From Pseudomonadota bacterium (GTDB lineage Bacteria > Pseudomonadota > Gammaproteobacteria > JAKAQQ01), in NCBI GenBank assembly GCA_021798115.1, contig JAJZYM010000003.1, forward strand, positions 1 to 64,000: DNA of 64,000 nt, in the 5' to 3' direction. Positions 1-64,000 of the stretch are shown here, piece after piece (within the stretch, counting starts at the first letter, position 1; every line of letters begins with the position of its first letter). The position numbers and the translations under genes were made by a program. A model generated the notes under the pieces. It did no database searches, had not been told where the DNA came from, and saw only the letters and a list, made by a program, of their open reading frames with translations.

Positions 1-2
1 CT

Positions 3-119
3 CTGGGGTCGACGTCCGGGGGGACGTCGGGAGGAGGCTCGGTGGGGGTGGGGATGCTTCTCGGGCTTCTGGTCCTGGTGGGGTTCAGGAGGCGGAAGCT
101 GGGAGGGAGGTGCGGCTAG
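3..119 (+). CDS. C-terminal end of a GlyGly-CTERM surface/secreted protein (5' partial)
   Basis: Only the last 38 codons are in the window; the gene enters from the left edge and ends at TAG. What can be seen is a whole C-terminal sorting signal: a Gly/Ser/Thr-rich run (SGGTSGGGS), about 16 hydrophobic residues (around MLLGLLVLVGF), then RRRK and a short tail. This three-part layout is the GlyGly-CTERM signal, known to be processed by the intramembrane protease rhombosortase in bacteria with type II secretion. A rhombosortase gene and gsp genes lie at 44.6-51.3 kb. The frame was chosen because it alone gives this tail. The body of the protein is outside the window, so no function can be named. 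Confidence 0.6.
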   Translation: MGSTSGGTSGGGSVGVGMLLGLLVLVGFRRRKLGGRCG

Positions 120-497
120 ACGGAGGGGCGTGTGACGCGTTCCCTGCTTTTGTGCCAGAGCCCTCGGACATGAACGGGCCTGGTTCGAAGCGGGGGATGC
201 ACCCTTGAAGCCGTGGCGGGATGTTCGGGCGAGTGTCGCGGATGGTTTCGTGTCGGCGTTGGGCTTGCGCCCGTCGCGTTGGAGGGAAAGCGCCCGGAAA
301 TCCAGGCGGGATCGGTGTCCGGTCCCTGTGGCATGATTGCCCGGGAGACGGTCCTGGTCTAGAATTGTTGAGCTCGGTTCGACACAAGAACTCTATTCAT
401 CTCATGCCCTTGAGGGCTCGTGTCGAGAATGGCTTCTTGCGAGAACTGGAATGGTTCCCTTAAGTCGCTCGTCCCATCCTGCCTGGAGTCTTTGTTT
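120..497. other. Intergenic stretch, no supported gene
   Basis: This 378-base gap lies between the GlyGly-CTERM tail and the Yip1-family gene. The short open frames in it are rich in Arg, Cys and Trp, have no recognisable domain and do not look coded. The only signal I see is a TAGAAT hexamer at 360-365 that could promote the next gene. A GGTTCGAA at about 181-188 resembles a tRNA T-arm, but no flanking stem forms. I see no clear terminator for the upstream gene. Confidence 0.5.
360..365 (+). promoter_or_regulatory. Putative -10 hexamer (TAGAAT) for the Yip1-family gene
   Basis: TAGAAT preceded by TC. The same GCTAGAAT/GCTACAAT type of hexamer stands before several genes in this window (18.5, 22.0, 38.4, 53.2 and 57.7 kb). 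No good -35 is visible, and the implied leader is long (about 125 nt) if the GTG at 498 is the start. Confidence 0.35.
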
Positions 498-1199
498 GTG
501 AACGATCCGTTGCCTTCCTCACTTCCCGCGAGTCCGACGAGCCTACGCGCGCTCCTCGATCTCTTCGTCGACCCTGCCCCCGCCCTTGCCCGTGCCGACC
601 GCGTTCCCCGAAGCGGCTGGGTTCCGTATCTCGTTCTCGCGGTCTTTCAGGTATTCGTCGCGGCTCTTTACTTCGGGCGGGTCGACACGAGCTGGCTCAT
701 CGCCCGCATCCTTTCGCACGTACCTCGGGCTGCGCGCTCGGCGGCTGCTGCGCACCTGAGCGTCGGTCTCCTCGAGGGGTCGACGATCGCCGGTGTGGTC
801 CTCGGAACGGGTGTGGCGCTCGTGATTTCCGCCGCGTACTACTACATCATGCTCATCCTCTCCAAACGCGAGACCACGTTTTTCCGGATGCTTTCCCTCG
901 CCGCGTGGACGTCGCTTCCGGCCGTCCTCGGGTCGGTGGCGGCCCTCGCGATCGTTCTCGTGTCAGGACCCCATATCGGGCTCTCGGCTCTCGAGCCGAC
1001 GGCGGTGGCCTATCTCTTTCACATCCATCCCGGAAACCGCTTCTACGATGCGGCCTCGAGCTTCTCCCTCCTCATGCCTTGGACGTGGGGGCTTGCAACC
1101 CTTGCCTTCGTGCGCCTGTACGGATACCGGCCCGAACGGGCATTGGCGCTTGTCCTCATCCCCTACGTCATCTATTACGCCGTCATCGTTCTTCTGTGA
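498..1199 (+). CDS. Yip1-family inner membrane protein
   Basis: Predicted 233-residue integral membrane protein with five or so hydrophobic segments after a soluble N-terminus of about 45 residues. The order of segments (YLVLAVFQVFVAALYF, a region around VVLGTGVALVISAAYYYIM, then three C-terminal helices ending in YVIYYAVIVLL) fits the bacterial Yip1/YIP1 family, whose function is poorly known. The open frame runs back to 420, but the residues before 498 look non-coding. I prefer the GTG at 498, which has GGAG ten bases upstream and opens directly into the domain. The MacAB-like operon follows 86 bases later, and a membrane helper role for it is only a guess. Confidence 0.65.
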   Translation: MNDPLPSSLPASPTSLRALLDLFVDPAPALARADRVPRSGWVPYLVLAVFQVFVAALYFGRVDTSWLIARILSHVPRAARSAAAAHLSVGLLEGSTIAGVVLGTGVALVISAAYYYIMLILSKRETTFFRMLSLAAWTSLPAVLGSVAALAIVLVSGPHIGLSALEPTAVAYLFHIHPGNRFYDAASSFSLLMPWTWGLATLAFVRLYGYRPERALALVLIPYVIYYAVIVLL

Positions 1200-1234
1200 C
1201 GTTTTGTAACTGACAGCCATTACGGCACAACATC

Positions 1235-1258
1235 GGTGTATTATTTAACTAATACACC
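1235..1258. promoter_or_regulatory. Perfect 24-bp inverted repeat (operator candidate)
   Basis: Arms GGTGTATTA and TAATACACC match perfectly over nine bases, separated by six bases (TTTAAC). It sits 28 bases upstream of the GTG of the MacA-like gene in an A+T-rich patch of an otherwise G+C-rich region, where a promoter should be. The GTGTA...TACAC ends resemble operators of GntR (YtrA-type) or similar dimeric repressors, but that is inference. No regulator gene is nearby. It could also act as a terminator for the Yip1 gene, although no T-run follows. Confidence 0.6.
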
Positions 1259-1285
1259 TGATCGTTCGTTGTTGATGGGGGAGTC

Positions 1286-2506
1286 GTGACACTAAGCAAA
1301 TCGCGACGCTGGTTGATTCTGAGTCTCGTCGTTCTGGTGGTGGTGGGCGTTCCTCTGGTTCTGTCTCTGGACGGCCGGGGGGTGATGGATGTGAACGTGA
1401 CGACGGTACGTCCGCGTGTGGTGCACGCCACGGTTCTCGCCTCGGGCATGCTCGAGTACCGCCACCAGGTCGAGCTTCAGCCGCAGGTGATCGGTGAGGT
1501 TGTCTCGATCCCGGTCCACGAAGGCGAGCGTGTCCGCCGCGGACAGGTGGTTCTGAGACTCGATCCGCGTACGTACCTGGCCCAGGTACGCCGCTACGAG
1601 GCTCAGGTGCGTATGCAGCGATTGAGCATCCGCGAGGCCCGCCTGAGCCTCGCCAATCTCGAGCGGACCTGGCGCCGGGATCGGATGATCTACCGGCGGG
1701 GGCTTCTTGCCGCCGAGGCCTACGACCAGGCGCGCAACGCCTACGACGAGGCGCGGCTCACGCTCGCTTCTCAGGAGCAGGCGCTCCACGTGGCCGAGGC
1801 CGAACTCGAGGCGGCGCGCGAAGAGCTCGCGCTCACCGTGGTCCGCTCGCCGATCGGCGGTGTCGTGGCGCTGCTCAACGTCAAGCGCGGCGAGACGGTG
1901 ATCAGCGGCACGACGAACATCGTGGGCTCGGAACTCATGACCATTGGCGATCCCCAAGCGGTGCTCGCCCGCGTCATGGTCGACGAGGCCGACATCGCCC
2001 GGGTCCGCGACGGAGAACGAGCCCGCGTCGTAGCCGTGGCTTATCCCGAATCCCCCTTCGTCGGGCGGGTGGTTTTCGTCGCCACGTCCGCCACTCCGAT
2101 CCCGGGGCAGACAGGAAACGGTTTTGAGGTGAAAATCCTTCTCGCGCACACGGCGGGCTTCCGGCTCGATCCGGGGCTCGACTGCCGGGCCTCGATCGAT
2201 GTGGCGAGCTCGGGGCCCCGGCTGAGCGTGCCCGTCGCCGCCGTTCTCTACGGGCGTGTCCACCACGCCGTGCGGAGCATCGACGCGGTCGGCAAGCCCT
2301 ACGTCTACCTCGATGTGCACGGTCGTGCCCGGCGTGTTGCGGTCCGTCTCGGCATCGCGAACGACACCTGGCAATCCATCCTCGGTGGACTCCGGGCGGG
2401 GGAGAGGGTCGTGAGCGGGCCGTACAAGGCGCTCCATGCGCTCTATCCGGGGGTGCCCCTCCGCGTCGTGCGGGCGCTGACTGAACTCCCGGCGCGTGAT
2501 CGCTGA
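1286..2506 (+). CDS. MacA-like periplasmic adaptor of a tripartite ABC efflux pump
   Basis: A 406-residue HlyD/MacA-family membrane fusion protein that would link an inner-membrane ABC transporter to an outer-membrane channel. An N-terminal membrane anchor at about 8-28 is followed by a split biotinyl-lipoyl domain (about 55-95 and 190-215), with a long helical hairpin rich in Glu, Arg and Leu (about 95-180) between the halves, then beta-barrel and membrane-proximal domains. The GTG start has GGGGGAG just upstream. It is followed after nine bases by the ATPase and then the permease, the usual macA-ATPase-permease order. No TolC-like gene is in the window. The substrate is unknown, since the family includes macrolide, peptide and lipid exporters. 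Confidence 0.85.
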   Translation: MTLSKSRRWLILSLVVLVVVGVPLVLSLDGRGVMDVNVTTVRPRVVHATVLASGMLEYRHQVELQPQVIGEVVSIPVHEGERVRRGQVVLRLDPRTYLAQVRRYEAQVRMQRLSIREARLSLANLERTWRRDRMIYRRGLLAAEAYDQARNAYDEARLTLASQEQALHVAEAELEAAREELALTVVRSPIGGVVALLNVKRGETVISGTTNIVGSELMTIGDPQAVLARVMVDEADIARVRDGERARVVAVAYPESPFVGRVVFVATSATPIPGQTGNGFEVKILLAHTAGFRLDPGLDCRASIDVASSGPRLSVPVAAVLYGRVHHAVRSIDAVGKPYVYLDVHGRARRVAVRLGIANDTWQSILGGLRAGERVVSGPYKALHALYPGVPLRVVRALTELPARDR

Positions 2507-2515
2507 GAGGAGAGC

Positions 2516-3241
2516 GTGGACGACTCTGCTCCTCCCATCGTCCTTCTCGAAGAGGTCGGCAAGGTCTACGTTCAGGGGGGCACCCCCTGGCCGGTTTTGC
2601 AGGGCGTGAACTTTCGCATCGACGTCCACGAGTACGTCGCGATCGTCGGGGCCTCGGGCTCGGGCAAGAGCACCCTCTTGAGCATCCTCGGCTGCCTGGC
2701 CCGTCCGTCCTCGGGCCGCTACACGTTGGCCGGACGGGACGTTCAAGGCCTCGGCGAGGACGAGCTCGCGCGTCTGCGCAACGAGGTTCTCGGCTTCGTC
2801 TTCCAGAGTTTCAATCTTCTGCCGCGGGCGAGCGCTCTCGAGAACGTCATGCAGCCCCTCGTTTACCGTCGTGTGCCCCTGGCCGAGAGGCGGCGGCGGG
2901 CGAGCGTCCTCCTCGAGCGGCTCGGCCTCGGCGAGCGGCTCCACCACCGGCCCAACCAGCTTTCGGGGGGGCAGTGCCAGCGCGTGGCCATCGCCCGCGC
3001 GCTCGTCGGCCGGCCGCGTCTTCTCCTCGCCGATGAGCCGACGGGCAATCTCGATTCGCAGGCGAGCGCCGACGTGCTGGCCCTCTTCGACGAACTTCAC
3101 GCCGAGGGGCAGACCATCGTCCTCGTCACCCACGATCCGGGGATCGCCGCGCGTCTCCCGCGTCAAATCCGCCTGCACGACGGTCGCGTGATCGCCGACG
3201 AGCGGGCCCCCGACGAACGGACGGTGGTCTCCCTTGCTTGA
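2516..3241 (+). CDS. MacB/LolD-type ABC transporter ATP-binding protein
   Basis: A 241-residue nucleotide-binding subunit. Visible motifs are Walker [10 protein letters not shown] (about 41-49), Q-loop region FQSFNLLPR, signature LSGGQCQR, Walker B with [12 protein letters not shown], and the switch His in VTHDPG. The TGNLD after Walker B is typical of the MacB/LolD/FtsE branch. GTG start with GAGAGGAGAG upstream. The stop overlaps the TTG start of the permease, so ATPase and permease are probably translationally coupled. It energises export together with the flanking adaptor and permease. Confidence 0.88.
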
Positions 3242-4445
3242 GGCTTTCCGTGCCGCGTTCCGGACGCTCCGCGAGCATCTCCTCCGGAGTCTCCTCACGA
3301 CGCTCGGGATCATCATCGGCGTGATGGCGGTCGTCGCCGTGGTCTCGCTCATCCAGGGGCTCTCGCAGACCGTCCTCGCCCAGTTCCGCGGTCTCGGGGC
3401 CAACGGGCTCTTCGTCTATCCGCACGTGACCGAGCACGAATACCTCGAGGGGGAGAAGCCGGTCGTCACGCGCCGCGATCTCCTCACGATCGAACACCGC
3501 ATCCCGCATCTCCGTTCGATCACGCCGGAGCTCAGGCTCGGCGACGTGAGCGCCCACGAAGGCACGTTCACGACCCTCGTCCCCCTCACCGGGACGACCC
3601 CGTCCTACGCCCGGACGCAGGGGGTCACGCCCGTCGTCGGCCGTTTTCTCGTTCCGAGCGACATCGTGACACGCCGCCGGGTCGTCGTGATCGGCACGTC
3701 CCTCGTGCGCAATCTCCATCTCGGGCGCAATCCCCTGGGGCGTTATCTCACGATGGACGGCGAGGCCTTCAAGATCGTGGGGGTGCTCGCGCGACGCGGG
3801 ACACTCTTTGGACAGAACTTGGACAACCTGGCCCTCGTTCCGTACACCGTCGCGGCCGCGATCGCCGGAGACCGCGCGCGTAACGATCTCGTGATCGCCC
3901 TCAATGTGGCCCGCCCGACGGAGCTTGCCGGGACGGCGGCCCGCATCCGGGTCTTGCTTCGGCGCAACCACCACCTGCACCCGGGGCAGCACGACAACTT
4001 CCGCGTCGTCGACGCCGCCCAGATCGCGCGCAAGGTGAACGGTCTTCTCAACACCTTCACCTACATCCTGGGCGGGATCGTGGCCATCTCGCTTCTCGTG
4101 GGGGGGGTCGGCATCATGAACATCATGCTGGTGTCGGTGACCGAACGGACGCGCGAGATCGGCATCCTGAAGAGCCTCGGGGCCACGCGTCAAGACATCC
4201 TGCTCCAGTTCCTGATCGAGGCGATCGTGGTCTCCCTCCTCGGAGGCATCGTCGGCGTCGTGCTCGGCGTTCTCCTCGGCGAAGCCTCCCGCGGCCTCAT
4301 TCCGGGGTTCGACCGGGCCTACGTTCCGCTCTGGTCGGTGGCCCTCGCGCTCGGGTTTTCCACCGCCGTGGGGCTCCTCTTCGGCATCGCGCCGGCCGCC
4401 AAGGCCGCCCGTCTCGATCCGCTCGAGGCTCTCCGCTACGAATGA
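3234..4445 (+). CDS. MacB-like ABC transporter permease
   Basis: A 403-residue permease with one N-terminal transmembrane helix (about 20-42), a large periplasmic MacB-PCD domain (about 43-260) and three C-terminal helices in an FtsX-type domain. The conserved GGVGIMNIMLVSVTERTREIGI segment is split here as GGVGIMNIML and TERTREIGILKSLGA. The TTG start overlaps the end of the ATPase gene by eight bases. Unlike E. coli MacB, ATPase and permease are separate polypeptides, which is common in the wider family. Confidence 0.88.
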   Translation: MLEAFRAAFRTLREHLLRSLLTTLGIIIGVMAVVAVVSLIQGLSQTVLAQFRGLGANGLFVYPHVTEHEYLEGEKPVVTRRDLLTIEHRIPHLRSITPELRLGDVSAHEGTFTTLVPLTGTTPSYARTQGVTPVVGRFLVPSDIVTRRRVVVIGTSLVRNLHLGRNPLGRYLTMDGEAFKIVGVLARRGTLFGQNLDNLALVPYTVAAAIAGDRARNDLVIALNVARPTELAGTAARIRVLLRRNHHLHPGQHDNFRVVDAAQIARKVNGLLNTFTYILGGIVAISLLVGGVGIMNIMLVSVTERTREIGILKSLGATRQDILLQFLIEAIVVSLLGGIVGVVLGVLLGEASRGLIPGFDRAYVPLWSVALALGFSTAVGLLFGIAPAAKAARLDPLEALRYE

Positions 4446-4564
4446 CGGGCCGACCGTTCGTCACGGGGGAGGCATCAGGGAGGCACAGTCGGGGAGGGCG
4501 TCCGCGAACCTCCTCCCTCGCCCGATGCCCGACAATGGAAGGCCGAGTCCCTGCGGAGCCCTCC

Positions 4565-5443
4565 GTGCCGAAGACCTCCCGACCGCGATCGTCGTTCCCC
4601 GCCCGGGGTGGGGCCCCCAGACGGAGCGGAACTCCCGGACGGGGACCGCGCCGCATCGTCTGTCTCACCGAAGAGACGACCGAGACCCTCTACCTTCTCG
4701 GGGAAGAGGAACGCATCGTCGGGATTTCGGGCTACACCGTGCGTCCCCCGGAGGCGCGGCGAACGAAACCCCGCGTGAGCGCCTTCACCCACGCCAATCT
4801 TCCGAAGATCCTCGCTCTTCACCCGGATCTCGTTCTCGCCTTCTCCGACATCCAGGCGGAGGTCGTGGCCGATCTCACGCGCGCGGGGCTCGAGGTCCAC
4901 GTCTTCAACCAGCGCGATCTTGCGGGCATTCTCGTGATGATCCGCACCCTGGGGGCGCTCGTGGGCGCCCGTCGACGGGCGGAGTCCCTCGCCGCCGCCC
5001 TGGCCGGTCGCGTGCGTGCGGCCGAGCGCCGCGCCCGCTCTCTCCGCCGTCGTCCGCGGGTTTATTTTGAGGAGTGGGACGAGCCCATGATCAGCGGCAT
5101 CGGTTGGGTCTCGGAACTCATCACGGCGGCGGGGGGCGAGGATTGCTTCGCCGACCGCGCCCGCGGCGTCACCGCCCGCGAGCGGTTCGTGACCACCGAG
5201 GAGATTCGGGCCCGCGATCCCGAGCTCATCCTCGCCTCCTGGTGCGGGAAGAAGTTCCGCCCCGAGCAACTCGCCGCCCGGGCGGGCTTCGCCGACCTCA
5301 CGGCGGTGCGTCGCCGGGCCCTCTACGAGATCCCCTCGAGCCTCATCCTGCAGCCGGGTCCGGCGGCGCTCACCGACGGGCTTGACCTCGTCGAGACGCT
5401 CATCCGCCGTGCGGCGGCGGGGGCGACGTCAGGCGAAGCGTGA
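4565..5443 (+). CDS. BtuF-like metal/corrinoid-binding protein without signal peptide
   Basis: A helical-backbone metal receptor (periplasmic binding protein-like fold) related to BtuF. The domain begins at RRIVCLTEETTETLYLLG and runs through GISGYTVRPP, LALHPDLVL and EWDEPMISGIGWVSELI. I chose GTG 4565 because it has CGGAG six bases upstream. An ATG at 4442 would overlap the permease stop, but the intervening codons are full of rare choices and look non-coding. No signal peptide is seen, as in the cytoplasmic-looking cobalamin-binding relatives of this family, and no BtuCD genes are nearby. Its 3' end overlaps convergent purC by 44 bases. Confidence 0.75.
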   Translation: MPKTSRPRSSFPARGGAPRRSGTPGRGPRRIVCLTEETTETLYLLGEEERIVGISGYTVRPPEARRTKPRVSAFTHANLPKILALHPDLVLAFSDIQAEVVADLTRAGLEVHVFNQRDLAGILVMIRTLGALVGARRRAESLAAALAGRVRAAERRARSLRRRPRVYFEEWDEPMISGIGWVSELITAAGGEDCFADRARGVTARERFVTTEEIRARDPELILASWCGKKFRPEQLAARAGFADLTAVRRRALYEIPSSLILQPGPAALTDGLDLVETLIRRAAAGATSGEA

Positions 5444-6338
5444 TCTCCCGGTAACGCTGGGCGAGCGCGTCCAGGAGGGGAGCGGGGAGCGGCGGCGGGG
5501 GGGGGCGCTTGTCCCAGCCGGTGCTCTCGAGATAGTCGCGCACCGGCTGTTTGTCGTAGGACGGTGGGGTTGTCCCGGGCACGAGGAGGGCGGCGTCCCA
5601 GTAGCGCGAGGAATCGGGGGTCAGGATCTCGTCGATGAGGACGATCTCGCCCCGTTCGTCCAATCCGAATTCGAACTTGGTGTCGGCGAGCACGATGCCG
5701 CGTGCGGCGGCGTGTCGGGCCGCGTGCGCAAAGAGACGGAGCGAGAGCGCACGGATCCGTGCGGCCGCTTCCGGCCCGCCGGCGAGCTCGGTGTATTCGC
5801 GCTCGTCCACCGCCCGGTCGTGTTCCCCCGCCGGGGCCTTCCAGGACGGTGTGAAGAGAGGCTCGGAGAACGCCTCGCCGAGGGTGAGCCCAGGCGGAAG
5901 GCTTTGCCCCCCCACCCGACCCGTCCGCCGGTATTCCGCCCAGGCCGAGCCGGCCAGACGGGCGCGGACCACCGCCTCGAGGGGAAGGGGGCGCAGGCTT
6001 CGGACGACGAGGCTCCGGGTGAGGAGCCACGTGGGAGCGTCCTTGCCAAGGATGGTTTCGGGCGGGGTGTCGAGAAGATGGTTGGCCGCAAGCGGACGGG
6101 TGTTCACGAACCAGAAGCGGGAGAGCCTCGTGAGCACGCGGCCCTTGCCGGGAACGGGTTCGGGGAAGACCACATCGAAGGCGGAGAGACGGTCGCTTGC
6201 GACCATGAGGAGCGTTCCGCGATCGATGCGGTAGAGATGGCGGACTTTGCCCCGAGCGACGGGTTCAAGCCGCTCGAGGGCCGGCCAGGCCGGGGGCGAG
6301 AGCCGGGCGTCGTCCCCCGCGGGGGGGGACGACTTCAC
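5400..6338 (-). CDS. purC: Phosphoribosylaminoimidazole-succinocarboxamide synthase
   Basis: A 312-residue SAICAR synthetase that condenses CAIR with aspartate in purine biosynthesis. Recognised by GKVRHLY near the N-terminus, ASDRLSAFDV, the LAGSAW segment and the C-terminal LADTKFEFG followed by DEILTPDSSRY. The length is that of the longer (about 300-residue) subtype. Its ATG overlaps the stop of the upstream propeller gene (ATGA), so it is probably co-transcribed with it, although the two have no obvious functional link. The 3' end overlaps the convergent BtuF-like gene by 44 bases. Confidence 0.95.
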   Translation of the reverse strand: MKSSPPAGDDARLSPPAWPALERLEPVARGKVRHLYRIDRGTLLMVASDRLSAFDVVFPEPVPGKGRVLTRLSRFWFVNTRPLAANHLLDTPPETILGKDAPTWLLTRSLVVRSLRPLPLEAVVRARLAGSAWAEYRRTGRVGGQSLPPGLTLGEAFSEPLFTPSWKAPAGEHDRAVDEREYTELAGGPEAAARIRALSLRLFAHAARHAAARGIVLADTKFEFGLDERGEIVLIDEILTPDSSRYWDAALLVPGTTPPSYDKQPVRDYLESTGWDKRPPPPPLPAPLLDALAQRYREITLRLTSPPPPHGG

Positions 6339-8308
6339 CGCCGAGCGCGCCGGCGCCGGCGGGCGGCGAGGAGAGCCCCGGCGGCGAGGAGGAGGAGGGC
6401 CGGAAGGCCGAGGCCGCCGCTCGATCCGGTCGAGAGCGCTTCGAAAGCGAGCACATCGCTCGTCGAGAGTCCGTTGCCGTCCGTCACCGTGATCGTGATC
6501 TGGGCGCTCCCAATGGCGTTCTTGACCGGCGTCACGGTGAGGGTGCGGCTCGTCCCGCTTCCGCCGATCACGATGCCGCTCTGCGCCACCACGCTCGGGT
6601 TGTCACTCGAGGCGGTGACCGTGAGGGGGGGCGTGCCGTTGACGGTGAAGGTGAGGGGCCCGTAGATGCTGTTTTCGGAGGCTCCGATCGGGCTGATCAA
6701 GCCCGAGATCGTGGGTGGGTTGGCGACGCTGACGGCGACGGACACCGATCCCGTGGCCCCTTCGCTGGTCGTGCCCTCGAGGGTGACCGTCGCACTGCCC
6801 GTTTCGTTGGGGGCCGGGGTCAAAAGAATCTCGCGTTGGCTCCCCACCCCGGCGAATCCGAGGCTTCCGCTCGGGAAGAGGGTCGTGTTGTCGCTCGTCA
6901 CCTGGTAGGTGGTCCCGCAGGGGGCGTTCGTGCTGAAGGCGACCGTGCTCGGAGCGGTATTGACGCTGGCCGAAGAGGCGATGGTGATCGAGGCCGGGGC
7001 TGTGAGGGTGAGCGTCGTCGGTTCGGCACAGACGCGGACGACCCCGGGGAGCGAAACGGGATCCGTGGGCTCGCCCGGGCCGCTCGCGGCGGAGGCGAGG
7101 AACGTGAAGCGGTCGATTCCGATGTAGCCCGAGGCGGGGGTGTAGGAGAAATCGCCCGAAGAGGTGACGGACGCCGTCCCGTGGTTCGGCGCCTGGAGAA
7201 GGGAAAAACTCAGGCTCCGCCCGAGGCTGTCCTGGGCGGCGAGTGTTCCCGAGATCCCCGTGCCCTCCGTGGTTGCGAGGCTCTGGTTGGTGACGGTGAT
7301 GTCGCCTGCGCCCATGGGTTCGCCCGCGGCTTCGAGGGTGGTGGACGTCAGAACCTGGCTGCCCGAGGAGCTCAGGCTCGGGGCGGGGAGCACGGCCAGC
7401 GAGCCATCGGTCGGGAGAAGGGTGTCGAGATCAGTCCCGTCGGGGGTCAAGGCGAGGAGGCTCGGTTCCGCCGGCAGCGCGGCGGTGGCCGTTTCCGTTC
7501 CGCTGGCGGCGTCGTAGGCGGCCACGAGGTCGCTGTACCCGGAGGCGATGTAGACCGTCGAGCCGTCGGGGCTGACGGCCAGCCCCTCGGGGTACTTGGG
7601 TGCCGTCCACTGCGTCAGAAGAGCCCCCGTGTCGGTGTCGAGAACGGCGATCTGGTTCGTGGTGGGCTCGGAAACATAGAGGCGGGACCCCGAGGGATCG
7701 AGGGCGAGATCGAGCGGGACGTCGTTTCCAAGACTGATGAGACCGAAGCCGCCCGTCGTCGGATCGTAGATCCCGACCGCCGTGGCGTTCGGGAGGGCGA
7801 AGTACAGCGTGTGACCGTTGGGCGAGAGGGCGAGATCGGTGGCCGTGCCGTAGCCGCCGAGGTTGATCGTCTGGCTGATCGTCGCGCTCCCGGGATCCAC
7901 CTCGTAGATCGTGGTTCCGGCCGTGGAGACGAAGAGTGTCGTTCCCGTCGGGTTCACCACCATGGATTCGACCGCGTTGTTGAGTTTGGTCGTGATGAGA
8001 GGAATCGGGGTTCCGAGCGATCCGTTCGCGGGGTCGTAGGCGACGACCTCGAGTGTGGTCTCTGAGGAACTCGTGACGGTGAATCCGACGTAGACCGTGC
8101 CGGCGGCGCTTGCCACCGCCACGGCGGTGGGGGGGCCGGGCAAGGAGACGCTCCCCGCGAGCGCGCCGGTGGCGGCGTCGACGATGAGGAGCGACGAGCC
8201 CGACGTGTCGGGCAGGTAGAGATCGGGTTGTGCGTGTGCCGTCGCCCCGAGAGCGAGAAGCGCGAGCGCGGCGAGGGACGAGCAGACGAGGGAGCGGGAC
8301 CAGGTCAT
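6335..8308 (-). CDS. Secreted YVTN-type beta-propeller protein with GlyGly-CTERM tail
   Basis: A predicted exported protein of 657 residues. A Sec signal peptide (MTWSRSLVCSSLAALALLAL, cleaved near AHA-QP) is followed by about seven YVTN/NHL-like blades (repeats such as VAVASAAGTVYVGF, LALSPNGHTLYFA, LAVSPDGSTVYIA) up to about residue 330, then a cadherin/Ig-like region, and a C-terminal signal with SSGG, a hydrophobic stretch (LPALLLLAAGALLAA) and an RRRRRARR tail. That tail is a GlyGly-CTERM signal for rhombosortase. The upstream extension of the frame is rejected because the signal peptide starts at this ATG. The ligand or surface role is unknown. Confidence 0.8.
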   Translation of the reverse strand: MTWSRSLVCSSLAALALLALGATAHAQPDLYLPDTSGSSLLIVDAATGALAGSVSLPGPPTAVAVASAAGTVYVGFTVTSSSETTLEVVAYDPANGSLGTPIPLITTKLNNAVESMVVNPTGTTLFVSTAGTTIYEVDPGSATISQTINLGGYGTATDLALSPNGHTLYFALPNATAVGIYDPTTGGFGLISLGNDVPLDLALDPSGSRLYVSEPTTNQIAVLDTDTGALLTQWTAPKYPEGLAVSPDGSTVYIASGYSDLVAAYDAASGTETATAALPAEPSLLALTPDGTDLDTLLPTDGSLAVLPAPSLSSSGSQVLTSTTLEAAGEPMGAGDITVTNQSLATTEGTGISGTLAAQDSLGRSLSFSLLQAPNHGTASVTSSGDFSYTPASGYIGIDRFTFLASAASGPGEPTDPVSLPGVVRVCAEPTTLTLTAPASITIASSASVNTAPSTVAFSTNAPCGTTYQVTSDNTTLFPSGSLGFAGVGSQREILLTPAPNETGSATVTLEGTTSEGATGSVSVAVSVANPPTISGLISPIGASENSIYGPLTFTVNGTPPLTVTASSDNPSVVAQSGIVIGGSGTSRTLTVTPVKNAIGSAQITITVTDGNGLSTSDVLAFEALSTGSSGGLGLPALLLLAAGALLAARRRRRARR

Positions 8309-8347
8309 CGAGGAGTGCACCCGGGGGGCGACGGGGCCGATTGCGAT

Positions 8348-8353
8348 AGTATA
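8348..8353 (-). promoter_or_regulatory. Putative -10 (TATACT) for the propeller-purC transcript
   Basis: AGTATA on the plus strand reads TATACT on the minus strand, about 40 bases upstream of the propeller ATG. The overlapping plus-strand reading GATAGT could serve the divergent DnaJ-domain gene. No clear -35 is seen for either direction. Confidence 0.45.
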
Positions 8354-8377
8354 GCGGCGGGGTGACGGGGCGCCGCC

Positions 8378-9208
8378 GTGTGCGTCCCGCCCGATCGGCC
8401 CGCGCCCGTGCTCTGGTTTCTTATCGTCCTCGTTCTTCTCCTGAGCGACCACGACCGCAGTGCGGGTGTGGTCGCCCTGGTTTATCTTCTCGTTCGCCTC
8501 GTCCGGGGGGTCCGCGCGTTCCGCCGGGGCCGTGGCCTCGGCGACGAGGCCTTCTGGAACGACGCCTTTCGGCTTCTCGGCCGCTACTCCCGGACGTCGG
8601 GCGCGGAGGCGGGAGGGGCCGCCGACGCCCTCGTCTCGCTGTTGGCGGCCTACGGGATTCCTTCGTCCGAGATCGATCGGTCATTGCACGCCTGGCGCGA
8701 GGGGCGTGAGGCCTCGGCCGCGGAGGTTGCGGGTGCAAGCGAGCGGCTGCGGCGCGCCGCTCCGCGCCACGGTCTCGGGGCGCGTCTCTTTGCCGAACTC
8801 GCGCTCCGCCAGCACGCGCGCGCGCGCGGTTCCGCCCCCGTGGACGCGGAACTCGAGGCCCTTCTCGGGGCGCTCGGGCTCCACCCGCTCGAGCTCCAGA
8901 CGATCCACGCCCGCATCCTTCTCGAGGAAGAGTGGCGGCGGATGGCGGAGGGCTTCGGGCGTCCCGGCGGCACCCCGCCGCCCCCGCGTGCGCCTTCCGC
9001 CGAGGCCTACGCCACCCTGGGTGTCCGGCCGGAGGCGAGCGACGAGGAGGTCACGCTCGCCTACCGCCGGCTCCTCCGCCGCCATCACCCCGACAAGCTG
9101 GCTGCCTCCGGGGCGAGCGAGCTCGCCCTCCGCATGGCCAACGAACGCACCCAGAAGATCCGTGCCGCCTACGAAGAGATCCGCGCCGCCCGGAGCCGGG
9201 CGGTCTGA
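8378..9208 (+). CDS. DjlA-like membrane-anchored TerB/J-domain co-chaperone
   Basis: A 276-residue protein with an N-terminal hydrophobic anchor (VLWFLIVLVLLLS, about 11-23), a TerB-like helical domain (about 50-190) and a C-terminal J domain (about 208-272) with the essential HPD in RRHHPDKL. This architecture matches DjlA, which stimulates the ATPase of DnaK from the inner membrane. The start is uncertain: GTG 8378 gives ten residues before the anchor, while GTG 8408 would place the anchor at the very N-terminus. It is divergent from the propeller gene and followed by rpe. Confidence 0.8.
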   Translation: MCVPPDRPAPVLWFLIVLVLLLSDHDRSAGVVALVYLLVRLVRGVRAFRRGRGLGDEAFWNDAFRLLGRYSRTSGAEAGGAADALVSLLAAYGIPSSEIDRSLHAWREGREASAAEVAGASERLRRAAPRHGLGARLFAELALRQHARARGSAPVDAELEALLGALGLHPLELQTIHARILLEEEWRRMAEGFGRPGGTPPPPRAPSAEAYATLGVRPEASDEEVTLAYRRLLRRHHPDKLAASGASELALRMANERTQKIRAAYEEIRAARSRAV

Positions 9209-9216
9209 ACGCGTGC

Positions 9217-9222
9217 TAGAGT
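9217..9222 (+). promoter_or_regulatory. Putative -10 (TAGAGT) upstream of rpe
   Basis: GCTAGAGT occurs 28 bases before the GTG of rpe and matches the GCTAnAAT-like hexamers seen before other genes in this window. No -35 is evident. Confidence 0.35.
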
Positions 9223-9249
9223 GAAACCAGGCCCTCCCTCACGACCTCC

Positions 9250-9948
9250 GTGCTCCGTCCTGCGCTCCTCGCCCCCTCGCTGATCTCCGCCGACTTCTCG
9301 CGTCTCGGCGCCGCGATCGACACCGTCCTCGCCGCCGGGGCGGACATGATCCATTACGACGTGATGGACCACCACTACGTGCCCAATCTCACGATCGGAC
9401 CGCTCGTCCTGGCCTCGCTCCGGCGGGCGGGCTGCACGGCGGAATTCGACGTCCATCTCATGGTCGAACCCGTCGACGAACTTGTCGAGGAATTCGCCCA
9501 CGCCGGAGCCCGGACGCTCATCGTGCACCCCGCGGCCACCCGCCATCTCGACCGCACGCTCGCCCGTATCCGCGCGCTCGGCTGCCGGGCGGGCGTGGCC
9601 CTCAACCCCGCCGACGGACTCGAGATTCTGCGCTACGAACGGAGCGCGCTCGACGTCGTCCTCGTGATGACGGTCAACCCTGGTTTTTCCGGCCAGAAGT
9701 TTCTCCCCCACGTGCTGCCCAAGATCCGCGAACTCCGCCGCTGGATCGACGAGGGCTCGACCCCCCTCCGCCTCGAGGTCGACGGCGGGATCGACGCCGC
9801 AACGATCGTCGAGGCCCGCCGCGCGGGGGCCGAGGCCTTCGTGGCTGGCTCCTCCGTTTTCGGGGCCGCGGACCCGGCCACGGCCCTCGCGGTCCTCCGC
9901 CGGGCGATCGCCCGGGCGGACGAGGAGACTCTGGCAGGCGAGGGCTGA
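9250..9948 (+). CDS. rpe: Ribulose-phosphate 3-epimerase
   Basis: A 232-residue TIM barrel interconverting ribulose 5-phosphate and xylulose 5-phosphate. Family marks are APSLISADFSRLG at the N-terminus, HYDVMDHHYVPNLTIGP, DVHLMVEP, VMTVNPGFSGQKF and the phosphate-binding EVDGGI and GSSVFG segments. His and Asp metal ligands are in place. GTG start; length is typical. It serves the pentose phosphate pathway or a Calvin-type cycle, and no other cycle gene is adjacent. Confidence 0.96.
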   Translation: MLRPALLAPSLISADFSRLGAAIDTVLAAGADMIHYDVMDHHYVPNLTIGPLVLASLRRAGCTAEFDVHLMVEPVDELVEEFAHAGARTLIVHPAATRHLDRTLARIRALGCRAGVALNPADGLEILRYERSALDVVLVMTVNPGFSGQKFLPHVLPKIRELRRWIDEGSTPLRLEVDGGIDAATIVEARRAGAEAFVAGSSVFGAADPATALAVLRRAIARADEETLAGEG

Positions 9949-9954
9949 ACCTGC

Positions 9955-9960
9955 GATAAT
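9955..9960 (+). promoter_or_regulatory. Putative -10 (GATAAT) for speD
   Basis: GATAAT lies seven bases after the rpe stop and about 80 bases before the speD ATG, so speD may have its own transcript whose leader contains the palindrome at 10002-10021. Confidence 0.4.
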
Positions 9961-9997
9961 GACCCGCCGGCCGTGGGTCGGGGGTTTCGTTGGATCA

Positions 9998-10030
9998 CCA
10001 CGCGGTCGGCATGCCGACCGCCCGTCGTGG
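9998..10030 (+). promoter_or_regulatory. Strong hairpin/palindrome in the speD leader
   Basis: The core GCGGTCGGCATGCCGACCGC (10002-10021) is a perfect 20-bp palindrome. It is flanked by CCACG (9998-10002) and CGTGG (10026-10030), which can extend the stem past a small bulge. It ends 12 bases before the speD ATG, right at the GGGAGGG ribosome-binding region. It could be a DNA operator or an RNA structure that limits initiation; the sequence alone does not decide. Confidence 0.55.
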
Positions 10031-10041
10031 GAGGGTCGGAT

Positions 10042-10890
10042 ATGCCTCTTCCGTACCTCAGCCGCAACTTGAAGCTCCAGGGGTTCAACAACCTCACCAA
10101 GACACTGAGCTTCAATCTCTACGACATCTGCTACGCGCAAAACGAACAGCAGCAGCGCGAGTATCTGCATTACATCAACGGGGCCTACAACGCCGAACGC
10201 CTGACGGCCATCCTCAACGACGTGGCCTCGATCATCGGCGCCCACGTCCTGAGCGTCTCGCGCCAGGATTACGATCCGCAGGGGGCGTCCGTCACCTTGC
10301 TGATCGCCGAGGAAGCCCTCGTGCACGGAGCCGAACTCGCCAACGGAGAGTCTTCCGAAATCGAGGGCCCGGGTCCGCTCCCGACGAGCGTGGCCGCCCA
10401 CCTTCAGACGAGCCACATCACGGTCCACACCTATCCCGAGGCCCACCCGGACAACGGCTTGAGCACGTTCCGCGCCGACATCGATGTTTCGACCTGCGGG
10501 CGCATCTCCCCGCTTCGTGCGCTCAACTACCTCCTCCACGCGTTCGAATCGGACATCGTCACCCTCGACTACCGGATCCGCGGGTTCACGCGCGATGTGC
10601 GCGGGCAGAAGCTTTTCCGCGACCACAACATCAATTCGATCCAGAATTTCCTTTCGCGTGACACCCGCGAACGCTATCAGATGATCGACGTCAACATCTA
10701 TCAGGAGAACATCTTCCACACGAAGATGATTCTCAAGGATCTCGATCTCGGCAACTACCTTTTCGGGATCGACACCAACACCTTGGGCGAGGACGAAAAA
10801 AAGCGTTTGCGGGAACAGATCCGCGTCGAGATGTACGAGATTTTCTACGGGCGCAACACGCGCCGCGGGCATCTCTCCGAAATCCGCTGA
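10042..10890 (+). CDS. speD: S-adenosylmethionine decarboxylase (E. coli-type proenzyme)
   Basis: A 282-residue class 1A AdoMet decarboxylase that supplies decarboxylated AdoMet for spermidine synthesis. The proenzyme cleaves itself before a Ser that becomes the pyruvoyl group. Here that Ser is in [13 protein letters not shown], near residue 121, matching the [11 protein letters not shown] site of E. coli Spe[17 protein letters not shown] near the N-terminus and [13 protein letters not shown] are also characteristic. I start at ATG 10042, preceded by GGGAGGG, because the open frame upstream carries no family sequence. speE is not in the window. Confidence 0.95.
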
Positions 10891-10901
10891 GCCCCGTCTT
10901 C

Positions 10902-11516
10902 TCAGAGGCGGGCGGCGAGCGTCGTCATCACCCGCGCGGCCATCCCCATGAGCGTTCCGAGCGGTGCGGGCAACGCGCGCGCCCCCGCCGCGTGGGCGCG
11001 ATGGGCGTGGCCCTCTTCCTCCGCGCGCATGCGCTCGAGGAGCGTGCGGGTCGCCACGTCCTCCGGCGGAAGCCGTCGGAGGTGATCCTCGAGGTGGCGG
11101 ACGACCCGCCGTTCGGTCTCTTCGAGGTAGCCGAGGCTCGTCCGATCGCCGAGGAGAGCGAAGAACGCGCCGCTCAACCAGCCCCCCGCGTACCAGACGG
11201 GGCCAAGAAGGCTCGGCCGTGCGCCCAAGGCCGCGAGGCGGCTTCGGCAACCGAGGAGATGCGCCTCCTCTTCCGCTCCGCTTTCGTGCAGCCCCGCCGC
11301 GAGTTCCGGGCGGCGGGCGAAGAACGCCTGTCCCCGGTAGAGCGCCTGGGCCGCCACTTCGCCGGCGTCGTCGATGCGGACGAGGCGCGCGACGCGGGCT
11401 TTCGCCGCCGTATCGAGACCGCACTCGGCGGGCGGGACGACGGGAGGGCGGGCGAAGATCGTGGCGAGCGCGTGGTCGAGCTCATGCCGAAGGCGGTCGT
11501 GAAACGTGGACGGCAC
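10902..11516 (-). CDS. coq7: Demethoxyubiquinone (benzoquinol) hydroxylase, Coq7 family
   Basis: A 204-residue di-iron monooxygenase of ubiquinone biosynthesis. Diiron ligands are visible as RIDDAGEVAAQ, EEEAHLL and, near the C-terminus, EEEGHAHRA (ExxH motifs). GTG 11516 gives a start close to the family N-terminus (STFHDRLRHELD). A longer frame exists back to an ATG at 11585 that overlaps the start of the divergent quinone reductase, and I regard it as unlikely. Use of Coq7 instead of UbiF for this step is found in many Gammaproteobacteria and other Proteobacteria. Confidence 0.88.
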   Translation of the reverse strand: MPSTFHDRLRHELDHALATIFARPPVVPPAECGLDTAAKARVARLVRIDDAGEVAAQALYRGQAFFARRPELAAGLHESGAEEEAHLLGCRSRLAALGARPSLLGPVWYAGGWLSGAFFALLGDRTSLGYLEETERRVVRHLEDHLRRLPPEDVATRTLLERMRAEEEGHAHRAHAAGARALPAPLGTLMGMAARVMTTLAARL

Positions 11517-11571
11517 GGTGACGCGGAGACAAGCCAAGACCGCCCCATGATACGTCCGCCGCCGCGGATGG

Positions 11572-11577
11572 CACAAT
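11572..11577 (+). promoter_or_regulatory. Putative -10 (CACAAT) for the quinone reductase gene
   Basis: GGCACAATAG sits six bases before the ATG at 11584. If it is the -10, transcription would begin at or next to the start codon and the mRNA would be leaderless; no ribosome-binding sequence is visible, which agrees. The hexamer is weak. Confidence 0.3.
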
Positions 11578-11583
11578 AGCCCC

Positions 11584-12591
11584 ATGAGGAGCGAACACCG
11601 CACCGAGGTCATCGTGTTCGACCGCGCCGGGGAGGCCGACGTCCTCCGCCTCACGGAGGTCGATCTTCCTCCGCCCGGGCCGGGCGAGGTCGTCCTGCGC
11701 CACACGGCGATCGGCGTCAATTTCGTGGACATTTACCACCGGCGTGGCCTCTACCCCGTGCCGCTCCCTTCCGGTCTCGGGCTCGAGGCCGTGGGCGTGA
11801 TCGAGGCGGTCGGCCCGGAGGTCCAAGGCTTGGTCCCGGGCGCACGGGTCGCCTACGCGCAGGCTCCTCCCGGTGCGTACGCCACGCGGCGTCTCATCCC
11901 GGCCGAGGCCCTGGTGGCCGTCCCCGACGGGATCGAGGACGAGACCCTGGCGGCGGTGTTCCTGAAGGGGCTCACGGCCCTTGCGCTCCTTCGTCGCACA
12001 CGGCCGCTCGCGCCGGGGGAGCCGGCCCTCTTCCACGCGGCGGCGGGGGGTGTCGGACACCTGGCCGGGCAGATCGCGCGGGCCTCGGGACTCAGCCTCA
12101 TCGGCGCCGCGCGCGGCGCCGAGAAATGCGCCTTCGCCCGCGCACACGGGTACGAGGTCAGCATCGACACCTCCCGCGAGGATCTCGTGTCCACTGTCCG
12201 CCGCCTCACCGGCGGGGCAGGGGTTCCGGTCGTTTACGATTCGGTCGGGGCGGCGACGTGGCAGGCGTCGCTCGAGTGTCTGCGTCCTTTCGGCATGCTG
12301 GTGAGTTTCGGGAACGCCTCGGGCCCGCCTCCGCCGCTCGACCTGCACGAGCTCGCCCGCCGCGGCTCGCTCTACGTGACCCGGCCGACGCTCGCGACCT
12401 ACTGGGCGGATGCGGAGACGCGGCGGGCGCTCGTGGGGGAGCTCTTCGCGCTTCTTCGCTCCGGGGCCCTCACACCGGTCGTCGGGGGACGCTACCCGCT
12501 CCGCGAGGCCGCCCGCGCGCAGCGCGATCTCGAGTCGCGTCGGACGCACGGTTCTCTTCTCTTGCTGCCGACGCGAGGTGCGTCGCCGTGA
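11584..12591 (+). CDS. qor: NADPH:quinone oxidoreductase (zinc-independent MDR family)
   Basis: A 335-residue medium-chain reductase. The N-terminal GroES-like domain contains IGVNFVDIYHRRGLY and GLEAVGVIEAVG. The Rossmann domain has AAAGGVGHLAGQIA (about 153-166) for NADPH. No zinc Cys cluster is present, as expected for quinone reductases. The stop overlaps the GTG of the BrkB-like gene (GTGA), so the two are probably coupled. Starts head to head with coq7, which also acts in quinone biology. Confidence 0.9.
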   Translation: MRSEHRTEVIVFDRAGEADVLRLTEVDLPPPGPGEVVLRHTAIGVNFVDIYHRRGLYPVPLPSGLGLEAVGVIEAVGPEVQGLVPGARVAYAQAPPGAYATRRLIPAEALVAVPDGIEDETLAAVFLKGLTALALLRRTRPLAPGEPALFHAAAGGVGHLAGQIARASGLSLIGAARGAEKCAFARAHGYEVSIDTSREDLVSTVRRLTGGAGVPVVYDSVGAATWQASLECLRPFGMLVSFGNASGPPPPLDLHELARRGSLYVTRPTLATYWADAETRRALVGELFALLRSGALTPVVGGRYPLREAARAQRDLESRRTHGSLLLLPTRGASP

Positions 12592-13922
12592 ACGACACTT
12601 CGGCTCCCTCCCTGTATGTCCGCCTGCGTTTTCTCCTCCGGCGCCTGTGGTGGGGGGGCGAGACGGCCGGGCGATGGATCGCCGCCTTTGTGCGTGAGCT
12701 TCACGAGACGCAGCTCAATCTCCGTGCCATGAGCCTCGTCTACACCTCGATTTTCACCGTCTTTCCGCTGCTGGCCGTCGCTCTCTCGCTCCTCAAGGAT
12801 TTCGGACTCCGTCGGACGCTCACCCCGTTCCTCCTGCGTCTCTTCGCCCCCATGGGCTCGCGCGGGGTCGAGGTCACCAACCGGATCCTGCGCATCGTCC
12901 GCCACATCCACGCGGGCCTCTTGGGGTCCCTCGGTCTCGTCGTCCTCACCTACCTCACGGTTTCCCTCCTCGTGAAACTCGAGGGGGCGATGAACGCCGT
13001 CTGGCGCGTCAGGAACCCACGCCGCTTCTTCAGCCGTCTCGGCGATTATCTGAGCATCCTCATCGTGGGCCCGGTCCTCGTCCTGGCCGCGGCCAGCATC
13101 ACCGTCTCGGTTTTCAACCACTCGATCCTGCACCGCCTCCTGAGCGTCGAACCCCTGGGGGCGCTCTACCTGGCCGCGGCGCACGTGCTCCCGTATTTCC
13201 TCATCGTGGCGGCGTTCACGTTTCTCTACGCCTTCATGCCGAACACGCGGGTGCGTCTACGGGCGGCGTTTCTCGGGGCCTTGGCCGCCGGCGTTCTCTG
13301 GGAGTCCGCCGGTTGGTTCTTTGCGAGTTTCGTCGCCTCGAGTTCGAGTTATGCCCTCATCTACTCGAGTTTCGCCGTTCTCTTCCTCTTCATGGTCTGG
13401 TTGTACTTCGGCTGGTTCGTGATCCTCGTCGGCGCCGTGATCAGTTTTCTCGTCCAGCACCCCTCGGCGCTCCGCAGCGAGGCGCTCCGCCGCGTCGTCG
13501 GCCATTACGAGACAGAGCGCCTTCTTCTCGACATCCTCTATCTGGTCGCCGCCGCCTACGAGCGGGCGGGCCCGCTCTGGAACGTCGAGCGGCTCGCGCG
13601 GCGCCTCGGGCTTCCGCAGGACATGATCGAGGAGTTTGTCGGCACTCTCGAGGCCCGCGGGCTTCTCCTCACGACGGGGGATGATCCCCCCGCCTACGTG
13701 CCGGGGCGGACCCTCGGCACGATGCGGCTCGCCGAAGTCCTGGCCCAGATCCGCGGGTCGGCGCCGTCGGTGCGGGGGCCCGCGGTCTACCGTCCCGACG
13801 TCGAGGTGCCCGTCGACCGTCTGCTGGAAGAACTCGAGAAGGCGCGCTCCGAGGCGCTGGCCGATCGTACCGTGGCCGATCTCCTCGCCGAGGACGCTGT
13901 CAGTCGTTCGGTGCCGACGTGA
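12588..13922 (+). CDS. YihY/BrkB-family inner membrane protein (UPF0761)
   Basis: A 444-residue protein with a six-helix YihY/BrkB domain (about 45-295, including SLVYTSIFTVFPLLAVALS and WLYFGWFVILVGAVISF) and a soluble C-terminal part of about 140 residues that looks like a winged helix (NVERLARRLGLPQDMIEEFVG) as in longer family members. Despite the old tRNA-processing name RNase BN, the family is a membrane protein of uncertain function. GTG start overlaps the qor stop. Its last 23 bases overlap the convergent isoaspartyl peptidase gene. Confidence 0.85.
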   Translation: MNDTSAPSLYVRLRFLLRRLWWGGETAGRWIAAFVRELHETQLNLRAMSLVYTSIFTVFPLLAVALSLLKDFGLRRTLTPFLLRLFAPMGSRGVEVTNRILRIVRHIHAGLLGSLGLVVLTYLTVSLLVKLEGAMNAVWRVRNPRRFFSRLGDYLSILIVGPVLVLAAASITVSVFNHSILHRLLSVEPLGALYLAAAHVLPYFLIVAAFTFLYAFMPNTRVRLRAAFLGALAAGVLWESAGWFFASFVASSSSYALIYSSFAVLFLFMVWLYFGWFVILVGAVISFLVQHPSALRSEALRRVVGHYETERLLLDILYLVAAAYERAGPLWNVERLARRLGLPQDMIEEFVGTLEARGLLLTTGDDPPAYVPGRTLGTMRLAEVLAQIRGSAPSVRGPAVYRPDVEVPVDRLLEELEKARSEALADRTVADLLAEDAVSRSVPT

Positions 13923-14778
13923 CCTCCGGCTCGCCCGCATTCCAGCGGGCGACGAGGAGATGGGTTCCGGGGAGCGAGCGGGCCACGATCTCGCCCGCGG
14001 CGGAGACGGCGATGAGACCGAGAATGCCCGGTTGCGTCTCGCGAAAGAGATCGGCGGCGTCGCGAACGGCCGCGGCGAGATCCCGCCCCTCGGCGTAGCG
14101 AAGAGCCAGGCGGTGGGCGAGGACGAGACGGACGACCGACTCGCCGTCGCCGGTGGCGGAGACGGCGACACGCCGGTCGGCGTAGGTTCCGCATCCGATG
14201 AGGGGGGTGTCGCCGACGCGCCCCGCAAGTTTGCCGGTGAGTCCGCCGGTGGAGGTGGCGGCCGCGAGGCGGCCTGTGCTGTCGAGCGCCACGGCTCCGA
14301 CCGTGCCCCGGTGATGGCGATTCAGGGCCGCGCGTTGTGTCTCGACGATGAGACTCTTGGGATCGCAGCGCTCGAGCCCGCGCTCTTCGGCGAACCTTTC
14401 GGCCCCGCGGCCGACGAGGAGGACCGCGCGGCCGTCGTTGAGCACTGCGCGCGCGAGAAGCACGGGGTGCACGATGCCTTGCACGCCGGCGACGGCACCG
14501 GCGTTCCCACTCGCACCGTCCATGACAGCGGCGTCCGTTTCGACCTCGCCCGCGGCGTTGAGCACCGAGCCTCGACCCGCGTTGAACACGGGGTCGTCCT
14601 CGAGGACGGTGACGGCGCGCACGACGGCGTCGAGAGCCGTTCCGTTCGCGGCGAGAACCGCCCGGGCGGCCTCGGCCGCACGGGCCAGACCGGCGCGCCG
14701 GGGCTCTTCGAATTCCTTTTCGTAAGGGCCGACGCCGCCGTGGATGAGGAGGGTGGGACCGGGACGGAAAGCGGGCAT
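13900..14778 (-). CDS. Isoaspartyl peptidase / type III L-asparaginase (Ntn-hydrolase)
   Basis: A 292-residue precursor that should cleave itself before the Thr in HHRGTVGAVALD (about residue 178) to give alpha and beta subunits, with that Thr as nucleophile. Other marks are IHGGVGPY near the N-terminus, NAGRGSVLNAAGEVE, MDGASGNAGAV and GCGTYAD. It removes isoaspartyl dipeptides and has asparaginase activity. ATG 14778 puts the family N-terminus (PTLLIHGGVG) at residue 8. The tail overlaps the BrkB-like gene by 23 bases; a JmjC/cupin-like gene lies upstream on the same strand after a 73-base gap. Confidence 0.92.
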   Translation of the reverse strand: MPAFRPGPTLLIHGGVGPYEKEFEEPRRAGLARAAEAARAVLAANGTALDAVVRAVTVLEDDPVFNAGRGSVLNAAGEVETDAAVMDGASGNAGAVAGVQGIVHPVLLARAVLNDGRAVLLVGRGAERFAEERGLERCDPKSLIVETQRAALNRHHRGTVGAVALDSTGRLAAATSTGGLTGKLAGRVGDTPLIGCGTYADRRVAVSATGDGESVVRLVLAHRLALRYAEGRDLAAAVRDAADLFRETQPGILGLIAVSAAGEIVARSLPGTHLLVARWNAGEPEVTSAPND

Positions 14779-14851
14779 GAGAGGATCTGTGTGCGTCTGA
14801 ACCGCGGGATGCACAGGATAGCCGGAGGCGGGGCTCCGGGGGCGGGGAGGA

Positions 14852-15715
14852 TCAGACCGCAGGGGCTGTCCCGGCGTCGAGGCGTCCGGCGAGATAACGC
14901 AACCCCTCGAGGGGGGGAGCGTGGGCGAAGAAACTGAGCGCGATGTGGCGGCCCGTCCCCTCCGAGGCGACCCGGTGGAACCAGCCGGCGGGGACGAAGA
15001 GGAGATCCCCGGACTCGAGGACGATCTCCCGTCCGCGCGGGCGGATCTTGGCGAAGAGCGGGAAGCGGGCGGGGTCCGCGGTCTCGGGATCGAGACGGGA
15101 AAGATGGGGCATGCGTTCGCCGGGAGCGTAGACGATGCGCCCGTGGGGTTCGATCGTGACGATCTCCCCGCGGGTGTAGAGAGAGCGCGCCACCGTCGGC
15201 GGAAAGAGCAGGAAGCGCTTGCGTCCCTCGACGACGGCGTAGAGGTTGTCCTCGAAATCGTGGTGGAGGGGGGTGACGATCGGCACGGGGCTCCGGCCCA
15301 TCCAGGCGACGACGCAGCGAAGGCGCACGTCCTGGAAATAAGGGGGGATCGTGAAGTCGCCGAGCAACTGGAGAAGGGGGGGATCGAGGATGTGGTCGTG
15401 CTGAAGATTGAGGTAGTGTGCGTCGCTTCCCGCCGGGTTGGCGAGGACCCCGCGCACGAAGTCGCGGAAGGGCATCGTGATGTAGTTCGTCGTCTCGAGA
15501 TCGAGCTGTCCTTCCTGTGTTCGCCGCTCGAGCACCCGGACCTCGTGGTTGCCCGCCTTCTGGAGGAGATAGTCATTGCTCCAGCGCGCCGTCTTCCATT
15601 CGAGCCGGGCCCAGTCGCCGAAGCGGATCACCACCGGTTCACGCGCCACGTAGTGACGAAGAAACGTCGCGACGGACGGTGGCGTCTCGTAACGCGGGAG
15701 AGCGGGCGTGTTCAT
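14852..15715 (-). CDS. JmjC/cupin-like 2-oxoglutarate/Fe(II)-dependent oxygenase
   Basis: A 287-residue cupin_8/JmjC-type protein. The iron triad is visible as the HxD in TPLHHDFEDN (about residue 148) and a distal His in FVPAGWFHRV (about 245). The strand after the first motif, YAVVEGRKRFLLFPP, is typical of FIH/JMJD5-like hydroxylases. N-terminal part matches the usual RYETPPSVATFLRHYV. Such bacterial proteins hydroxylate proteins or small molecules; the substrate here cannot be told. ATG 15715 chosen because the frame upstream has no family sequence. Confidence 0.8.
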   Translation of the reverse strand: MNTPALPRYETPPSVATFLRHYVAREPVVIRFGDWARLEWKTARWSNDYLLQKAGNHEVRVLERRTQEGQLDLETTNYITMPFRDFVRGVLANPAGSDAHYLNLQHDHILDPPLLQLLGDFTIPPYFQDVRLRCVVAWMGRSPVPIVTPLHHDFEDNLYAVVEGRKRFLLFPPTVARSLYTRGEIVTIEPHGRIVYAPGERMPHLSRLDPETADPARFPLFAKIRPRGREIVLESGDLLFVPAGWFHRVASEGTGRHIALSFFAHAPPLEGLRYLAGRLDAGTAPAV

Positions 15716-15827
15716 GCCGCCCGGTGCGGCTTGCCGATGTGGACCGGGTGGGGATCCCAGGCTTCCCCACCCGCCTCGACGGTCGTTCTCAGGGGGGTTG
15801 CGCCGGCCGTTCGGGACACGGAGGCGT

Positions 15828-17201
15828 TCAGGCCGATTCTGCGGCTTCGTCGACGGCCGGGGTTGCCACCCGCTCGAGATCCCCGAGCGAGCGTCCCCGC
15901 ATTTCGGGGATCGCCCAGGCCGTGAGGAGCACGCCCAGGAGAGAGACGAAGGCGAGAAGACCCAGCGTGAGCGAGAGACCGAGACGCTCGAGGAGGAGGG
16001 GCAGGAGGAAGACGCCGAGGGCCGCTCCGAGTTTGCCCGTCGCGGCCGAGATGCCGTGCCCGCGACCACGCACGTTCGTGGGGAAGACCTCCGTCGGCAG
16101 GAGGAAGGTCGTCGTGTTGGGGCCGAACTCGATGAAGAAATAGCTCAGCATGTAGACGGGCAGGAAAAGAAAGAGCTCCTCGACCATGGCGGGGTCGAGC
16201 ATGATGGCCGCGTAGGCGAGAGCCATCACGGCGAAGCCGACCATCTGGATGCGCTTGCGCCCGAGGCGGTCCATCTGCCAGGCGGCGATGAAGTAGCCCG
16301 GCAGGGCGGCGACGCCGAAGATCAGTGTGGCGACCAGGGTGGTGGCGATGAGCGACGCGTGGGGCAGCAGGTGGTGGAGGATGAGCTGTTGCGAGACGCC
16401 GTTACCGTAGAACGCCACGTCGACCAGAAACCAGCTGCCGGCGGTTCCGAGAAGGGTCTTCAGGTAACCGCTGCGGAAAAGACCCTGGGGTTCGAAGGTC
16501 CGGTCCTGCGTCGTCGGGCGGCCGGTGAGGGCGTGGACGACACTCTGCGCCTCCTCGGTGCGTCCCTGCGAAACCAGGAAGCGGGGCGGTTCGCTGATGC
16601 GCCGGCGGAGATAAAAGACGGTTGCGGCCGGGAGGGCACCGAAGCCGAGCATGAGCCGCCAGATGAGGTCGTACGGCAGATGGGTGGCGAGGAGCCCGGC
16701 GGCGAAGAGCGGGCCTATGAGAAGCCCGATCCCCTGCATGGCGAAGACCATGGTCACGAGAAAGCCGCGCCGTTCGCGGCTCGAGAACTCCGCCATGATG
16801 ACGGCGCTGGTCGGGTAATCGCCGCCGACGCCCAGGCCGACGATGATCCGGCCCAGCATGAGGACCGCAAAGCCGGGGGCGAAGGCCGAGACGAGGGCCC
16901 CGACGACGAGAAGGATGACTTCGAGTCCGTAGATCGATTTGCGCCCGAAGCGGTCCATGAGCCGCCCGAAGAGCAGGGCCCCCACGACCGAGGCGGCGAT
17001 GGACGTGGCGTTGAGGATGGAGAGATCGAGTGTCGTGAGATGCCAGAGGGGGCTCAGGATGACGGTGACCGTGCCGATGATGAAGAGATCGTAGGCGTCG
17101 GTAAAAAAGCCCATGCCCGACGTGAAGACCGCACGCCAGTGAAAGTCGCGCAGCGAGGATTCCTCGAAGACTTCGAGGGAGGTGCGTTTGTCGTGACTCA
17201 T
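15828..17201 (-). CDS. MFS transporter, phosphate:H+ symporter (Pho84-like) family
   Basis: A 457-residue transporter with 12 predicted helices. GRLMDRFGRKSIYG is the MFS loop motif, and GLGVGGDYPTSAVIMAEF is the signature of the phosphate:proton symporter branch typified by yeast Pho84 (GGDYP). The N-terminal FTSGMGFFTDAYDLFIIG with an Asp in helix 1 also fits that branch. Bacterial members are seldom characterised; related transporters carry phosphate or organic anions. Upstream of the JmjC gene on the same strand with a 112-base gap. Confidence 0.82.
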   Translation of the reverse strand: MSHDKRTSLEVFEESSLRDFHWRAVFTSGMGFFTDAYDLFIIGTVTVILSPLWHLTTLDLSILNATSIAASVVGALLFGRLMDRFGRKSIYGLEVILLVVGALVSAFAPGFAVLMLGRIIVGLGVGGDYPTSAVIMAEFSSRERRGFLVTMVFAMQGIGLLIGPLFAAGLLATHLPYDLIWRLMLGFGALPAATVFYLRRRISEPPRFLVSQGRTEEAQSVVHALTGRPTTQDRTFEPQGLFRSGYLKTLLGTAGSWFLVDVAFYGNGVSQQLILHHLLPHASLIATTLVATLIFGVAALPGYFIAAWQMDRLGRKRIQMVGFAVMALAYAAIMLDPAMVEELFLFLPVYMLSYFFIEFGPNTTTFLLPTEVFPTNVRGRGHGISAATGKLGAALGVFLLPLLLERLGLSLTLGLLAFVSLLGVLLTAWAIPEMRGRSLGDLERVATPAVDEAAESA

Positions 17202-17240
17202 CGATCCCGTTCCACCAGAGTAACGGCCGTCATTATCCCC

Positions 17241-18485
17241 TCATTCCTGTGACCGTTCTGTGACAGAAGATGAGGCCCCGGACGATCGGTCCCAAAAGAG
17301 ATCAAGGATTTCAGACGGGTGGAAGATTTTTCCAGCGTGTTTCTCACGATGGAGACGGGCGCCGAGCGTGAGGGCGCAGCCGATGTTGCACGTGATGATG
17401 CCGGCTCCCTCCGGTGGCGGGGGCGTGAAGACCCGATCGAGAAGGGCGGCCGAGGACTCGGGGTGGAGGAGGCCGTGCGTGCCCGCCGCTCCACAGCAGC
17501 CGGCGCCCTGACCCCAGGGTCTGGCCTCGAGCCCGAGACGGGCGAGCACGCGGTGGACCGGTGCGGTGCCGCCGGCGAGGCTCCGCTGGGTGCAGGGGGT
17601 GTGGACGAGGAGGGGCATCGTGACGCGCGTCTGGGGAAGACGGGCGGGGAGGATGCGGTCGAGGAAAGACGAGGCCTCGACGATTTCGGGCGGAGCGGAG
17701 GCCGTGCCGTCGCCGTCCTCGAGCGCGCTTCGGAGTGAGGCGAGGCAACCCGTGTCGAGCACGAGGACCGTCCGTGCCCCGGCCAAAGCTTGCCGGTTGA
17801 GGGCGGAGAGCCGCTCCGCCTCTTCCTCTTCCCCCATGTGGCGGGCGAGCGCTCCGCAGCAGGTCTGCCGCGGCGGAACCACGGCCCGGATCCCGAGGTC
17901 CGCGAGCACGCGGAGGGTGGCGCGGAGGGGCTCGGGGCGGAGGAGACGGGCGTAGCATCCGAGGAAGAGCGCGACCTCGCTCTCATGGGCGGGACGGAGC
18001 GCCACCCCGGCGGCGGGTCGCCAGGGGCGGGGAGGGGGATGTGGGACGAGGTCGATGAGAGGACGCAGGGACGAGGGAAGGATCCGGCGGAGGGGCCGCG
18101 CGCCGAAAGCGGCGGCGGGCCGGAGAGTCCGCGCGAGGAGCGTGAGAGCCCACGGCCGCCCGGCCACGAAACGGAGCCCCCGGTGGAGCCGGGGAGCACG
18201 GCGTCCCTGCCCGCGCTCCAGGGCACGGATCCGGTCGAGGAGCGCGCCGTACGGCACCTCGGCCGGGCAGACCGCTTCGCAGAGTCGGCAGCCGAGGCAA
18301 CGGTCGAGATGTCCCCAGAAGGCCTCGTCCGCCTCGAGAAGCCCGCGCGCGTAACCGTCCATGAGAGCGAGACGCCCGCGCGGGGATTCGGCCTCGTCGA
18401 CCGCCACCGCATAGGTGGGGCAGTGCGGAAGACAGACCGCGCAACGGACGCAGCGTCGGCTGGCGGAAAGATCGGCCTCGGGCAT
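17241..18485 (-). CDS. GlcF-like iron-sulfur protein (two 4Fe-4S motifs and two CCG domains)
   Basis: A 414-residue protein with two ferredoxin motifs near the N-terminus (CVRCAVCLPHCP and CLGCRLCEAVCP) and two cysteine-rich CCG domains (around TCCGALARHM and AGCCGAAGTHG). This is the layout of the glycolate oxidase iron-sulfur subunit GlcF and of related electron-transfer subunits. No GlcD or GlcE flavoprotein is nearby, so its partner is unknown. ATG 18485 selected since the 12 residues of longer frame are not family-like. Divergent from a ferredoxin reductase gene, which may be a functional hint. Confidence 0.82.
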   Translation of the reverse strand: MPEADLSASRRCVRCAVCLPHCPTYAVAVDEAESPRGRLALMDGYARGLLEADEAFWGHLDRCLGCRLCEAVCPAEVPYGALLDRIRALERGQGRRAPRLHRGLRFVAGRPWALTLLARTLRPAAAFGARPLRRILPSSLRPLIDLVPHPPPRPWRPAAGVALRPAHESEVALFLGCYARLLRPEPLRATLRVLADLGIRAVVPPRQTCCGALARHMGEEEEAERLSALNRQALAGARTVLVLDTGCLASLRSALEDGDGTASAPPEIVEASSFLDRILPARLPQTRVTMPLLVHTPCTQRSLAGGTAPVHRVLARLGLEARPWGQGAGCCGAAGTHGLLHPESSAALLDRVFTPPPPEGAGIITCNIGCALTLGARLHREKHAGKIFHPSEILDLFWDRSSGASSSVTERSQE

Positions 18486-18511
18486 CGGGCGGGAAGAGCG
18501 GGGGGCTCGGC

Positions 18512-18517
18512 TACAAT
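18512..18517 (+). promoter_or_regulatory. Putative -10 (TACAAT) for the ferredoxin reductase gene
   Basis: GGCTACAATACA, one of the recurrent GCTACAAT hexamers in this window, about 85 bases upstream of the ATG at 18602. A -35 is not clear. Confidence 0.45.
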
Positions 18518-18601
18518 ACACGCTCTCGGCCCACGCGGTGCACGGGCGTGGCGTCGGGGCGTGGGCTGCGCCCTCTCTCCTCTATCCCGTCCGGAGATTC
18601 C

Positions 18602-19345
18602 ATGAGCGGGGGACAATTCGAGCTCGAAGTCGTCGGCTCCCGACGGCGGACGCCGCGGGTGGTCGAGATCGACCTCCGCGTCCCGGAGGGGCGCCCGTTT
18701 TCTTATGTCCCCGGGCAGTTCGTCACGCTCCATCTCCCCGACGGGCCGGACGAACTCCGCCGCAGCTACAGCATCGCCGTCCCGCCGCGGGAAGACAGGA
18801 CGATCGCGCTTGCGGTGGGCGAAGTCCCAAGTGGGCGGGCCACACGGATTCTCTTCGGGGTGCGCCCCGGCGACCGCCTGCGGGCGAGCGGCCCGTTCGG
18901 TCGTTTCATTCTCCGCGAAGACGAAACACTGCCCCGGCTTTATCTCGTCGGTACCGGAACCGGGATCGCGCCTTACCGCACGATGCTCCCGGGGATCGAG
19001 CGCTTTCTCGCCCACGACCCCGGGCGGCGGCACGTGAGCGTGCTTCTCGGGGTGCGCAGCCCCGAGGAACGGCTCTACGGCGATGAGTTCCGCGCCTTCG
19101 CCGCCGCCCATCCCGGCTTTACCTTCCTCTCCTGCCAGAGCCGCTCTCTGTCCGATCCGCCGGAGCCGGACGAGAGGCGCGGCTACGTGCAGAAGGTTCT
19201 TGCGGAGCTCGCTCCCGACCCGGCCGAGTCGGTCGTCTACCTGTGCGGCAACCCGGGGATGATCGACGAGGCGACCGAACTCCTGAAGAGCCGCGGCTTT
19301 CCGCTCGTCAACATCCGCCGCGAGAAGTACGTCTCCTCCAACTGA
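18602..19345 (+). CDS. fpr: Ferredoxin--NADP+ reductase
   Basis: A 247-residue FAD- and NADP-binding reductase of the FNR family. FAD site RRSYSIAV (about 57-64), pyrophosphate-binding GTGTGIAPYRTM (about 119-130) and the NADP-binding CGNPGMI near residue 218 are all present, with the aromatic/terminal region ending in NIRREKYVSSN. The length fits the bacterial Fpr type. ATG 18602 opens directly before FELEVVGSRR. It exchanges electrons between NADPH and ferredoxin or flavodoxin. Confidence 0.9.
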   Translation: MSGGQFELEVVGSRRRTPRVVEIDLRVPEGRPFSYVPGQFVTLHLPDGPDELRRSYSIAVPPREDRTIALAVGEVPSGRATRILFGVRPGDRLRASGPFGRFILREDETLPRLYLVGTGTGIAPYRTMLPGIERFLAHDPGRRHVSVLLGVRSPEERLYGDEFRAFAAAHPGFTFLSCQSRSLSDPPEPDERRGYVQKVLAELAPDPAESVVYLCGNPGMIDEATELLKSRGFPLVNIRREKYVSSN

Positions 19346-19366
19346 CTCCGGCGGAGGGGCGGTCCT

Positions 19367-21034
19367 TCAGTCGAAGCGACGGAACTTCGTCCGCCGCGGC
19401 GTCTCCTCTCCGCCCGCGCGGAGATGCCGTTCGCGGTAGGTGCTGTAGTTTCCCTCGTCAAACACGACGCCTCCTTCTCCGTCGAAGACGAGAAGATGCG
19501 TGGCGATACGGTCGAGAAACCAGCGGTCGTGCGAGACGACGAAGGCGCTTCCGGGGAAGACGAGAAGCGCCTCCTCGAGGGCGCGGAGGGTCTCGACGTC
19601 GAGATCGTTGGTCGGCTCGTCGAGGAGGAGGAGATTGCCGCCGGCGCGCAGCACGCGCGCGAGATGCACGCGGTTGCGTTCGCCGCCCGCGAGCTGGCCC
19701 ACCGGTTTCTGCTGATCGGAGCCACGAAAATTGAACCGCGCGACATAGCTTCGCGCCGGGGTCTCGTAGGCGCCCACCGTGAGGACGTCCGATCCTTCGG
19801 CGATGACGTCGAAGACCGTGGCGCGGGGGTCGGCGAAGATCCGCTCCTGCGGAACGTGGGCGAGGACGACGGTCTCGCCGAGGCGCACCGTGCCTGTGTC
19901 CGGCCGTTCCTCACCGCTGATGATCTTGAGAAGAGTGCTCTTGCCGCTCCCGTTCGGCCCGATGATGCCGACGATCGCCCCCGCGGGCACGTGGAAGGAG
20001 AGATTCGTGAAGAGCGGGCGGTCGGCGTAGCTCTTGCCGACCTCGGTGAAATCGACGACGAGATCGCCCAGGCGGGGCCCGGGGGGGATGTAGATCTCGC
20101 GGGTTTCGTGGCGCTTCTGGAATTCGCGGCTCGCAAGTTCCTCGTAGCGCTGGAGGCGGGCCTTGTTCTGGGCCTGCCGCCCGCGGGCGCCCTGGCGGAC
20201 CCAGGCGAGTTCCTCCTCGAGTGCGCGGCGGTGGGCAGCCTCGCTGCGCTCTTCGCGCCTGAGCCGCTCCTCCTTGTTCTCGAGCCAGGCGCTGTAGTTG
20301 CCGGAGAAGGGAAGGGCCTTGCCGCGGTCGATCTCGAGGATCCAGCTCACGACGTTGTCGAGAAAGTAGCGATCGTGCGTGACGAGGATCACCGTCCCGC
20401 GGTAGTCCTGGAGGTAGCGCTCGAGCCAGGCGACCGTGTCAGCGTCGAGATGGTTCGTGGGCTCGTCGAGGAGCAACACGTCGGGGCTGGAGAGGAGCAG
20501 ACGGCAGAGCGCGACCCGTCTCCGCTCGCCGCCCGAGAGCGTGGCGAGCGGGGCCTCCCAGGGCGGGAGACGAAGAGCGTCGGCGGCGACCTCGAGCCGG
20601 TGCTCGAGGTCCCAGCCCTGGTGAGCCTCGATGTGTTCCTGGACACGGGCCTGCTCCTCGAGGAGACGCGCGATCGTCTCCTCGTCGGCGGCCGTCGCAA
20701 AGGCTTCACCGATTTCCTGGTAGCGGGTGAGGAGTGCGCGGATCTCGGCGACCCCCTGCTCGACGTAGCCGCGCACGTCCCCCGTGTGCCCCACGAGGGG
20801 TTCCTGGGGGAGGTAACCCACGCTCAGATCCTCGCTGCGGCGGTGCACTTCACCCTCGATCTCGTGATCCTCGCCGGCGAGGATGCGCAGAAGTGTCGAT
20901 TTGCCCGCTCCGTTGAGACCCACCACGCCGATCTTGGCCCCCTCGAAGAACGAGAGGGAGACGTGATCGAGGAGCGTGCGGCCCGGAGGGACGACCTTGC
21001 GGAGGTCGTGGAGGGTGAGGACGGTGGCGGGCAT
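19367..21034 (-). CDS. ettA: Energy-dependent translational throttle protein EttA (ABC-F)
   Basis: A 555-residue soluble tandem ABC ATPase, the same length as E. coli EttA. First cassette: GLNGAGKST, LSGGERRRVALCRLL, LLLDEPTNHLD. Second: GPNGSGKST, LAGGERNRVHLARVL, LLLDEPTNDLD. The arm region and linker (WVRQGARGRQAQNKARLQRYEEL) agree with EttA rather than Uup. It binds the ribosomal E site and gates the first peptide bonds according to ATP level. Upstream rimK ends at the base where this ATG begins, so the two are coupled. Confidence 0.95.
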   Translation of the reverse strand: MPATVLTLHDLRKVVPPGRTLLDHVSLSFFEGAKIGVVGLNGAGKSTLLRILAGEDHEIEGEVHRRSEDLSVGYLPQEPLVGHTGDVRGYVEQGVAEIRALLTRYQEIGEAFATAADEETIARLLEEQARVQEHIEAHQGWDLEHRLEVAADALRLPPWEAPLATLSGGERRRVALCRLLLSSPDVLLLDEPTNHLDADTVAWLERYLQDYRGTVILVTHDRYFLDNVVSWILEIDRGKALPFSGNYSAWLENKEERLRREERSEAAHRRALEEELAWVRQGARGRQAQNKARLQRYEELASREFQKRHETREIYIPPGPRLGDLVVDFTEVGKSYADRPLFTNLSFHVPAGAIVGIIGPNGSGKSTLLKIISGEERPDTGTVRLGETVVLAHVPQERIFADPRATVFDVIAEGSDVLTVGAYETPARSYVARFNFRGSDQQKPVGQLAGGERNRVHLARVLRAGGNLLLLDEPTNDLDVETLRALEEALLVFPGSAFVVSHDRWFLDRIATHLLVFDGEGGVVFDEGNYSTYRERHLRAGGEETPRRTKFRRFD

Positions 21035-21948
21035 CAGGAAACTCCGTGGGGTGAGGAAGAGAGGGAGGTGCGGCGCCGGACTTTGTCTTCGAGCACACGG
21101 ATCATGGCGTCCGCGAGATCGAGGCCCGTCGTCGCTTCGATCCCTTCGAGGCCCGGGACGGCGTTGACCTCGAGGACGAGGGGACCCTGCGACGTCCGGA
21201 GGAGGTCGACCCCCGCCACGTCGAGGCCCAGGAGCTTGGCGGCGGCCTCGGCCGTCGTCCGTTCCTCCGGGCTCAGGCGCACCCGCCGGCCCTCTGCGCC
21301 CCTGTGAAGATTGGCGCGGAACTCGCCGGGGCGGGCCACGCGCATCATGGCCGCCGCCACCCGCCCGCCGATGACGAGACAACGAAGATCGCGTCCGCGC
21401 GCCTCGGCGATGAAGCGCTGCACGAGGAAATGCGCCCGGAGGTTGCGGAAGGCCTCGACGACGCTCTCGGCGGCTTGACGGGTCTCGGAGAGCACGACGC
21501 CCAGACCCTGTGAACCCTCGAGGAGCTTGATCACCACCGGGGCGCCGCCGACGAGATCCAGAAGATCGTCGGTGTCGTCCGGGAGATGGGCCATGCCGGT
21601 TGCGGGGACAGGGAGACCCGCGTGGCTCAGGCGCTGGAGCACGAGCAGTTTGTCGCGGGCGCGCAGGAGGGCGTCGCTGTCGTTGAGGCAGGCGACACCG
21701 GTGGTCTCGAACTGGCGCATCACGGCCGCCCCGTAGAAGGTGATCGAGACCCCGACGCGGGCGATGACCCCATCGACCGGGCCGAGCGGGCGCCCGCGAT
21801 AGTGGATTTCGCTGGCCGGAGAGCCGATCCGCATGTAGCAACGGAGGGGGTCGAGGACACGGACACGGTGGCCGCGCGTGCGCGCCGCCTCGACGAGACG
21901 GCGGGTCGAGTAGAGGCTCGGATCACGGGAGAGGAGAACGAAACGCAC
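21034..21948 (-). CDS. rimK: RimK-type ATP-grasp alpha-L-glutamate ligase
   Basis: A 304-residue ATP-grasp ligase close in length to E. coli RimK (300), which adds glutamates to the C-terminus of ribosomal protein S6. Family marks: [16 protein letters not shown], a Ser-Asp-Ala region ([13 protein letters not shown]), [34 protein letters not shown] and [14 protein letters not shown] choose GTG 21948; the longer frame would run into the glyA start. Overlap with ettA pairs two ribosome-related genes. Confidence 0.9.
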
Positions 21949-21975
21949 GGGCGGCCGGGGCGGGACGGCGGCTGC

Positions 21976-21981
21976 TAGAAT
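21976..21981 (+). promoter_or_regulatory. glyA: Putative -10 (TAGAAT) for glyA
   Basis: GCTAGAATACC lies 28 bases before the glyA TTG start, in the short divergent gap with rimK. It gives a leader of about 22 bases. No convincing -35. Confidence 0.5.
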
Positions 21982-22009
21982 ACCCGCGAGCGTCCGCCGG
22001 AGCAAACCG

Positions 22010-23281
22010 TTGCCCACCGCCCGTGCCCGTTACGACGGCTCCCCGTCCCTCGCGTCTTTCGACCCCGAACTCGCCGCCGCCCTCGAGGGCGAGAGACGAC
22101 GGCAGGAAGAGGTGCTCGAGTTCATCGCGTCGGAGAACTACGCCAGCCCGAACGTCCTCGCCGCCCAGGGTTCGGTGCTCACGAACAAGTACGCCGAAGG
22201 GTACCCCGGCCGCCGCTACTACGGCGGGTGCCATTACGTGGACATCGCCGAGCGGCTCGCCATCGAGCGCGCCCGCAAACTCTTCGCCGCCGACTACGCC
22301 AACGTCCAGCCGCACTCGGGCTCGCAGGCCAACGCCGCCGTCTACCTGGCACTCGCCCCTCCCGGCTCCACGCTGCTCGGCATGAGTCTTGCCGCCGGCG
22401 GTCACCTGACCCACGGGTCGGCGGTGAATTTCTCCGGCAAGCTCTACAACGCCGTCGCCTACGGCGTGCGCCCCGCGGACGGACTCGTGGACTATGACGA
22501 GGTCCGCGATCTCGCCCGGCGCCACCGTCCGCGCCTTCTCGTCGCGGGTTTTTCGGCCTATTCCCGCACGCTGGACTGGGCGGTGTTCCGTGCGATCGCC
22601 GACGAGGTGGGGGCGCATCTCGTCGTCGACATGGCCCACGTCGCCGGGCTCGTCGCCGCCGGTCTCTACCCCAACCCCGTCCCGCACGCCGACGTCGTGA
22701 CCACCACCACCCACAAGACGCTCCGCGGCCCGCGTGGGGGGATGATTCTCGCCCGCGCCAACCCCGAGATCGAGAAAAAGCTTTCCTCCCTCGTTTTTCC
22801 AGGCACGCAGGGCGGCCCCCTCATGCATGTCATCGCCGCCAAGGCCGTCGCCTTCAAGGAAGCGCTCGACCCCTCCTTCACCGAGTACCAGAAGGCGGTT
22901 GTCGACAACGCCCGCGCGATGGCGGCGCGTCTCGCCGAACGGGGCTACGACATCGTCTCGGGCGGCACCGACAACCATCTCTTCCTGGTCGATCTCCGCG
23001 CGCGGCCCTACACCGGCAAGGAGGCCGAGGCACGTCTCGAGAGCGCCCGCATCACCGTGAACAAGAACGCCGTGCCCGGCGATCCCCGCCCGCCCACGCA
23101 GACGAGCGGGTTGCGTTTCGGGACGCCGGCGGTGACCACCCGCGGGCTCGATCGCGTGGATCTCCGCCGGGTGGCCGATGCGGTCGCCGACCTTCTCGAC
23201 GCTCCGGACGCGGAGGACGTGCGCGTGCGCGCCGAAGCCGAGGTCGCCGGCCTCTGCCGGGATCATCCCGTCTACACCTGA
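22010..23281 (+). CDS. glyA: Serine hydroxymethyltransferase
   Basis: A 423-residue PLP enzyme that converts serine and tetrahydrofolate to glycine and methylene-THF. [35 protein letters not shown], the PLP lysine in [13 protein letters not shown] and [20 protein letters not shown] are diagnostic. TTG start, no strong ribosome-binding sequence. It begins a forward run glyA-nrdR-ribD-ribE with gaps of a few bases, a common gammaproteobacterial order. Confidence 0.97.
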
Positions 23282-23287
23282 GACCCC

Positions 23288-23788
23288 ATGCGCTGCCCCT
23301 ACTGCGGCGGAGACGAGACCCGGGTCATCGAAACCCGCGAGCCGCCGGAGCGGGGCATCGTGCGCCGGCGCCGCTCCTGTGAGCGCTGCGGGGAGCGTTT
23401 CACGACCTGCGAGCGCGTCGAGGCCCGCGCGCTCAAGGTCGTCAAGCGCAACGGTCGCCGGGAATCTTTTGCGGAAGAGAAACTCCGCGCCGGGATCGAG
23501 CGCGCGCTTGAGAAACGACCGGTGCCGGCGGAAGACGTCGAGTCCCTCGTCGGTCGTCTCCTCGGCCGCGTGGCGCGTTACGCCGAGCGCGAACTGCCGA
23601 CGCCCCTCCTCGGCGAGTGGGTGATGGCGGAGCTGCGCGATCTCGACGAAGTGGCCTACGTCCGCTTTGCTTCCGTCTACCACGAATTTCAGGATCTCGA
23701 CGCGTTCCGGCGCGAGATCGAACTGCTCAAGGGACACCGGGCGGCGCGCCGCGCCCGCGCCTCGCGCCGCCGTCCCGCCCCCCGGTGA
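23288..23788 (+). CDS. nrdR: Transcriptional repressor NrdR
   Basis: A 166-residue regulator of ribonucleotide reductase genes. N-terminal zinc ribbon CPYCGG...CERCGERF, followed by an ATP-cone (about 49-139: LKVVKRNGRRESFAEEKL, VAYVRFASVYHEFQD). ATG six bases after glyA. The stop overlaps the GTG of ribD (GTGA). The usual glyA-nrdR-ribD association supports the call. Confidence 0.96.
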   Translation: MRCPYCGGDETRVIETREPPERGIVRRRRSCERCGERFTTCERVEARALKVVKRNGRRESFAEEKLRAGIERALEKRPVPAEDVESLVGRLLGRVARYAERELPTPLLGEWVMAELRDLDEVAYVRFASVYHEFQDLDAFRREIELLKGHRAARRARASRRRPAPR

Positions 23789-24906
23789 CGGGCGCCGCTC
23801 AGGACCGAGTCTGGATGACCCGCGCGCTCGGGCTCGCGGCCCGTGGGCGCACGAGTGTCGATCCCAATCCGGCCGTCGGCTGTGTTCTCGTCCGCGACGG
23901 CGAGCTCGTGGGCGAAGGTTGGCACGAGCGGGCGGGGGGGCCGCACGCCGAGGTGCGCGCGCTCGAGAGCGCGGGCGAACGGGCGCGGGGTGCGACCGCC
24001 TACGTCACGCTCGAGCCGTGTGCGCACCACGGCCGCACGCCACCCTGCGTCGGGGCGCTTCTCGCCGCCGGGGTCCGCCGCGTCGTCGCCGCCGTCGAGG
24101 ATCCCGATCCGCGGGTGCGCGGCCGGGGTCTTGCAGCCCTCGCGCACGCGGGCGTCGCGACCACGAGTGGCGTGCTCGAGAACGCCGCCCGGGTGCTCAA
24201 CCGCGGCTTCTTCGCGCGTCATCTCCGCCGTCGCCCCTGGGTCGTCCTCAAGATGGCGTTGAGCCTGGACGGGGGGTTTGCCGCCCGGGCGGGGGAAGCG
24301 ACCGCCGTGAGCGGTGAGGAGGCACGGCGCGACGTTCAAAAACTGCGGGCGGCCGCCTCCGCCGTCCTCACGGGGGCCGGAACGGTGCTCAGCGACGATC
24401 CGCGGCTCAACGTCCGTCTTCCGGGCGACCCGCCGCCGCGCCAGCCCCTGCGTCTGGTCTGGGACCGCGAGGGAAGGACCGATCCCAAGGCGCGGATCTA
24501 CCGCGAGCCCGGTTCCTCCGCAATCGTCACGAGTGCGCGTCACGCCGCCCGCTACGCCGCGGCGGGCGTGGAACCGCTCGTGCTCGATCCCGACGAGGGC
24601 GGCGCCGAGCCCTGGCGGCGTTTGCTCGAACGTCTTGCGGAACGGGAGATCAACGTCCTTCTGGTCGAGTGCGGGCCGCGTCTTGCGGCCTCTTGCCTTG
24701 CGGGCGGGGAGCCCGACGAGATCGTCGTCTACCAGGCGTGCCGGTTCTTCGGCGGCGGCCACTACGGCCTTGGGGCCACCGCCACACCGCTTGAGGGAGA
24801 GCGCTTCCTCTGGATCGACGTCCGCCCGCTCGGCGAGGATCTGCGGCTGAGAGCGGTGCGCCGGGAGCACGCCTCGTGGTTGCCGGCTCTCCGGCAGGAG
24901 TGTTGA
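23785..24906 (+). CDS. ribD: Bifunctional pyrimidine deaminase/reductase RibD
   Basis: A 373-residue riboflavin enzyme. N-terminal deaminase domain with zinc site HAEVRAL and EPCAHHGRTPPC; C-terminal reductase domain from about residue 150 (PWVVLKMALSLDGGFAARAGE, GAGTVLSDDPRLNVR, VECGPRLAASCL). GTG start overlaps the nrdR stop, and the stop shares one base with the ribE ATG (TGATG). It carries out the second and third steps of the pathway. Confidence 0.96.
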   Translation: MTGAAQDRVWMTRALGLAARGRTSVDPNPAVGCVLVRDGELVGEGWHERAGGPHAEVRALESAGERARGATAYVTLEPCAHHGRTPPCVGALLAAGVRRVVAAVEDPDPRVRGRGLAALAHAGVATTSGVLENAARVLNRGFFARHLRRRPWVVLKMALSLDGGFAARAGEATAVSGEEARRDVQKLRAAASAVLTGAGTVLSDDPRLNVRLPGDPPPRQPLRLVWDREGRTDPKARIYREPGSSAIVTSARHAARYAAAGVEPLVLDPDEGGAEPWRRLLERLAEREINVLLVECGPRLAASCLAGGEPDEIVVYQACRFFGGGHYGLGATATPLEGERFLWIDVRPLGEDLRLRAVRREHASWLPALRQEC

Positions 24907-25541
24907 TGTTCACGGGGCTCGTCGTCGCCAGCGTCCCGGTTCTGGCCGTCGAGGACCTCCGTTCCGGCGGGCGGAGTCTCGTCCTCGGCTGGCCGGAGAG
25001 GCGCGAGCGACCCGCGCTCGGGGCGAGTGTGGCGGTCGACGGCGTGTGTCTCACCGTCCGAGCGCTCCGCGCGCGACGCGTCGTCTTCGATCTCTCGCCC
25101 GAGACGCTTGCGCGAACGACGCTCGGAAGTCTCGAGCCCGGGGGGCGTGTGCACATCGAGCCCTCGCTCACGTTGAGCTCGCCACTGGGCGGTCATTTCC
25201 TCACGGGGCACGTCGATGCCGTGGGATGCGTGCACACGCTGACACCGCTCGGGGAGGGGTTCCTCCGGCTTGAGATCGTGGTCCCCCGATCCCTTCTTCC
25301 CCTGATTGCCGTCAAGGGCTCTCTCGCCGTCGATGGTGTCAGCCTCACCGTCAACAGCAAGCGCGGGACGCGTGTGTCGTTTGCGATCGTCCCGCACACC
25401 CGTGCGGTGACGCGGCTCGGGGATTACCGGTCGGGCACCCCTGTCAATCTCGAAGTGGATCTCATCGCCCGTTACGTTCAGGCGGCGCTCGCCGCCCGCC
25501 GCGGATCGGCCAGGGGCGCACGGCGCCGTTCGCGACGGTGA
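24906..25541 (+). CDS. ribE: Riboflavin synthase alpha chain
   Basis: A 211-residue trimeric enzyme made of two lumazine-binding repeats. It starts MFTGLV and has GVCLTV in the first half and GVSLTVN in the second, with GHFLTGHVDAVG between. The basic C-terminal tail (ARRGSARGARRRSRR) is unusual and lies in an 80-base overlap with the convergent NHL-protein gene, so the sequence here serves two reading frames. ribBA and ribH would be expected downstream but are absent. Confidence 0.93.
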   Translation: MFTGLVVASVPVLAVEDLRSGGRSLVLGWPERRERPALGASVAVDGVCLTVRALRARRVVFDLSPETLARTTLGSLEPGGRVHIEPSLTLSSPLGGHFLTGHVDAVGCVHTLTPLGEGFLRLEIVVPRSLLPLIAVKGSLAVDGVSLTVNSKRGTRVSFAIVPHTRAVTRLGDYRSGTPVNLEVDLIARYVQAALAARRGSARGARRRSRR

Positions 25542-27036
25542 GGGTCACGAGCCGGCTGGCGCCTGTCTCGGCGATGAGAAGCACCCCGGGGCGGAGCCAG
25601 GCCATGCCCTCGGGCATGTCGAGGCCGGTGGCGATCGTGCGCACGTTGCGGGTGCGGAGGTCGATGCGGCGGATCGCCCCGTTGAAGGTGTCGGCCACGT
25701 AGAGATCCTCCCCCGCCGAGGCGAGTCCTTGGGGATGCTGGAAGAGCGCCTGCGCGAGCGGGCCGTCGCGGTCCCCCCAGCTGAAGAGCCCCTGGCCGGC
25801 CACCGTCCGCACCTGGCCCTTCCGAGGAAGGAGCTCCTGGATGGAGGAGCTTTCGGGAGAGGCCACGAAAATTCCCCCGCCCGGAGCCGGTGCCAGTGCT
25901 GTCGGTTGCGCGAATTGCGCCCGGTGGCGGGGTCCCGCGCGCAGTCCTTCGTCGCCGTCTCCCGCCCAGAGATCGATCTCGTCGGTCTTGAGGTCGAGGC
26001 GGAAGACCTGGTGCGATCCGGCCATGGCGATCCAGAGCGCGTCGCCCCTCCGGAGGAGACCCCAGGGGGCGTTGAGTGCGATCGCGTGTGCCGGCCCGTG
26101 TGCGCGGCGCGCGTAACCGAGCGTTCCGGTGCCGGCCAGGGTGCGCACGCGTAACGTCTTCAGAGAGACGGTCCGGATGAGGTTGTTTCCGGTGTCTGCC
26201 ACGTAGAGACGCCTACGACCAAAGGCGACGCCCTCGGGATGAGCGAAGCTGGCCACACGGGGGGCTCCGTTGCGTGCCCCGGCGTGTCCACTCCCGATGA
26301 CCGCCCGCAGTCGGCCCCGCGGGCTCAAGAGCAGGATCCGGTTGGCGGTGGTGTCGGCGACCGCCACGAGGCCGTCGCCGGCGGCGACGGCCCCCGGCCA
26401 GCGGAGGAGGCCGCGCGGGACGCGGGGCGGGATGATGCGGATCGGTCGGGGAGTGAGCCGGTGGGTGGCGAGCGCTTGTGCGCGCAGGTGGTCGACCGCC
26501 TGCGCGAGCGAGGCGTACGGAGTCTCACCCAGCCAGGCGGCGCGCGGATGCCCGTCTGCGCCCAAGAGCACGTACGTCGGCCAGGCGTTCACGCCGTAGG
26601 CGTTCCAGAGCCGCAGCCCCCGATCGAGCATGACCGGGGCCCGAACGTCGTGAGCCGCGAGGAACACCTTGAGTGCGGGCAGCGTGCCAGAGTCGGTGAA
26701 CTTGGGACTATCGATCTCGACGACGGTGAGGGCGTGCGGATGCGCCGCCTCGAGCCGGGCGAGGACGGGCAGCATCTGTACGCAATTGATGCATCCGGGT
26801 GTGAAGAAGTCGAGGAGCACGATCCGTCCCCGGAGATCGGCCAGGGTGAGAGGGTGGGCGACTTCGAGCCACGGATCCCCTTGGGGGAAGGGCACGGGGG
26901 GGATCGGGGCCGCCGCCTGGCCGCGCGCGCACGAAGCGGTGAACAAAAGGAGGACCGCGAGGGCGAGCGGGCCGATCCTTGGGCCCGCCCGCCCGGGGTG
27001 TCGCTGAGCGACGCTGATCGAGGTCGGATGCGGCAC
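25462..27036 (-). CDS. Exported thioredoxin-like/NHL-repeat lipoprotein
   Basis: A 524-residue protein with a lipoprotein-type signal (hydrophobic core LALAVLLLFTA then lipobox TASC, Cys about 36), a TlpA/thioredoxin-like domain (about 55-190) with CINC in place of CxPC (FFTPGCINCVQMLPVL), and an NHL beta-propeller (about 215-515; repeats like VADTTANRILLLSPRGR, VADTGNNLIRTV, VADTFNGAIRRI). The same domain order occurs in NHLRC2-type proteins. GTG start with GAGGA six bases upstream. That start region is duplicated 71 bases upstream. Function is unknown; redox sensing or scaffolding in the envelope is a guess. Confidence 0.8.
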   Translation of the reverse strand: MPHPTSISVAQRHPGRAGPRIGPLALAVLLLFTASCARGQAAAPIPPVPFPQGDPWLEVAHPLTLADLRGRIVLLDFFTPGCINCVQMLPVLARLEAAHPHALTVVEIDSPKFTDSGTLPALKVFLAAHDVRAPVMLDRGLRLWNAYGVNAWPTYVLLGADGHPRAAWLGETPYASLAQAVDHLRAQALATHRLTPRPIRIIPPRVPRGLLRWPGAVAAGDGLVAVADTTANRILLLSPRGRLRAVIGSGHAGARNGAPRVASFAHPEGVAFGRRRLYVADTGNNLIRTVSLKTLRVRTLAGTGTLGYARRAHGPAHAIALNAPWGLLRRGDALWIAMAGSHQVFRLDLKTDEIDLWAGDGDEGLRAGPRHRAQFAQPTALAPAPGGGIFVASPESSSIQELLPRKGQVRTVAGQGLFSWGDRDGPLAQALFQHPQGLASAGEDLYVADTFNGAIRRIDLRTRNVRTIATGLDMPEGMAWLRPGVLLIAETGASRLVTLTVANGAVRPWPIRGGRRAPPERNGR

Positions 27037-27047
27037 GAGCAGTCCTC
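27016..27047. repeat. Direct repeat copy A (covers the NHL-lipoprotein start)
   Basis: 32 bases that recur at 27087-27118 with two mismatches (71-bp offset). This copy carries, on the minus strand, the GAGGACT ribosome-binding region and the GTG start plus the first seven codons of the NHL lipoprotein gene. Confidence 0.8.
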
Positions 27048-27075
27048 GAGGCGTTACCGTTGTTTGTGCCCTTGA

Positions 27076-30000
27076 TTACGTGTGCCGATCGAGGTCGGAT
27101 GCGGCACGGGCAATCCTCTGGTAGTGGTGCAGCAGGGTGAGGAAACGGGCGTCTTCGAAGTGGAACGCCGTCCGCTCCGCGACGGTGGGCCGGTGATCCG
27201 AACTCTCGACGGCCCCGAGGAGCGCCCCGAAGACGCCGTTGAAGCGGGCCGGATTCGCGGCCATCCAGGAGGTGAGGCGGGCGAGGAGCTCTTGCGCCTC
27301 GTGCCGGCCGGCACGGTGGTGGGCGAGTTTCTCGAGGTGCAGACGGAGCGCCCGGGCCGCGAGCACCGTTGCGGTGTCGGTGCTGAGGGCCTCTGCGATG
27401 CGCCGGGCGAAGGCGTACTGAACGTCGAGATCCCGGGTCGTCACCTGAATGCGGGGATCTTCACGCACGACGAGCGGGGCCTCGAGGCGGTGTCCGCCGG
27501 CGATGAGGACGACCGTATAGCGACCGGGAGGCACGAAGGGTCCCTGGGGGGCGACCGGTGTCCGGCCGATGTCTCCGGGTCCGCCCCAACCGTACATCAG
27601 GGCGCGGGGGCGCGCGATGTGAAGATGCCAGACGAAACGGTTGAGCCCCGCCCGATCCGTGAGACGGTTGACCGGAGCACGGAAAAAGTTCGGGAACGCG
27701 GGTTGCGCCAGAGGGTGCGGACGCTCCCGTGTGGCGGAGGAGAATGCCCTGAGGATGTGACCGTGGGGACCCAGGATCTCGAGCCGGATCGGACCGCGGA
27801 GCGGGTGGTCCAGGAAGTAATAAATCAGGGCGCCGTTTTGCGGATTGGGGGCCTGGGGGACTTCCGGCGGGAAGGGCTCGGCTCGGAACATCGTCCGCCG
27901 GATGTGGGTGGCGACCGCCGGGCGGAAAAGCCAGACCCGACGGCGGGCGATCGCCCGCTTCGCCTGCAGAAGCGGGACGATGTCGTGGAACATCCAGATC
28001 CCGCGGCCGTGAGTGCCCACGACGAGGTCGTCGCCGTGGAGGGCGAGATCGTGAATGGCCGTGGTCGGAAGATTGTCCCCGAAACGCTGCCAGACCCGGC
28101 CGTCGTCGAACGAGACATAGAGCCCGAGTTCGGTTCCGGCGAAGAGCAACCCGCGCCGGTCGGGATCTTCACGCACGACGTGCACGTAGGCGTGGGACGG
28201 AAGCCCGCGCGCCCGAAGGCGCCAGCTCCGTCCGCCGTCGTGGGTCACATAGATGTAGGGCCGATCGTCGTTGAGGCGGTGGAGATCAACGGCCAGGTAG
28301 GCGGAACGGGCGTCGAAGGGCGAGGCCGTGATGCGGTCGATCCGGCTCCATGGGCGCAGGCCCCGGGGAGTGACGTTCGTCCAGTGTCGACCCCCGTCGG
28401 TCGTGTGCCAGACGAATCCGTTGGTGGTCCCCACCCAGAGATCCCCCGGCGCCCGGGGCGAGACGGCGATTGTGTAGATCGCCCCGTAGCCGAGGGCGGT
28501 GGCGTTGGCGATCGTGGGGGGTGTCTTCCACGAAGTCGGCCCGTGGATACGCCGGCCGGTGAGATCGGGGCTGATCGCCGTCCAACGGCGGCCGCCGTCG
28601 GACGAGCGCAGCACCTTCTGTGCGCCGACATAGAGCGCGTAGGGCGCCCGCGGGGAGACCGCGAGGGGAACGATCCAGGAATAACGGTACGGGGCCAAGG
28701 GCAGCGGCTGGCCGAAGGTGTTGAGGGGCCAGGGCGAGATGTTTTCGGACAGGCCCGTTCGGCTGTCGTAGCGGCTCACGCTTCCACCGATGTCGGTGCC
28801 GAAGACGATATGGGGGTCGGTCGGGTCAGGGATGGCATAGCCTGCTTCCCCGCCCGCCGTCGCCGTCCAGGAGCGGAGCGTGAGGATCCCCTCGTTGCTC
28901 CGGCTCACGAGATTGAGGCTTCCCGAGTCCTGCTGGGTGGCGTAAATATGGAAGGGGTAGCGGTTGTCGGTTGCCAGCCGATAGATCTGGGCCGTGGGCT
29001 GGTTGAGCCAGGGGGTCCACGTCCGTCCGCCGTCGACGCTGATCGCGACGCCCTGATCGACCCCGAGGATCATGCGCTTCGGGTGGGTGGGCGAAATCCA
29101 CATCGTGTGGAAGTCGTCGCCGCTCGGGGACCCTTTGATGCAGACGAAGTTTTCGCCGCCGTCGAGTGAGCGGTAGAAGGCCGTGTTGGGCACATAGACG
29201 ACGTCGGGGTTCTTGGGATCGACAAAAATTTCGCCGAAATACCAGCCGCGTCGCCAGAGGTTGCGGTCGGCGTTGACGAGCGTCCAGGTATGGCCGCCGT
29301 CGAGCGAACGGTAGATGCCGCCTCCCGGGTGGGCGCTCACCACGGCGTAAAGGAGCCCGTGCGGCGCGACCGCGAGGCCGATACGCCCGGCGCGTGCGAG
29401 CGGGAGGCCGCGGGTCTTGAGCCGCCGCCAGCTCCGCCCGCCATCGCTCGAGCGGTAGACGGCCGAGTTGTGCCCCTCGAGAGGGGGATACTGTGTCCAG
29501 GGCGGGCGCACCGCACTCCAGCTCGTGGCGTAGAGCACGCGTGGGTTGTCGGGGTCGGTGACGAGGTCGGCCACGCCGGTCCGATCGTTGAGCCGGAGCA
29601 CGTGATGCCAGTGCCGCCCGCCGTCGAGGGTCATGTAGATGCCGCGTTCGGGGTTGGGCCCGAAGCTGTGACCGAGCGCCGCAACGAGAACGTGGTTGGG
29701 ATTGTGCGGCGAGACGATGATGTCGGAGATCTGCCGGGTTTTCGTGAGGCCCACGGCGTGCCACGTCCGGCCGCCGTTCGTCGAGCGGAACACCCCGCCC
29801 CCGAGCGAGACATCCGAGCGCATGTCCGCCTCTCCCGTCCCGACGTAGATGATCTTCGGGTTCGACGGTGCGACGGCGATCGCGCCGATCGAGGCGACGG
29901 GGCCGTGCTGGAAGAGGGGTGTCCAGGTGACCCCCCCGTCCTCGCTGCGGAAGACGCCGCCGTCGACCGATCCGAAGTAATAGAGGTTCGGGTGGCCGGC

Positions 30001-30168
30001 GACGCCGGTGACGGCGAGCACCCGGCCGCCGCGGTAGGGCCCGAGAAAGCGTGCGCGCAAGGCGTGAAAGAGGGCGGGTGGCATCGGGTGGGGCGCGGCG
30101 AGCACTGGGGCCGTCGCAAGGAGGAGAAACGCGAGACCGGCGAGAGCGGGGCGAAGGGCGTGGCGCAT
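27076..30168 (-). CDS. Large secreted BNR/Asp-box (VPS10-like) beta-propeller protein
   Basis: A 1030-residue exported protein. Signal peptide (MRHALRPALAGLAFLLLATA, cleavage near VLA-AP) then at least eleven Asp-box repeats of the form SxDGGxTW (for example SEDGGVTW, STNGGRTW, SSDGGRSW, SVDGGRTW, THDGGRSW) spread over residues 60-720, as in sortilin/VPS10-like and xyloglucanase-type ten-bladed propellers. The C-terminal 300 residues hold a beta-sandwich-like part (NRFVWHLHIARPRAL, PGRYTVVLIAGG) and a helical end. Similar bacterial proteins are usually annotated as glycosyl hydrolase BNR proteins without proven activity. The NHL-lipoprotein gene follows after 39 bases. Confidence 0.8.
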   Translation of the reverse strand: MRHALRPALAGLAFLLLATAPVLAAPHPMPPALFHALRARFLGPYRGGRVLAVTGVAGHPNLYYFGSVDGGVFRSEDGGVTWTPLFQHGPVASIGAIAVAPSNPKIIYVGTGEADMRSDVSLGGGVFRSTNGGRTWHAVGLTKTRQISDIIVSPHNPNHVLVAALGHSFGPNPERGIYMTLDGGRHWHHVLRLNDRTGVADLVTDPDNPRVLYATSWSAVRPPWTQYPPLEGHNSAVYRSSDGGRSWRRLKTRGLPLARAGRIGLAVAPHGLLYAVVSAHPGGGIYRSLDGGHTWTLVNADRNLWRRGWYFGEIFVDPKNPDVVYVPNTAFYRSLDGGENFVCIKGSPSGDDFHTMWISPTHPKRMILGVDQGVAISVDGGRTWTPWLNQPTAQIYRLATDNRYPFHIYATQQDSGSLNLVSRSNEGILTLRSWTATAGGEAGYAIPDPTDPHIVFGTDIGGSVSRYDSRTGLSENISPWPLNTFGQPLPLAPYRYSWIVPLAVSPRAPYALYVGAQKVLRSSDGGRRWTAISPDLTGRRIHGPTSWKTPPTIANATALGYGAIYTIAVSPRAPGDLWVGTTNGFVWHTTDGGRHWTNVTPRGLRPWSRIDRITASPFDARSAYLAVDLHRLNDDRPYIYVTHDGGRSWRLRARGLPSHAYVHVVREDPDRRGLLFAGTELGLYVSFDDGRVWQRFGDNLPTTAIHDLALHGDDLVVGTHGRGIWMFHDIVPLLQAKRAIARRRVWLFRPAVATHIRRTMFRAEPFPPEVPQAPNPQNGALIYYFLDHPLRGPIRLEILGPHGHILRAFSSATRERPHPLAQPAFPNFFRAPVNRLTDRAGLNRFVWHLHIARPRALMYGWGGPGDIGRTPVAPQGPFVPPGRYTVVLIAGGHRLEAPLVVREDPRIQVTTRDLDVQYAFARRIAEALSTDTATVLAARALRLHLEKLAHHRAGRHEAQELLARLTSWMAANPARFNGVFGALLGAVESSDHRPTVAERTAFHFEDARFLTLLHHYQRIARAASDLDRHT
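27087..27118. repeat. Direct repeat copy B (end of the BNR-protein gene)
   Basis: Second copy of the 32-base repeat. On the minus strand it holds GAGGATTGCCC and a GTG that opens a 17-codon frame beginning MPHPTSI, the same first seven residues as the NHL lipoprotein, ending at 27054. At the same time it encodes the last residues (AASDLDR region) of the BNR protein in another frame. Confidence 0.8.
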
Positions 30169-30195
30169 GGCGTCGTCCGGGGAGGGGGTCTTTGG

Positions 30196-30201
30196 TATTG
30201 T
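30196..30201 (+). promoter_or_regulatory. Putative -10 (TATTGT) for the phosphatase gene
   Basis: GGTATTGTAGG in the divergent gap, 30 bases before the TTG start at 30231. Weak, but A+T-rich against its surroundings. Confidence 0.3.
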
Positions 30202-30230
30202 AGGACGAACCCCGTGGCGGGTGACAGGCC

Positions 30231-31055
30231 TTGAACGACCCGGAGAAACTGAGGATTGCACGTTACCCTGCGAACGAGCGGGGACGCGATTTCGTCGTGG
30301 GCGATCTCCACGGGTGCCGTGCCCTCCTCGACCGCCTCTTGGAGGAGGTGGCTTTTGATCCCGAGCGCGACCGGCTTTTCAGCGTCGGCGATCTCATCGA
30401 CCGTGGGCCGGAATCCATGCGTTGTCTGGATCTTCTGGACGAGCCCTGGTGTCATGCGGTGTTGGGCAACCACGAGGTGATGTTGATCGATTTCTTCGCC
30501 CGCGCGCTGGCGCTCGGCGGACGCGTCGTCTGGGAAGAAGAACACGATTTCCTGCGTAACGGTGGCGGCTGGGTGCGGCGCGAACTGGTCGAGGGCGGCA
30601 CCCGCGTGGGCCCGCGTCTCATGGAGGTCTTGACCCAGCTCGAGACCCTTCCGCACCTCATCGTTGTCGGCACGGCCGCCGAACGCTTCCACGTGGTGCA
30701 CGCCGAGCTCGTCCGGCCGGCGGGAGCCTCCTCTCTCGTCTATCGTGACAAGGACATCGACCGCGACTTCGCGCATCTTCACGCGTCGGAGAGGGAGCGG
30801 CTCAAGGAGGTGGTGTCCTGGTCGCGTCGTCTCATGGGGCGGGGGGGGGACGGCTCTGCTCCCGAGACGGTCGAGGGCCTCTCGCCCACCTACTGCGGGC
30901 ACACGCCGGGGTTTTCTCCGCGCCGCCTGGCGTCCCACATCTGCATCGACACGGGGGCGTATCTGCCCTATCTCTTCGCCGAGGAGCGTGGACACGGCTG
31001 GGGACTCACCCTGGTCGAACCGCAAACCGGGGTTTTCACCCGCGCCGAGCCCTGA
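30231..31055 (+). CDS. PPP-family metallophosphatase (PphA/ApaH-like)
   Basis: A 274-residue calcineurin-like phosphoesterase. All PPP metal motifs are visible: GDLHGC (about 24), GDLIDRGPES (about 51), GNHE (about 81), and later His residues (HVVHAE, CGHTP). The motif set and length suit the bacterial serine/threonine phosphatases PphA/PphB (Prp) and ApaH alike. ApaH is usually in an apaG/ksgA context, which is absent here, so I favour a PphA-like protein phosphatase. TTG start is the only reasonable one upstream of RIARYPANERGRDFVVGD. Confidence 0.82.
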   Translation: MNDPEKLRIARYPANERGRDFVVGDLHGCRALLDRLLEEVAFDPERDRLFSVGDLIDRGPESMRCLDLLDEPWCHAVLGNHEVMLIDFFARALALGGRVVWEEEHDFLRNGGGWVRRELVEGGTRVGPRLMEVLTQLETLPHLIVVGTAAERFHVVHAELVRPAGASSLVYRDKDIDRDFAHLHASERERLKEVVSWSRRLMGRGGDGSAPETVEGLSPTYCGHTPGFSPRRLASHICIDTGAYLPYLFAEERGHGWGLTLVEPQTGVFTRAEP

Positions 31056-31106
31056 GCTCCGTCGTATGGCGCGCGCACGGGGTGTGCGATGTCCCCTGCG
31101 CTGTGG

Positions 31107-31112
31107 GACAAT
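31107..31112 (+). promoter_or_regulatory. Putative -10 (GACAAT) for the OsmC-family gene
   Basis: TGTGGGACAATCCC, 33 bases before the preferred GTG at 31146. Its position inside the longer open frame is one reason to prefer the shorter protein. Confidence 0.35.
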
Positions 31113-31145
31113 CCCGCGATCGTCGTCCCGATATCGGAGCCGCCC

Positions 31146-31610
31146 GTGAACGCATCCGTACGCGTCCTTTTGAGACAAGAGCAGGATTATCGTTTTGTGG
31201 TCGATTGGCGGGAGGGGCGGGCGGCTTTCGTCGCGGACGAAGAGCCGCCTCTCGGCGGCGGCGATGGCCCGAGTCCTCTCCAACTTCTCCTGAGTGCGGT
31301 CGCGAGCTGTCTCTCGTCGAGCCTTGTTTTTGCGCTCCGTAAGCACCACGAGGACGGCGGGACGATTCGCGCCGAAGCCGTCGGGCGGACGGGACGAAAC
31401 GCACGCGGGCGCCTGCGGGTCGAAGCGATCGAGGTCCGTCTGAGTCTGGGTGCTCCGGCCACCGAGGTCCGGAGCCTCGGGCGGATCGTGCAAGAGTTCG
31501 AGGATTTCTGCACCGTCGGCCAAAGTGTGGCGCGCGGCATTCCGCTCACGGTGCGCCTCGAGGACGGGAACGGAGCCGAGATTCCCGGTCTCGTCGCACC
31601 CCCGGATTGA
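31146..31610 (+). CDS. OsmC/Ohr-family protein
   Basis: A 154-residue OsmC-like domain protein. The motif GDGPSPLQLLLSAVASCLSSSLVFALRK contains the family SPxxLLLxAxxxC pattern with one Cys, and a second Cys is in FEDFCTVGQSV near residue 120. The two-Cys arrangement is that of OsmC/Ohr/YhfA peroxidase-like proteins. GTG 31146 has GGAG six bases upstream; an ATG at 31089 is possible but would span the putative promoter. The substrate (organic peroxide or another thiol-reactive compound) is not indicated. Confidence 0.75.
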   Translation: MNASVRVLLRQEQDYRFVVDWREGRAAFVADEEPPLGGGDGPSPLQLLLSAVASCLSSSLVFALRKHHEDGGTIRAEAVGRTGRNARGRLRVEAIEVRLSLGAPATEVRSLGRIVQEFEDFCTVGQSVARGIPLTVRLEDGNGAEIPGLVAPPD

Positions 31611-31658
31611 GAGCCGGCGGAGGTTGGCGCACTTCCTGTGGGCGGGGGTCTCTGAGGG

Positions 31659-32936
31659 TCAGAGCGCCTGGAGTGCGCCGTAGACGCCGAGCGCCACCGT
31701 GAGAACGATGAGTGAGAGAACGAGAACGGCGTAGCCGCCACGCAGGCGGTGCGCGGGGGGCAGCGCACGACGGGCCAAAAGATAAAGGAACCCGAGGACG
31801 ATCGGGAGGAGGAGGGCGTTCATGACTTCGATCGCGATCGAGAGCGTGACGAGATTCACGCCGCTCGTGACGAGGAGGGCCCCCGCCACGAGGGCCAGGG
31901 CGTAGACGAGGTAGAACCAAGGGGCTTCGTGCAGGCGGTGGTTGAGGGACCGGCGGTAGCCGCTGACTTCCCCGAGGCCCCAGGCCGCGGTGAGCGAGAC
32001 GACGATGCCGGCCACGAGGCTGGCGCCGACGATGCCGACGGCGAAGACGGCCCGACCGACCGGCCCGCCGAGAAAGGACGTGAGCGTCCGGCTGATCTCG
32101 GGAACATCGTTGAGCGAGGCGTGCGGATTGCTGCGGCCGATCGTTGCGGCGACGGCCACGATCATGGCGATCATGATCGCTTGGGTGAGAAAGGCTCCGA
32201 GCAGGGTGTCGGCGCGCGCCTCGCCGATGTGGTGGCGCTTGAGTTTTTTGTCGACGACGGACGCCTGCTGGTAGAAGACCATCCAGGGCATGATCACCGC
32301 CCCGATGTTCGCGGCGACCAGATAAAGATAGGAGGTGTGTCCGATGGGGAAGGTGCCGAGCCCGCGCAGGAGGGAGGGGATGTGGGGGTGCGCGCGGTAC
32401 GCCACGTAGAAGAGGGCCACTTCGAACAGCCCGACGATGATGGCGACGATTTCGACCGAACGGTACGATCCGCTGATGACCACGAAGAGAAGAAAGAGCA
32501 CCGTCGCCCACACGCTCAGATCGAGCGGAATCCCGTAAATCTGCCCGGCGCCGGCCATGCCGATCATTTCGGTCACGAGGGCGCCCACGCACGAGACCAG
32601 AAGGGTCGTGACCGAGATCCACGCCCAGAGGGGTCCGAAGGTCTCGCGGATGAGCTCGCCGTGCCCGCGTCCCGTGTAAAGTCCCAGCCGAACGGTGAGC
32701 TCCTGCACCATGTAGAGGATGGGGATGAGAAAGAGCTGAAGAGCAATGAGGGTGTAGCCCCATTCGGCTCCGCTCTGCGCTGCGGTCACCAGGCTTCCGG
32801 CATCCGTGTCGGCCAGCATGACGATGAGGCCCGGCCCCATGACGAGGAGGAAAAGCCCGAGACGGCCGCGCAACCCCCTTCGGACTCTTTCGCCCTCCGC
32901 CTCCTCGGTCACGACAGGCTGCGGCTGGGCATGCAT
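31659..32936 (-). CDS. Nramp-family divalent metal transporter with altered TM1 motif
   Basis: A 425-residue inner membrane transporter with about 11 helices. It aligns with MntH-type Nramps around GPGLIVML, but the TM1 metal motif DPGN reads DAGS here (ADTDAGSLVTA). TM6 keeps the AxxMP pattern (NIGAVIMPWMV), yet the following HN of MPHN is WM. These changes resemble divergent Nramp branches with different ion preference, so Mn2+/H+ symport should not be assumed. A TATAAT -10 and an inverted repeat lie just upstream, suggesting metal- or stress-dependent control. It sits downstream of dsbD on the same strand but has its own promoter. Confidence 0.8.
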   Translation of the reverse strand: MHAQPQPVVTEEAEGERVRRGLRGRLGLFLLVMGPGLIVMLADTDAGSLVTAAQSGAEWGYTLIALQLFLIPILYMVQELTVRLGLYTGRGHGELIRETFGPLWAWISVTTLLVSCVGALVTEMIGMAGAGQIYGIPLDLSVWATVLFLLFVVISGSYRSVEIVAIIVGLFEVALFYVAYRAHPHIPSLLRGLGTFPIGHTSYLYLVAANIGAVIMPWMVFYQQASVVDKKLKRHHIGEARADTLLGAFLTQAIMIAMIVAVAATIGRSNPHASLNDVPEISRTLTSFLGGPVGRAVFAVGIVGASLVAGIVVSLTAAWGLGEVSGYRRSLNHRLHEAPWFYLVYALALVAGALLVTSGVNLVTLSIAIEVMNALLLPIVLGFLYLLARRALPPAHRLRGGYAVLVLSLIVLTVALGVYGALQAL

Positions 32937-32968
32937 GGGGACGGACTCGTGGGCGAAGGAGCCTGCCG

Positions 32969-32974
32969 ATTATA
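32969..32974 (-). promoter_or_regulatory. -10 element (TATAAT) for the Nramp gene
   Basis: ATTATA on the plus strand is a perfect TATAAT on the minus strand, 33 bases upstream of the ATG. The -35 (TAAATA-like at 32992-32997) is poor. Confidence 0.6.
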
Positions 32975-32975
32975 C

Positions 32976-32992
32976 AGGACCATAATAGTCCT
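32976..32992. promoter_or_regulatory. Inverted repeat between -10 and -35 of the Nramp promoter (operator candidate)
   Basis: AGGAC-N7-GTCCT fills the spacer between the -10 and the -35 position, where a bound repressor would block polymerase. It ends inside the dsbD stop codon. The arms are short (5 bp). A metal-responsive repressor is plausible for an Nramp gene but is inference. Confidence 0.45.
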
Positions 32993-34973
32993 ATTTAGAG
33001 GGCGTCGGACGGGGCCCTTCACCGGAAGACGGTCGCGGTTGCAATTGGGCGAGCCAGGTGAGGAACCCCGCTGTATCTTGTGCGCCCACCAGGCGCGCCG
33101 TGGGACGTGCGGCGAGCGTCCCGTGACGGAAGGCGAAATAAAGGAACGTGGGCGGACCAAGAACGTGGTAGCGCGCCAGGAGTTGCCCGCTTGCGCGGTC
33201 GTCGCGTGTGACGTCCGCACGCACGAAGAGGAAGGGATGAAGCGCAGCGACGACACGTCGGCGGTGGAAGACGGTGCGGTCCATGATGACGCAGGAGACA
33301 CACCAACGGGCGTCGTAGTCCACGAGGACGGGCCGTCCCTCGCGGCGCGCCAGGGCAAAGTCGCGGTCGAGCGCGTGTGGGCTCCGGGCGATCAGGGTCT
33401 TCGGTGGGACCCCGTGTGTCGTTGGCAGTGGCACGGACGACCCCGCAACGAAGCGCAGGGGAGTCACGAGATGTCTCGTCCCGCCGAGGGCTCCGAGCAC
33501 TTCGCCCACGGCGAGGAGGAGGAGCACCACGGCAAACCCCCGGCGGAAGCGGTGGCCGGAGGGCTCGTTGGGCACGCTCGCGCCCGGGTTCACGAACACG
33601 GCCATGAGTGCAAAGAGCAGGCCCAGGAGGAGGGCGACGACCGGCGTCGGGAGCACGCGGGCGGCGAACCAGAGAGCGAGTCCGTAGAGGACAAATCCCA
33701 GGAAGCGCTCGACGGCCGTGAGCCAGGCTCCGCCGCGCGGCCAGAAGGAACTGGCGAGAAGAGCGGCGGTGAGGAGCGGGATCCCGAGACCGAGGCCGAG
33801 CACGAAAAGAAGAAGCGCCCCGCGGATCGCTTCCCCTTGGTAGACGGCGAGGGTGAGTCCCGCGGCGACGGCGGGCGTCAGGCAGGGGCTCGCGAGAAGA
33901 GCCGATCCGACCCCGAGCAGAAGAGGGGCGAGGAGCGGGCTGGTGTTGCGGCTGCCGAGTCGGGAGATCCTGTCGCGAAGGCGCAGCGGGAGCTCGAGGC
34001 GGAGATCGGCGAGCATGGCCGTGCCGTAGAGGGCAAAAAGAGCGGCGAAGACCCCGATGACCCACGGGGTCTCGAAGAAGGGAATGAGGCTCTGCCCCGC
34101 CGCCGCGGCGAGAAGACCCAGGAGGCCGTATGTGATCGCCACCCCGAGGACGTACGCCACAGAGGCCCGAAACCGCCCGAGCCGCGTTCCTCCTCCTGCC
34201 CGCCCCAGGGTGCCGAGGAGGATCGGAACCATGGGGGCCCCGCAGGGGGTGAAGGCGAGGAGAATGCCGGCCAGGAAAAACAGGAGGATCTCGCCTCCGA
34301 GACTTCCGCCCTGCGTTCGGGGGGACGCGCGCCGGGACGCCGGTTCCGGGACACGAAGATTCCGGGCCGCCGAGACGGCGGTCCGGGCTTGTCCCGCTCG
34401 GGCTTGGGTCGCTGCGGGGAGGGGCAGGGACAGAGCCGGGTGGAGTCCGTGGGGCGACGGCAATGTGAGGGTGCGTTCCTGCGGCGGGTAGCAGAGCCCG
34501 CGTTCCGCGCAGCCCTGGTAGTGCACACGCAAGACCACGGGTTGTCCTCCACTCCCCAGGGTCCGGATCGTGAGGACGAGATGTCGGTAGTAGACGGGAA
34601 CGGGTCCCTGGGGCTCGTTCCTGAGGAGGCCCGGAGGCAGCCGGAAACGAAGGTGCACCCCCGGCGGGGCCGACACTTCGACACGCGTCTTGTTGCGGTA
34701 GAGATAGTAGCCCTTGGCGATGCGCCAGCGAAGAACGATGCGGTGATCCGAGAGACGCCGGGCGTGCAGACGGTAGGCGCGGGCGGCGGGAAGGAAGCGG
34801 GGCGAGGCGCTCTTCGAGGCGAGAAGATGGCTCAGGATCGAGGCGCGGGACGCAGGGGCGAGCGTCAGGAGAAGGCCCAGGAGGAGGAAAAGGTGCCAGG
34901 ACCAGGGGCCGTGCGAGGAGGCTTCCCTCTCACGGCTTGCCCGTTCCGTTGCACGGAGGGCGGTCTTGGGCAT
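32991..34973 (-). CDS. dsbD: Thiol:disulfide interchange protein DsbD
   Basis: A 660-residue protein in the usual three parts. An N-terminal signal peptide precedes the periplasmic alpha domain with its Cys pair (YQGCAERGLCYPP). The membrane domain carries the two conserved cysteines (FTPCGAPMVP and ASPCLTPAV), and the C-terminal thioredoxin-like gamma domain has CVSC (DARWCVSCVIMD). It moves electrons from cytoplasmic thioredoxin to periplasmic DsbC-type partners and cytochrome c maturation. ATG 34973 gives a long, basic n-region; ATG 35015 is an alternative. Divergent from the GGDEF sensor gene. Confidence 0.93.
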   Translation of the reverse strand: MPKTALRATERASREREASSHGPWSWHLFLLLGLLLTLAPASRASILSHLLASKSASPRFLPAARAYRLHARRLSDHRIVLRWRIAKGYYLYRNKTRVEVSAPPGVHLRFRLPPGLLRNEPQGPVPVYYRHLVLTIRTLGSGGQPVVLRVHYQGCAERGLCYPPQERTLTLPSPHGLHPALSLPLPAATQARAGQARTAVSAARNLRVPEPASRRASPRTQGGSLGGEILLFFLAGILLAFTPCGAPMVPILLGTLGRAGGGTRLGRFRASVAYVLGVAITYGLLGLLAAAAGQSLIPFFETPWVIGVFAALFALYGTAMLADLRLELPLRLRDRISRLGSRNTSPLLAPLLLGVGSALLASPCLTPAVAAGLTLAVYQGEAIRGALLLFVLGLGLGIPLLTAALLASSFWPRGGAWLTAVERFLGFVLYGLALWFAARVLPTPVVALLLGLLFALMAVFVNPGASVPNEPSGHRFRRGFAVVLLLLAVGEVLGALGGTRHLVTPLRFVAGSSVPLPTTHGVPPKTLIARSPHALDRDFALARREGRPVLVDYDARWCVSCVIMDRTVFHRRRVVAALHPFLFVRADVTRDDRASGQLLARYHVLGPPTFLYFAFRHGTLAARPTARLVGAQDTAGFLTWLAQLQPRPSSGEGPRPTPSK

Positions 34974-35100
34974 CGTGTCGGCGACGATCGGCGGGGAGTG
35001 GGAGCGGCGGACCATGATGTCAGGGCGAGATCGAGAGTAGGAGGTCCGCGCCCCCAGGCGAAGGATCCGGGTGGAACGACCCGACGAGCCTTGTGCAAAG

Positions 35101-35140
35101 CGCGGAAAGCGCGGAAAGAGACCTAGGCGGACTAGGCGTA
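35101..35140. repeat. Two pairs of 9-bp tandem repeats upstream of a promoter
   Basis: CGCGGAAAG is repeated exactly at 35101-35109 and 35110-35118; CTAGGCGGA (35123-35131) is followed directly by CTAGGCGTA (35132-35140). Both pairs lie immediately upstream of a TATAAT at 35143, in the divergent gap between dsbD and the GGDEF sensor. Direct repeats of this size and position are typical activator or response-regulator sites, but none is identified. Confidence 0.55.
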
Positions 35141-35142
35141 TA

Positions 35143-35148
35143 TATAAT
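35143..35148 (+). promoter_or_regulatory. -10 element (TATAAT) for the GGDEF sensor gene
   Basis: TATATATAATAAG holds a perfect TATAAT about 90 bases before the ATG at 35235. The -35 position falls in the CTAGGCGGA repeat and has no TTGACA, which suggests activator-dependent transcription. The patch is also A+T-rich on the minus strand and may serve dsbD. Confidence 0.55.
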
Positions 35149-35234
35149 AAGATCAAAGCGGGCCACGGTACGGAACCTTCAGGTTATCAAGGAGAAACCC
35201 CATCACAAAGAGTACGAAACCTCACGCGAAAGAG

Positions 35235-38200
35235 ATGCGCGCACAGACCACGCGCAGGCATCCTTCGCTGCTCTGGGTCCGTCTCCTCGGAGGGGGATTC
35301 CTGGCGGGTGTGATCCTCGCGGGGTTTTTCTCCTGGCACGACAGCCGGATGCGCGCCAGAACCGAAATCCTTGCCAACCTGCGCCATGAAGCGAAGATGC
35401 TCGCGGGGCTCCTCGCCGATGAGGAACGCCAGCTTCGTGTGCTCACGGCCATGGCCCGGCGTGGCGACGGGAGGCTTCTCCGACTCTATCTCGCGTCGGA
35501 GTCCCGGCGCATTCCGGCTTTCGTGCTCTACGATGCGCGTGGACGCCGTCGTGCGGCCTGGGGGCAGGTTCCCCCCGTCGTCCCTGCCCGTCTTGCCGCG
35601 GCCCGCGTCCGGCGCTCGCCCCGTTTCCGCGACGATTGGCTCCTGCCCCTCGGCCACGGTCCCCACTCGGTCGTCCTCTTGATCCGCCGCGACCGCGAAC
35701 TCGGCTGGGCCGCCCTTGTTGTGAAGCGGGGATTGCTCCACCGTCTCCTTTTTACGCCCATCCCGCTCACTGGAAACCGCCTCTCGCTGCATGCGGGCGC
35801 TCGCGTTCTCGCGCGGCGCGTTGTGAGCGGGGTGGTCTTCCCCGCTCCTCCAGGTCTGGCCACTTTCCTTGACTCGGGTCCGCTTTCCCTGAGTGTTCCC
35901 TTGGTGCCGCGCGGCACGAATCTCGTGCTGACGTCCCGTGTTTCCGCCGCCGCGCTGGCGGCGCTCTGGTGGCGCCGCAACTTCGTGGCCGCGATCCTCG
36001 TCGTGGTGCTCCTCGTGGCCCTCGTTGTCGTGGAACGGGCTCTGTCCGCATCGCTCACCAGCGAGATGGCTCTTCAGGAAGAGAGAGAAAAAACCACGGA
36101 GCGACAGTTGTCCGCGCTCAAGGAGCGCCTGGATCTCGAGCAGCATCTCAAGGACATCAAGGAGGTGTACCGCCTGCTCAACGACGCGGTGGCCCGTCAT
36201 TTGCCCGAGCAGGTGCTCTTTCGCCGGGCCACCGAAATTCTGGCAAGTGTCCCGGTGGGCCGGGGGTTCTGGTTCGCCGTCTACAACTGGGAAGGACTCG
36301 AGGAGGCGGCGGACGTGACGACCGCTTCCGGCTGGTCACTGTTCATGGGGCCGGAGATGGACCACCGGCGTCTCGTCACGCTCTACGGCTCCCCGCCCAC
36401 CCGGCTGGAGAAGAGCTCCGAGAAGCCCGCCGTGGGGACGCTCGATCCGCTCCAGCAGCTTCTCGAGAGCGGCGAGGATGTCTTCCTGCCGGACGCCGCC
36501 GAACGGACCGATCTCGACCCGCGCTGGCACGCCTTGGTCGAGACCCGGAACGCTTCCGGTCTTTGTCTCGCGCCCATCTTGCGTGATCCTCTCCTCGTCG
36601 GGCAGTTCGGCCTTTTGTGCTCTCGGGAAGACGAGGAGGACGAGAGCCGAGAGATCGTCCGGGGATTCGCCCTCGAGGTGGCGCGGATCCTCTCTTACGG
36701 GCTCACGGATCTTGCGGCCCGCCAGGCTCTCGAATACGCGGGATTCCACGATCTCCTCACCGGGCTGCCGAACCGACAGCTCTTCTACGACCGCATGCAG
36801 CAGCTCCTGCGTGGCCTTGAACGCGACGGCACCCCCTTTGGTGTGGCGATTCTGGATCTCGACGGTTTCAAGGAGGTCAACGACACTTACGGCCATTTGA
36901 TCGGGGACCGTGTGCTCGCCACCTTGGCGGGCCGCATGCGTGAGTTCCTGCGTGCGGCCGACACCGTGGCCCGCTTGGGAGGGGACGAGTTTGCGCTTCT
37001 CTTGCCGCGCCTCTCGTCCGAGACGGCCGAGGCGTTTCTGGACCGTCTTCGCTCGAGTCTCGTTCGTCCCTTCGATCTCGCCGTGGGGACGCTCGATGTG
37101 ACCCCCTCGCTCGGGTTGGCGCTGGCCCCGCGCGACGGGAACGACCGGGATCGTCTCCTGCGCGCAGCCGATTCCGCTCTTTACCGCGCGAAGAAATCGG
37201 GCCGCGGCGTGTGGTTGGTTTACGACGAGAATCGCGACGCTCAGGTGCTGCGACCGTTGCGGGCGCTTCCGCTGGCCGTCGAGAGCGCTCCTGCGACGGT
37301 TCGTCTCGAACCGGAGATCGACGCGGCTCGGGGCGTGATGAGCGGCCTCATCCTCCAGCGCTATGACGCGACAGGGGTCCGCCCGCTTCCGGCCCTTGCG
37401 GCGGGCCTGAACGACGAGGCCCATCAAGAGATCCTCGCTCTCCTCTCCGCCGTTCGTCCTCTCCATGCGTTTCCCGCTCCGCGCCCGGGTCTCACCCTGA
37501 GCGTTCCGTTCCCCGTGGGTTCACTCGCCCGTGACGAGGCGACCCACGAGATCCTCGCGGCCCTCGCCCCCTTTCAGGCCCAGGGATGGCGAACGCTTGT
37601 CGTCTTGATGGCCGACGATCCCGAGATGACGCCCTCCGTCCGCCTCGGCGTTCGTCATCTCCGCCGTTTGGGCGTGACCGTCGGTTGGCAGTTCGATCCC
37701 GATTGCCGCTACCGTCCGGACGAACTCGCGCGTTTCGAAATTGACCGCATGACGCTCGCACCGGAACTCGTGAGTGAGCTGCCGCGTCGGCTCTGGCCTT
37801 CGGCCATCGTCTCCTCGCTCCTGGCCGCAGCCGACCTCCTTGATATACATGTTTCGGCCCGCGGGGTCGGACGGCCTGAAGCGGTGGAGATCTTGACACT
37901 TTTGGGATGCCGCTATCTCGCCGGACCCTGGGTGGGCGCGGCCCTCAAACCCGAGAATGCCCTGGAGGGCCTGTCCTCATTGATGCACGAGCGCTGGGAT
38001 GGCCGATCGCCGCTTCCACAGGGGACGGGGGGATTTGGCGATCTGCCGCTCCTCCTCTTCCGGAGCACGCACGAACCCTGGCTCGACCGGAGTTACGTGC
38101 GCCTCTACCTGCGCCGCCGGGGAAGGCCTCCTCCGTCTTCCGAATGCTCCCTCGGGGGCTGGCTCGTCCGACGCCGAGCGACGGTGACGTCCGCCGCGGT

Positions 38201-38396
38201 GCGTCGCACCCTCGATCGACTGGCGCACGTGCACGATGCCTTCCACACGGCTCTCCGGACCCACATCGAGGAGGAGGGGGGCGAACTTCGCCGTTACGAT
38301 CCCGCCGTGTTCCTCGCGCTTTGGCCAGAGTTCGAAGCGGCCGTGGCCGCTGTCCGCACCGATCTCACGACGTCCTCCTCGGCGGGTCTGGCCTGA
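35235..38396 (+). CDS. Membrane sensor diguanylate cyclase with degenerate EAL domain
   Basis: A 1053-residue inner membrane signalling protein. TM1 at about 12-32, a periplasmic sensor (about 33-250), TM2 at about 252-272, a coiled coil (EREKTTERQLSALKERLDLEQ), a GAF-like region (about 320-500), a GGDEF domain (about 505-675) and an EAL-like domain (about 695-940). The cyclase site RLGGDEFALL is intact, with the RxxD inhibitory site as RAAD five residues before it. The EAL motif is replaced by LIL (GLILQRYD), so phosphodiesterase activity is unlikely. Probable output is c-di-GMP synthesis controlled by an envelope signal. The last 110 residues match nothing I know. Confidence 0.85.
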   Translation: MRAQTTRRHPSLLWVRLLGGGFLAGVILAGFFSWHDSRMRARTEILANLRHEAKMLAGLLADEERQLRVLTAMARRGDGRLLRLYLASESRRIPAFVLYDARGRRRAAWGQVPPVVPARLAAARVRRSPRFRDDWLLPLGHGPHSVVLLIRRDRELGWAALVVKRGLLHRLLFTPIPLTGNRLSLHAGARVLARRVVSGVVFPAPPGLATFLDSGPLSLSVPLVPRGTNLVLTSRVSAAALAALWWRRNFVAAILVVVLLVALVVVERALSASLTSEMALQEEREKTTERQLSALKERLDLEQHLKDIKEVYRLLNDAVARHLPEQVLFRRATEILASVPVGRGFWFAVYNWEGLEEAADVTTASGWSLFMGPEMDHRRLVTLYGSPPTRLEKSSEKPAVGTLDPLQQLLESGEDVFLPDAAERTDLDPRWHALVETRNASGLCLAPILRDPLLVGQFGLLCSREDEEDESREIVRGFALEVARILSYGLTDLAARQALEYAGFHDLLTGLPNRQLFYDRMQQLLRGLERDGTPFGVAILDLDGFKEVNDTYGHLIGDRVLATLAGRMREFLRAADTVARLGGDEFALLLPRLSSETAEAFLDRLRSSLVRPFDLAVGTLDVTPSLGLALAPRDGNDRDRLLRAADSALYRAKKSGRGVWLVYDENRDAQVLRPLRALPLAVESAPATVRLEPEIDAARGVMSGLILQRYDATGVRPLPALAAGLNDEAHQEILALLSAVRPLHAFPAPRPGLTLSVPFPVGSLARDEATHEILAALAPFQAQGWRTLVVLMADDPEMTPSVRLGVRHLRRLGVTVGWQFDPDCRYRPDELARFEIDRMTLAPELVSELPRRLWPSAIVSSLLAAADLLDIHVSARGVGRPEAVEILTLLGCRYLAGPWVGAALKPENALEGLSSLMHERWDGRSPLPQGTGGFGDLPLLLFRSTHEPWLDRSYVRLYLRRRGRPPPSSECSLGGWLVRRRATVTSAAVRRTLDRLAHVHDAFHTALRTHIEEEGGELRRYDPAVFLALWPEFEAAVAAVRTDLTTSSSAGLA

Positions 38397-38409
38397 GCTT
38401 CTTCGCGGC

Positions 38410-38415
38410 TACAAT
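38410..38415 (+). promoter_or_regulatory. tyrS: Putative -10 (TACAAT) for tyrS
   Basis: GGCTACAATGGCG, the recurrent hexamer of this window, 54 bases before the tyrS ATG. No leader peptide or T-box-like structure is seen. Confidence 0.5.
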
Positions 38416-38468
38416 GGCGCCGGACCGCAGAGTCAGCGGTTCTCAACAATGATTCCGGTGGAGGTCCG

Positions 38469-39788
38469 ATGGTGTCTTCTTCCGATGCGGAGCGCGGCGT
38501 CTTTGCACAGCTCGAGACCCGCGGCCTCGTCGCCCAGGTCACGGACCGCGAGGCCGTGGGCATGCTTCTCGAGCGCCCGCCCGTGGCGTTCTACGTGGGG
38601 TTCGACCCGACCGCCGACAGCCTCCACCTCGGTCATCTTCTCCCCCTCGTCACGATGCGGCGCCTGCGCCGGGCCGGCCACCGTCCCATCGCCGTGATCG
38701 GGGGGGCGACGGGGCTCATCGGGGACCCGAGCGGCCGGAGTCAGGAGCGGGTGCTCCACGACGCCGCGACCGTGCGCGCCTGGAGTGAGGCTCTGCGTGC
38801 CCAGATCGGGCGGCTTCTCGCGGTGGACGACGCCCGCGAGCCCCCCCTTCTCCTCGACAACGCCGAGTGGATCGTCCCGCTCTCGGCCGTCGACTTTCTG
38901 CGCGACGTCGGCAAGCATTTCCCGCTTGGCGCCATGCTCGCCAAGGAGACGATCCGCACGCGGCTCGAGGATCCCGACGCGGGGCTCTCCTACACTGAGT
39001 TCAGCTACCTCCTCCTCCAGTCCTACGACTTTTATCACCTCGCGGTTTGTCACGGCTGCCGACTTCAGATCGGAGGCAGCGACCAGTGGGGGAACATGAC
39101 CGCGGGGATCGACTTCATCCGCCGCCGCGGCGGGCCGACCTGCCAGGCCCTGACGCTGCCGCTCCTCGCCGACGCCTCGGGACGGAAGTTCGGCAAGAGT
39201 GAGGGCGGGGCGGTGTGGCTCGATCCGGGGCGGACCTCACCCTACGCGTTCCACCAGTCTCTGCTCAATGTCGGCGACGCCGAGGTCGGGCGTCTTCTGA
39301 GGACCCTGACTTTTCTCACGGAGGAAGAGATCACCGCACTCGAGGCCGATCCCCACCCCGAGGCCCGCCGTGCCCAGGAGCGGCTGGCGGACGAGCTCAC
39401 CGCCTTCGTGCACGGTGAGGGGGCGCTCGGGCAGGTCGGCCGTGTCCGTGCGGCCCTCTTCGGGGGGGCGGATCCCGGTACGCTCGGGCCGGAGGACTGG
39501 GCGCTTCTTGGCCGCTCGGTGCCGACCCTTCACCGCCCGCGATCGGAACGCGCGAGCCTCCTTGTGGCCCTCCTCGTCGAGGCCGGGCTTGCCTCCTCGC
39601 GGGCGCGGGCCCGGGAGGACATCGCCTCGGGTGCCGTGATGGCGAACGGTCGGCCGCTCGCCGATGCCCGCGCCACCGCCGAGGTGGTCCCCCTCGCACA
39701 GGAGCGTTATCTCCTTCTTCGCCGCGGGAAGAAAACCCACGCCCTTCTCGTCTTCGACGACCGTGCGGTCGAGCCTCCCTCGAGCTAG
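38469..39788 (+). CDS. tyrS: Tyrosyl-tRNA synthetase
   Basis: A 439-residue class I synthetase. HIGH-type motif HLGH in ADSLHLGHLLPLV (about 53), KMSKS-type motif KFGKS (about 240), tyrosine-recognition segment QIGGSDQWGNMTAGIDFIRR, and a C-terminal S4 RNA-binding domain (about 365-430, SSRARAREDIASGAV). ATG follows GGTGGAGGTCCG. The KFGKS form is that of the TyrRS branch typified by E. coli TyrS. Confidence 0.96.
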   Translation: MVSSSDAERGVFAQLETRGLVAQVTDREAVGMLLERPPVAFYVGFDPTADSLHLGHLLPLVTMRRLRRAGHRPIAVIGGATGLIGDPSGRSQERVLHDAATVRAWSEALRAQIGRLLAVDDAREPPLLLDNAEWIVPLSAVDFLRDVGKHFPLGAMLAKETIRTRLEDPDAGLSYTEFSYLLLQSYDFYHLAVCHGCRLQIGGSDQWGNMTAGIDFIRRRGGPTCQALTLPLLADASGRKFGKSEGGAVWLDPGRTSPYAFHQSLLNVGDAEVGRLLRTLTFLTEEEITALEADPHPEARRAQERLADELTAFVHGEGALGQVGRVRAALFGGADPGTLGPEDWALLGRSVPTLHRPRSERASLLVALLVEAGLASSRARAREDIASGAVMANGRPLADARATAEVVPLAQERYLLLRRGKKTHALLVFDDRAVEPPSS

Positions 39789-39797
39789 TTTTCGCCC

Positions 39798-40655
39798 TCA
39801 GCCGACCCGGTGGCAGCGGAGCGAGAAGTCGACCGCGCGCACGTGTTTCGTGAGTCCCCCGATCGAGACGACATCGACCCCCGTCTCGGCCACCGCAACG
39901 AGGCGACTCTCGTCCATGCCGCCCGAGGCCTCGAGACGAGCGCGGCCCGCGGCGCGTTCGACCGCCTGTCGGAGGTCCTCGAGGGAGAAGTCGTCGAGGA
40001 GGATCCAGTGCACTCCGCCGGCGAGAGCCGCCTCGAGCTCGCCGAGATCCTCGACCTCGACGACGACGGGGACGTCCCGGCGGTCGCCGACGCGGGCCAG
40101 TGCCGCCGCGATCCCGCCCAAGGCGGCGAGGTGGTTTTCCTTGAACATGATGGCGTCGTAAAGTCCGCGGCGGTGGTTTTCACCGCCCCCGACGCGGGTC
40201 GCGTACTTCTGGGCGACGCGCAGTCCCGGAAGGGTCTTCCGTGTGTCGAGTACGCGCGCCTTCGTGTGGGCAACGAGACGGACGGCGCGCCGCGTCGCCG
40301 TCGCCGTTCCCGAGAGGAGTTGAAGGAAGTTGATCGCCGTCCGCTCGCCCGCGAGGATCGCGCGGGCCGGACCCACGATTCGGGCGACGATCCCCGCTTC
40401 GGCTTCGTCCCCTTCACGCCCGAGCCAGTCGACACGCACGCGGGCATCGAGGAGCCGGAAGCAGGCGTCGAACCACGGGCGGCCCGCCAAAACGGCGGGT
40501 TCGCGCAGACGGAGTTCGCCCTCGAGGGGGAGCGATTCGTCGATCAGGGCGCCCGTGAGGTCCCCGGGTCCGATGTCCTCGGCGAGCGCGCGGGCGACGT
40601 CCTCGAGAACGGCCGTGAGCGGAGGGGGCTCGATCATCGCGTGCAGGCGGCTCAT
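39798..40655 (-). CDS. nadC: Nicotinate-nucleotide pyrophosphorylase (quinolinate PRTase)
   Basis: A 285-residue enzyme making nicotinate mononucleotide from quinolinate and PRPP in de novo NAD synthesis. EDIGPGDLTGALI, INFLQLLSGTAT, DTRKTLPGLRVAQKYAT, GGGENHRRGLYDAIMFKENH and the VEVEDLGELEAAL segment are diagnostic. ATG 40655 starts four bases after the unrecognised gene upstream ends, so both are likely one transcript. Convergent with tyrS. Confidence 0.96.
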   Translation of the reverse strand: MSRLHAMIEPPPLTAVLEDVARALAEDIGPGDLTGALIDESLPLEGELRLREPAVLAGRPWFDACFRLLDARVRVDWLGREGDEAEAGIVARIVGPARAILAGERTAINFLQLLSGTATATRRAVRLVAHTKARVLDTRKTLPGLRVAQKYATRVGGGENHRRGLYDAIMFKENHLAALGGIAAALARVGDRRDVPVVVEVEDLGELEAALAGGVHWILLDDFSLEDLRQAVERAAGRARLEASGGMDESRLVAVAETGVDVVSIGGLTKHVRAVDFSLRCHRVG

Positions 40656-40659
40656 GGGG

Positions 40660-41340
40660 TCATGGTGATGACGTGCACACGACGCTCACCGCAGCCCGGA
40701 CCGTCAGGCGCACGTGCTTCGTCGCTGCCGTCGGAGGCGGGAAACCCATCCTGCGGACGGCAAAACCCCGCATGGCCAGGGGGTGGGGCGGGAACGGGAA
40801 CCGCCCGAAGCGGCTGAGGAAGACCCGGTCGATCGAGGCTCTGGGATCGCCGAGAAGACGGCAGTCACGGACCGCCGTCCGGCGGACGGCGCGGAGCACA
40901 CGGGTCTCGAGTGTCCGCTCGATCCGCGCGCGGTCCTGGGGGTTCAGGACGGGAACTTTCTCGAATGAGACGAGGTAGGCGCTGTGGGCCAGGCGCCCGA
41001 CGAGCGGCGCGAGGGCGCGGGTGCTTGGGCCGCGGAGATCGAAGCGCGCCTGAGTGACGTAGTCGAGCACCCGCGGCGGCTTTCCAATGGGGGCGTAAAG
41101 TTCTCCGTGGAACGTCGTCTCGCCGCGCATGCGGAAGACGAGATGGGCGCGCTCCGCAGCCTTCTCGGCGTGGGCGAGGAAGAGGTCGGCGGAATCGACA
41201 GAGGCGGCGAGGGTCGGCCGCTTGACGACGAGACGGAACCGGGCGAGGGCAACGCGGGCCGGGGGACTGGCCCGTCGGACGAGCGTGAAGCGCACGAGCG
41301 TCTGCGTGAGGGGGGGAGGAAAAGGCGCGTGGGAGAGCAT
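40660..41340 (-). CDS. Unrecognised protein, co-transcribed with nadC
   Basis: A 226-residue, Arg- and Pro-rich, basic protein that I do not recognise. It shows no signal peptide, no transmembrane helix and no metal motif. Segments that look like folded core are TLVRFTLVRRASPPARVALA, VVKRPTLAASVDSADLFLAH, RVLDYVTQARFDLRG and RMGFPPPTAATKHVRLTVRA, consistent with an alpha/beta or beta-rich fold. ATG 41340 has AAGGA eight bases upstream; ATG 41349 is also possible. Codon pattern and tight spacing to nadC support a real gene. Divergent from sodB. Confidence 0.6.
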   Translation of the reverse strand: MLSHAPFPPPLTQTLVRFTLVRRASPPARVALARFRLVVKRPTLAASVDSADLFLAHAEKAAERAHLVFRMRGETTFHGELYAPIGKPPRVLDYVTQARFDLRGPSTRALAPLVGRLAHSAYLVSFEKVPVLNPQDRARIERTLETRVLRAVRRTAVRDCRLLGDPRASIDRVFLSRFGRFPFPPHPLAMRGFAVRRMGFPPPTAATKHVRLTVRAAVSVVCTSSP

Positions 41341-41371
41341 GATGGTCATCCTTGGGATGGTTGATCCTCGA

Positions 41372-41377
41372 AGTATA
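41372..41377 (-). promoter_or_regulatory. Putative -10 (TATACT) for the gene upstream of nadC
   Basis: AGTATA on the plus strand, 32 bases upstream of the ATG at 41340 on the minus strand. Confidence 0.45.
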
Positions 41378-41408
41378 GGGGACTCCGCACAGGTGGGCGC
41401 CCGTTTGC

Positions 41409-41438
41409 TTGACCCCGCGGTCTTTGATCCCGTACGAT
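41409..41438 (+). promoter_or_regulatory. sodB: Putative sodB promoter
   Basis: TTGACC (41409-41414) and TACGAT (41433-41438) are separated by 18 bases, and the sodB ATG is 39 bases further on. This is one of the few promoters here with a fair -35. Confidence 0.55.
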
Positions 41439-41477
41439 GATGGGCGTGTCTTCTGCTGCGGTTCCGGAGTGCCCCCC

Positions 41478-42062
41478 ATGAGTTTTGAATTGCCGCCCCT
41501 TCCCTACGTCCTCGATGCCCTCGAGCCCCACATTTCCCGAGAGACACTGGAATACCACTACGGGAAGCATCACCGCACGTACGTCGACAACCTCAACAAG
41601 CTCGTCGAAGGGACGCCCATGGCGCGAAGCAGCCTTCTCGAGGTGGTGCGGAGCGCGAGCGGACCGGTGTTCAACAACGCCGCCCAGGCGTGGAACCACA
41701 CGTTCTACTTCGAGAGCCTGGGCCCCAAAGGCGGGGGGGATCCGAGCGGTGAGCTGGCCAAGGCGCTGACAGCGGCGTTCGGTTCGATCGATGCGTTCCG
41801 CGAGAAGTTTTCGGGCAAAGCCGTCTCTCTCTTCGGATCGGGTTGGGCCTGGCTCGTCCGCCGTCGCGACGGGAGCCTTGACATCGTCCAGACCTCGAAC
41901 GCCGAGACCCCCGTGCGGACGGACGAGACACTGCCGCTTCTCACCTGCGACGTTTGGGAGCACGCTTACTACATCGACTACCGGAACGCCCGGGCCAAGT
42001 ACGTGGCGTCCTTCTGGAACACCGTCGACTGGAAAGCGGTGGCCAAGCGGCTTGCCGGCTGA
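41478..42062 (+). CDS. sodB: Iron superoxide dismutase
   Basis: A 194-residue Fe-type superoxide dismutase. Metal ligands are the His in YHYGKHH (about 27), the His in WNHTFY (about 74), and Asp and His of DVWEHAYY (about 157-161). The Gln in NNAAQAWNHTFY and the SLFGSGWAWLV segment favour the iron type. ATG 41478 preceded by GGAG; the longer frame upstream is not family sequence. A DUF1289 gene overlaps its 3' end. Confidence 0.95.
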   Translation: MSFELPPLPYVLDALEPHISRETLEYHYGKHHRTYVDNLNKLVEGTPMARSSLLEVVRSASGPVFNNAAQAWNHTFYFESLGPKGGGDPSGELAKALTAAFGSIDAFREKFSGKAVSLFGSGWAWLVRRRDGSLDIVQTSNAETPVRTDETLPLLTCDVWEHAYYIDYRNARAKYVASFWNTVDWKAVAKRLAG

Positions 42063-42249
42063 AAGTCGACCGAACGTCCCGATCCGCCGGGATTCGCCCT
42101 GCGTCGGTGTCTGCCGTATCGGTACGGACGGGCTATGTTTGGGCTGTCTACGCACCCTTGCCGAGATTGCCGCCTGGGGACGGATGACGCTGTCCGAACG
42201 CTGTGTGGTCTACGAAAGGTTGGGAGAACGACGGCGGATGCGGGAGTGA
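42052..42249 (+). CDS. DUF1289 small cysteine-rich protein
   Basis: A 65-residue protein matching the DUF1289 pattern: SPCVGVCRI, then CLGCLRT, IAAWGRM and LSERCVVYERL. Four cysteines (CVGVC and CLGC) suggest a metal or cluster site. No ATG or GTG is available in frame; the TTG at 42052 is the best start and makes the gene overlap sodB by 11 bases. DUF1289 members often accompany ubiquinone or iron-related genes, but their function is unknown. Confidence 0.7.
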   Translation: MPAESRPNVPIRRDSPCVGVCRIGTDGLCLGCLRTLAEIAAWGRMTLSERCVVYERLGERRRMRE

Positions 42250-42312
42250 AAGACGGCGGGCGGCAAACGCGTGCCGGACGGGACAAACGGGTTCGATCTC
42301 TCCGATCCGGCC

Positions 42313-42348
42313 ATGGAAGGAGCCCCCTGCATCAAGGGGTTATTCCAT
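42313..42348. terminator. Two-tier stem-loop after the sodB-DUF1289 genes
   Basis: Outer arms ATGGAA (42313-42318) and TTCCAT (42343-42348) enclose inner arms CCCCT (42324-42328) and AGGGG (42335-42339) around a six-base loop. It lies 64 bases after the DUF1289 stop in the 179-base gap before convergent rluC. No T-run follows, so it could be a weak terminator or a transcript-end stabiliser. Confidence 0.35.
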
Positions 42349-42428
42349 CCCCACCGACTGTTTGTGGCCTGCGGGCCGGTCCATCTTTGTCCATTCCGGG
42401 CCGGCAGACATCGTGGATTGTTCGGGCG

Positions 42429-43345
42429 TTACCTCAAGTTCTTGAGCATGGACTCGAGATCTGGGGGCAAAGGACTTCTCGCCGCAATGGTTCCCTCGCC
42501 CTTGGGGTGTGGGAGTTCGAGGGAGGCGGCGTGCAGAAAGAGACGCTTGAGTCCCGCGTGTGCAAACGCCCGATTGTCTTTCGGCGAACCGTAGCGGCGG
42601 TCTCCGAGGACGGGGTGCCCCTGTTCCGCCGTGTGGCGGCGGATCTGATGCATGCGTCCGGTCTCGAGACGCAACTCAAGGAGGGTGGCCTCTGAGAAGC
42701 GGCCAAGGACGCGGACATGCGTGCGTGCGTTTCGCATCCGTGGCTCGTGGTCCTCTCCGGGCCTCTTGCTGAGGGGGCTGTCGAGGAGGGTCAGATCCTC
42801 GGGCCAGCGGCCGAGACACAAGGCGAGGTACGTCTTGACCACCCGACCGGTGAGGAAGCTCTCCTGAAGCTGGCGAAGCGCGAGGCGGTTCTTCCCGAGA
42901 AGAAGGCAGCCGCTCGTCTCCCGGTCGAGCCGGTGGGCGGGCGCGATGAGCGGGGCTTCGGGACGGAGGGCGTGGACGAGGTCGATGACGCCGAGGCCGA
43001 TCCCGCTTCCGCCATGGACGGCAAGACCTGCGGGCTTGTCGAGGACGAGGCCGTCCTCATCCTCGCAAAGGATGCGCTCCTCGAGCCAGCTCGCATCGAG
43101 CCTGGGTGGCGGACGCGGGGGGTGTCCGAAGAAGGGGGGAAGCCGGACCCGGTCGCCCGTGTGGACGCGCTCCGAGGGCGCGATCCGCCGTCCGTTCAGG
43201 CGGACCTGACCGGTGCGGAGGAGGCGGTAGATTTCGCTCCGGGGCCGAGCCCGGTCGAGTTTCATGAGGAGATTGTCGATCCTCTGGCCGTCCTCGTCCG
43301 CCGCGACGGGGTATTCCGTGCGCTTCGCGCTCCCGGAAGGATCGT

Positions 43346-43349
<4 letters not shown>
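42429..43349 (-). CDS. rluC: 23S rRNA pseudouridine synthase RluC family
   Basis: A 306-residue pseudouridine synthase with an N-terminal S4 domain (about 20-75: RIDNLLMKLDRARPRSEIYRLLRTGQ) and a catalytic domain with APAHRLDRETSGCLLLGK containing the active Asp. The motif GRMHQIRRHTAEQGHPVLGD is also typical. The length and S4 domain suit RluC, which modifies positions 955, 2504 and 2580 in E. coli; RluD is the other candidate. The GTG start overlaps the stop of the nucleotide-sugar dehydrogenase (GTGA), placing it last in the gsp operon. Confidence 0.9.
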
Positions 43350-44623
<1,274 letters not shown>

Positions 44624-44624
44624 C

Positions 44625-45434
44625 TCAGGGAATGCCCGCAGCGGTGAGGGGGAGGACGCCCGAACTCACGAAGTCGTGCACGCCCGAGCGGGGGTTCCCG
44701 GGAAGCGTGTTGATGAAGCCCGCGAGGGCTGCGGGTGCGCCGGGAAGGGCCTTGAGCGCTGCCGTGAGGCGGTAGGTGCCGCGCTCGTGGAGCAGGAGGT
44801 GGGCGTCGATGCTCAGGGTGCGCGGACGGAGGCTTTGGATGTGGATCATGCTGCTCGTCCGGCCTCCGTCTCGCGTGGCCACGAAGACGAGCGTCCCGAG
44901 AGGGAGGGCCGGGGGCCCGCCGAAGCGGGCGTGAACAAGTCGGGCGTTTCCGACGATCGGTCCGAGATGTCCGGGCCCGAGATCGAGATCGAGACGGCGG
45001 AAGACGATCTCCCCGTGCGGGGTGCCGAAGAGAGCGATCGTGGGGACGAACGCCCGAAGGGTGGCGAGGCGAAGGCGGCCGCGGAGTCCACGCACCCGGA
45101 GAGGGTTCGCCAGAACGACGCTCAGCGCGAGCCGCGTGCTCCGGCTCCGCCAGGAAAGCCGCACCCGAGGGGTGAGGCGGACGAGATCGCCGATTCCGCT
45201 GAGACCACGGGCCACGCTCCAGCGAAGCCGTCCGCTGATGCGACCGAGAAGGCGGCACCGCTGGGCGTGTCCCGACCAGACGGTCCCGCGGATGCCGCGG
45301 CAGACAAGGGTGCCCGGCGGAGGCGAGACGAGCGCGTAGGCGAAGCGGGCGGGGAAGGTCGCGATCGCGGCCGCGAGGAACGCCAGGGCGAAGACGATCC
45401 CGAGAAGAAGAGAACGGCGGATCGGGAGACGCAC
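44625..45434 (-). CDS. gspN: Type II secretion protein GspN
   Basis: A 269-residue bitopic inner membrane protein with an N-terminal helix (about 9-31) and a periplasmic beta-rich domain. The opening of the mature part (ALVSPPPGTLVCRGIRGTVWSGHA) matches the GspN pattern, in which the first strand contacts an amphipathic ...GTVWSG segment. The last secretion gene of the operon, five bases after gspM. GspN is an optional T2SS component and is present in a subset of Gammaproteobacteria. GTG start. Confidence 0.85.
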   Translation of the reverse strand: MRLPIRRSLLLGIVFALAFLAAAIATFPARFAYALVSPPPGTLVCRGIRGTVWSGHAQRCRLLGRISGRLRWSVARGLSGIGDLVRLTPRVRLSWRSRSTRLALSVVLANPLRVRGLRGRLRLATLRAFVPTIALFGTPHGEIVFRRLDLDLGPGHLGPIVGNARLVHARFGGPPALPLGTLVFVATRDGGRTSSMIHIQSLRPRTLSIDAHLLLHERGTYRLTAALKALPGAPAALAGFINTLPGNPRSGVHDFVSSGVLPLTAAGIP

Positions 45435-45439
45435 GGCGA

Positions 45440-45940
45440 TCAGGAGCTGGGCTGGCGCCGCAAGGTCACGCTGGCCGAGACGAGTCCCGAGGCGTGCGGT
45501 TGGCGGCGGAGGGTGAGGGAGCGGACGCGGGCCCCGCTGGCGAGAGCGAAGGCGTGCAGCCAGCCGACGAGGTCCGGGAAGGCGATCGACGAGAAGACGA
45601 TCTTGACGGTTCCCGATCCTCCGGCCTCGATCTTGGTGGCGCTCAAGCCCCGGGCGGCGAGACTTTGCTGGGCGAGGAGCGTGAGCGGCTCGTCCGTCGT
45701 TGGGTGCACATCCTCACGGCGCAGAACCACGACGCGTTGCGCCACACCGTTCATCCACGCGAGCAGGTGGCGGTCGTGGGCGACGGCGCGGCGGTCCGTA
45801 CTCCGGGCGGAGAGGAGAGGCATCACGGCGAGGCGCGCGACGAGAAAGAGAGCGAGGACGATCCCGCCCACGGTGACCGCGAGACGTTCGCGCGGAGCGA
45901 GTGCCCGGTAGCGTCTCCGAAGCTCGTCGAGGAATTCCAT
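45440..45940 (-). CDS. gspM: Type II secretion protein GspM
   Basis: A 166-residue inner membrane assembly protein. A short cytoplasmic N-terminus with ELRRRYRALAPRERLAV, one helix (about 19-40) and a ferredoxin-like periplasmic domain (about 75-160). It pairs with GspL to anchor the secretion ATPase GspE. ATG 45940 gives a typical N-terminus; the ten further residues of open frame are unneeded. Starts one base after gspL ends. Confidence 0.85.
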   Translation of the reverse strand: MEFLDELRRRYRALAPRERLAVTVGGIVLALFLVARLAVMPLLSARSTDRRAVAHDRHLLAWMNGVAQRVVVLRREDVHPTTDEPLTLLAQQSLAARGLSATKIEAGGSGTVKIVFSSIAFPDLVGWLHAFALASGARVRSLTLRRQPHASGLVSASVTLRRQPSS

Positions 45941-45941
45941 C

Positions 45942-47138
45942 TCATCCCCCCTGGCTCTGGAGGATGACACGGGCGTGCGTCATGCCGCCCGCCGTTGTGA
46001 GCCCCGCGGTTTTGGCCCGGATCCCGGCCCTCTGATCGAGCGTGTGCAGGAAGCGGACGAGGTCCTGGCCGGAGGGGTCTTCCACCGTGAGCACCAGTCG
46101 TCCGCTGCGGTAGTCGGCGGTGTCGAAGCGCAGCCGCGAGGGCCGGGCGGCCGCGGCGTCCGCAAGGAGCCGGGCCCAATCCCCGGCCGCTGCCCGGCGC
46201 TCGAGGTGGCTCAGCCCACGGGACATCTGGACGCGGATGTCGACGATGTGACGGTCTTCGGGGAAGGTGCGGTGGAAGAGAGCGACGATGCGCCGCTCGA
46301 GAACGCTTCGCTCGTGACCGTAGTGGAGGACGTCAAGGCCGAGATGAATCCAGAGGACGAGAAGCCAGGCAGCGGCCAACACCACGCTCGTCCGCCACGT
46401 CCTCCACTGCTCCCCCGCGCGCGAGCGTTGGGCGGCAAATCCCGCGAGGAGATCGAGACGCGGCGGGCTCGTGTCGGCCTCGGCGAGCCAGTCCCCGGAA
46501 CGCGGCTCCCAGAGGTTGTCGGGGATCTCTTTCAGGCGGGGAACGCCGTAGGAGGCGACGGATTCGGGGAAACGCCCGTGTTCCCGCGCCTCGCTCCCAA
46601 GCCGCTCGAGGTAGAGCGGAAGGAGATCGGGATGGAACGCTCCGCCGAGCGCGTGCCCGTGACGGACGAGAATGCGCTCGGGTCCGTCCTGGGCGAGGGT
46701 CCAGCTTCCCGGCCGCCACGGGAGGAGGAGCGCGTCGGGCACGAGGGCCTCGACCGCAATCCCGCACTCCTCGAGAAGGGTGTGCCAGCGCGCGAGGTGC
46801 TCGCGATTCGCGACGGCCGCCGTGAGGCGCCCGTCGTCCTCTGCCCCCTCGGCGAGGTGAAAGGCCAGGGTCTCGACGTCCTCGAGGAGCTGCTCCTCGA
46901 GGACGTAGGGAAGAGCCTGAAGCCTCTGGCGCCGTCCGCGGACGGGAAGCGTCACGGGGAGAAGGGCCACGGTTTCGGAGGGAGCGGCGACGATGGCCCT
47001 GTGCGTTCCGAGACGGGCCGCCACATCCCGTAACGGCAGGGCTACGGGCGGCGAGGGGTTCGCGCCGCCGCTTCGCCAGAGGAGCACCGTCTCGTCGGCT
47101 GTCGCGGCGTTGCCGATTTTGAGGAAAGTGCGTTCCAC
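45942..47138 (-). CDS. gspL: Type II secretion protein GspL
   Basis: A 398-residue bitopic protein. The cytoplasmic actin-like domain (about 1-245, ending before TWRTSVVLAAAWLLV) normally binds the N-terminus of GspE. A single helix (about 255-272) leads to a periplasmic ferredoxin-like domain (about 290-398). ALPYVLEEQLLEDVETLAF is a conserved GspL stretch. GTG start, 31 bases after gspK. gspE itself is not in the window. Confidence 0.9.
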   Translation of the reverse strand: MERTFLKIGNAATADETVLLWRSGGANPSPPVALPLRDVAARLGTHRAIVAAPSETVALLPVTLPVRGRRQRLQALPYVLEEQLLEDVETLAFHLAEGAEDDGRLTAAVANREHLARWHTLLEECGIAVEALVPDALLLPWRPGSWTLAQDGPERILVRHGHALGGAFHPDLLPLYLERLGSEAREHGRFPESVASYGVPRLKEIPDNLWEPRSGDWLAEADTSPPRLDLLAGFAAQRSRAGEQWRTWRTSVVLAAAWLLVLWIHLGLDVLHYGHERSVLERRIVALFHRTFPEDRHIVDIRVQMSRGLSHLERRAAAGDWARLLADAAAARPSRLRFDTADYRSGRLVLTVEDPSGQDLVRFLHTLDQRAGIRAKTAGLTTAGGMTHARVILQSQGG

Positions 47139-47169
47139 AGCCCCTCCGCCCCCCGAGGATTTCCGGATT

Positions 47170-48087
47170 TCAGTCGCTCACGAAACGCCGCGAGAGAACC
47201 CGTGTCCACCCCTCGGGCGAGCGGTAGAGGAGGGAGCGAAGGCGCACGTGAGCACCCGCAAAGTGTACCCGCAAGTCAAGGCGGAAGTAGTTGCTGGTGA
47301 CGCCGAGCGGGACCGTGGTCTGGACGCCAAGCAGGCTCGCGAAAAGGGACGTCGAATTGAATCCCCCTTTCCGTTGGGCGAGCTCGATGTTTCCCAGATT
47401 CGTCTCCGGGATGTTGGGGGCGAGGGCGGCGAGGACAGGGCCGGGGGCGGTGTTGACGTTGAGGGGCACGCCGCTCGGAAGGGCCGAGACGTACGGGCGG
47501 AGCTCGAGATAGGCGGCCCGCGTGACACCGGCGACGAGGAGGAGCTCGCTCACGCTGGTCATGGGTTCCTGGGCCGCGCGGTAGGGTGGGTCGCGTGATT
47601 CGTAGAGTGAGGCCTGGGCGTCGCTGGCCGGTCCGGGCGAGGCCATCCAGTCGGCGACGTTGGTGGCGAGGTCCGCCGGAAGACCGAGTTCGGAGAGAAG
47701 CCGCATGAAGACCACGACCTCCGTCGGGTCGATCGCCCCCTCGGGCGTGATGAGGTTGTTGAGGTTGAACCGCCCTTCGAGGTCGACGACGCGTCCGGCG
47801 ATGCGTCCGTGCGGGAGCGGGAGCGGCGGGAGTCCTTCGGCCCACGCCTGGGTGAGGGTCACCGGTCCCTGGGCCGGCATGGCCTCGAGGAGCTTGCGGA
47901 CGAAGGTCGTGCCCGAAATCGCGTAGAGGACGGCTTGCTGGGAGCTGAGGAGATGGCGCGTGGCCTCGTAGGCGACGGCCCGTCGCCACTCCATGCGTGC
48001 CGCGACCGAAGCGGCGATGGCCACCACGACGAGCGCGAGGATGAGGGCGACGCCCCGCGGATCGCGACGGCGGGCCGGCGGACTCAC
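47170..48087 (-). CDS. gspK: Type II secretion minor pseudopilin GspK
   Basis: A 305-residue atypical minor pseudopilin that caps the pseudopilus tip. The prepilin-like N-terminus RRRDPRGVALILALVVVAIAA has the processing Gly but lacks the usual FTLIE, as normal for GspK. The large alpha-helical domain includes LEGRFNLNNLI, MTSVSELLLVAGV and LNVNTAPGPVLAALAP (hairpin and calcium regions of known GspK). GTG start overlapping gspJ by four bases. Confidence 0.92.
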   Translation of the reverse strand: MSPPARRRDPRGVALILALVVVAIAASVAARMEWRRAVAYEATRHLLSSQQAVLYAISGTTFVRKLLEAMPAQGPVTLTQAWAEGLPPLPLPHGRIAGRVVDLEGRFNLNNLITPEGAIDPTEVVVFMRLLSELGLPADLATNVADWMASPGPASDAQASLYESRDPPYRAAQEPMTSVSELLLVAGVTRAAYLELRPYVSALPSGVPLNVNTAPGPVLAALAPNIPETNLGNIELAQRKGGFNSTSLFASLLGVQTTVPLGVTSNYFRLDLRVHFAGAHVRLRSLLYRSPEGWTRVLSRRFVSD

Positions 48088-48722
48088 GGGAGATCCACGA
48101 TGAGGCGCAAGCGTCCCATCCCGCGGACGCGGAAACTCAGGCGGACGGCGCGCGGTCGGCGGTTCAGGAAGAGGAGGGGGTTCGCGGCGAGCGGTGGCCA
48201 GTTGTGGTGCCAGTGGCCGTCGACATCGAGCAGCCGCACGTGGAAATCGCGAACGTGGCGGAGAAGAGTCGTCGTGTGCGGCCTCATCGGTCGGGCCCGG
48301 TCCAGGACCGGCCAGCGGTACAGGAGGAGGCGGTGGTCACGCACCCCGAGACCCAGACGTGTGAGCCCGGATTGATCGCGGTAAAAGATCGCCTGGCCCG
48401 TCGCGGTGGTGAAGACGAGCCGCGGGCGTGAGCCGACCGTGGCGCGGAAGGCGGGGCGCAGCACGCCCTGGGCGTTACGGATCGGGCGCGCGCTCGCCTC
48501 GGAGAGGAGACGGGAGAGCTCGACGAGCGTGAGGGAGACACGACCGACGCTCTTTTCGACGCCGTGCGTTCGTTTCGCCTGGTGAAGAATCGTTCCGAGA
48601 ATGCCGTAGGCCATGACGGCGAGGATTGCGAGAACGGCGGTCGCGACCAGGATCTCGATGAGCGTGAAGCCCGAACGGCGGGACGCATGCCGCGGGCGGA
48701 GCGGGGCAGACGGCGGTCTCAC
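48084..48722 (-). CDS. gspJ: Type II secretion minor pseudopilin GspJ
   Basis: A 212-residue minor pseudopilin with prepilin peptidase site RRSGFTLIEILVATAVLAIL at about 16-35 and a C-terminal beta-rich domain ending RVRGMGRLRLIVDLP. GspI, J and K form the tip complex of the pseudopilus. GTG start, four-base overlaps with gspI and gspK. Confidence 0.92.
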   Translation of the reverse strand: MRPPSAPLRPRHASRRSGFTLIEILVATAVLAILAVMAYGILGTILHQAKRTHGVEKSVGRVSLTLVELSRLLSEASARPIRNAQGVLRPAFRATVGSRPRLVFTTATGQAIFYRDQSGLTRLGLGVRDHRLLLYRWPVLDRARPMRPHTTTLLRHVRDFHVRLLDVDGHWHHNWPPLAANPLLFLNRRPRAVRLSFRVRGMGRLRLIVDLP

Positions 48723-49276
48723 GGCGGCGGGAAGGGCGCCCCCGGCGGGCCGCCGCCCGGCGCGCCCGGCCCAAGGACCGGCATGGGCAGACCCACGGGA
48801 AGCGTGCCCGGCGTGCCCGGTGCGCCCGGTGTCGGGAGGGCTCCCTGAGGTGCGTTTTCGGCCTCGATTGCAGCCGCCGAAGGGGGGGCGTAGAGTGCAA
48901 TCAGGGTGGCGAGCGTGTCGTGCGGACTCTGGGCGGGTGCGACCTCGACACGGATCTTGTAGAGCCCGGGCAGAACGCTCGTGCGTGCGTGCATGCGCCA
49001 GCGCCAGCGTTGCGGGCCCATTGTGGTGCTGCCGCTCGTCCAGCCGAGCACCGGTGGCTTGGGCGAGAGGCGGGCCTCCTCGATGCGGTTCCAGGCCACC
49101 CAGTCGGCGAGCGTGCGTGCGCGGAGCTCCCCGGCGACGCGGACGCTCTCGCTTGCAACGCCGAGGAGCGCGAGGAGCGCGATGGCGACGACCGCAAGCG
49201 CGATGAGGACCTCGATCAGGGTGAATCCCCGGCGACGGTCTCCCCCGCGGCCGGGTCGAACGGCCGTCTCAAGCAC
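48719..49276 (-). CDS. gspI: Type II secretion minor pseudopilin GspI with Pro/Gly-rich tail
   Basis: A 185-residue minor pseudopilin. Prepilin site RRRGFTLIEVLIALAVVAIA near residues 12-31, then ADWVAWNRIEEARL and the WRMHARTSVLPGLYKIRVEV core, which are typical. After about residue 130 it has an extra 40-residue Pro/Gly-rich collagen-like tail (GAPGTPGTLPVG, GPGAPGGGPPGAPFPPP) that standard GspI (about 120-130 residues) lacks. GTG 49276 overlaps gspH by eight bases; the longer frame upstream is gspH shadow. Confidence 0.88.
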   Translation of the reverse strand: MLETAVRPGRGGDRRRGFTLIEVLIALAVVAIALLALLGVASESVRVAGELRARTLADWVAWNRIEEARLSPKPPVLGWTSGSTTMGPQRWRWRMHARTSVLPGLYKIRVEVAPAQSPHDTLATLIALYAPPSAAAIEAENAPQGALPTPGAPGTPGTLPVGLPMPVLGPGAPGGGPPGAPFPPP

Positions 49277-49895
49277 CTTGATGTTGGGCCAGAAGATGCG
49301 GGGGAAGGAGTTCGACGCGTCCGTTCGGTTTGCCCTCGAGCCCGTAGGCGTGCTTGAGTGAGCGTCCTCGGACGCGGATGACGATCGTGAAACCCGGCAG
49401 GATCGCGCGCGTGTCGAGAAGCACGATCTGGGGGCTGTGCCGCGCGGCCTGGGCGGAAGCCCGCTTGCGCCGGTGGCTGTGGTCTCGCCCGTTGCGGTCG
49501 AGCGCGCGGATCCCTTCCGGGGGGCGCGCGGCGTGCCGCAGCCGCGCGAGATCGACACGCGTGCCGAGCAGACGCAGGCGCAGACGGAGATCGTGGGAAA
49601 GCCGACGGGCGCGATAAACCGATCGTTGGGGGAAGCGTTCCCAGACGCCGTCGTGACGCTGGTAGAAGACATAGCCGTCCCGGCTCACACGCAGCCCGTA
49701 GCGGTTTCCGGTCAGCACCGCCTGCTGGGAGGCGAGTTCGATCAGGCCCGCGAGACGGCGGGCGGCCTGCTCGCTTCGCGGTGCCCGCCCGATTGCGCTC
49801 AGCGAAACGACGGCAATCGCGGTCAGGATCCCGATCACGAGGAGCACGACGAGGATCTCGACCAGGGTGAACCCCCGTGGCGGGGACGGCCTCAC
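49269..49895 (-). CDS. gspH: Type II secretion minor pseudopilin GspH
   Basis: A 208-residue minor pseudopilin with prepilin site PPRGFTLVEILVVLLVIGIL at the N-terminus and a globular domain with SEQAARRLAGLIELASQQAVLTGNRYGLRV and YVFYQRHDGVWERF, matching GspH. It joins the shaft to the tip complex. GTG start overlaps the gspG stop by four bases. There is a His/Arg/Ala-rich insertion (about 135-165) of unknown meaning. Confidence 0.9.
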   Translation of the reverse strand: MRPSPPRGFTLVEILVVLLVIGILTAIAVVSLSAIGRAPRSEQAARRLAGLIELASQQAVLTGNRYGLRVSRDGYVFYQRHDGVWERFPQRSVYRARRLSHDLRLRLRLLGTRVDLARLRHAARPPEGIRALDRNGRDHSHRRKRASAQAARHSPQIVLLDTRAILPGFTIVIRVRGRSLKHAYGLEGKPNGRVELLPPHLLAQHQGA

Positions 49896-50347
49896 GACCC
49901 GCCGCCTCCGTGGGCGTCGAGGGTCCAGTTGCCGATCACGTGATGGTGGCCGGGGGGGCCGTTGGTCCAGACGTTGAACGAGAGACCCCCGTGGATTCCG
50001 GGATGGATGTATTTGTAGGGGTGGCCCCAAGGATCGATCGGCAGGTGATTGAGATAACGGTGCCAGTGATGGGGGATCGGCGGAACATCGGGTTTGCGGA
50101 CGAGAGCCTCGAGTCCCTGATTCGTCGACGGGTAGCGGTAGTTGTCGAGTTTGTACATCTCGAGGGCGGCGTCGATGGAGCGGATGTCCGCTTCCGCCTT
50201 CGTGATGCGGGCCTCTTCCGGTTTGTTGATGACGTTCGGCACGATGATTGAGGCGAGGATGGCCAGGATGACGACAACGACCATCACCTCGATGAGGGTA
50301 AAGCCCCGCGATCGGGGCGGGCGAAGAAGCGAACGGGACCGGGTCAT
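49892..50347 (-). CDS. gspG: Type II secretion major pseudopilin GspG
   Basis: A 151-residue major pseudopilin that polymerises into the secretion piston. Prepilin site RSRGFTLIEVMVVVVILAIL (Gly/Phe cleavage), PNVINKPEEARITKAEADI, LEMYKLDNYRYPSTNQGLEAL and the calcium/tail region DPWGHPYKY are all canonical. First gene of the operon; GGAG lies five bases before the ATG. A Gly/His-rich end (HGGGGS) is longer than usual. Confidence 0.96.
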   Translation of the reverse strand: MTRSRSLLRPPRSRGFTLIEVMVVVVILAILASIIVPNVINKPEEARITKAEADIRSIDAALEMYKLDNYRYPSTNQGLEALVRKPDVPPIPHHWHRYLNHLPIDPWGHPYKYIHPGIHGGLSFNVWTNGPPGHHHVIGNWTLDAHGGGGS

Positions 50348-50569
50348 GGGTTCTCCGGGCGAAAGACTCTGGGTCGTGGAGCGTCGATCCGCGGGGCGGG
50401 GTGAGATTCGCTGCGGATAGGGGCTCACCTCGGCTAAGCTTACACCACACTCCGGGGCGGGGCAGAAGCTTGGCATCGCCTCAAATCTTGGACCGCCCGG
50501 CGTCCTCCGGGTTCGCCGGGCCGCCCGGGGGAGGGGTCGTGAGAGTTGTCCGTGACGTGGAGTTCTTCG

Positions 50570-51274
50570 ATGAATGACGAGACCGCAGGAGCGCCGCAAG
50601 CGCACCGCTGGCATGCGTTCGGCTGGTTTCCGCAGGGCGGGGGGAATATCCTTCAGAGGCTTTGGCAGGCCAATCCGTTCTGGCTGATCCCGCTGATCGC
50701 CCTGGCGATTCAGATCGCGGGTCCGCGGCTCTGGATGCAGCTGCGTTACGACCGTCTCGCCATCAGCGCCGGACAGTGGTGGAGAATCGTGACCGGCAAT
50801 TTCGTCCACGCCGGATGGGTTCACCTGGGGCTTGATTTCTCGGGGTATTTCCTCCTTTGGTATCTCTTCGCCCGCACCCTCGGCGGCCGACGCTGGTGGT
50901 GGGCGACCCTCTGGGGGAGCCTTGCCGTCGGCGGGGGGCTCTATCTTTTTAGCCCCGCCGTGCGCTGGTACGTGGGGATCTCGGGTGTGCTTCATACCTA
51001 CTGGGGTGCGGGGGCCCTTCTCGCAGTCGAGCGCCGCGAGTTCCTCGGCCGTTGGCTTCTCGCGTTTCTCATCCTGAACGTGGCCTACGAGGTCATCTGG
51101 GGGCCCTTGCCGACATCGGCCGCCATTCTCAAGACCCCGATCCTGACCGTCGCGCACCTTTACGGAACCATCGCCGGTCTTGTCCTGGGTGCGGTCTGGA
51201 TCGTGATCGACCGGCGGCGATCCCGCACGGCGGCGGCGCGGCGCACGGACGGTGGGGAGCCCGCTAATCTATAG
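50570..51274 (+). CDS. rrtA: Rhombosortase (rhomboid-type GlyGly-CTERM protease)
   Basis: A 234-residue, six-helix intramembrane serine protease of the rhomboid superfamily. Catalytic Ser lies in GISGVLHTYWGAG (GxSGxLH, about 136) and the His in AHLYGTIAGLVLG (about 200), with the HAGWVHLGLDFSGYFLL segment also typical. The GxSGxLH form marks rhombosortases, which cleave proteins with C-terminal GlyGly-CTERM tails. Two such tails occur in this window (3-119 and the end of 6335-8308). ATG 50570 has GGAG seven bases upstream. Divergent from gspG. The N-terminal 30 residues are longer than in the core family. Confidence 0.85.
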   Translation: MNDETAGAPQAHRWHAFGWFPQGGGNILQRLWQANPFWLIPLIALAIQIAGPRLWMQLRYDRLAISAGQWWRIVTGNFVHAGWVHLGLDFSGYFLLWYLFARTLGGRRWWWATLWGSLAVGGGLYLFSPAVRWYVGISGVLHTYWGAGALLAVERREFLGRWLLAFLILNVAYEVIWGPLPTSAAILKTPILTVAHLYGTIAGLVLGAVWIVIDRRRSRTAAARRTDGGEPANL

Positions 51275-51297
51275 CGGTGGTCCAAGCCCGATTCCCG

Positions 51298-51312
51298 CGT
51301 CCCGGCGGGACG
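51298..51312. terminator. Hairpin after the rhombosortase gene
   Basis: CGTCCC-GGC-GGGACG, a perfect 6-bp stem with a three-base loop, 24 bases after the stop. No T-run, so at best a weak terminator before fabD. Confidence 0.3.
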
Positions 51313-51376
51313 GGCGCAGCGTTGATCAACCTCCGGAGTCGGGCGCAGGCGGGCGGATGACAAACAAGGCAACCCC

Positions 51377-52330
51377 ATGAACATGGCCATGGTTTTCCCC
51401 GGTCAGGGCTCGCAGAGCGCGGGCATGCTTGCCGATCTCGTGGACGAGCCGGTCGTCCGTTCGGTTTTCTCCCTCGTCTCGGACGTCCTGGGCGAGGATC
51501 TCCTCACGCTCCTCCGCTCGGGTTCGGACGCCGATCTTGGGCGCACGACGGTGACGCAGCCGCTCATGCTGGCCGCCGATGTGGCCCTCTACCGGCTGTG
51601 GCTCGAAGGCGGCGGTGAAAAGCCGGTGGCCCTTGCGGGTCACAGCCTCGGCGAATACGCAGCCCTGGTTGCCGCCGGGGTCTTCTCGCTCGCGGACGCC
51701 GCTCGTCTGGTTGCCCGCCGCGCCCGCCTCATGCAGTACGCGGTTCCCGAAGGTCGGGGGGCGATGGCCGCGGTCCTCGGCCTCGACGAGGGCCGCGTCG
51801 TGGATGTTTGCCAACGCCTCGCCGGTCCCGGCCGGGTCCTGGAAGCCGTCAATTTCAACGCCCCCGCGCAGGTGGTCGTGGCCGGAGACGCCGAGGCCGT
51901 GCGCGAGGCGGAAGCGCATTTTCGCGAGGCGGGGGCGAAGAAGGTTATCCTCCTGCCGGTCAGTGTGCCCGCCCACTCGAGCCTGATGGCGTCGGCCGCC
52001 CAGCGCTACCGGGTGGATCTGATCGCACAAGAGTGGATGCCGACGCGCATTCCCGTTGTGCACAACGTCGACGCCCGCGTCCACCCCGACGCGTTTGATT
52101 ACCCCGAGCTTCTCACCCGCCAGTTGGCGAGTCCGGTGCGCTGGACCGAGAGCGTTCGTCGTCTGGCGGACGACTTTGGCGTGGATGTGGTGCTCGAGTG
52201 TGGTCCCGGCAAGGTTCTCGCCGGGCTCGTGCGGCGGATTCTTCCCGAGACGCCCGTCTTCACGCTCGGAGAGGCGTCGGGTCGCGAAGCCGCTCGGGCC
52301 CATCTGAGCGGCCGGGGAGGACGTTCATGA
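51377..52330 (+). CDS. fabD: Malonyl-CoA:ACP transacylase
   Basis: A 317-residue acyltransferase that loads malonate on ACP. FPGQGSQ at the N-terminus, the nucleophile Ser in GHSLGEY (about 93), active His in VPAHSSLM (about 201) and Arg in RRARLM are present. First gene of the fab run; plsX, fabH and rpmF, usual upstream neighbours, are replaced here by the rhombosortase gene. The stop overlaps the fabG ATG by four bases. Confidence 0.97.
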   Translation: MNMAMVFPGQGSQSAGMLADLVDEPVVRSVFSLVSDVLGEDLLTLLRSGSDADLGRTTVTQPLMLAADVALYRLWLEGGGEKPVALAGHSLGEYAALVAAGVFSLADAARLVARRARLMQYAVPEGRGAMAAVLGLDEGRVVDVCQRLAGPGRVLEAVNFNAPAQVVVAGDAEAVREAEAHFREAGAKKVILLPVSVPAHSSLMASAAQRYRVDLIAQEWMPTRIPVVHNVDARVHPDAFDYPELLTRQLASPVRWTESVRRLADDFGVDVVLECGPGKVLAGLVRRILPETPVFTLGEASGREAARAHLSGRGGRS

Positions 52331-53070
52331 GCGACCCGCAGAGGCTGGCCTTGGTGACGGGGGCGTCGCGCGGTATCGGCGCCGCCGTGGCATCACGTCT
52401 CGCCCGCGCGGGAGCGCGGGTCGTGGGGACCGCCACCACGAGCGCGGGGGCCGAATCGATCAACGCACTCGCCGGGGCGCAGGGTCTCGCCCTCGAGGGG
52501 CAGGTTCTCGACGTCCGCGACGCCGAAGCCGTGGATCGCCTCTGTGCGGCGATCGAGGACCGCTACGGAGCCGTCGGGATTCTCGTGAACAACGCCGCCA
52601 TCACCCGCGACGGGCTCCTTCTGCGCATGGATCCGGACGACTGGGACGAGGTGCTCGAGACTGATCTCACGGGGGTTTACCGCTTGACGCGTCGCTGCCT
52701 GCGCGGGATGGTGCGCGCGCGCTGGGGCCGCATCATCACGCTCACCTCGGTCGTCGCGTTTTCCGGCAACCCCGGCCAGGCCAATTACGCGGCCGCCAAG
52801 GCCGGTCTGGTCGGCTTCACGCGCGCGCTCGCCCTCGAGGTCGGCTCGCGGCAGATCACCGTCAACGCCGTGGCGCCCGGGTTCATCGAGACCGACATGA
52901 CGCGCAGCCTCGACGAGCGCCAGCGCGAGGCTCTTTTGGGACGGGTGCCGCTCGGCCGCTTCGGGCGGGCAGAGGAAGTGGCGGCTCTCGTGGCGTATCT
53001 CGCCGGTGACGAGTCCGGATACGTGACCGCTCAGACCTTCCACATCAACGGGGGGATGTTCCCTTCCTGA
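52327..53070 (+). CDS. fabG: 3-oxoacyl-ACP reductase
   Basis: A 247-residue short-chain dehydrogenase. NADPH motif [12 protein letters not shown] (about 11), NNAAITRD, catalytic Ser in [13 protein letters not shown] and YxxxK in YAAAK (about 153-157), and the C-terminal HINGGMFPS are typical of FabG. ATG overlaps fabD; the longer frame upstream is fabD shadow. Confidence 0.97.
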
Positions 53071-53212
53071 ATGGGACCGGAGCGTTCGGGGAACGCGATC
53101 CGGCGGGGAACGGAGGCGATGTGCGCCGAGCGGTCCGAAACGGTTCTTGTTGCCGGTACGCCACGTTTGGTGTGGGAGTTTCCCGCGTCCCTCTCGCCCC
53201 TGCGTCTTTGGC

Positions 53213-53218
53213 TACAAT
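53213..53218 (+). promoter_or_regulatory. acpP: Putative -10 (TACAAT) for acpP
   Basis: TTGGCTACAATAGG in the 208-base gap between fabG and acpP, 61 bases before the acpP ATG. The same GCTACAAT hexamer occurs before fpr and tyrS. acpP often has its own strong promoter. Confidence 0.5.
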
Positions 53219-53225
53219 AGGCGCC

Positions 53226-53247
53226 CGTGGCCCGGCTCGGGGCCACG
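53226..53247 (+). promoter_or_regulatory. acpP: Perfect hairpin at the 5' end of the acpP leader
   Basis: CGTGGCCC and GGGCCACG form an 8-bp perfect stem with a six-base loop, starting eight bases after the -10, so it would stand at the very 5' end of the acpP mRNA. Such 5' hairpins are known to protect transcripts from decay; that role is inferred here. Confidence 0.5.
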
Positions 53248-53278
53248 ACAATCCACCTATCGAGAGGACAGATCCCTC

Positions 53279-53527
53279 ATGAGCAACGCAGACATCGACA
53301 AGCGCGTCAAGAAAATCATCGCCGAACAGCTGGGCGTGAAGGAGGAACAGATCACCCCCCAGGCCTCGTTCGTTGACGATCTTGGGGCGGATTCCCTGGA
53401 CATCGTCGAACTGGTGATGGCTCTCGAAGAAGAGTTCGAGTGCGAGATCCCCGACGAGGAGGCCGAAAAGATCACCACGGTCAAACAGGCGATCGACTAC
53501 ATTGAGAGCCACGCGAAGAAAGAATGA
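53279..53527 (+). CDS. acpP: Acyl carrier protein
   Basis: An 82-residue acidic four-helix protein. The phosphopantetheine Ser is in [12 protein letters not shown] (about residue 37); [14 protein letters not shown] and [16 protein letters not shown] are near-invariant ACP segments. ATG follows a GAGAGGA sequence about nine bases upstream. Ends in HAKKE, a few residues longer than E. coli ACP. Confidence 0.98.
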
Positions 53528-53626
53528 AGGCGGGGAGCACGACCTCCACCCGACCGTGAGCCAATCTCGGGAAACCACGACACTGCGCGATCGTCCGCGC
53601 CGGTCTCCACACGGGGGGTCGGCGCG

Positions 53627-54871
53627 GTGAGTGATCGCCCTCGCGTGGTCGTGACCGGCCTCGGCGTGGTTTCGCCGGTCGGGTGCAGCGTCGAAGAGGC
53701 CTGGCGCAACACGGTCGAAGGACGGAGCGGGATCACACCCATCCGTCACTTTGACGCCACGAATTACCCGACGCGCATCGCCGGTACCGTCCAGGGATTC
53801 GACCCTGGTGATCTCCTGCCCGAACGCGAACGCCGGAGGATGGACCCCTTCATCCAGTACGGTGTGGTGGCCGGAACACAGGCCTACCGGGACGCAGGCT
53901 TCGAGGACGGGGCGCTCGGTGAACGGGGGGCGGTCATCGTGGGGTCCGGGATCGGCGGGATCGGTACGATCGAGAAAAACCGCGACCTTCTCGTCGCCCA
54001 CCAGGGCCCGAAGAAGATTTCTCCGTTCTTCATTCCCGGCTCGATCATTAACATGATCGCCGGCCATCTGTCGATCACGCATGGTCTTTACGGCGCCAAT
54101 CTCGGCGTCGTCACCGCGTGCACCACCGGAACCCATGCCCTGGGCCTCGGCTACTGGGCGATTCAGCGCGGCGAGGCTGATGTCGTGCTGGCCGGCGGGG
54201 CGGAAATGGGCGCCAGCGAACTTGGGCTCGCGGGTTTCTGTGCCGCCCGTGCGCTTTCGACACGCAACGACGAGCCGACCCGCGCCAGCCGTCCCTGGGA
54301 CCGTGACCGCGACGGTTTCGTTCTGGCCGACGGGGCGGCGGTCCTCGTCCTCGAGGGCCTCGAGCACGCGCGGCGGCGCGGTGCCCGCATCTACGCTGAG
54401 CTCATCGGCTTTGGCATGAGCGCCGACGCCCACCATATCACCGCTCCCCCCGAGGACGGGGACGGTGCGCGGCGCTGCATGCTGCGCGCTCTCGCCGACG
54501 CCGGCCTGCCCCCCGAGCGGGTCGATTACATCAACGCCCACGGAACGTCAACCCCTCTTGGCGATCGGGCCGAAACCGTGGCCATCAAGAGAGCGTTCGG
54601 CGACCACGTCCGCCGTCTGGCCGTGAGTTCGACGAAATCCGTCACGGGCCACATGCTCGGGGCCGCCGGTGCGATCGAGGCCGTCTTCAGCGTTCTGGCC
54701 CTCCGTGATCAAGTCATTCCGCCGACCATCAATCTCGACGAGCCCGATCCGGACTGCGATCTCGATTACGTCCCGAAGACGGCCCGGTCCCAGAATCTCG
54801 AGATCGTGCTCTCGAATTCCTTCGGCTTTGGGGGGACCAACGGGACCTTGGTCTTCCGTCGCTACCGTTGA
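53627..54871 (+). CDS. fabF: 3-oxoacyl-ACP synthase II
   Basis: A 414-residue thiolase-fold condensing enzyme. Catalytic Cys in TACTTGTHALG (about 165), His in NAHGTSTPLGD (about 305) and GHMLGAAGAIEA (about 342), Lys in SSTKSVTGH. GTG start, 99 bases after acpP. The stop overlaps the TTG of mltG (TTGA). Confidence 0.97.
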   Translation: MSDRPRVVVTGLGVVSPVGCSVEEAWRNTVEGRSGITPIRHFDATNYPTRIAGTVQGFDPGDLLPERERRRMDPFIQYGVVAGTQAYRDAGFEDGALGERGAVIVGSGIGGIGTIEKNRDLLVAHQGPKKISPFFIPGSIINMIAGHLSITHGLYGANLGVVTACTTGTHALGLGYWAIQRGEADVVLAGGAEMGASELGLAGFCAARALSTRNDEPTRASRPWDRDRDGFVLADGAAVLVLEGLEHARRRGARIYAELIGFGMSADAHHITAPPEDGDGARRCMLRALADAGLPPERVDYINAHGTSTPLGDRAETVAIKRAFGDHVRRLAVSSTKSVTGHMLGAAGAIEAVFSVLALRDQVIPPTINLDEPDPDCDLDYVPKTARSQNLEIVLSNSFGFGGTNGTLVFRRYR

Positions 54872-55962
54872 ATCCCCGACAACGACGACGCGCGCGCCCC
54901 CCCTCCGGTGCGCGGCCAGCCGGCCCTGTGCGGACCCGGTGGACGAGACGCTCTCTTCTCCTTGCCCTCGTCGCCCTCGTCGTGGGTCTCGCGGCCGTCG
55001 GGACCGTCCTCGTCCTGTCGTTTCGTCCCCTTCCGATCCGCCGTCCCGTCGTCGTCCTCGTGCGCTCCGGCGAACCCTTCGATCTTCTGGCCCGCCGCCT
55101 CGAAGCGCGGGGGATCGTCCGTTCTTGGCGGCTCCTCGACTTCGTCGCGCGTCTCGGTGGAACCGCCAAGCGTGTGCGCGAGGGACAGTACCGTTTGCGC
55201 CCCGGCATGAACGATTGGGCGTTGCTCGCGCGGCTCACGAGCACGCATGTCGTCCTGCATCGCTTCACCATCGTCCCCGGGGAGAGCTACCGCACTCTGG
55301 CGCGGGCGCTCGCCTCCGATCCCAACCTGAGCGGCCGGGCGATTCTCCAGCACCCGCACCGTCTCGTGCGTCTTCTGGGCAGCCGTGCACCCTCACCGGA
55401 AGGCCTCTTTCTTCCCGAGACCTATGATTTTCCGTACCGCACGAGTGTCATCTCGCTGCTCGAGCGCGCCCACCGGCGCATGCACACGCTTCTCGAGAAG
55501 CTCTGGCGCGGCCGCAACGGAGGCCTTCCGCTCGCGACCCCGTACCAGGCCTTGATCCTGGCCTCGATCGTCGAGAAGGAATCCTCCTACCGGCCGGAAC
55601 GGCCGCGGATCGCCGAAGTGTTCCTCCGGCGGCTGCGGCTCGGCATGCCGCTCGAGAGCGACCCGACGGTGATTTACGCCCTGGGCGCCCGCTACCACTA
55701 CCCTCTCACGGCTTCCGAGCTGTCCGATCCGAGCCCGTGGAATACCTACCTTCACCGCGGCCTGCCCCCCACCCCGATCTCGGATCCGAGCCCAAACGCC
55801 CTCGAGGCGGTTCTCCATCCGGCTCCGGGGCGGGATCTCTACTTCGTCGCGACCGGCGACGGACGGCACGTCTTTGCCAAGACTCTGGCCGGCCAGGACC
55901 GTAACATTCGACGCTACGAGCCGGCCGCGGTGGCTCCGCCCGGGGGGGGGGAAGTCCGATGA
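54868..55962 (+). CDS. mltG: Endolytic murein transglycosylase MltG
   Basis: A 364-residue inner membrane lytic transglycosylase that ends nascent glycan strands. Basic N-terminus, one helix (about 29-51), a LysM-like region (LVRSGEPFDLLARRLEARGIV) and the YceG catalytic domain with EGLFLPETYDFP, the catalytic Glu in LASIVEKESSY (about 233) and LGMPLESDPTVIYAL. TTG start overlaps fabF. The fabF-mltG-tmk-holB order is standard for Gammaproteobacteria. Confidence 0.95.
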   Translation: MNPRQRRRARPPSGARPAGPVRTRWTRRSLLLALVALVVGLAAVGTVLVLSFRPLPIRRPVVVLVRSGEPFDLLARRLEARGIVRSWRLLDFVARLGGTAKRVREGQYRLRPGMNDWALLARLTSTHVVLHRFTIVPGESYRTLARALASDPNLSGRAILQHPHRLVRLLGSRAPSPEGLFLPETYDFPYRTSVISLLERAHRRMHTLLEKLWRGRNGGLPLATPYQALILASIVEKESSYRPERPRIAEVFLRRLRLGMPLESDPTVIYALGARYHYPLTASELSDPSPWNTYLHRGLPPTPISDPSPNALEAVLHPAPGRDLYFVATGDGRHVFAKTLAGQDRNIRRYEPAAVAPPGGGEVR

Positions 55963-56618
55963 ACGGCTGCTTGATCACTCTCGAGGGCGGGGAGGGGACG
56001 GGCAAATCCTCGCATCTCGAGACGGTGCGCCGTCTCGTCCTGGCCACGGGACACGACGTCATCGTCACCCACGAACCGGGAGGCACGACCGTCGCCGAAC
56101 AGCTGCGTCGCATCATTCTCGAGCCGGGGAGCGAGCCGATCCTCCCGCTCAGTGAAGTTCTCCTCGTTTTTGCCGCCCGCCAGCAACATCTTCAGCACAC
56201 GCTCCGGCCCGCCCTCGAGGCGGGTCTTTGGGTGCTCTGCGACCGCTTCATCGATTCGACCTACGCCTACCAGGGCGGGGGGCGCGGCCTCTCACGGACG
56301 ATCATCGAGACCCTCGAGGGCTGGACGCTCGACGGCTTGCGTCCGGATCTCACGGTCCTCTTCGACGCGCCGGTCGAGGTGGCGCTTCGCCGCGTTGAGC
56401 ACCGGGGAGGGATTCTCGACCGCATCGAGCGGGAGGACGTGGCCTGGCACGAACGCGTGCGCCGGACGTTCCTCCAGCGGGCCCAGGCCGAACCCGAGCG
56501 CTTCCTCGTGATCGACGCGGCGGTCGACAACGACGCGCTCGAAGCCTCTCTCGAGGCGCTTCTTCCCCCCCGGCTCGCCGCTCTCGTGCGCGAAGAGAGC
56601 GGTCGCCCCTCACCGTGA
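55959..56618 (+). CDS. tmk: Thymidylate kinase
   Basis: A 219-residue dTMP kinase. P-loop EGGEGTGKSSH at the N-terminus, THEPGGT (DRX-type substrate loop), DRFIDSTYAYQGGGRG and a lid region with RRVEHRGGILDRIE. ATG overlaps mltG by four bases; the stop overlaps the holB GTG by four bases. Confidence 0.96.
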   Translation: MNGCLITLEGGEGTGKSSHLETVRRLVLATGHDVIVTHEPGGTTVAEQLRRIILEPGSEPILPLSEVLLVFAARQQHLQHTLRPALEAGLWVLCDRFIDSTYAYQGGGRGLSRTIIETLEGWTLDGLRPDLTVLFDAPVEVALRRVEHRGGILDRIEREDVAWHERVRRTFLQRAQAEPERFLVIDAAVDNDALEASLEALLPPRLAALVREESGRPSP

Positions 56619-57643
56619 ACGAAGAGCCCGCCCCGCCCTGGTGGGCGGAGACCTGGGAACGGCTCGAGACGCGCTGGATCCGCGCCCGCAGGACCGGAAC
56701 CGTTCTCGTGGAGGCCTCGGAGGGACTCGGCGGTGACGAGCTCACACGTCGGTTGTGCGTGGCGCTTCTCTGCCTCGATGGAGCACCGGAATCGCCGTGC
56801 GGATGCTGCCACGCCTGCCACCTCGCGGGGGCGGGGACGCATCCCGATCTCCACGGTCCCACCGAGGCGGGAGAGCGCTACGGAATCGACGAGCTCCGCG
56901 CATGGCTGGCGGATCTGGCCTGCCGCCCCGTGGTCTCATCGAGGACGGTTCTCTGGCTGCCCGCTCCGGACCGCCTGGGTCTCGCGGCGGCAAGCGCACT
57001 CCTCAAAACGCTCGAGGAACCGCCCGAAGACGCTGTCGTCGTTCTGAGCGCGCGTAACGCCCGCACCCTTCCGCCGACGATCGTGAGCCGTGCCGAGCGG
57101 CACCGTCTCCCGTACCCCGAGCGCGCTTCGGCGCTCGCTTGGCTCGAGCGGGCGCGCCCCTCCGATGAGGCGCACGAAGTCTGGCTGAATCTGGCCGAGG
57201 GGGCGCCGTTTCTGGCTCTCCGCTACGGCGCGCTCGTCGGCACGCGGCTCGAACTCCTGGCCGCCACCGTGGCCCGGTTTTTCGGTCCTCCCGCGGAGGC
57301 TCTGCGCGCGGCGCAGGCGCTTCAGACCGGCGCCTGGTCGGCGGGGGGCAAAGAGTCGCCGACGTTTCCGGGATCCGAGGCGGCGCGCGTCGTTGCCCGC
57401 TGGGTCCGTTCCGCCCTCGCCGCGCGTCACGGAGTGGAGTCCCTCGCGGTGCCGGCGCCGCTCGCCGCCCCGCTGCAAGCGTTGCCGACCCGCCGTCTGG
57501 TCGATCTCCACGATCGGGCGAGACTTCTCGCGCGTCTTTCGGGCACAGGCGCCAACGAGCTCCTCGCCTGGGAGGCCCTGGCGCTGTCGTGCGCGGGCGC
57601 GCCTCGCTCGACGCCGGCGGGGAATCGCTTCCGCGCCGCTTGA
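56615..57643 (+). CDS. holB: DNA polymerase III delta-prime subunit
   Basis: A 342-residue clamp-loader subunit. Zinc module CGCCHACHL (with an earlier Cys pair not fully visible), HPDLHGP, LLKTLEEPPEDAVVVL sensor-type helix and SRAERHRLPYP are HolB features. The Walker A position (EASEGLGGDELTRR) lacks the Lys-Ser/Thr pair, as expected since delta-prime does not hydrolyse ATP. GTG start coupled to tmk. Confidence 0.92.
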   Translation: MNEEPAPPWWAETWERLETRWIRARRTGTVLVEASEGLGGDELTRRLCVALLCLDGAPESPCGCCHACHLAGAGTHPDLHGPTEAGERYGIDELRAWLADLACRPVVSSRTVLWLPAPDRLGLAAASALLKTLEEPPEDAVVVLSARNARTLPPTIVSRAERHRLPYPERASALAWLERARPSDEAHEVWLNLAEGAPFLALRYGALVGTRLELLAATVARFFGPPAEALRAAQALQTGAWSAGGKESPTFPGSEAARVVARWVRSALAARHGVESLAVPAPLAAPLQALPTRRLVDLHDRARLLARLSGTGANELLAWEALALSCAGAPRSTPAGNRFRAA

Positions 57644-57712
57644 TCGTGGCGGGCGGCGGAACGCTTCCGAGCCGCCCGGTTCCGGGAGGATGACGGTATC
57701 GCCGTTCCGCGC

Positions 57713-57718
57713 TAGAAT
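57713..57718 (+). promoter_or_regulatory. Putative -10 (TAGAAT) for the PilZ gene, inside an inverted repeat
   Basis: GCTAGAATCACTCTAGA contains TAGAAT and also CTAGA-N5-TCTAG (57712-57726), so the hexamer lies in an operator-like inverted repeat with 5-bp arms. Confidence 0.4.
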
Positions 57719-57768
57719 CACTCTAGAACACCCCCGCTCCGGGGGCGAGCCCCGGGAGATTGCCCAAA

Positions 57769-58134
57769 GTGTCCGCGGCGCCCCGCATCATCCCGTTCGC
57801 TCCTGCGAGCGTCATGCCGGATCTTTATCAGTCCTATATGCCTTTCGTGCAGGGGGGAGGCATCTTTGTCCCGACCGACGAGTCGTTTGTCCTCGGAGAG
57901 AAGTGCCTTCTGATTCTCAAGATTCCCGATCGCGACGAAATCTCGATCGTGAGTCAGGTTGTCTGGGTGACGATTCCGGGCAAGGCGCAGGCGCGCGGCA
58001 GCCTCCGCGGGAGCCGCTGGCCCCGCGGTGTCGGCCTGCGTTTCACCGGCAAGGAAGGGCTTCAGGCCAAGGTCATGATCGACAAGACGCTCGGGCGCCA
58101 TCTCGCCGCGAGCACACCGACGTTCACCTTCTAG
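57769..58134 (+). CDS. pilZ: PilZ-domain protein (type IV pilus assembly PilZ)
   Basis: A 121-residue PilZ domain protein. Core strands match PilZ of Pseudomonas/Xanthomonas type: YMPFVQGGGIFVPTDESFVLGE, VVWVTIPGKA, and GVGLRFTGKE. The c-di-GMP RxxxR motif is absent from the N-terminus, as in these non-binding PilZ proteins that act with PilB in pilus biogenesis. I prefer GTG 57769, ten bases after GGGAG; a TTG at 57760 is only one base from it. Position after holB is the classic one for pilZ. No other pilus gene is here. Confidence 0.88.
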   Translation: MSAAPRIIPFAPASVMPDLYQSYMPFVQGGGIFVPTDESFVLGEKCLLILKIPDRDEISIVSQVVWVTIPGKAQARGSLRGSRWPRGVGLRFTGKEGLQAKVMIDKTLGRHLAASTPTFTF

Positions 58135-58208
58135 CATCTTTCCGAACGACCCGTCGGACGGAGCCGTCGAACGGGGATCCCGGCACGGAAGAGGCTGGAC
58201 TCTCACGG

Positions 58209-58214
58209 TATCAT
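58209..58214 (+). promoter_or_regulatory. Putative -10 (TATCAT) for fba
   Basis: GGTATCATAGAG, 56 bases before the GTG at 58270. Weak, no clear -35. Confidence 0.3.
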
Positions 58215-58269
58215 AGAGCTGTTTGCGGGCTTGCCCGCCCCCTGTGTGTGTTCCTGCGGAGACCCGACC

Positions 58270-59295
58270 GTGACCCCGGCGACCGACCTCAATCAACTGG
58301 CCCTCCAGCTCACACGTCCGGGACACGGGATCCTGGCGGCCGACGAGAGCACCGGAACCATCGAAAAACGTTTTTCCTCCTGCGGCATTTCCTGCACGGA
58401 GGAAACGCGTCGCGACTACCGCACGCTGCTTTTCACCGCCCCCCGCTTCGCCGACGTCATCGCCGGGGTCATCCTCTACGAAGAGACCCTGTTTCAGAAA
58501 ACCGCCGAAGGAGAGCCCCTGGTCCGTCTGCTCGAACGCGCGGGCGTCGTCCCCGGCATCAAAGTCGACAAGGGCGCCAAGCCTTTGGCCGGCCATCCCG
58601 GCGAGACGGTGACCGAAGGTCTCGACGGCCTGCGCGAGCGTCTGGCGCGCTACCGTGAGGCGGGTGCGCGTTTCACCAAGTGGCGGGCGGTCGTCGCCAT
58701 CGGTCCGGGCCTCCCGACCTCCGGGGCCGTCGAGGCGAACGCCGAGGCTTTGGCTCGCTACGCGGCCCTCGCCCAGGAACAAGGGTTCGTGCCGATCGTG
58801 GAACCCGAGGTCCTCATGGATGGCGATCATGATATCGAGCGCTGCGCCGCGGTGAGCGAGACCACACTTCGGGCCGTCTTTGCGGCGCTCGCCCGTCACC
58901 GTGTCCGGTTCGAGGCGATGATTCTCAAGCCCAACATGGTCGTCGACGGCACGAAGCAGCCTCGTCGTTCGCCACCGGAGACCGTGGCCGCGCACACGCT
59001 GGCCGTGCTCCGGAGGACCGTCCCGGCGGCCGTTCCGGCGGTTGCGTTTCTCTCGGGCGGACAGAGCCCGGAGGAGGCCACGCGCCATCTCGACGCGATG
59101 AACCGCCGGGGGCCGCATCCGTGGCGTCTCACCTTCTCGTTCGCCCGGGCGCTCCAGGATGACGCGATGCGGGCCTGGGCGGGACGTGCCGAGAACGTCG
59201 CCCGCGCCCAGGACGCTTTCGCCCGTCGTGCGGCGGGCAATGCCCTGGCGACCCTGGGTCGTTACGAAACCCCGGGTACGGTTTCGGCGGCGTGA
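58270..59295 (+). CDS. fba: Class I fructose-bisphosphate aldolase
   Basis: A 341-residue Schiff-base aldolase of the eukaryote-like class I family. GHGILAADESTGTIEKRF near the N-terminus, GIKVDKGAKPL, TKWRAVVAIG, IVEPEVLMDGDHD, the Schiff-base Lys in MILKPNMVVDGTK and FLSGGQSPEEAT are diagnostic. GTG 58270 has CGGAG nine bases upstream; an ATG-less longer frame from 58231 exists. The C-terminal Tyr needed by class I enzymes is seen in LGRYETPGTVSAA. It acts in glycolysis/gluconeogenesis. Confidence 0.94.
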   Translation: MTPATDLNQLALQLTRPGHGILAADESTGTIEKRFSSCGISCTEETRRDYRTLLFTAPRFADVIAGVILYEETLFQKTAEGEPLVRLLERAGVVPGIKVDKGAKPLAGHPGETVTEGLDGLRERLARYREAGARFTKWRAVVAIGPGLPTSGAVEANAEALARYAALAQEQGFVPIVEPEVLMDGDHDIERCAAVSETTLRAVFAALARHRVRFEAMILKPNMVVDGTKQPRRSPPETVAAHTLAVLRRTVPAAVPAVAFLSGGQSPEEATRHLDAMNRRGPHPWRLTFSFARALQDDAMRAWAGRAENVARAQDAFARRAAGNALATLGRYETPGTVSAA

Positions 59296-60149
59296 CAAAG
59301 ATCCCGCGTGCCGGTGGGCCCCCCGCCGGGCCCGTGAACGACGAGGCGGCGGTCCGTCTGGTCGGGGCGAGCCTCCGGCGTGGCGGGCGTGAGATCCTGC
59401 GGGATCTCGACCTCGTCGTGCCCCGCGGACGCATCACCGCCGTGATGGGTCCGAGCGGTACGGGCAAGACCTCGCTTCTGAGCCTCGTCAGTGGCGAGCT
59501 CGCGCCCTCGAAAGGACAGGTCTTCGTCGAGGGACAGGATATCAACACGCTTGACCGCCGACGTCTTTACGCGCTTCGCCGCCGCATGGGGATGCTCTTC
59601 CAGGAGGGGGCGCTCTTCACGGACCTCAGCGTGTTCGACAACGTGGCCTTTCCGCTGCGCGAGCACACGCGGCTTCCGGAGGCGCTCGTGCGCGTGATCG
59701 TGCTCCTCAAACTCGAAGCCGTGGGTCTTCGTGGCGCCGCCGATCTTTACCCCTCCGAACTCTCGGGAGGGATGTCCCGACGCGCCGCCCTCGCCCGGGC
59801 GGTGGTCATGGATCCGGCGGTCGTGCTCTACGACGAGCCGCTCACGGGACTCGACCCGATCTCGATGGGGGTCATTCTCCGTCTGATCCGCGATCTCAAC
59901 CGCACGCTCGGACTCACGAGTGTCGTGGTCTCCCACGACGTGCAGGAGATGCTCTCGCTGGCCGACCATTTTTACGTCCTCGCCGACGGCCGCCTCATCG
60001 CCCAAGGCGATCGCGAATCCCTTCGCGCCCAGGCGGCCGCTTCGCCCTGGGTCCGCCAGTTCCTCGAGGGAGAGGCCGACGGTCCGGTGCCGTTTCACTA
60101 CCCCGCCCGTCCCCTGTGGGACGACCTCCTCGGAGGAGAAGCGGCATGA
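59292..60149 (+). CDS. mlaF: Phospholipid-transport ABC ATPase MlaF
   Basis: A 285-residue ATPase. Walker A GPSGTGKTSLL (about 53), signature LSGGMSRRAALARAV (the GGMxRR form is typical of MlaF/Mkl), Walker B VLYDEPLTGLDPI, switch SHDVQEM. First of five mla genes that maintain outer-membrane lipid asymmetry. GTG 59292 overlaps the fba stop (GTGA); GTG 59335 is an alternative. The C-terminal extension after about 255 resembles the tail that contacts the partner subunits. Confidence 0.93.
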   Translation: MTKIPRAGGPPAGPVNDEAAVRLVGASLRRGGREILRDLDLVVPRGRITAVMGPSGTGKTSLLSLVSGELAPSKGQVFVEGQDINTLDRRRLYALRRRMGMLFQEGALFTDLSVFDNVAFPLREHTRLPEALVRVIVLLKLEAVGLRGAADLYPSELSGGMSRRAALARAVVMDPAVVLYDEPLTGLDPISMGVILRLIRDLNRTLGLTSVVVSHDVQEMLSLADHFYVLADGRLIAQGDRESLRAQAAASPWVRQFLEGEADGPVPFHYPARPLWDDLLGGEAA

Positions 60150-60922
60150 AATCGACCCTCTCCGAGATCGGCTCGTCCCCGTTCCAGGCCGTGGCGACGC
60201 TCGGGGCCGTCGGTCTTTTCCTGGTCCGCATCCTGGGCGCGATTCCCCGCGCGCTCGCCCGCCCGCGCGCGCTCATCGAACAAATCTTCGTCGTGGGCGC
60301 TGTCTCTACGAACCTGATCCTCGTCGGGGGTCTTTTTGTGGGTTTGGTGATGGGGCTCCAGTTCTACACCGCGCTGGCGCGCTTCGGGGCGACCAGTGCG
60401 CTCGGCGGCCTCGTGGCCCTCTCGCTTCTGCGCGAGTTGAGCCCGGTGGTGACCGCGCTTCTCTACGCCGGACGGGCGGGGACGTCGCTCGCCTCCGAAC
60501 TCGGCCTCATGCGGGCGACCGAACAGTTCAAGGCGATGGAAGTGATGGCGGTCGATCCGGTCGAACGGGTGGTCGCGCCCCGTTTCCTCGCCGGGGTCCT
60601 CTCCGTACCGCTCTTGACCGCGCTTTTCTCGGCGGTCGGCATCCTCGGGGGTTATCTGGTCGGTGTCCGCCTGATGGGGCTCGACCCGGGCGTGTTCTGG
60701 AGCAACCTCCGCGCGAGCGTCCGTTTCCGCCAGGACTTCCTGAACGGGGAGTTCAAGGCCCTCGTGTTCGGGATCCTGTGCACACTGGTGGCCCTTTACG
60801 AGGGCTACCATTCCGATCCGACCGCCGAGGGACTCGGGCGCGCCACCACGCGGAGTGTGGTCATCGCCTCGCTCGCCGTCCTCTCGTGCGACTATCTCAT
60901 GACCGCGTTTCTTTATCGCTGA
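60146..60922 (+). CDS. mlaE: Phospholipid-transport permease MlaE
   Basis: A 258-residue permease with an interfacial helix and five membrane helices. Conserved MlaE stretches: GLFVGLVMGLQFYTALARFG, LSLLRELSPVVTALLYAGRAGTSLASELG, MRATEQFKAMEVMAVDP. ATG overlaps mlaF by four bases and has GGAGGAG upstream. Confidence 0.95.
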   Translation: MKSTLSEIGSSPFQAVATLGAVGLFLVRILGAIPRALARPRALIEQIFVVGAVSTNLILVGGLFVGLVMGLQFYTALARFGATSALGGLVALSLLRELSPVVTALLYAGRAGTSLASELGLMRATEQFKAMEVMAVDPVERVVAPRFLAGVLSVPLLTALFSAVGILGGYLVGVRLMGLDPGVFWSNLRASVRFRQDFLNGEFKALVFGILCTLVALYEGYHSDPTAEGLGRATTRSVVIASLAVLSCDYLMTAFLYR

Positions 60923-60949
60923 GCCGACGTCGGCTCCGGAGTCCTCCCG

Positions 60950-61423
60950 ATGCGACCCAACCGCACGCTCGAGTTTACGACCGGCATCTTTCTCCTCCTC
61001 GGGATCGCCGCGCTCTTCTATCTGGCCACAGAGGCCACCAACTACAAGAGCGCCGGCGGGGCGGGAACCTACACGGTTCGCGCCTGTTTCGGCAACGTCG
61101 GGGGTCTTCACGCAGGCGCACCGGTGCGCATCGGTGGGGTGACGGTGGGCCGGGTGACCGCGATCGACTACAGTTTCAGGCGCTACGAGGCGTGCACGCA
61201 CCTGGCGATCTCGAAACGCGACGACCGTATTCCCAGCGATTCCACGGCGTCGATCCTGACCCAGGGCGTGTTGGGCGAGCAGTACGTCGGGTTGAGCCCC
61301 GGCGGAGCGCCCACCTATCTCCACCAGGGCAGCACGATCCATTTCACCCAGTCGGCGGTCATTCTCGAGAAACTGATCGGGAAATTCCTCGCCAACCAGC
61401 CCACCAAGAAAGGAGGATCCTGA
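60950..61423 (+). CDS. mlaD: MCE-domain lipid-binding protein MlaD
   Basis: A 157-residue membrane-anchored periplasmic protein: helix at about 9-26 and one MCE domain (about 38-120; ACFGNVGGLHAGAPVRIGGVTVGRV is the MCE signature). It forms the hexameric ring on MlaFE. Ends in a short Lys-rich tail. One base separates it from mlaC. Confidence 0.94.
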   Translation: MRPNRTLEFTTGIFLLLGIAALFYLATEATNYKSAGGAGTYTVRACFGNVGGLHAGAPVRIGGVTVGRVTAIDYSFRRYEACTHLAISKRDDRIPSDSTASILTQGVLGEQYVGLSPGGAPTYLHQGSTIHFTQSAVILEKLIGKFLANQPTKKGGS

Positions 61424-61424
61424 C

Positions 61425-62105
61425 ATGCGTCGTGCTCTCGCCCGCGTCGGCCTCCCGCTGGCGTTTTCCGTCGTCACGGTCGTGTCGCTCGCTCGTGCCG
61501 CGCCGCCTCAGCCGACCTCTCCGAGCGCTCTCGTCCGCCGCCAGTCGCAGAGCGTTCTCGCTGTCCTCGACCGGGCGTACCGCACCCACGCGCTCCGCGG
61601 ACCGGGGTTTGATCGCACCGTGCTCGCGCTCGAGCGGATCGTGCTTCCCTATTTCGACATTCCGCTCACCGGGGATTACGTGCTCGGGCGCTACGCGCGT
61701 TCGTCGACCCCCGCCGCGCGCGCGCGGTTCGATCACGTCTTCATGGTTTATCTCGTGAACCAGCTGGCCGACGCGTTGCGCGATTACCACGGCGGGCACG
61801 TGGTGGTGATTCCCTACCGCGGTCGGCGGACCGCGCACTACGCACTCGTGCGCACGCACGTCTACCAACCCTCGGGCAAGGAGGTGGCCGTCAACTACTC
61901 GATGGTACGCACCCCCGAAGGCTGGAAGCTCTTCGACGTGAGCGTCGAGGGCGTGTCGTACGTGATGAGCTACCGGCAGCAGTTTGCCCCGATCCTGGCC
62001 TCCGGTGGCATTCCCGCGCTGGTGACGCAGCTCGAGGCCAAGCTCCGCAAGGAACACGCCGTTCCGGTCGTGTTGCCCCACGCCGCTCCCGGGGGCGGGC
62101 GGTGA
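61425..62105 (+). CDS. mlaC: Periplasmic phospholipid-binding protein MlaC
   Basis: A 226-residue exported protein. Signal peptide (hydrophobic LPLAFSVVTVVSL, cleavage near ARA-AP), then the MlaC domain (ALERIVLPYFDIPLTGDYVLGRYAR, VNYSMVRTPEGWKLFDVSVEGVSYV). GAAAGGAGGATCC precedes the ATG. It shuttles phospholipid between MlaA at the outer membrane and MlaFEDB; mlaA is not in the window. Confidence 0.93.
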   Translation: MRRALARVGLPLAFSVVTVVSLARAAPPQPTSPSALVRRQSQSVLAVLDRAYRTHALRGPGFDRTVLALERIVLPYFDIPLTGDYVLGRYARSSTPAARARFDHVFMVYLVNQLADALRDYHGGHVVVIPYRGRRTAHYALVRTHVYQPSGKEVAVNYSMVRTPEGWKLFDVSVEGVSYVMSYRQQFAPILASGGIPALVTQLEAKLRKEHAVPVVLPHAAPGGGR

Positions 62106-62431
62106 GAGCGGAATCGGCGGCGGTCTTCCGGCGGCGTGAGGACGGCGTCGATACCCTCGCCGGCACGCTCGACAGCGCTTCGGCCCCCGCGGTGTTCAAG
62201 GCGGGGCGCAAGCTCTGGGCGTCCCGCCCGCACCCCTCGGACCTCCGCCTCGATCTCTCGGGGCTCGAGCGTGTCGACTCGGCCGCCTTGGCCACCCTGG
62301 TCGCCTGGAAAGGGTGGGCACGCGGGCGTGGTCTCCGTCTCGTTTACCTGGGCGCCCCTCCGGCGCTCGCGGCCCTCGCCCGTCTCTCGGGGATCGGCGA
62401 TCTTCTCGGGGAGGCTCCCGGGCCAGGCTGA
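62102..62431 (+). CDS. mlaB: STAS-domain protein MlaB
   Basis: A 109-residue STAS protein that stabilises MlaF. LRLDLSGLERVDSAALATLVAWKGWAR carries the conserved D-S-A helix start (Ser-Ala after Asp) of STAS domains. GTG overlaps mlaC by four bases. Small size and last position in the mla operon support the name. Confidence 0.88.
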   Translation: MRAESAAVFRRREDGVDTLAGTLDSASAPAVFKAGRKLWASRPHPSDLRLDLSGLERVDSAALATLVAWKGWARGRGLRLVYLGAPPALAALARLSGIGDLLGEAPGPG

Positions 62432-62484
62432 GAGCGGGCGCGGCAGGCTCCCTCTCGAGTCTCAGGACCCAGGTTGGAACCTTC

Positions 62485-62502
62485 TCGGGCTCGTGTGCCC
62501 GA
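62485..62502. terminator. Hairpin after mlaB
   Basis: TCGGGC and GCCCGA (6 bp) around a six-base loop, 54 bases after the mlaB stop. It lies in the 225-base gap between convergent mlaB and the MAPEG gene. No T-run. Confidence 0.3.
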
Positions 62503-62600
62503 CGTCGTCTTGCCGCCGAGTCCTTGGGGTTCTGGAGTGTGCAGGCGCTTCGCTCGAGCGCTTGGGCCGGCGCCGCAGACCGCGGGAGGGGCGGGAGCTT

Positions 62601-62620
62601 CCGGGACGACCGTGTCCCGG
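62601..62620. terminator. Hairpin between mlaB and the convergent MAPEG gene
   Basis: CCGGGAC and GTCCCGG form a perfect 7-bp stem with a six-base loop, 37 bases from the MAPEG stop. Its symmetry would suit a bidirectional terminator, but T-runs are missing on both strands. Confidence 0.35.
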
Positions 62621-62656
62621 CCGCGGTCTTCCTGTCCTCCGGCGGTTTCCTGCGGC

Positions 62657-63082
62657 TCAGCCGCGGGTGTAGACGGCGGCGAGGAGAAGTCCCGCCATCA
62701 GGAGATAACTCAGCCACGTGCTCAGGGTGCCCACGAAACGGCCGGGGCTGGCCCCGCCGCTGTGCGAGAGACCGAAGGCGTGGGCGAGCCGCCCGAGGAA
62801 GAGGAGCGCCCCGGCAATTTCCACGGCGAGGACCGGGCTTCCCGCGAGAGCGTCGAGCGTGAGGAGGATCAGACCGAGCGGGATGTATTCCGTGGCGTTG
62901 CCGTGGGCACGGATGGCGCGGTGGAGGTCCTCGTGTCCTCCGCTCCCGAGGCCGACACCGTGCCGCCGGCGAAGCCAGACCACACGAAGCGCGAGGACCA
63001 GCGTCAGAAGGGCCAGAACGGCCGCGTAGAAACCGGTGATCACGAGCGCGGGCATGAGCGGAAAGAAACTGAATTGATTCAT
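62657..63082 (-). CDS. MAPEG-family membrane protein
   Basis: A 141-residue protein with four membrane helices. MAPEG marks: RVVWLRRRHGVGLGSGGHEDLHRAIRAHGNATEYIPLGLILL and GRLAHAFGLS (segments shortened here to RAIRAHGNATEY and GRLAHAFGLS). The family includes glutathione-dependent membrane transferases; bacterial members like E. coli YecN/YafU are poorly defined. ATG 63082 overlaps the stop of the universal stress gene by four bases. Confidence 0.85.
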   Translation of the reverse strand: MNQFSFFPLMPALVITGFYAAVLALLTLVLALRVVWLRRRHGVGLGSGGHEDLHRAIRAHGNATEYIPLGLILLTLDALAGSPVLAVEIAGALLFLGRLAHAFGLSHSGGASPGRFVGTLSTWLSYLLMAGLLLAAVYTRG

Positions 63083-63558
63083 GGAGCTGAGGACTCGGTG
63101 ACGGGGGGCTCGGTGAGTTCCCCCCGGACGATCGTCACGAGGAGACTGCAGGGCAGGCGGTCGATGATCAGTGTCGAGGTGGGCGTGTGCCACCACTTGG
63201 CCAGGCCTTTGCGCCGGTGGTAGCCGAGAATCACGAGGTCGGCGCCGAAGTTTTCGGCCGCACGGACGATCTCCTCGGGGGGGAGCCCCCGAACGAGATG
63301 GCCTTCGGTCTCGAGACCCCGGTCTTTGAGATAGTGGACTCCCTCCTCGAGAACCGTCTGGACACGCTTGAGCTCCGTCGAGACGAGGCTTCCCCCGCCC
63401 ATGCCTTCGACACCCTCGAGCGTCGGTGGGATGTCGACGACGGCCAGGAGATAGGTCCGGGCACCGCTCAGGGCGGCGATCTCGGCGCCTTCACGAAGCG
63501 CGAGGGCGCTTTCGGCGGTTCCGTCGTACGCCAGAAGGATCTTGCGGTAGCGGGCCAT
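63079..63558 (-). CDS. Universal stress protein UspA family
   Basis: A 159-residue cytoplasmic Rossmann-like protein. Starts MARYRKILLAYDGTAESALAL, has VVDIPPTL, GADLVILGYHRRKG and CSLLVTIV near the end. The nucleotide-binding G-2x-G-9x-G(S/T) pattern is degenerate (GYHRRKG with no later Gly), so ATP binding is uncertain. ATG 63558 lies about 31 bases from a good -10; a GTG at 63567 is possible. Translated ahead of the MAPEG gene. Confidence 0.88.
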   Translation of the reverse strand: MARYRKILLAYDGTAESALALREGAEIAALSGARTYLLAVVDIPPTLEGVEGMGGGSLVSTELKRVQTVLEEGVHYLKDRGLETEGHLVRGLPPEEIVRAAENFGADLVILGYHRRKGLAKWWHTPTSTLIIDRLPCSLLVTIVRGELTEPPVTESSAP

Positions 63559-63588
63559 CCGGGACACGACACGAGGAGGGCGCGTTCA

Positions 63589-63594
63589 TTATAG
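63589..63594 (-). promoter_or_regulatory. -10 element (TATAAT) for the universal stress protein gene
   Basis: ATTATA on the plus strand gives a perfect TATAAT on the minus strand, 31 bases before the ATG at 63558. Confidence 0.6.
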
Positions 63595-63670
63595 GGGGTG
63601 GGCGGCCCCTTTCCGTCGACGGTGAAAGGAACAATCCCGTTTCCCTGGATTCGGGCGGGCGCCGGTGGTC

Positions 63671-63676
63671 TATACT
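63671..63676 (+). promoter_or_regulatory. Putative -10 (TATACT) for the right-edge gene
   Basis: GGTCTATACTTGAT, 31 bases before the GTG at 63707. Confidence 0.45.
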
Positions 63677-63706
63677 TGATCCCGCGAATACAGCCCGGGT
63701 AACTTT

Positions 63707-64000
63707 GTGTCTTTGGAAGGCACCGCGACCACGTCGCACGCGGGATGGGCGCCGGGTGAGCTCGAGGGTCAAGAGACCTGCCCCCTGTGCGGCGGCGGGC
63801 GGCGCGCGCCGCTTCACACCGAACTCGAGGACCGTCTCTACGGTGTCGCGGGGCGCTGGACGCTCTGGTCCTGTGCGTCCTGCACGGCGGCGTGGCTCGG
63901 CCCCCGCCCCACGCGGGAGAGCATCGGCCGCGCCTACGTCCGTTATCAGACGCACGAGCGCTCCGCGCGGCCGGCCGGCCTTGTTCGTCACGGACCGTTT
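63707..64000 (+). CDS. N-terminus of a zinc-ribbon SAM-dependent methyltransferase-like protein (3' partial)
   Basis: The frame is open from GTG 63707 to the right edge (98 codons). It has a zinc-ribbon pattern, CPLCG then CASC about 40 residues later, with RLYGVAGRWTLWSCASC and AWLGPRPTRESIGRAYVRYQ. This head is typical of class I SAM methyltransferases found in polysaccharide or lipid modification clusters, where the SAM domain follows. That domain is beyond the window, so the call rests on the ribbon region only. A TTG at 63713 is another possible start. Confidence 0.5.
   Translation, partial: MSLEGTATTSHAGWAPGELEGQETCPLCGGGRRAPLHTELEDRLYGVAGRWTLWSCASCTAAWLGPRPTRESIGRAYVRYQTHERSARPAGLVRHGPF

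Follow-up and report, generated by a model that had tools for sequence, protein, structure and literature searches.

A rhombosortase gene divergent from gspG in a gammaproteobacterial genome: a recurrent gene order in support of a proposed joint pathway of tail cleavage and surface display by the T2SS

Results

Gene content of the rhombosortase locus

The window, i.e., the whole stretch of 64,000 nucleotides analyzed in this work, is the opening 64 kb of the 125,678-base contig C34. It belongs to a draft genome of 1.88 Mb, 97% complete and divided into 38 contigs, whose closest named relatives are uncultured Proteobacteria or Gammaproteobacteria MAGs. A rhombosortase gene lies there between T2SS genes and fab genes, and two further genes end in candidate tails. 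The features are given with coordinates, strand and assignment; profile scores are followed by their cutoffs.

3..119, +, tail 1: 38-codon 3′ end of a tail-bearing gene truncated at the contig edge, tail at 30-95; TIGR03501 21.3 vs 15.5
6335..8308, -, tail 2: 657-aa beta-propeller/Ig-domain protein, tail at ~6335-6433; Pfam Big_9 and propeller matches, lineage-type tail
44625..45434, -, gspN; PF01203 62.7 vs 29.6
45440..45970, -, gspM; PF04612 96.3 vs 27.8
45942..47138, -, gspL; TIGR01709 207.1 vs 65
47170..48087, -, gspK; NF037980 250.8 vs 130
48084..48722, -, gspJ; TIGR01711 68.3 vs 64.85
48719..49240, -, gspI, start codon approximate; TIGR01707 74.1 vs 44.35
49269..49905, -, gspH, minor pseudopilin, start codon approximate; TIGR01708 79.8 vs 80 (marginal)
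49892..50347, -, gspG, major pseudopilin; TIGR01710 142 bits vs 88.85
50348..50569, no strand, divergent intergenic region between the gspG and rhombosortase starts, 222 bases, GC 0.68
50570..51274, +, rhombosortase, 234 aa, ATG start; TIGR03902 123.7 bits vs 84 (the frame scored opened at an upstream TTG, 50546, not at the ATG, 50570); PF01694 55.8
51377..54871, +, fabD, fabG, acpP and fabF; TIGR00128, PRK05653-type FabG, acyl carrier protein and TIGR03150, all above cutoff

Judged by its sequence, the product of 50570-51274 is a genuine rhombosortase, an enzyme of known kind for which cleavage of GlyGly-CTERM tails is predicted. It passes the TIGR03902 equivalog cutoff, and the co-occurrence expected with GlyGly-CTERM is also found, with four tails above the TIGR03501 cutoff in the genome. 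S138 (in GISGVLH) and H196 (in AHLYG) form the catalytic pair and are invariant across 17 relatives. In a phylogenetic tree, 69 rhombosortases split from 13 ordinary rhomboids with an SH-aLRT of 83, and the window protein fell within the rhombosortase clade. Score, Ser/His pair and clade position thus uphold the assignment made in the initial annotation, and score and tree placement rule out an ordinary rhomboid, the outcome that the annotation itself had named as speaking against it. The rhombosortase is the sole rhomboid detected in the 97% complete genome; no GlpG-type rhomboid was found there.

Coordinates and the matches of gspG to gspN likewise bear out that the protease gene lies next to a T2SS operon and is read in the opposite direction, with 222 bases between its start and that of gspG (50347, -). 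All gsp genes in the window except gspH exceed a curated cutoff. For GspH, the N_methyl profile scores above its cutoff and the prepilin motif is present, with the GspH domain at 19.1 vs 21. The genes gspC, D, E and F make up an operon of their own outside the window, on contig C7, so that the genome holds the full set from gspC to gspN, divided between two contigs, with GspH as the marginal member.

It had been suggested that the shared intergenic region could coordinate protease and secretion genes, with shared promoter elements to be sought in 50348-50569. A consensus scan limited to the sigma-70 type gave no promoter-like sequence in this region on either strand, and the region is well conserved (197 of 222 bases) only inside the genus. 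The suggestion thus found no support. Immediately 3′ of the rhombosortase gene, fabD-fabG-acpP-fabF follow on the same strand, about 100 bases away, and beyond fabF lie genes for a YceG-family protein, thymidylate kinase and a DNA polymerase III delta-prime-type subunit.

Tails and candidate substrates

The initial annotation had counted two GlyGly-CTERM genes in the window. A scan of the 64 kb for tripartite C-termini returned these two tails and no others; tail 1, a 38-codon fragment, matches the curated model TIGR03501, whereas tail 2 has no match to it even at E ≤ 10. Failure of both tails in this model had been named as an argument against the claim, and half of that outcome occurred.

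The first 129 bases of the window, which contain tail 1, match the end of a gene on contig C1 with 99.2% identity and belong to a multi-copy gene with related copies on contig C8 and in the sister species. Near-identical GlyGly tails of this Ig-repeat protein family lie at contig ends (window 1-129; C1, piece L056, 1329-1457; C8, piece L057, ~7087-7941). The repeated family probably breaks the assembly and thereby hides substrates. A second repeated tail family with near-identical SGSGAMG(P/L)WALVLL tails was also seen at contig ends, on C23 (L250) and at the start of C5 (L251).

Tail 2 is tripartite, with a small-residue motif, a hydrophobic stretch and a basic end (SSGGLGLPALLLLAAGALLAARRRRRARR). 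Its best named matches are MYXO-CTERM (TIGR03901, 19.9 vs 20) and an LPXTG anchor (18.1). We rejected both readings of the tails: the MYXO-CTERM scores are near the cutoff, but the motif has no Cys and the genome has a single, marginal CPBP match; an LPXTG anchor would come without a sortase motif and is implausible in a Gram-negative organism. The tail could nevertheless be a permanent membrane anchor or the target of another enzyme rather than a rhombosortase substrate, which would agree with the missing TIGR03501 match, with MYXO-CTERM as the top named match and with the specificity of the Vibrio cholerae enzyme. In V. cholerae (PMC11389362), alanine is fully tolerated at P1, whereas processing is poor with serine at P2 or P1 and with leucine at P1′; leucine directly after GG cut the activity of VesB to 11%. 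However, tail 2 aligns with the tails of its lineage, some of which pass TIGR03501. Its orthologs in sister genera retain the tripartite form, with NSSA(V/I/L)DPT or similar replacing GG, and related propeller proteins carry SSSALGP or SSGALGP tails, the latter passing TIGR03501. We hence regard an anchor or foreign target as rather unlikely. Although it fails the curated model, tail 2 looks like a lineage variant of the GlyGly-CTERM signal. The propeller orthologs from two sister-genus genomes (G003, L173; G007, L174) are each reported with one TGA within the matched stretch.

A lineage tail model was built from 20 lineage tails, tail 2 among them. It recovered the training tails of this genome and two new ones, on a 905-aa pro-kumamolisin (S53-type) protease and on a protein of 796 aa that matches subtilase weakly. 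The 905-aa protein, encoded on C5 (piece L260, 1530-4247), combines a pro-kumamolisin activation domain, Ig repeats and an SGSGALGLP tail; it is likely a surface-displayed protease overlooked by TIGR03501. In total, about nine candidate substrates are found on six contigs, four of which are called by TIGR03501, and the lineage tails suggest that the curated model overlooks putative substrates. As serine at P2/P1 and leucine at P1′ are poor in V. cholerae, the drifted tails may require a matching shift in rhombosortase preference.

Genomic scatter of the pathway genes

Protease, machinery and substrates within 51 kb had been presented as a compact example. This claim is weak: gspCDEF reside on C7, and most of the candidate substrates lie elsewhere. 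The roughly nine candidates are scattered, most of them off the contig of the window, and two tails in 64 kb therefore mean little; for 4-8 scattered tails, the probability of finding one or more in a given 64 kb is 13-24%. With substrates scattered and half of the T2SS elsewhere, it is mostly by chance that protease, machine and substrates lie close together. We also dropped the idea of a dedicated substrate gene paired with the rhombosortase, since a heuristic scan found few tail-bearing genes nearby (1 of 25 gsp-adjacent loci and 3 of 44 others).

Recurrence of the rhombosortase-gspG pairing

What did turn out stronger and more significant than the initial annotation had claimed is the linkage of rhombosortase and gspG, because it recurs in 20 family-level groups. 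Of 184 genomes sampled evenly across Gammaproteobacteria, 70 have rhombosortase. We examined the neighbors of 69 rhombosortase loci, counting a rhombosortase as divergent-adjacent when it was divergent from gspG within 1.5 kb. This arrangement was found at 25 of the 69 loci. Genome-wide, gspG was present in 67 of 70 genomes with rhombosortase and in 59 of 114 without (p=3e-11, shared ancestry ignored), and tails occurred in 34 of 70 vs 5 of 114 (p=1e-12, shared ancestry ignored). Likewise, gspG was adjacent and divergent in 35 of the 80 nearest named rhombosortase loci, with rhombosortase identities to that of the window down to 33%.

Among the 25 divergent-adjacent loci, gspF, E and D lie directly across the rhombosortase in five and about 2.4 kb off in a sixth, so that the rhombosortase occupies the gspF/gspG junction of a canonical cluster in antisense orientation. 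One genome has it at this junction in the same direction. The window arrangement would be a remnant of this gspF/rhombosortase/gspG junction after the gspC-F half moved off.

Mapped onto the rhombosortase tree, which is weakly resolved, the adjacency is scattered and needs 17 changes against a shuffled mean of 21.7. Scatter combined with identical position and orientation favors one old arrangement with many losses, although the junction could also have formed repeatedly. The order might also be a neutral relic devoid of function, left by a single ancient insertion at the gspF/gspG junction that was passed on and gradually lost; position and orientation are alike everywhere, as expected for a single origin, the order is scattered over the tree, and most lineages have lost it. 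Against this, the order persists among rhombosortases that are just 33-40% identical to that of the window and in all 20 family-level groups, a long time for neutrality, and rhombosortase and gspG strongly co-occur genome-wide. We therefore doubt that the order is a neutral relic. The linkage is not required, as 44 of 69 loci are not in divergent order beside gspG.

The order of the fab genes after the rhombosortase is also conserved; it is kept in every family relative carrying rhombosortase and in some other families. The rhombosortase might thus functionally belong to a fabD-fabG-acpP-fabF operon, with expression that tracks lipid synthesis and an incidental adjacency to gspG. In agreement with this, fab genes directly follow the rhombosortase in the family of the window and in several others, and both neighbors, gspG and fab, are found at 29 of the 80 nearest loci. 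In the even sample, however, only 9 of the 69 loci have a fab neighbor, against the 25 with gspG; 17 loci have gspG without fab and just one has fab without gspG. We consider membership in a fab operon improbable.

Discussion

The pairing with gspG recurs in about a third of the sampled gammaproteobacteria that have a rhombosortase, and protease and T2SS hence look like parts of one surface-display pathway. We think it likely that the genome encodes a typical rhombosortase/GlyGly-CTERM pathway, and that the protease gene has long resided among the clustered T2SS genes. Substrates would be exported by Sec, upon which the tail would insert into the inner membrane. The rhombosortase would then cut the tail at the small-residue motif and probably join a glycerophosphoethanolamine-containing lipid to the new C-terminus, and the T2SS, encoded by gspG-N in the window and gspC-F on C7, would carry the folded protein to the cell surface. 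In this scheme, cleavage, lipid attachment and T2SS passage are carried over by analogy from V. cholerae (PMC6219818, PMC11389362). For this species, Gadwal et al. (2018, PMC6219818) and later reports (PMC11389362, PMC13393428) show that the tails are cleaved, that a lipid is likely attached and that display on the surface depends on the T2SS. Seen in the genomes were the protease with its catalytic residues, the gspC-to-gspN set, tail-bearing proteins and the recurrent protease-T2SS order, which supports a shared pathway of tail cleavage and T2SS surface display. Against it stand the drift of the lineage tails from the curated motif and a tail that is a fragment. The gene order may persist because protease and secretion machine act on the same cargo.

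We may further speculate that the gammaproteobacterial T2SS cluster ancestrally included the rhombosortase as an accessory gene, located at the gspF/gspG junction, and that the enzyme acts in concert with the machine, e.g., by passing processed, lipid-tagged cargo straight to it. Most lineages would later have separated the two, and the enzyme of the window lineage would serve a drifted signal with S/S/A in place of G/G. This extended scenario is tentative, and we hold it to be possible rather than probable.

Co-occurrence of T2SS genes with GlyGly-CTERM was described in the founding paper (Haft and Varghese 2011, PMC3237569). The same paper noted that rhombosortase neighbors its target mainly in one-target genomes, and its authors found no indication of a T2SS subclass marked by rhombosortase. 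The recurrent gspF/rhombosortase/gspG order appears to be undescribed. We found no mention of a rhombosortase beside gspG in the searched passages of PMC3237569, PMC6219818, PMC11389362 and PMC13393428 or in the further open-licence literature searched; a report elsewhere is possible. Recurrence of the junction in many families provides direct genomic evidence of a coupling between GlyGly-CTERM processing and T2SS export. It also flags those T2SS loci that are likeliest to display surface proteins, and organisms in which this coupling could be tested.

With V. cholerae RssP and its GlyGly-CTERM substrates (TIGR03902/TIGR03501), the system shares the protease family, the Ser/His pair, the tripartite tails, many substrates for one enzyme and a T2SS in the same genome. 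It differs in the location of the gene beside gspG in a split T2SS cluster, in that no GlpG was found, in lineage tails that often have S/S/A for G/G, and in candidate substrates that include propeller/Ig proteins and an S53-type protease. Myxosortase and MYXO-CTERM (PMC11980579) are alike in in-membrane tail cleavage followed by T2SS-dependent surface location, proposed here for the window lineage; in contrast, that system relies on a protease of the CPBP family and an invariant tail Cys, which is missing here.

Compared with a canonical gspC-N cluster, gene content from C to N is the same, as is the order within the halves, with C-D-E-F on C7 and G-N in the window. In contrast to the canonical case, the cluster is split in two, with the rhombosortase at the would-be gspF/gspG junction. 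On C7, gspF is followed by a same-strand gene resembling glucan 1,4-alpha-glucosidase (piece L248, 1654-3981), and in the window a gene for a nucleotide-sugar dehydrogenase of the TviB/NDP-sugDHase type (43346-44623, -) lies directly after gspN, also on the same strand.
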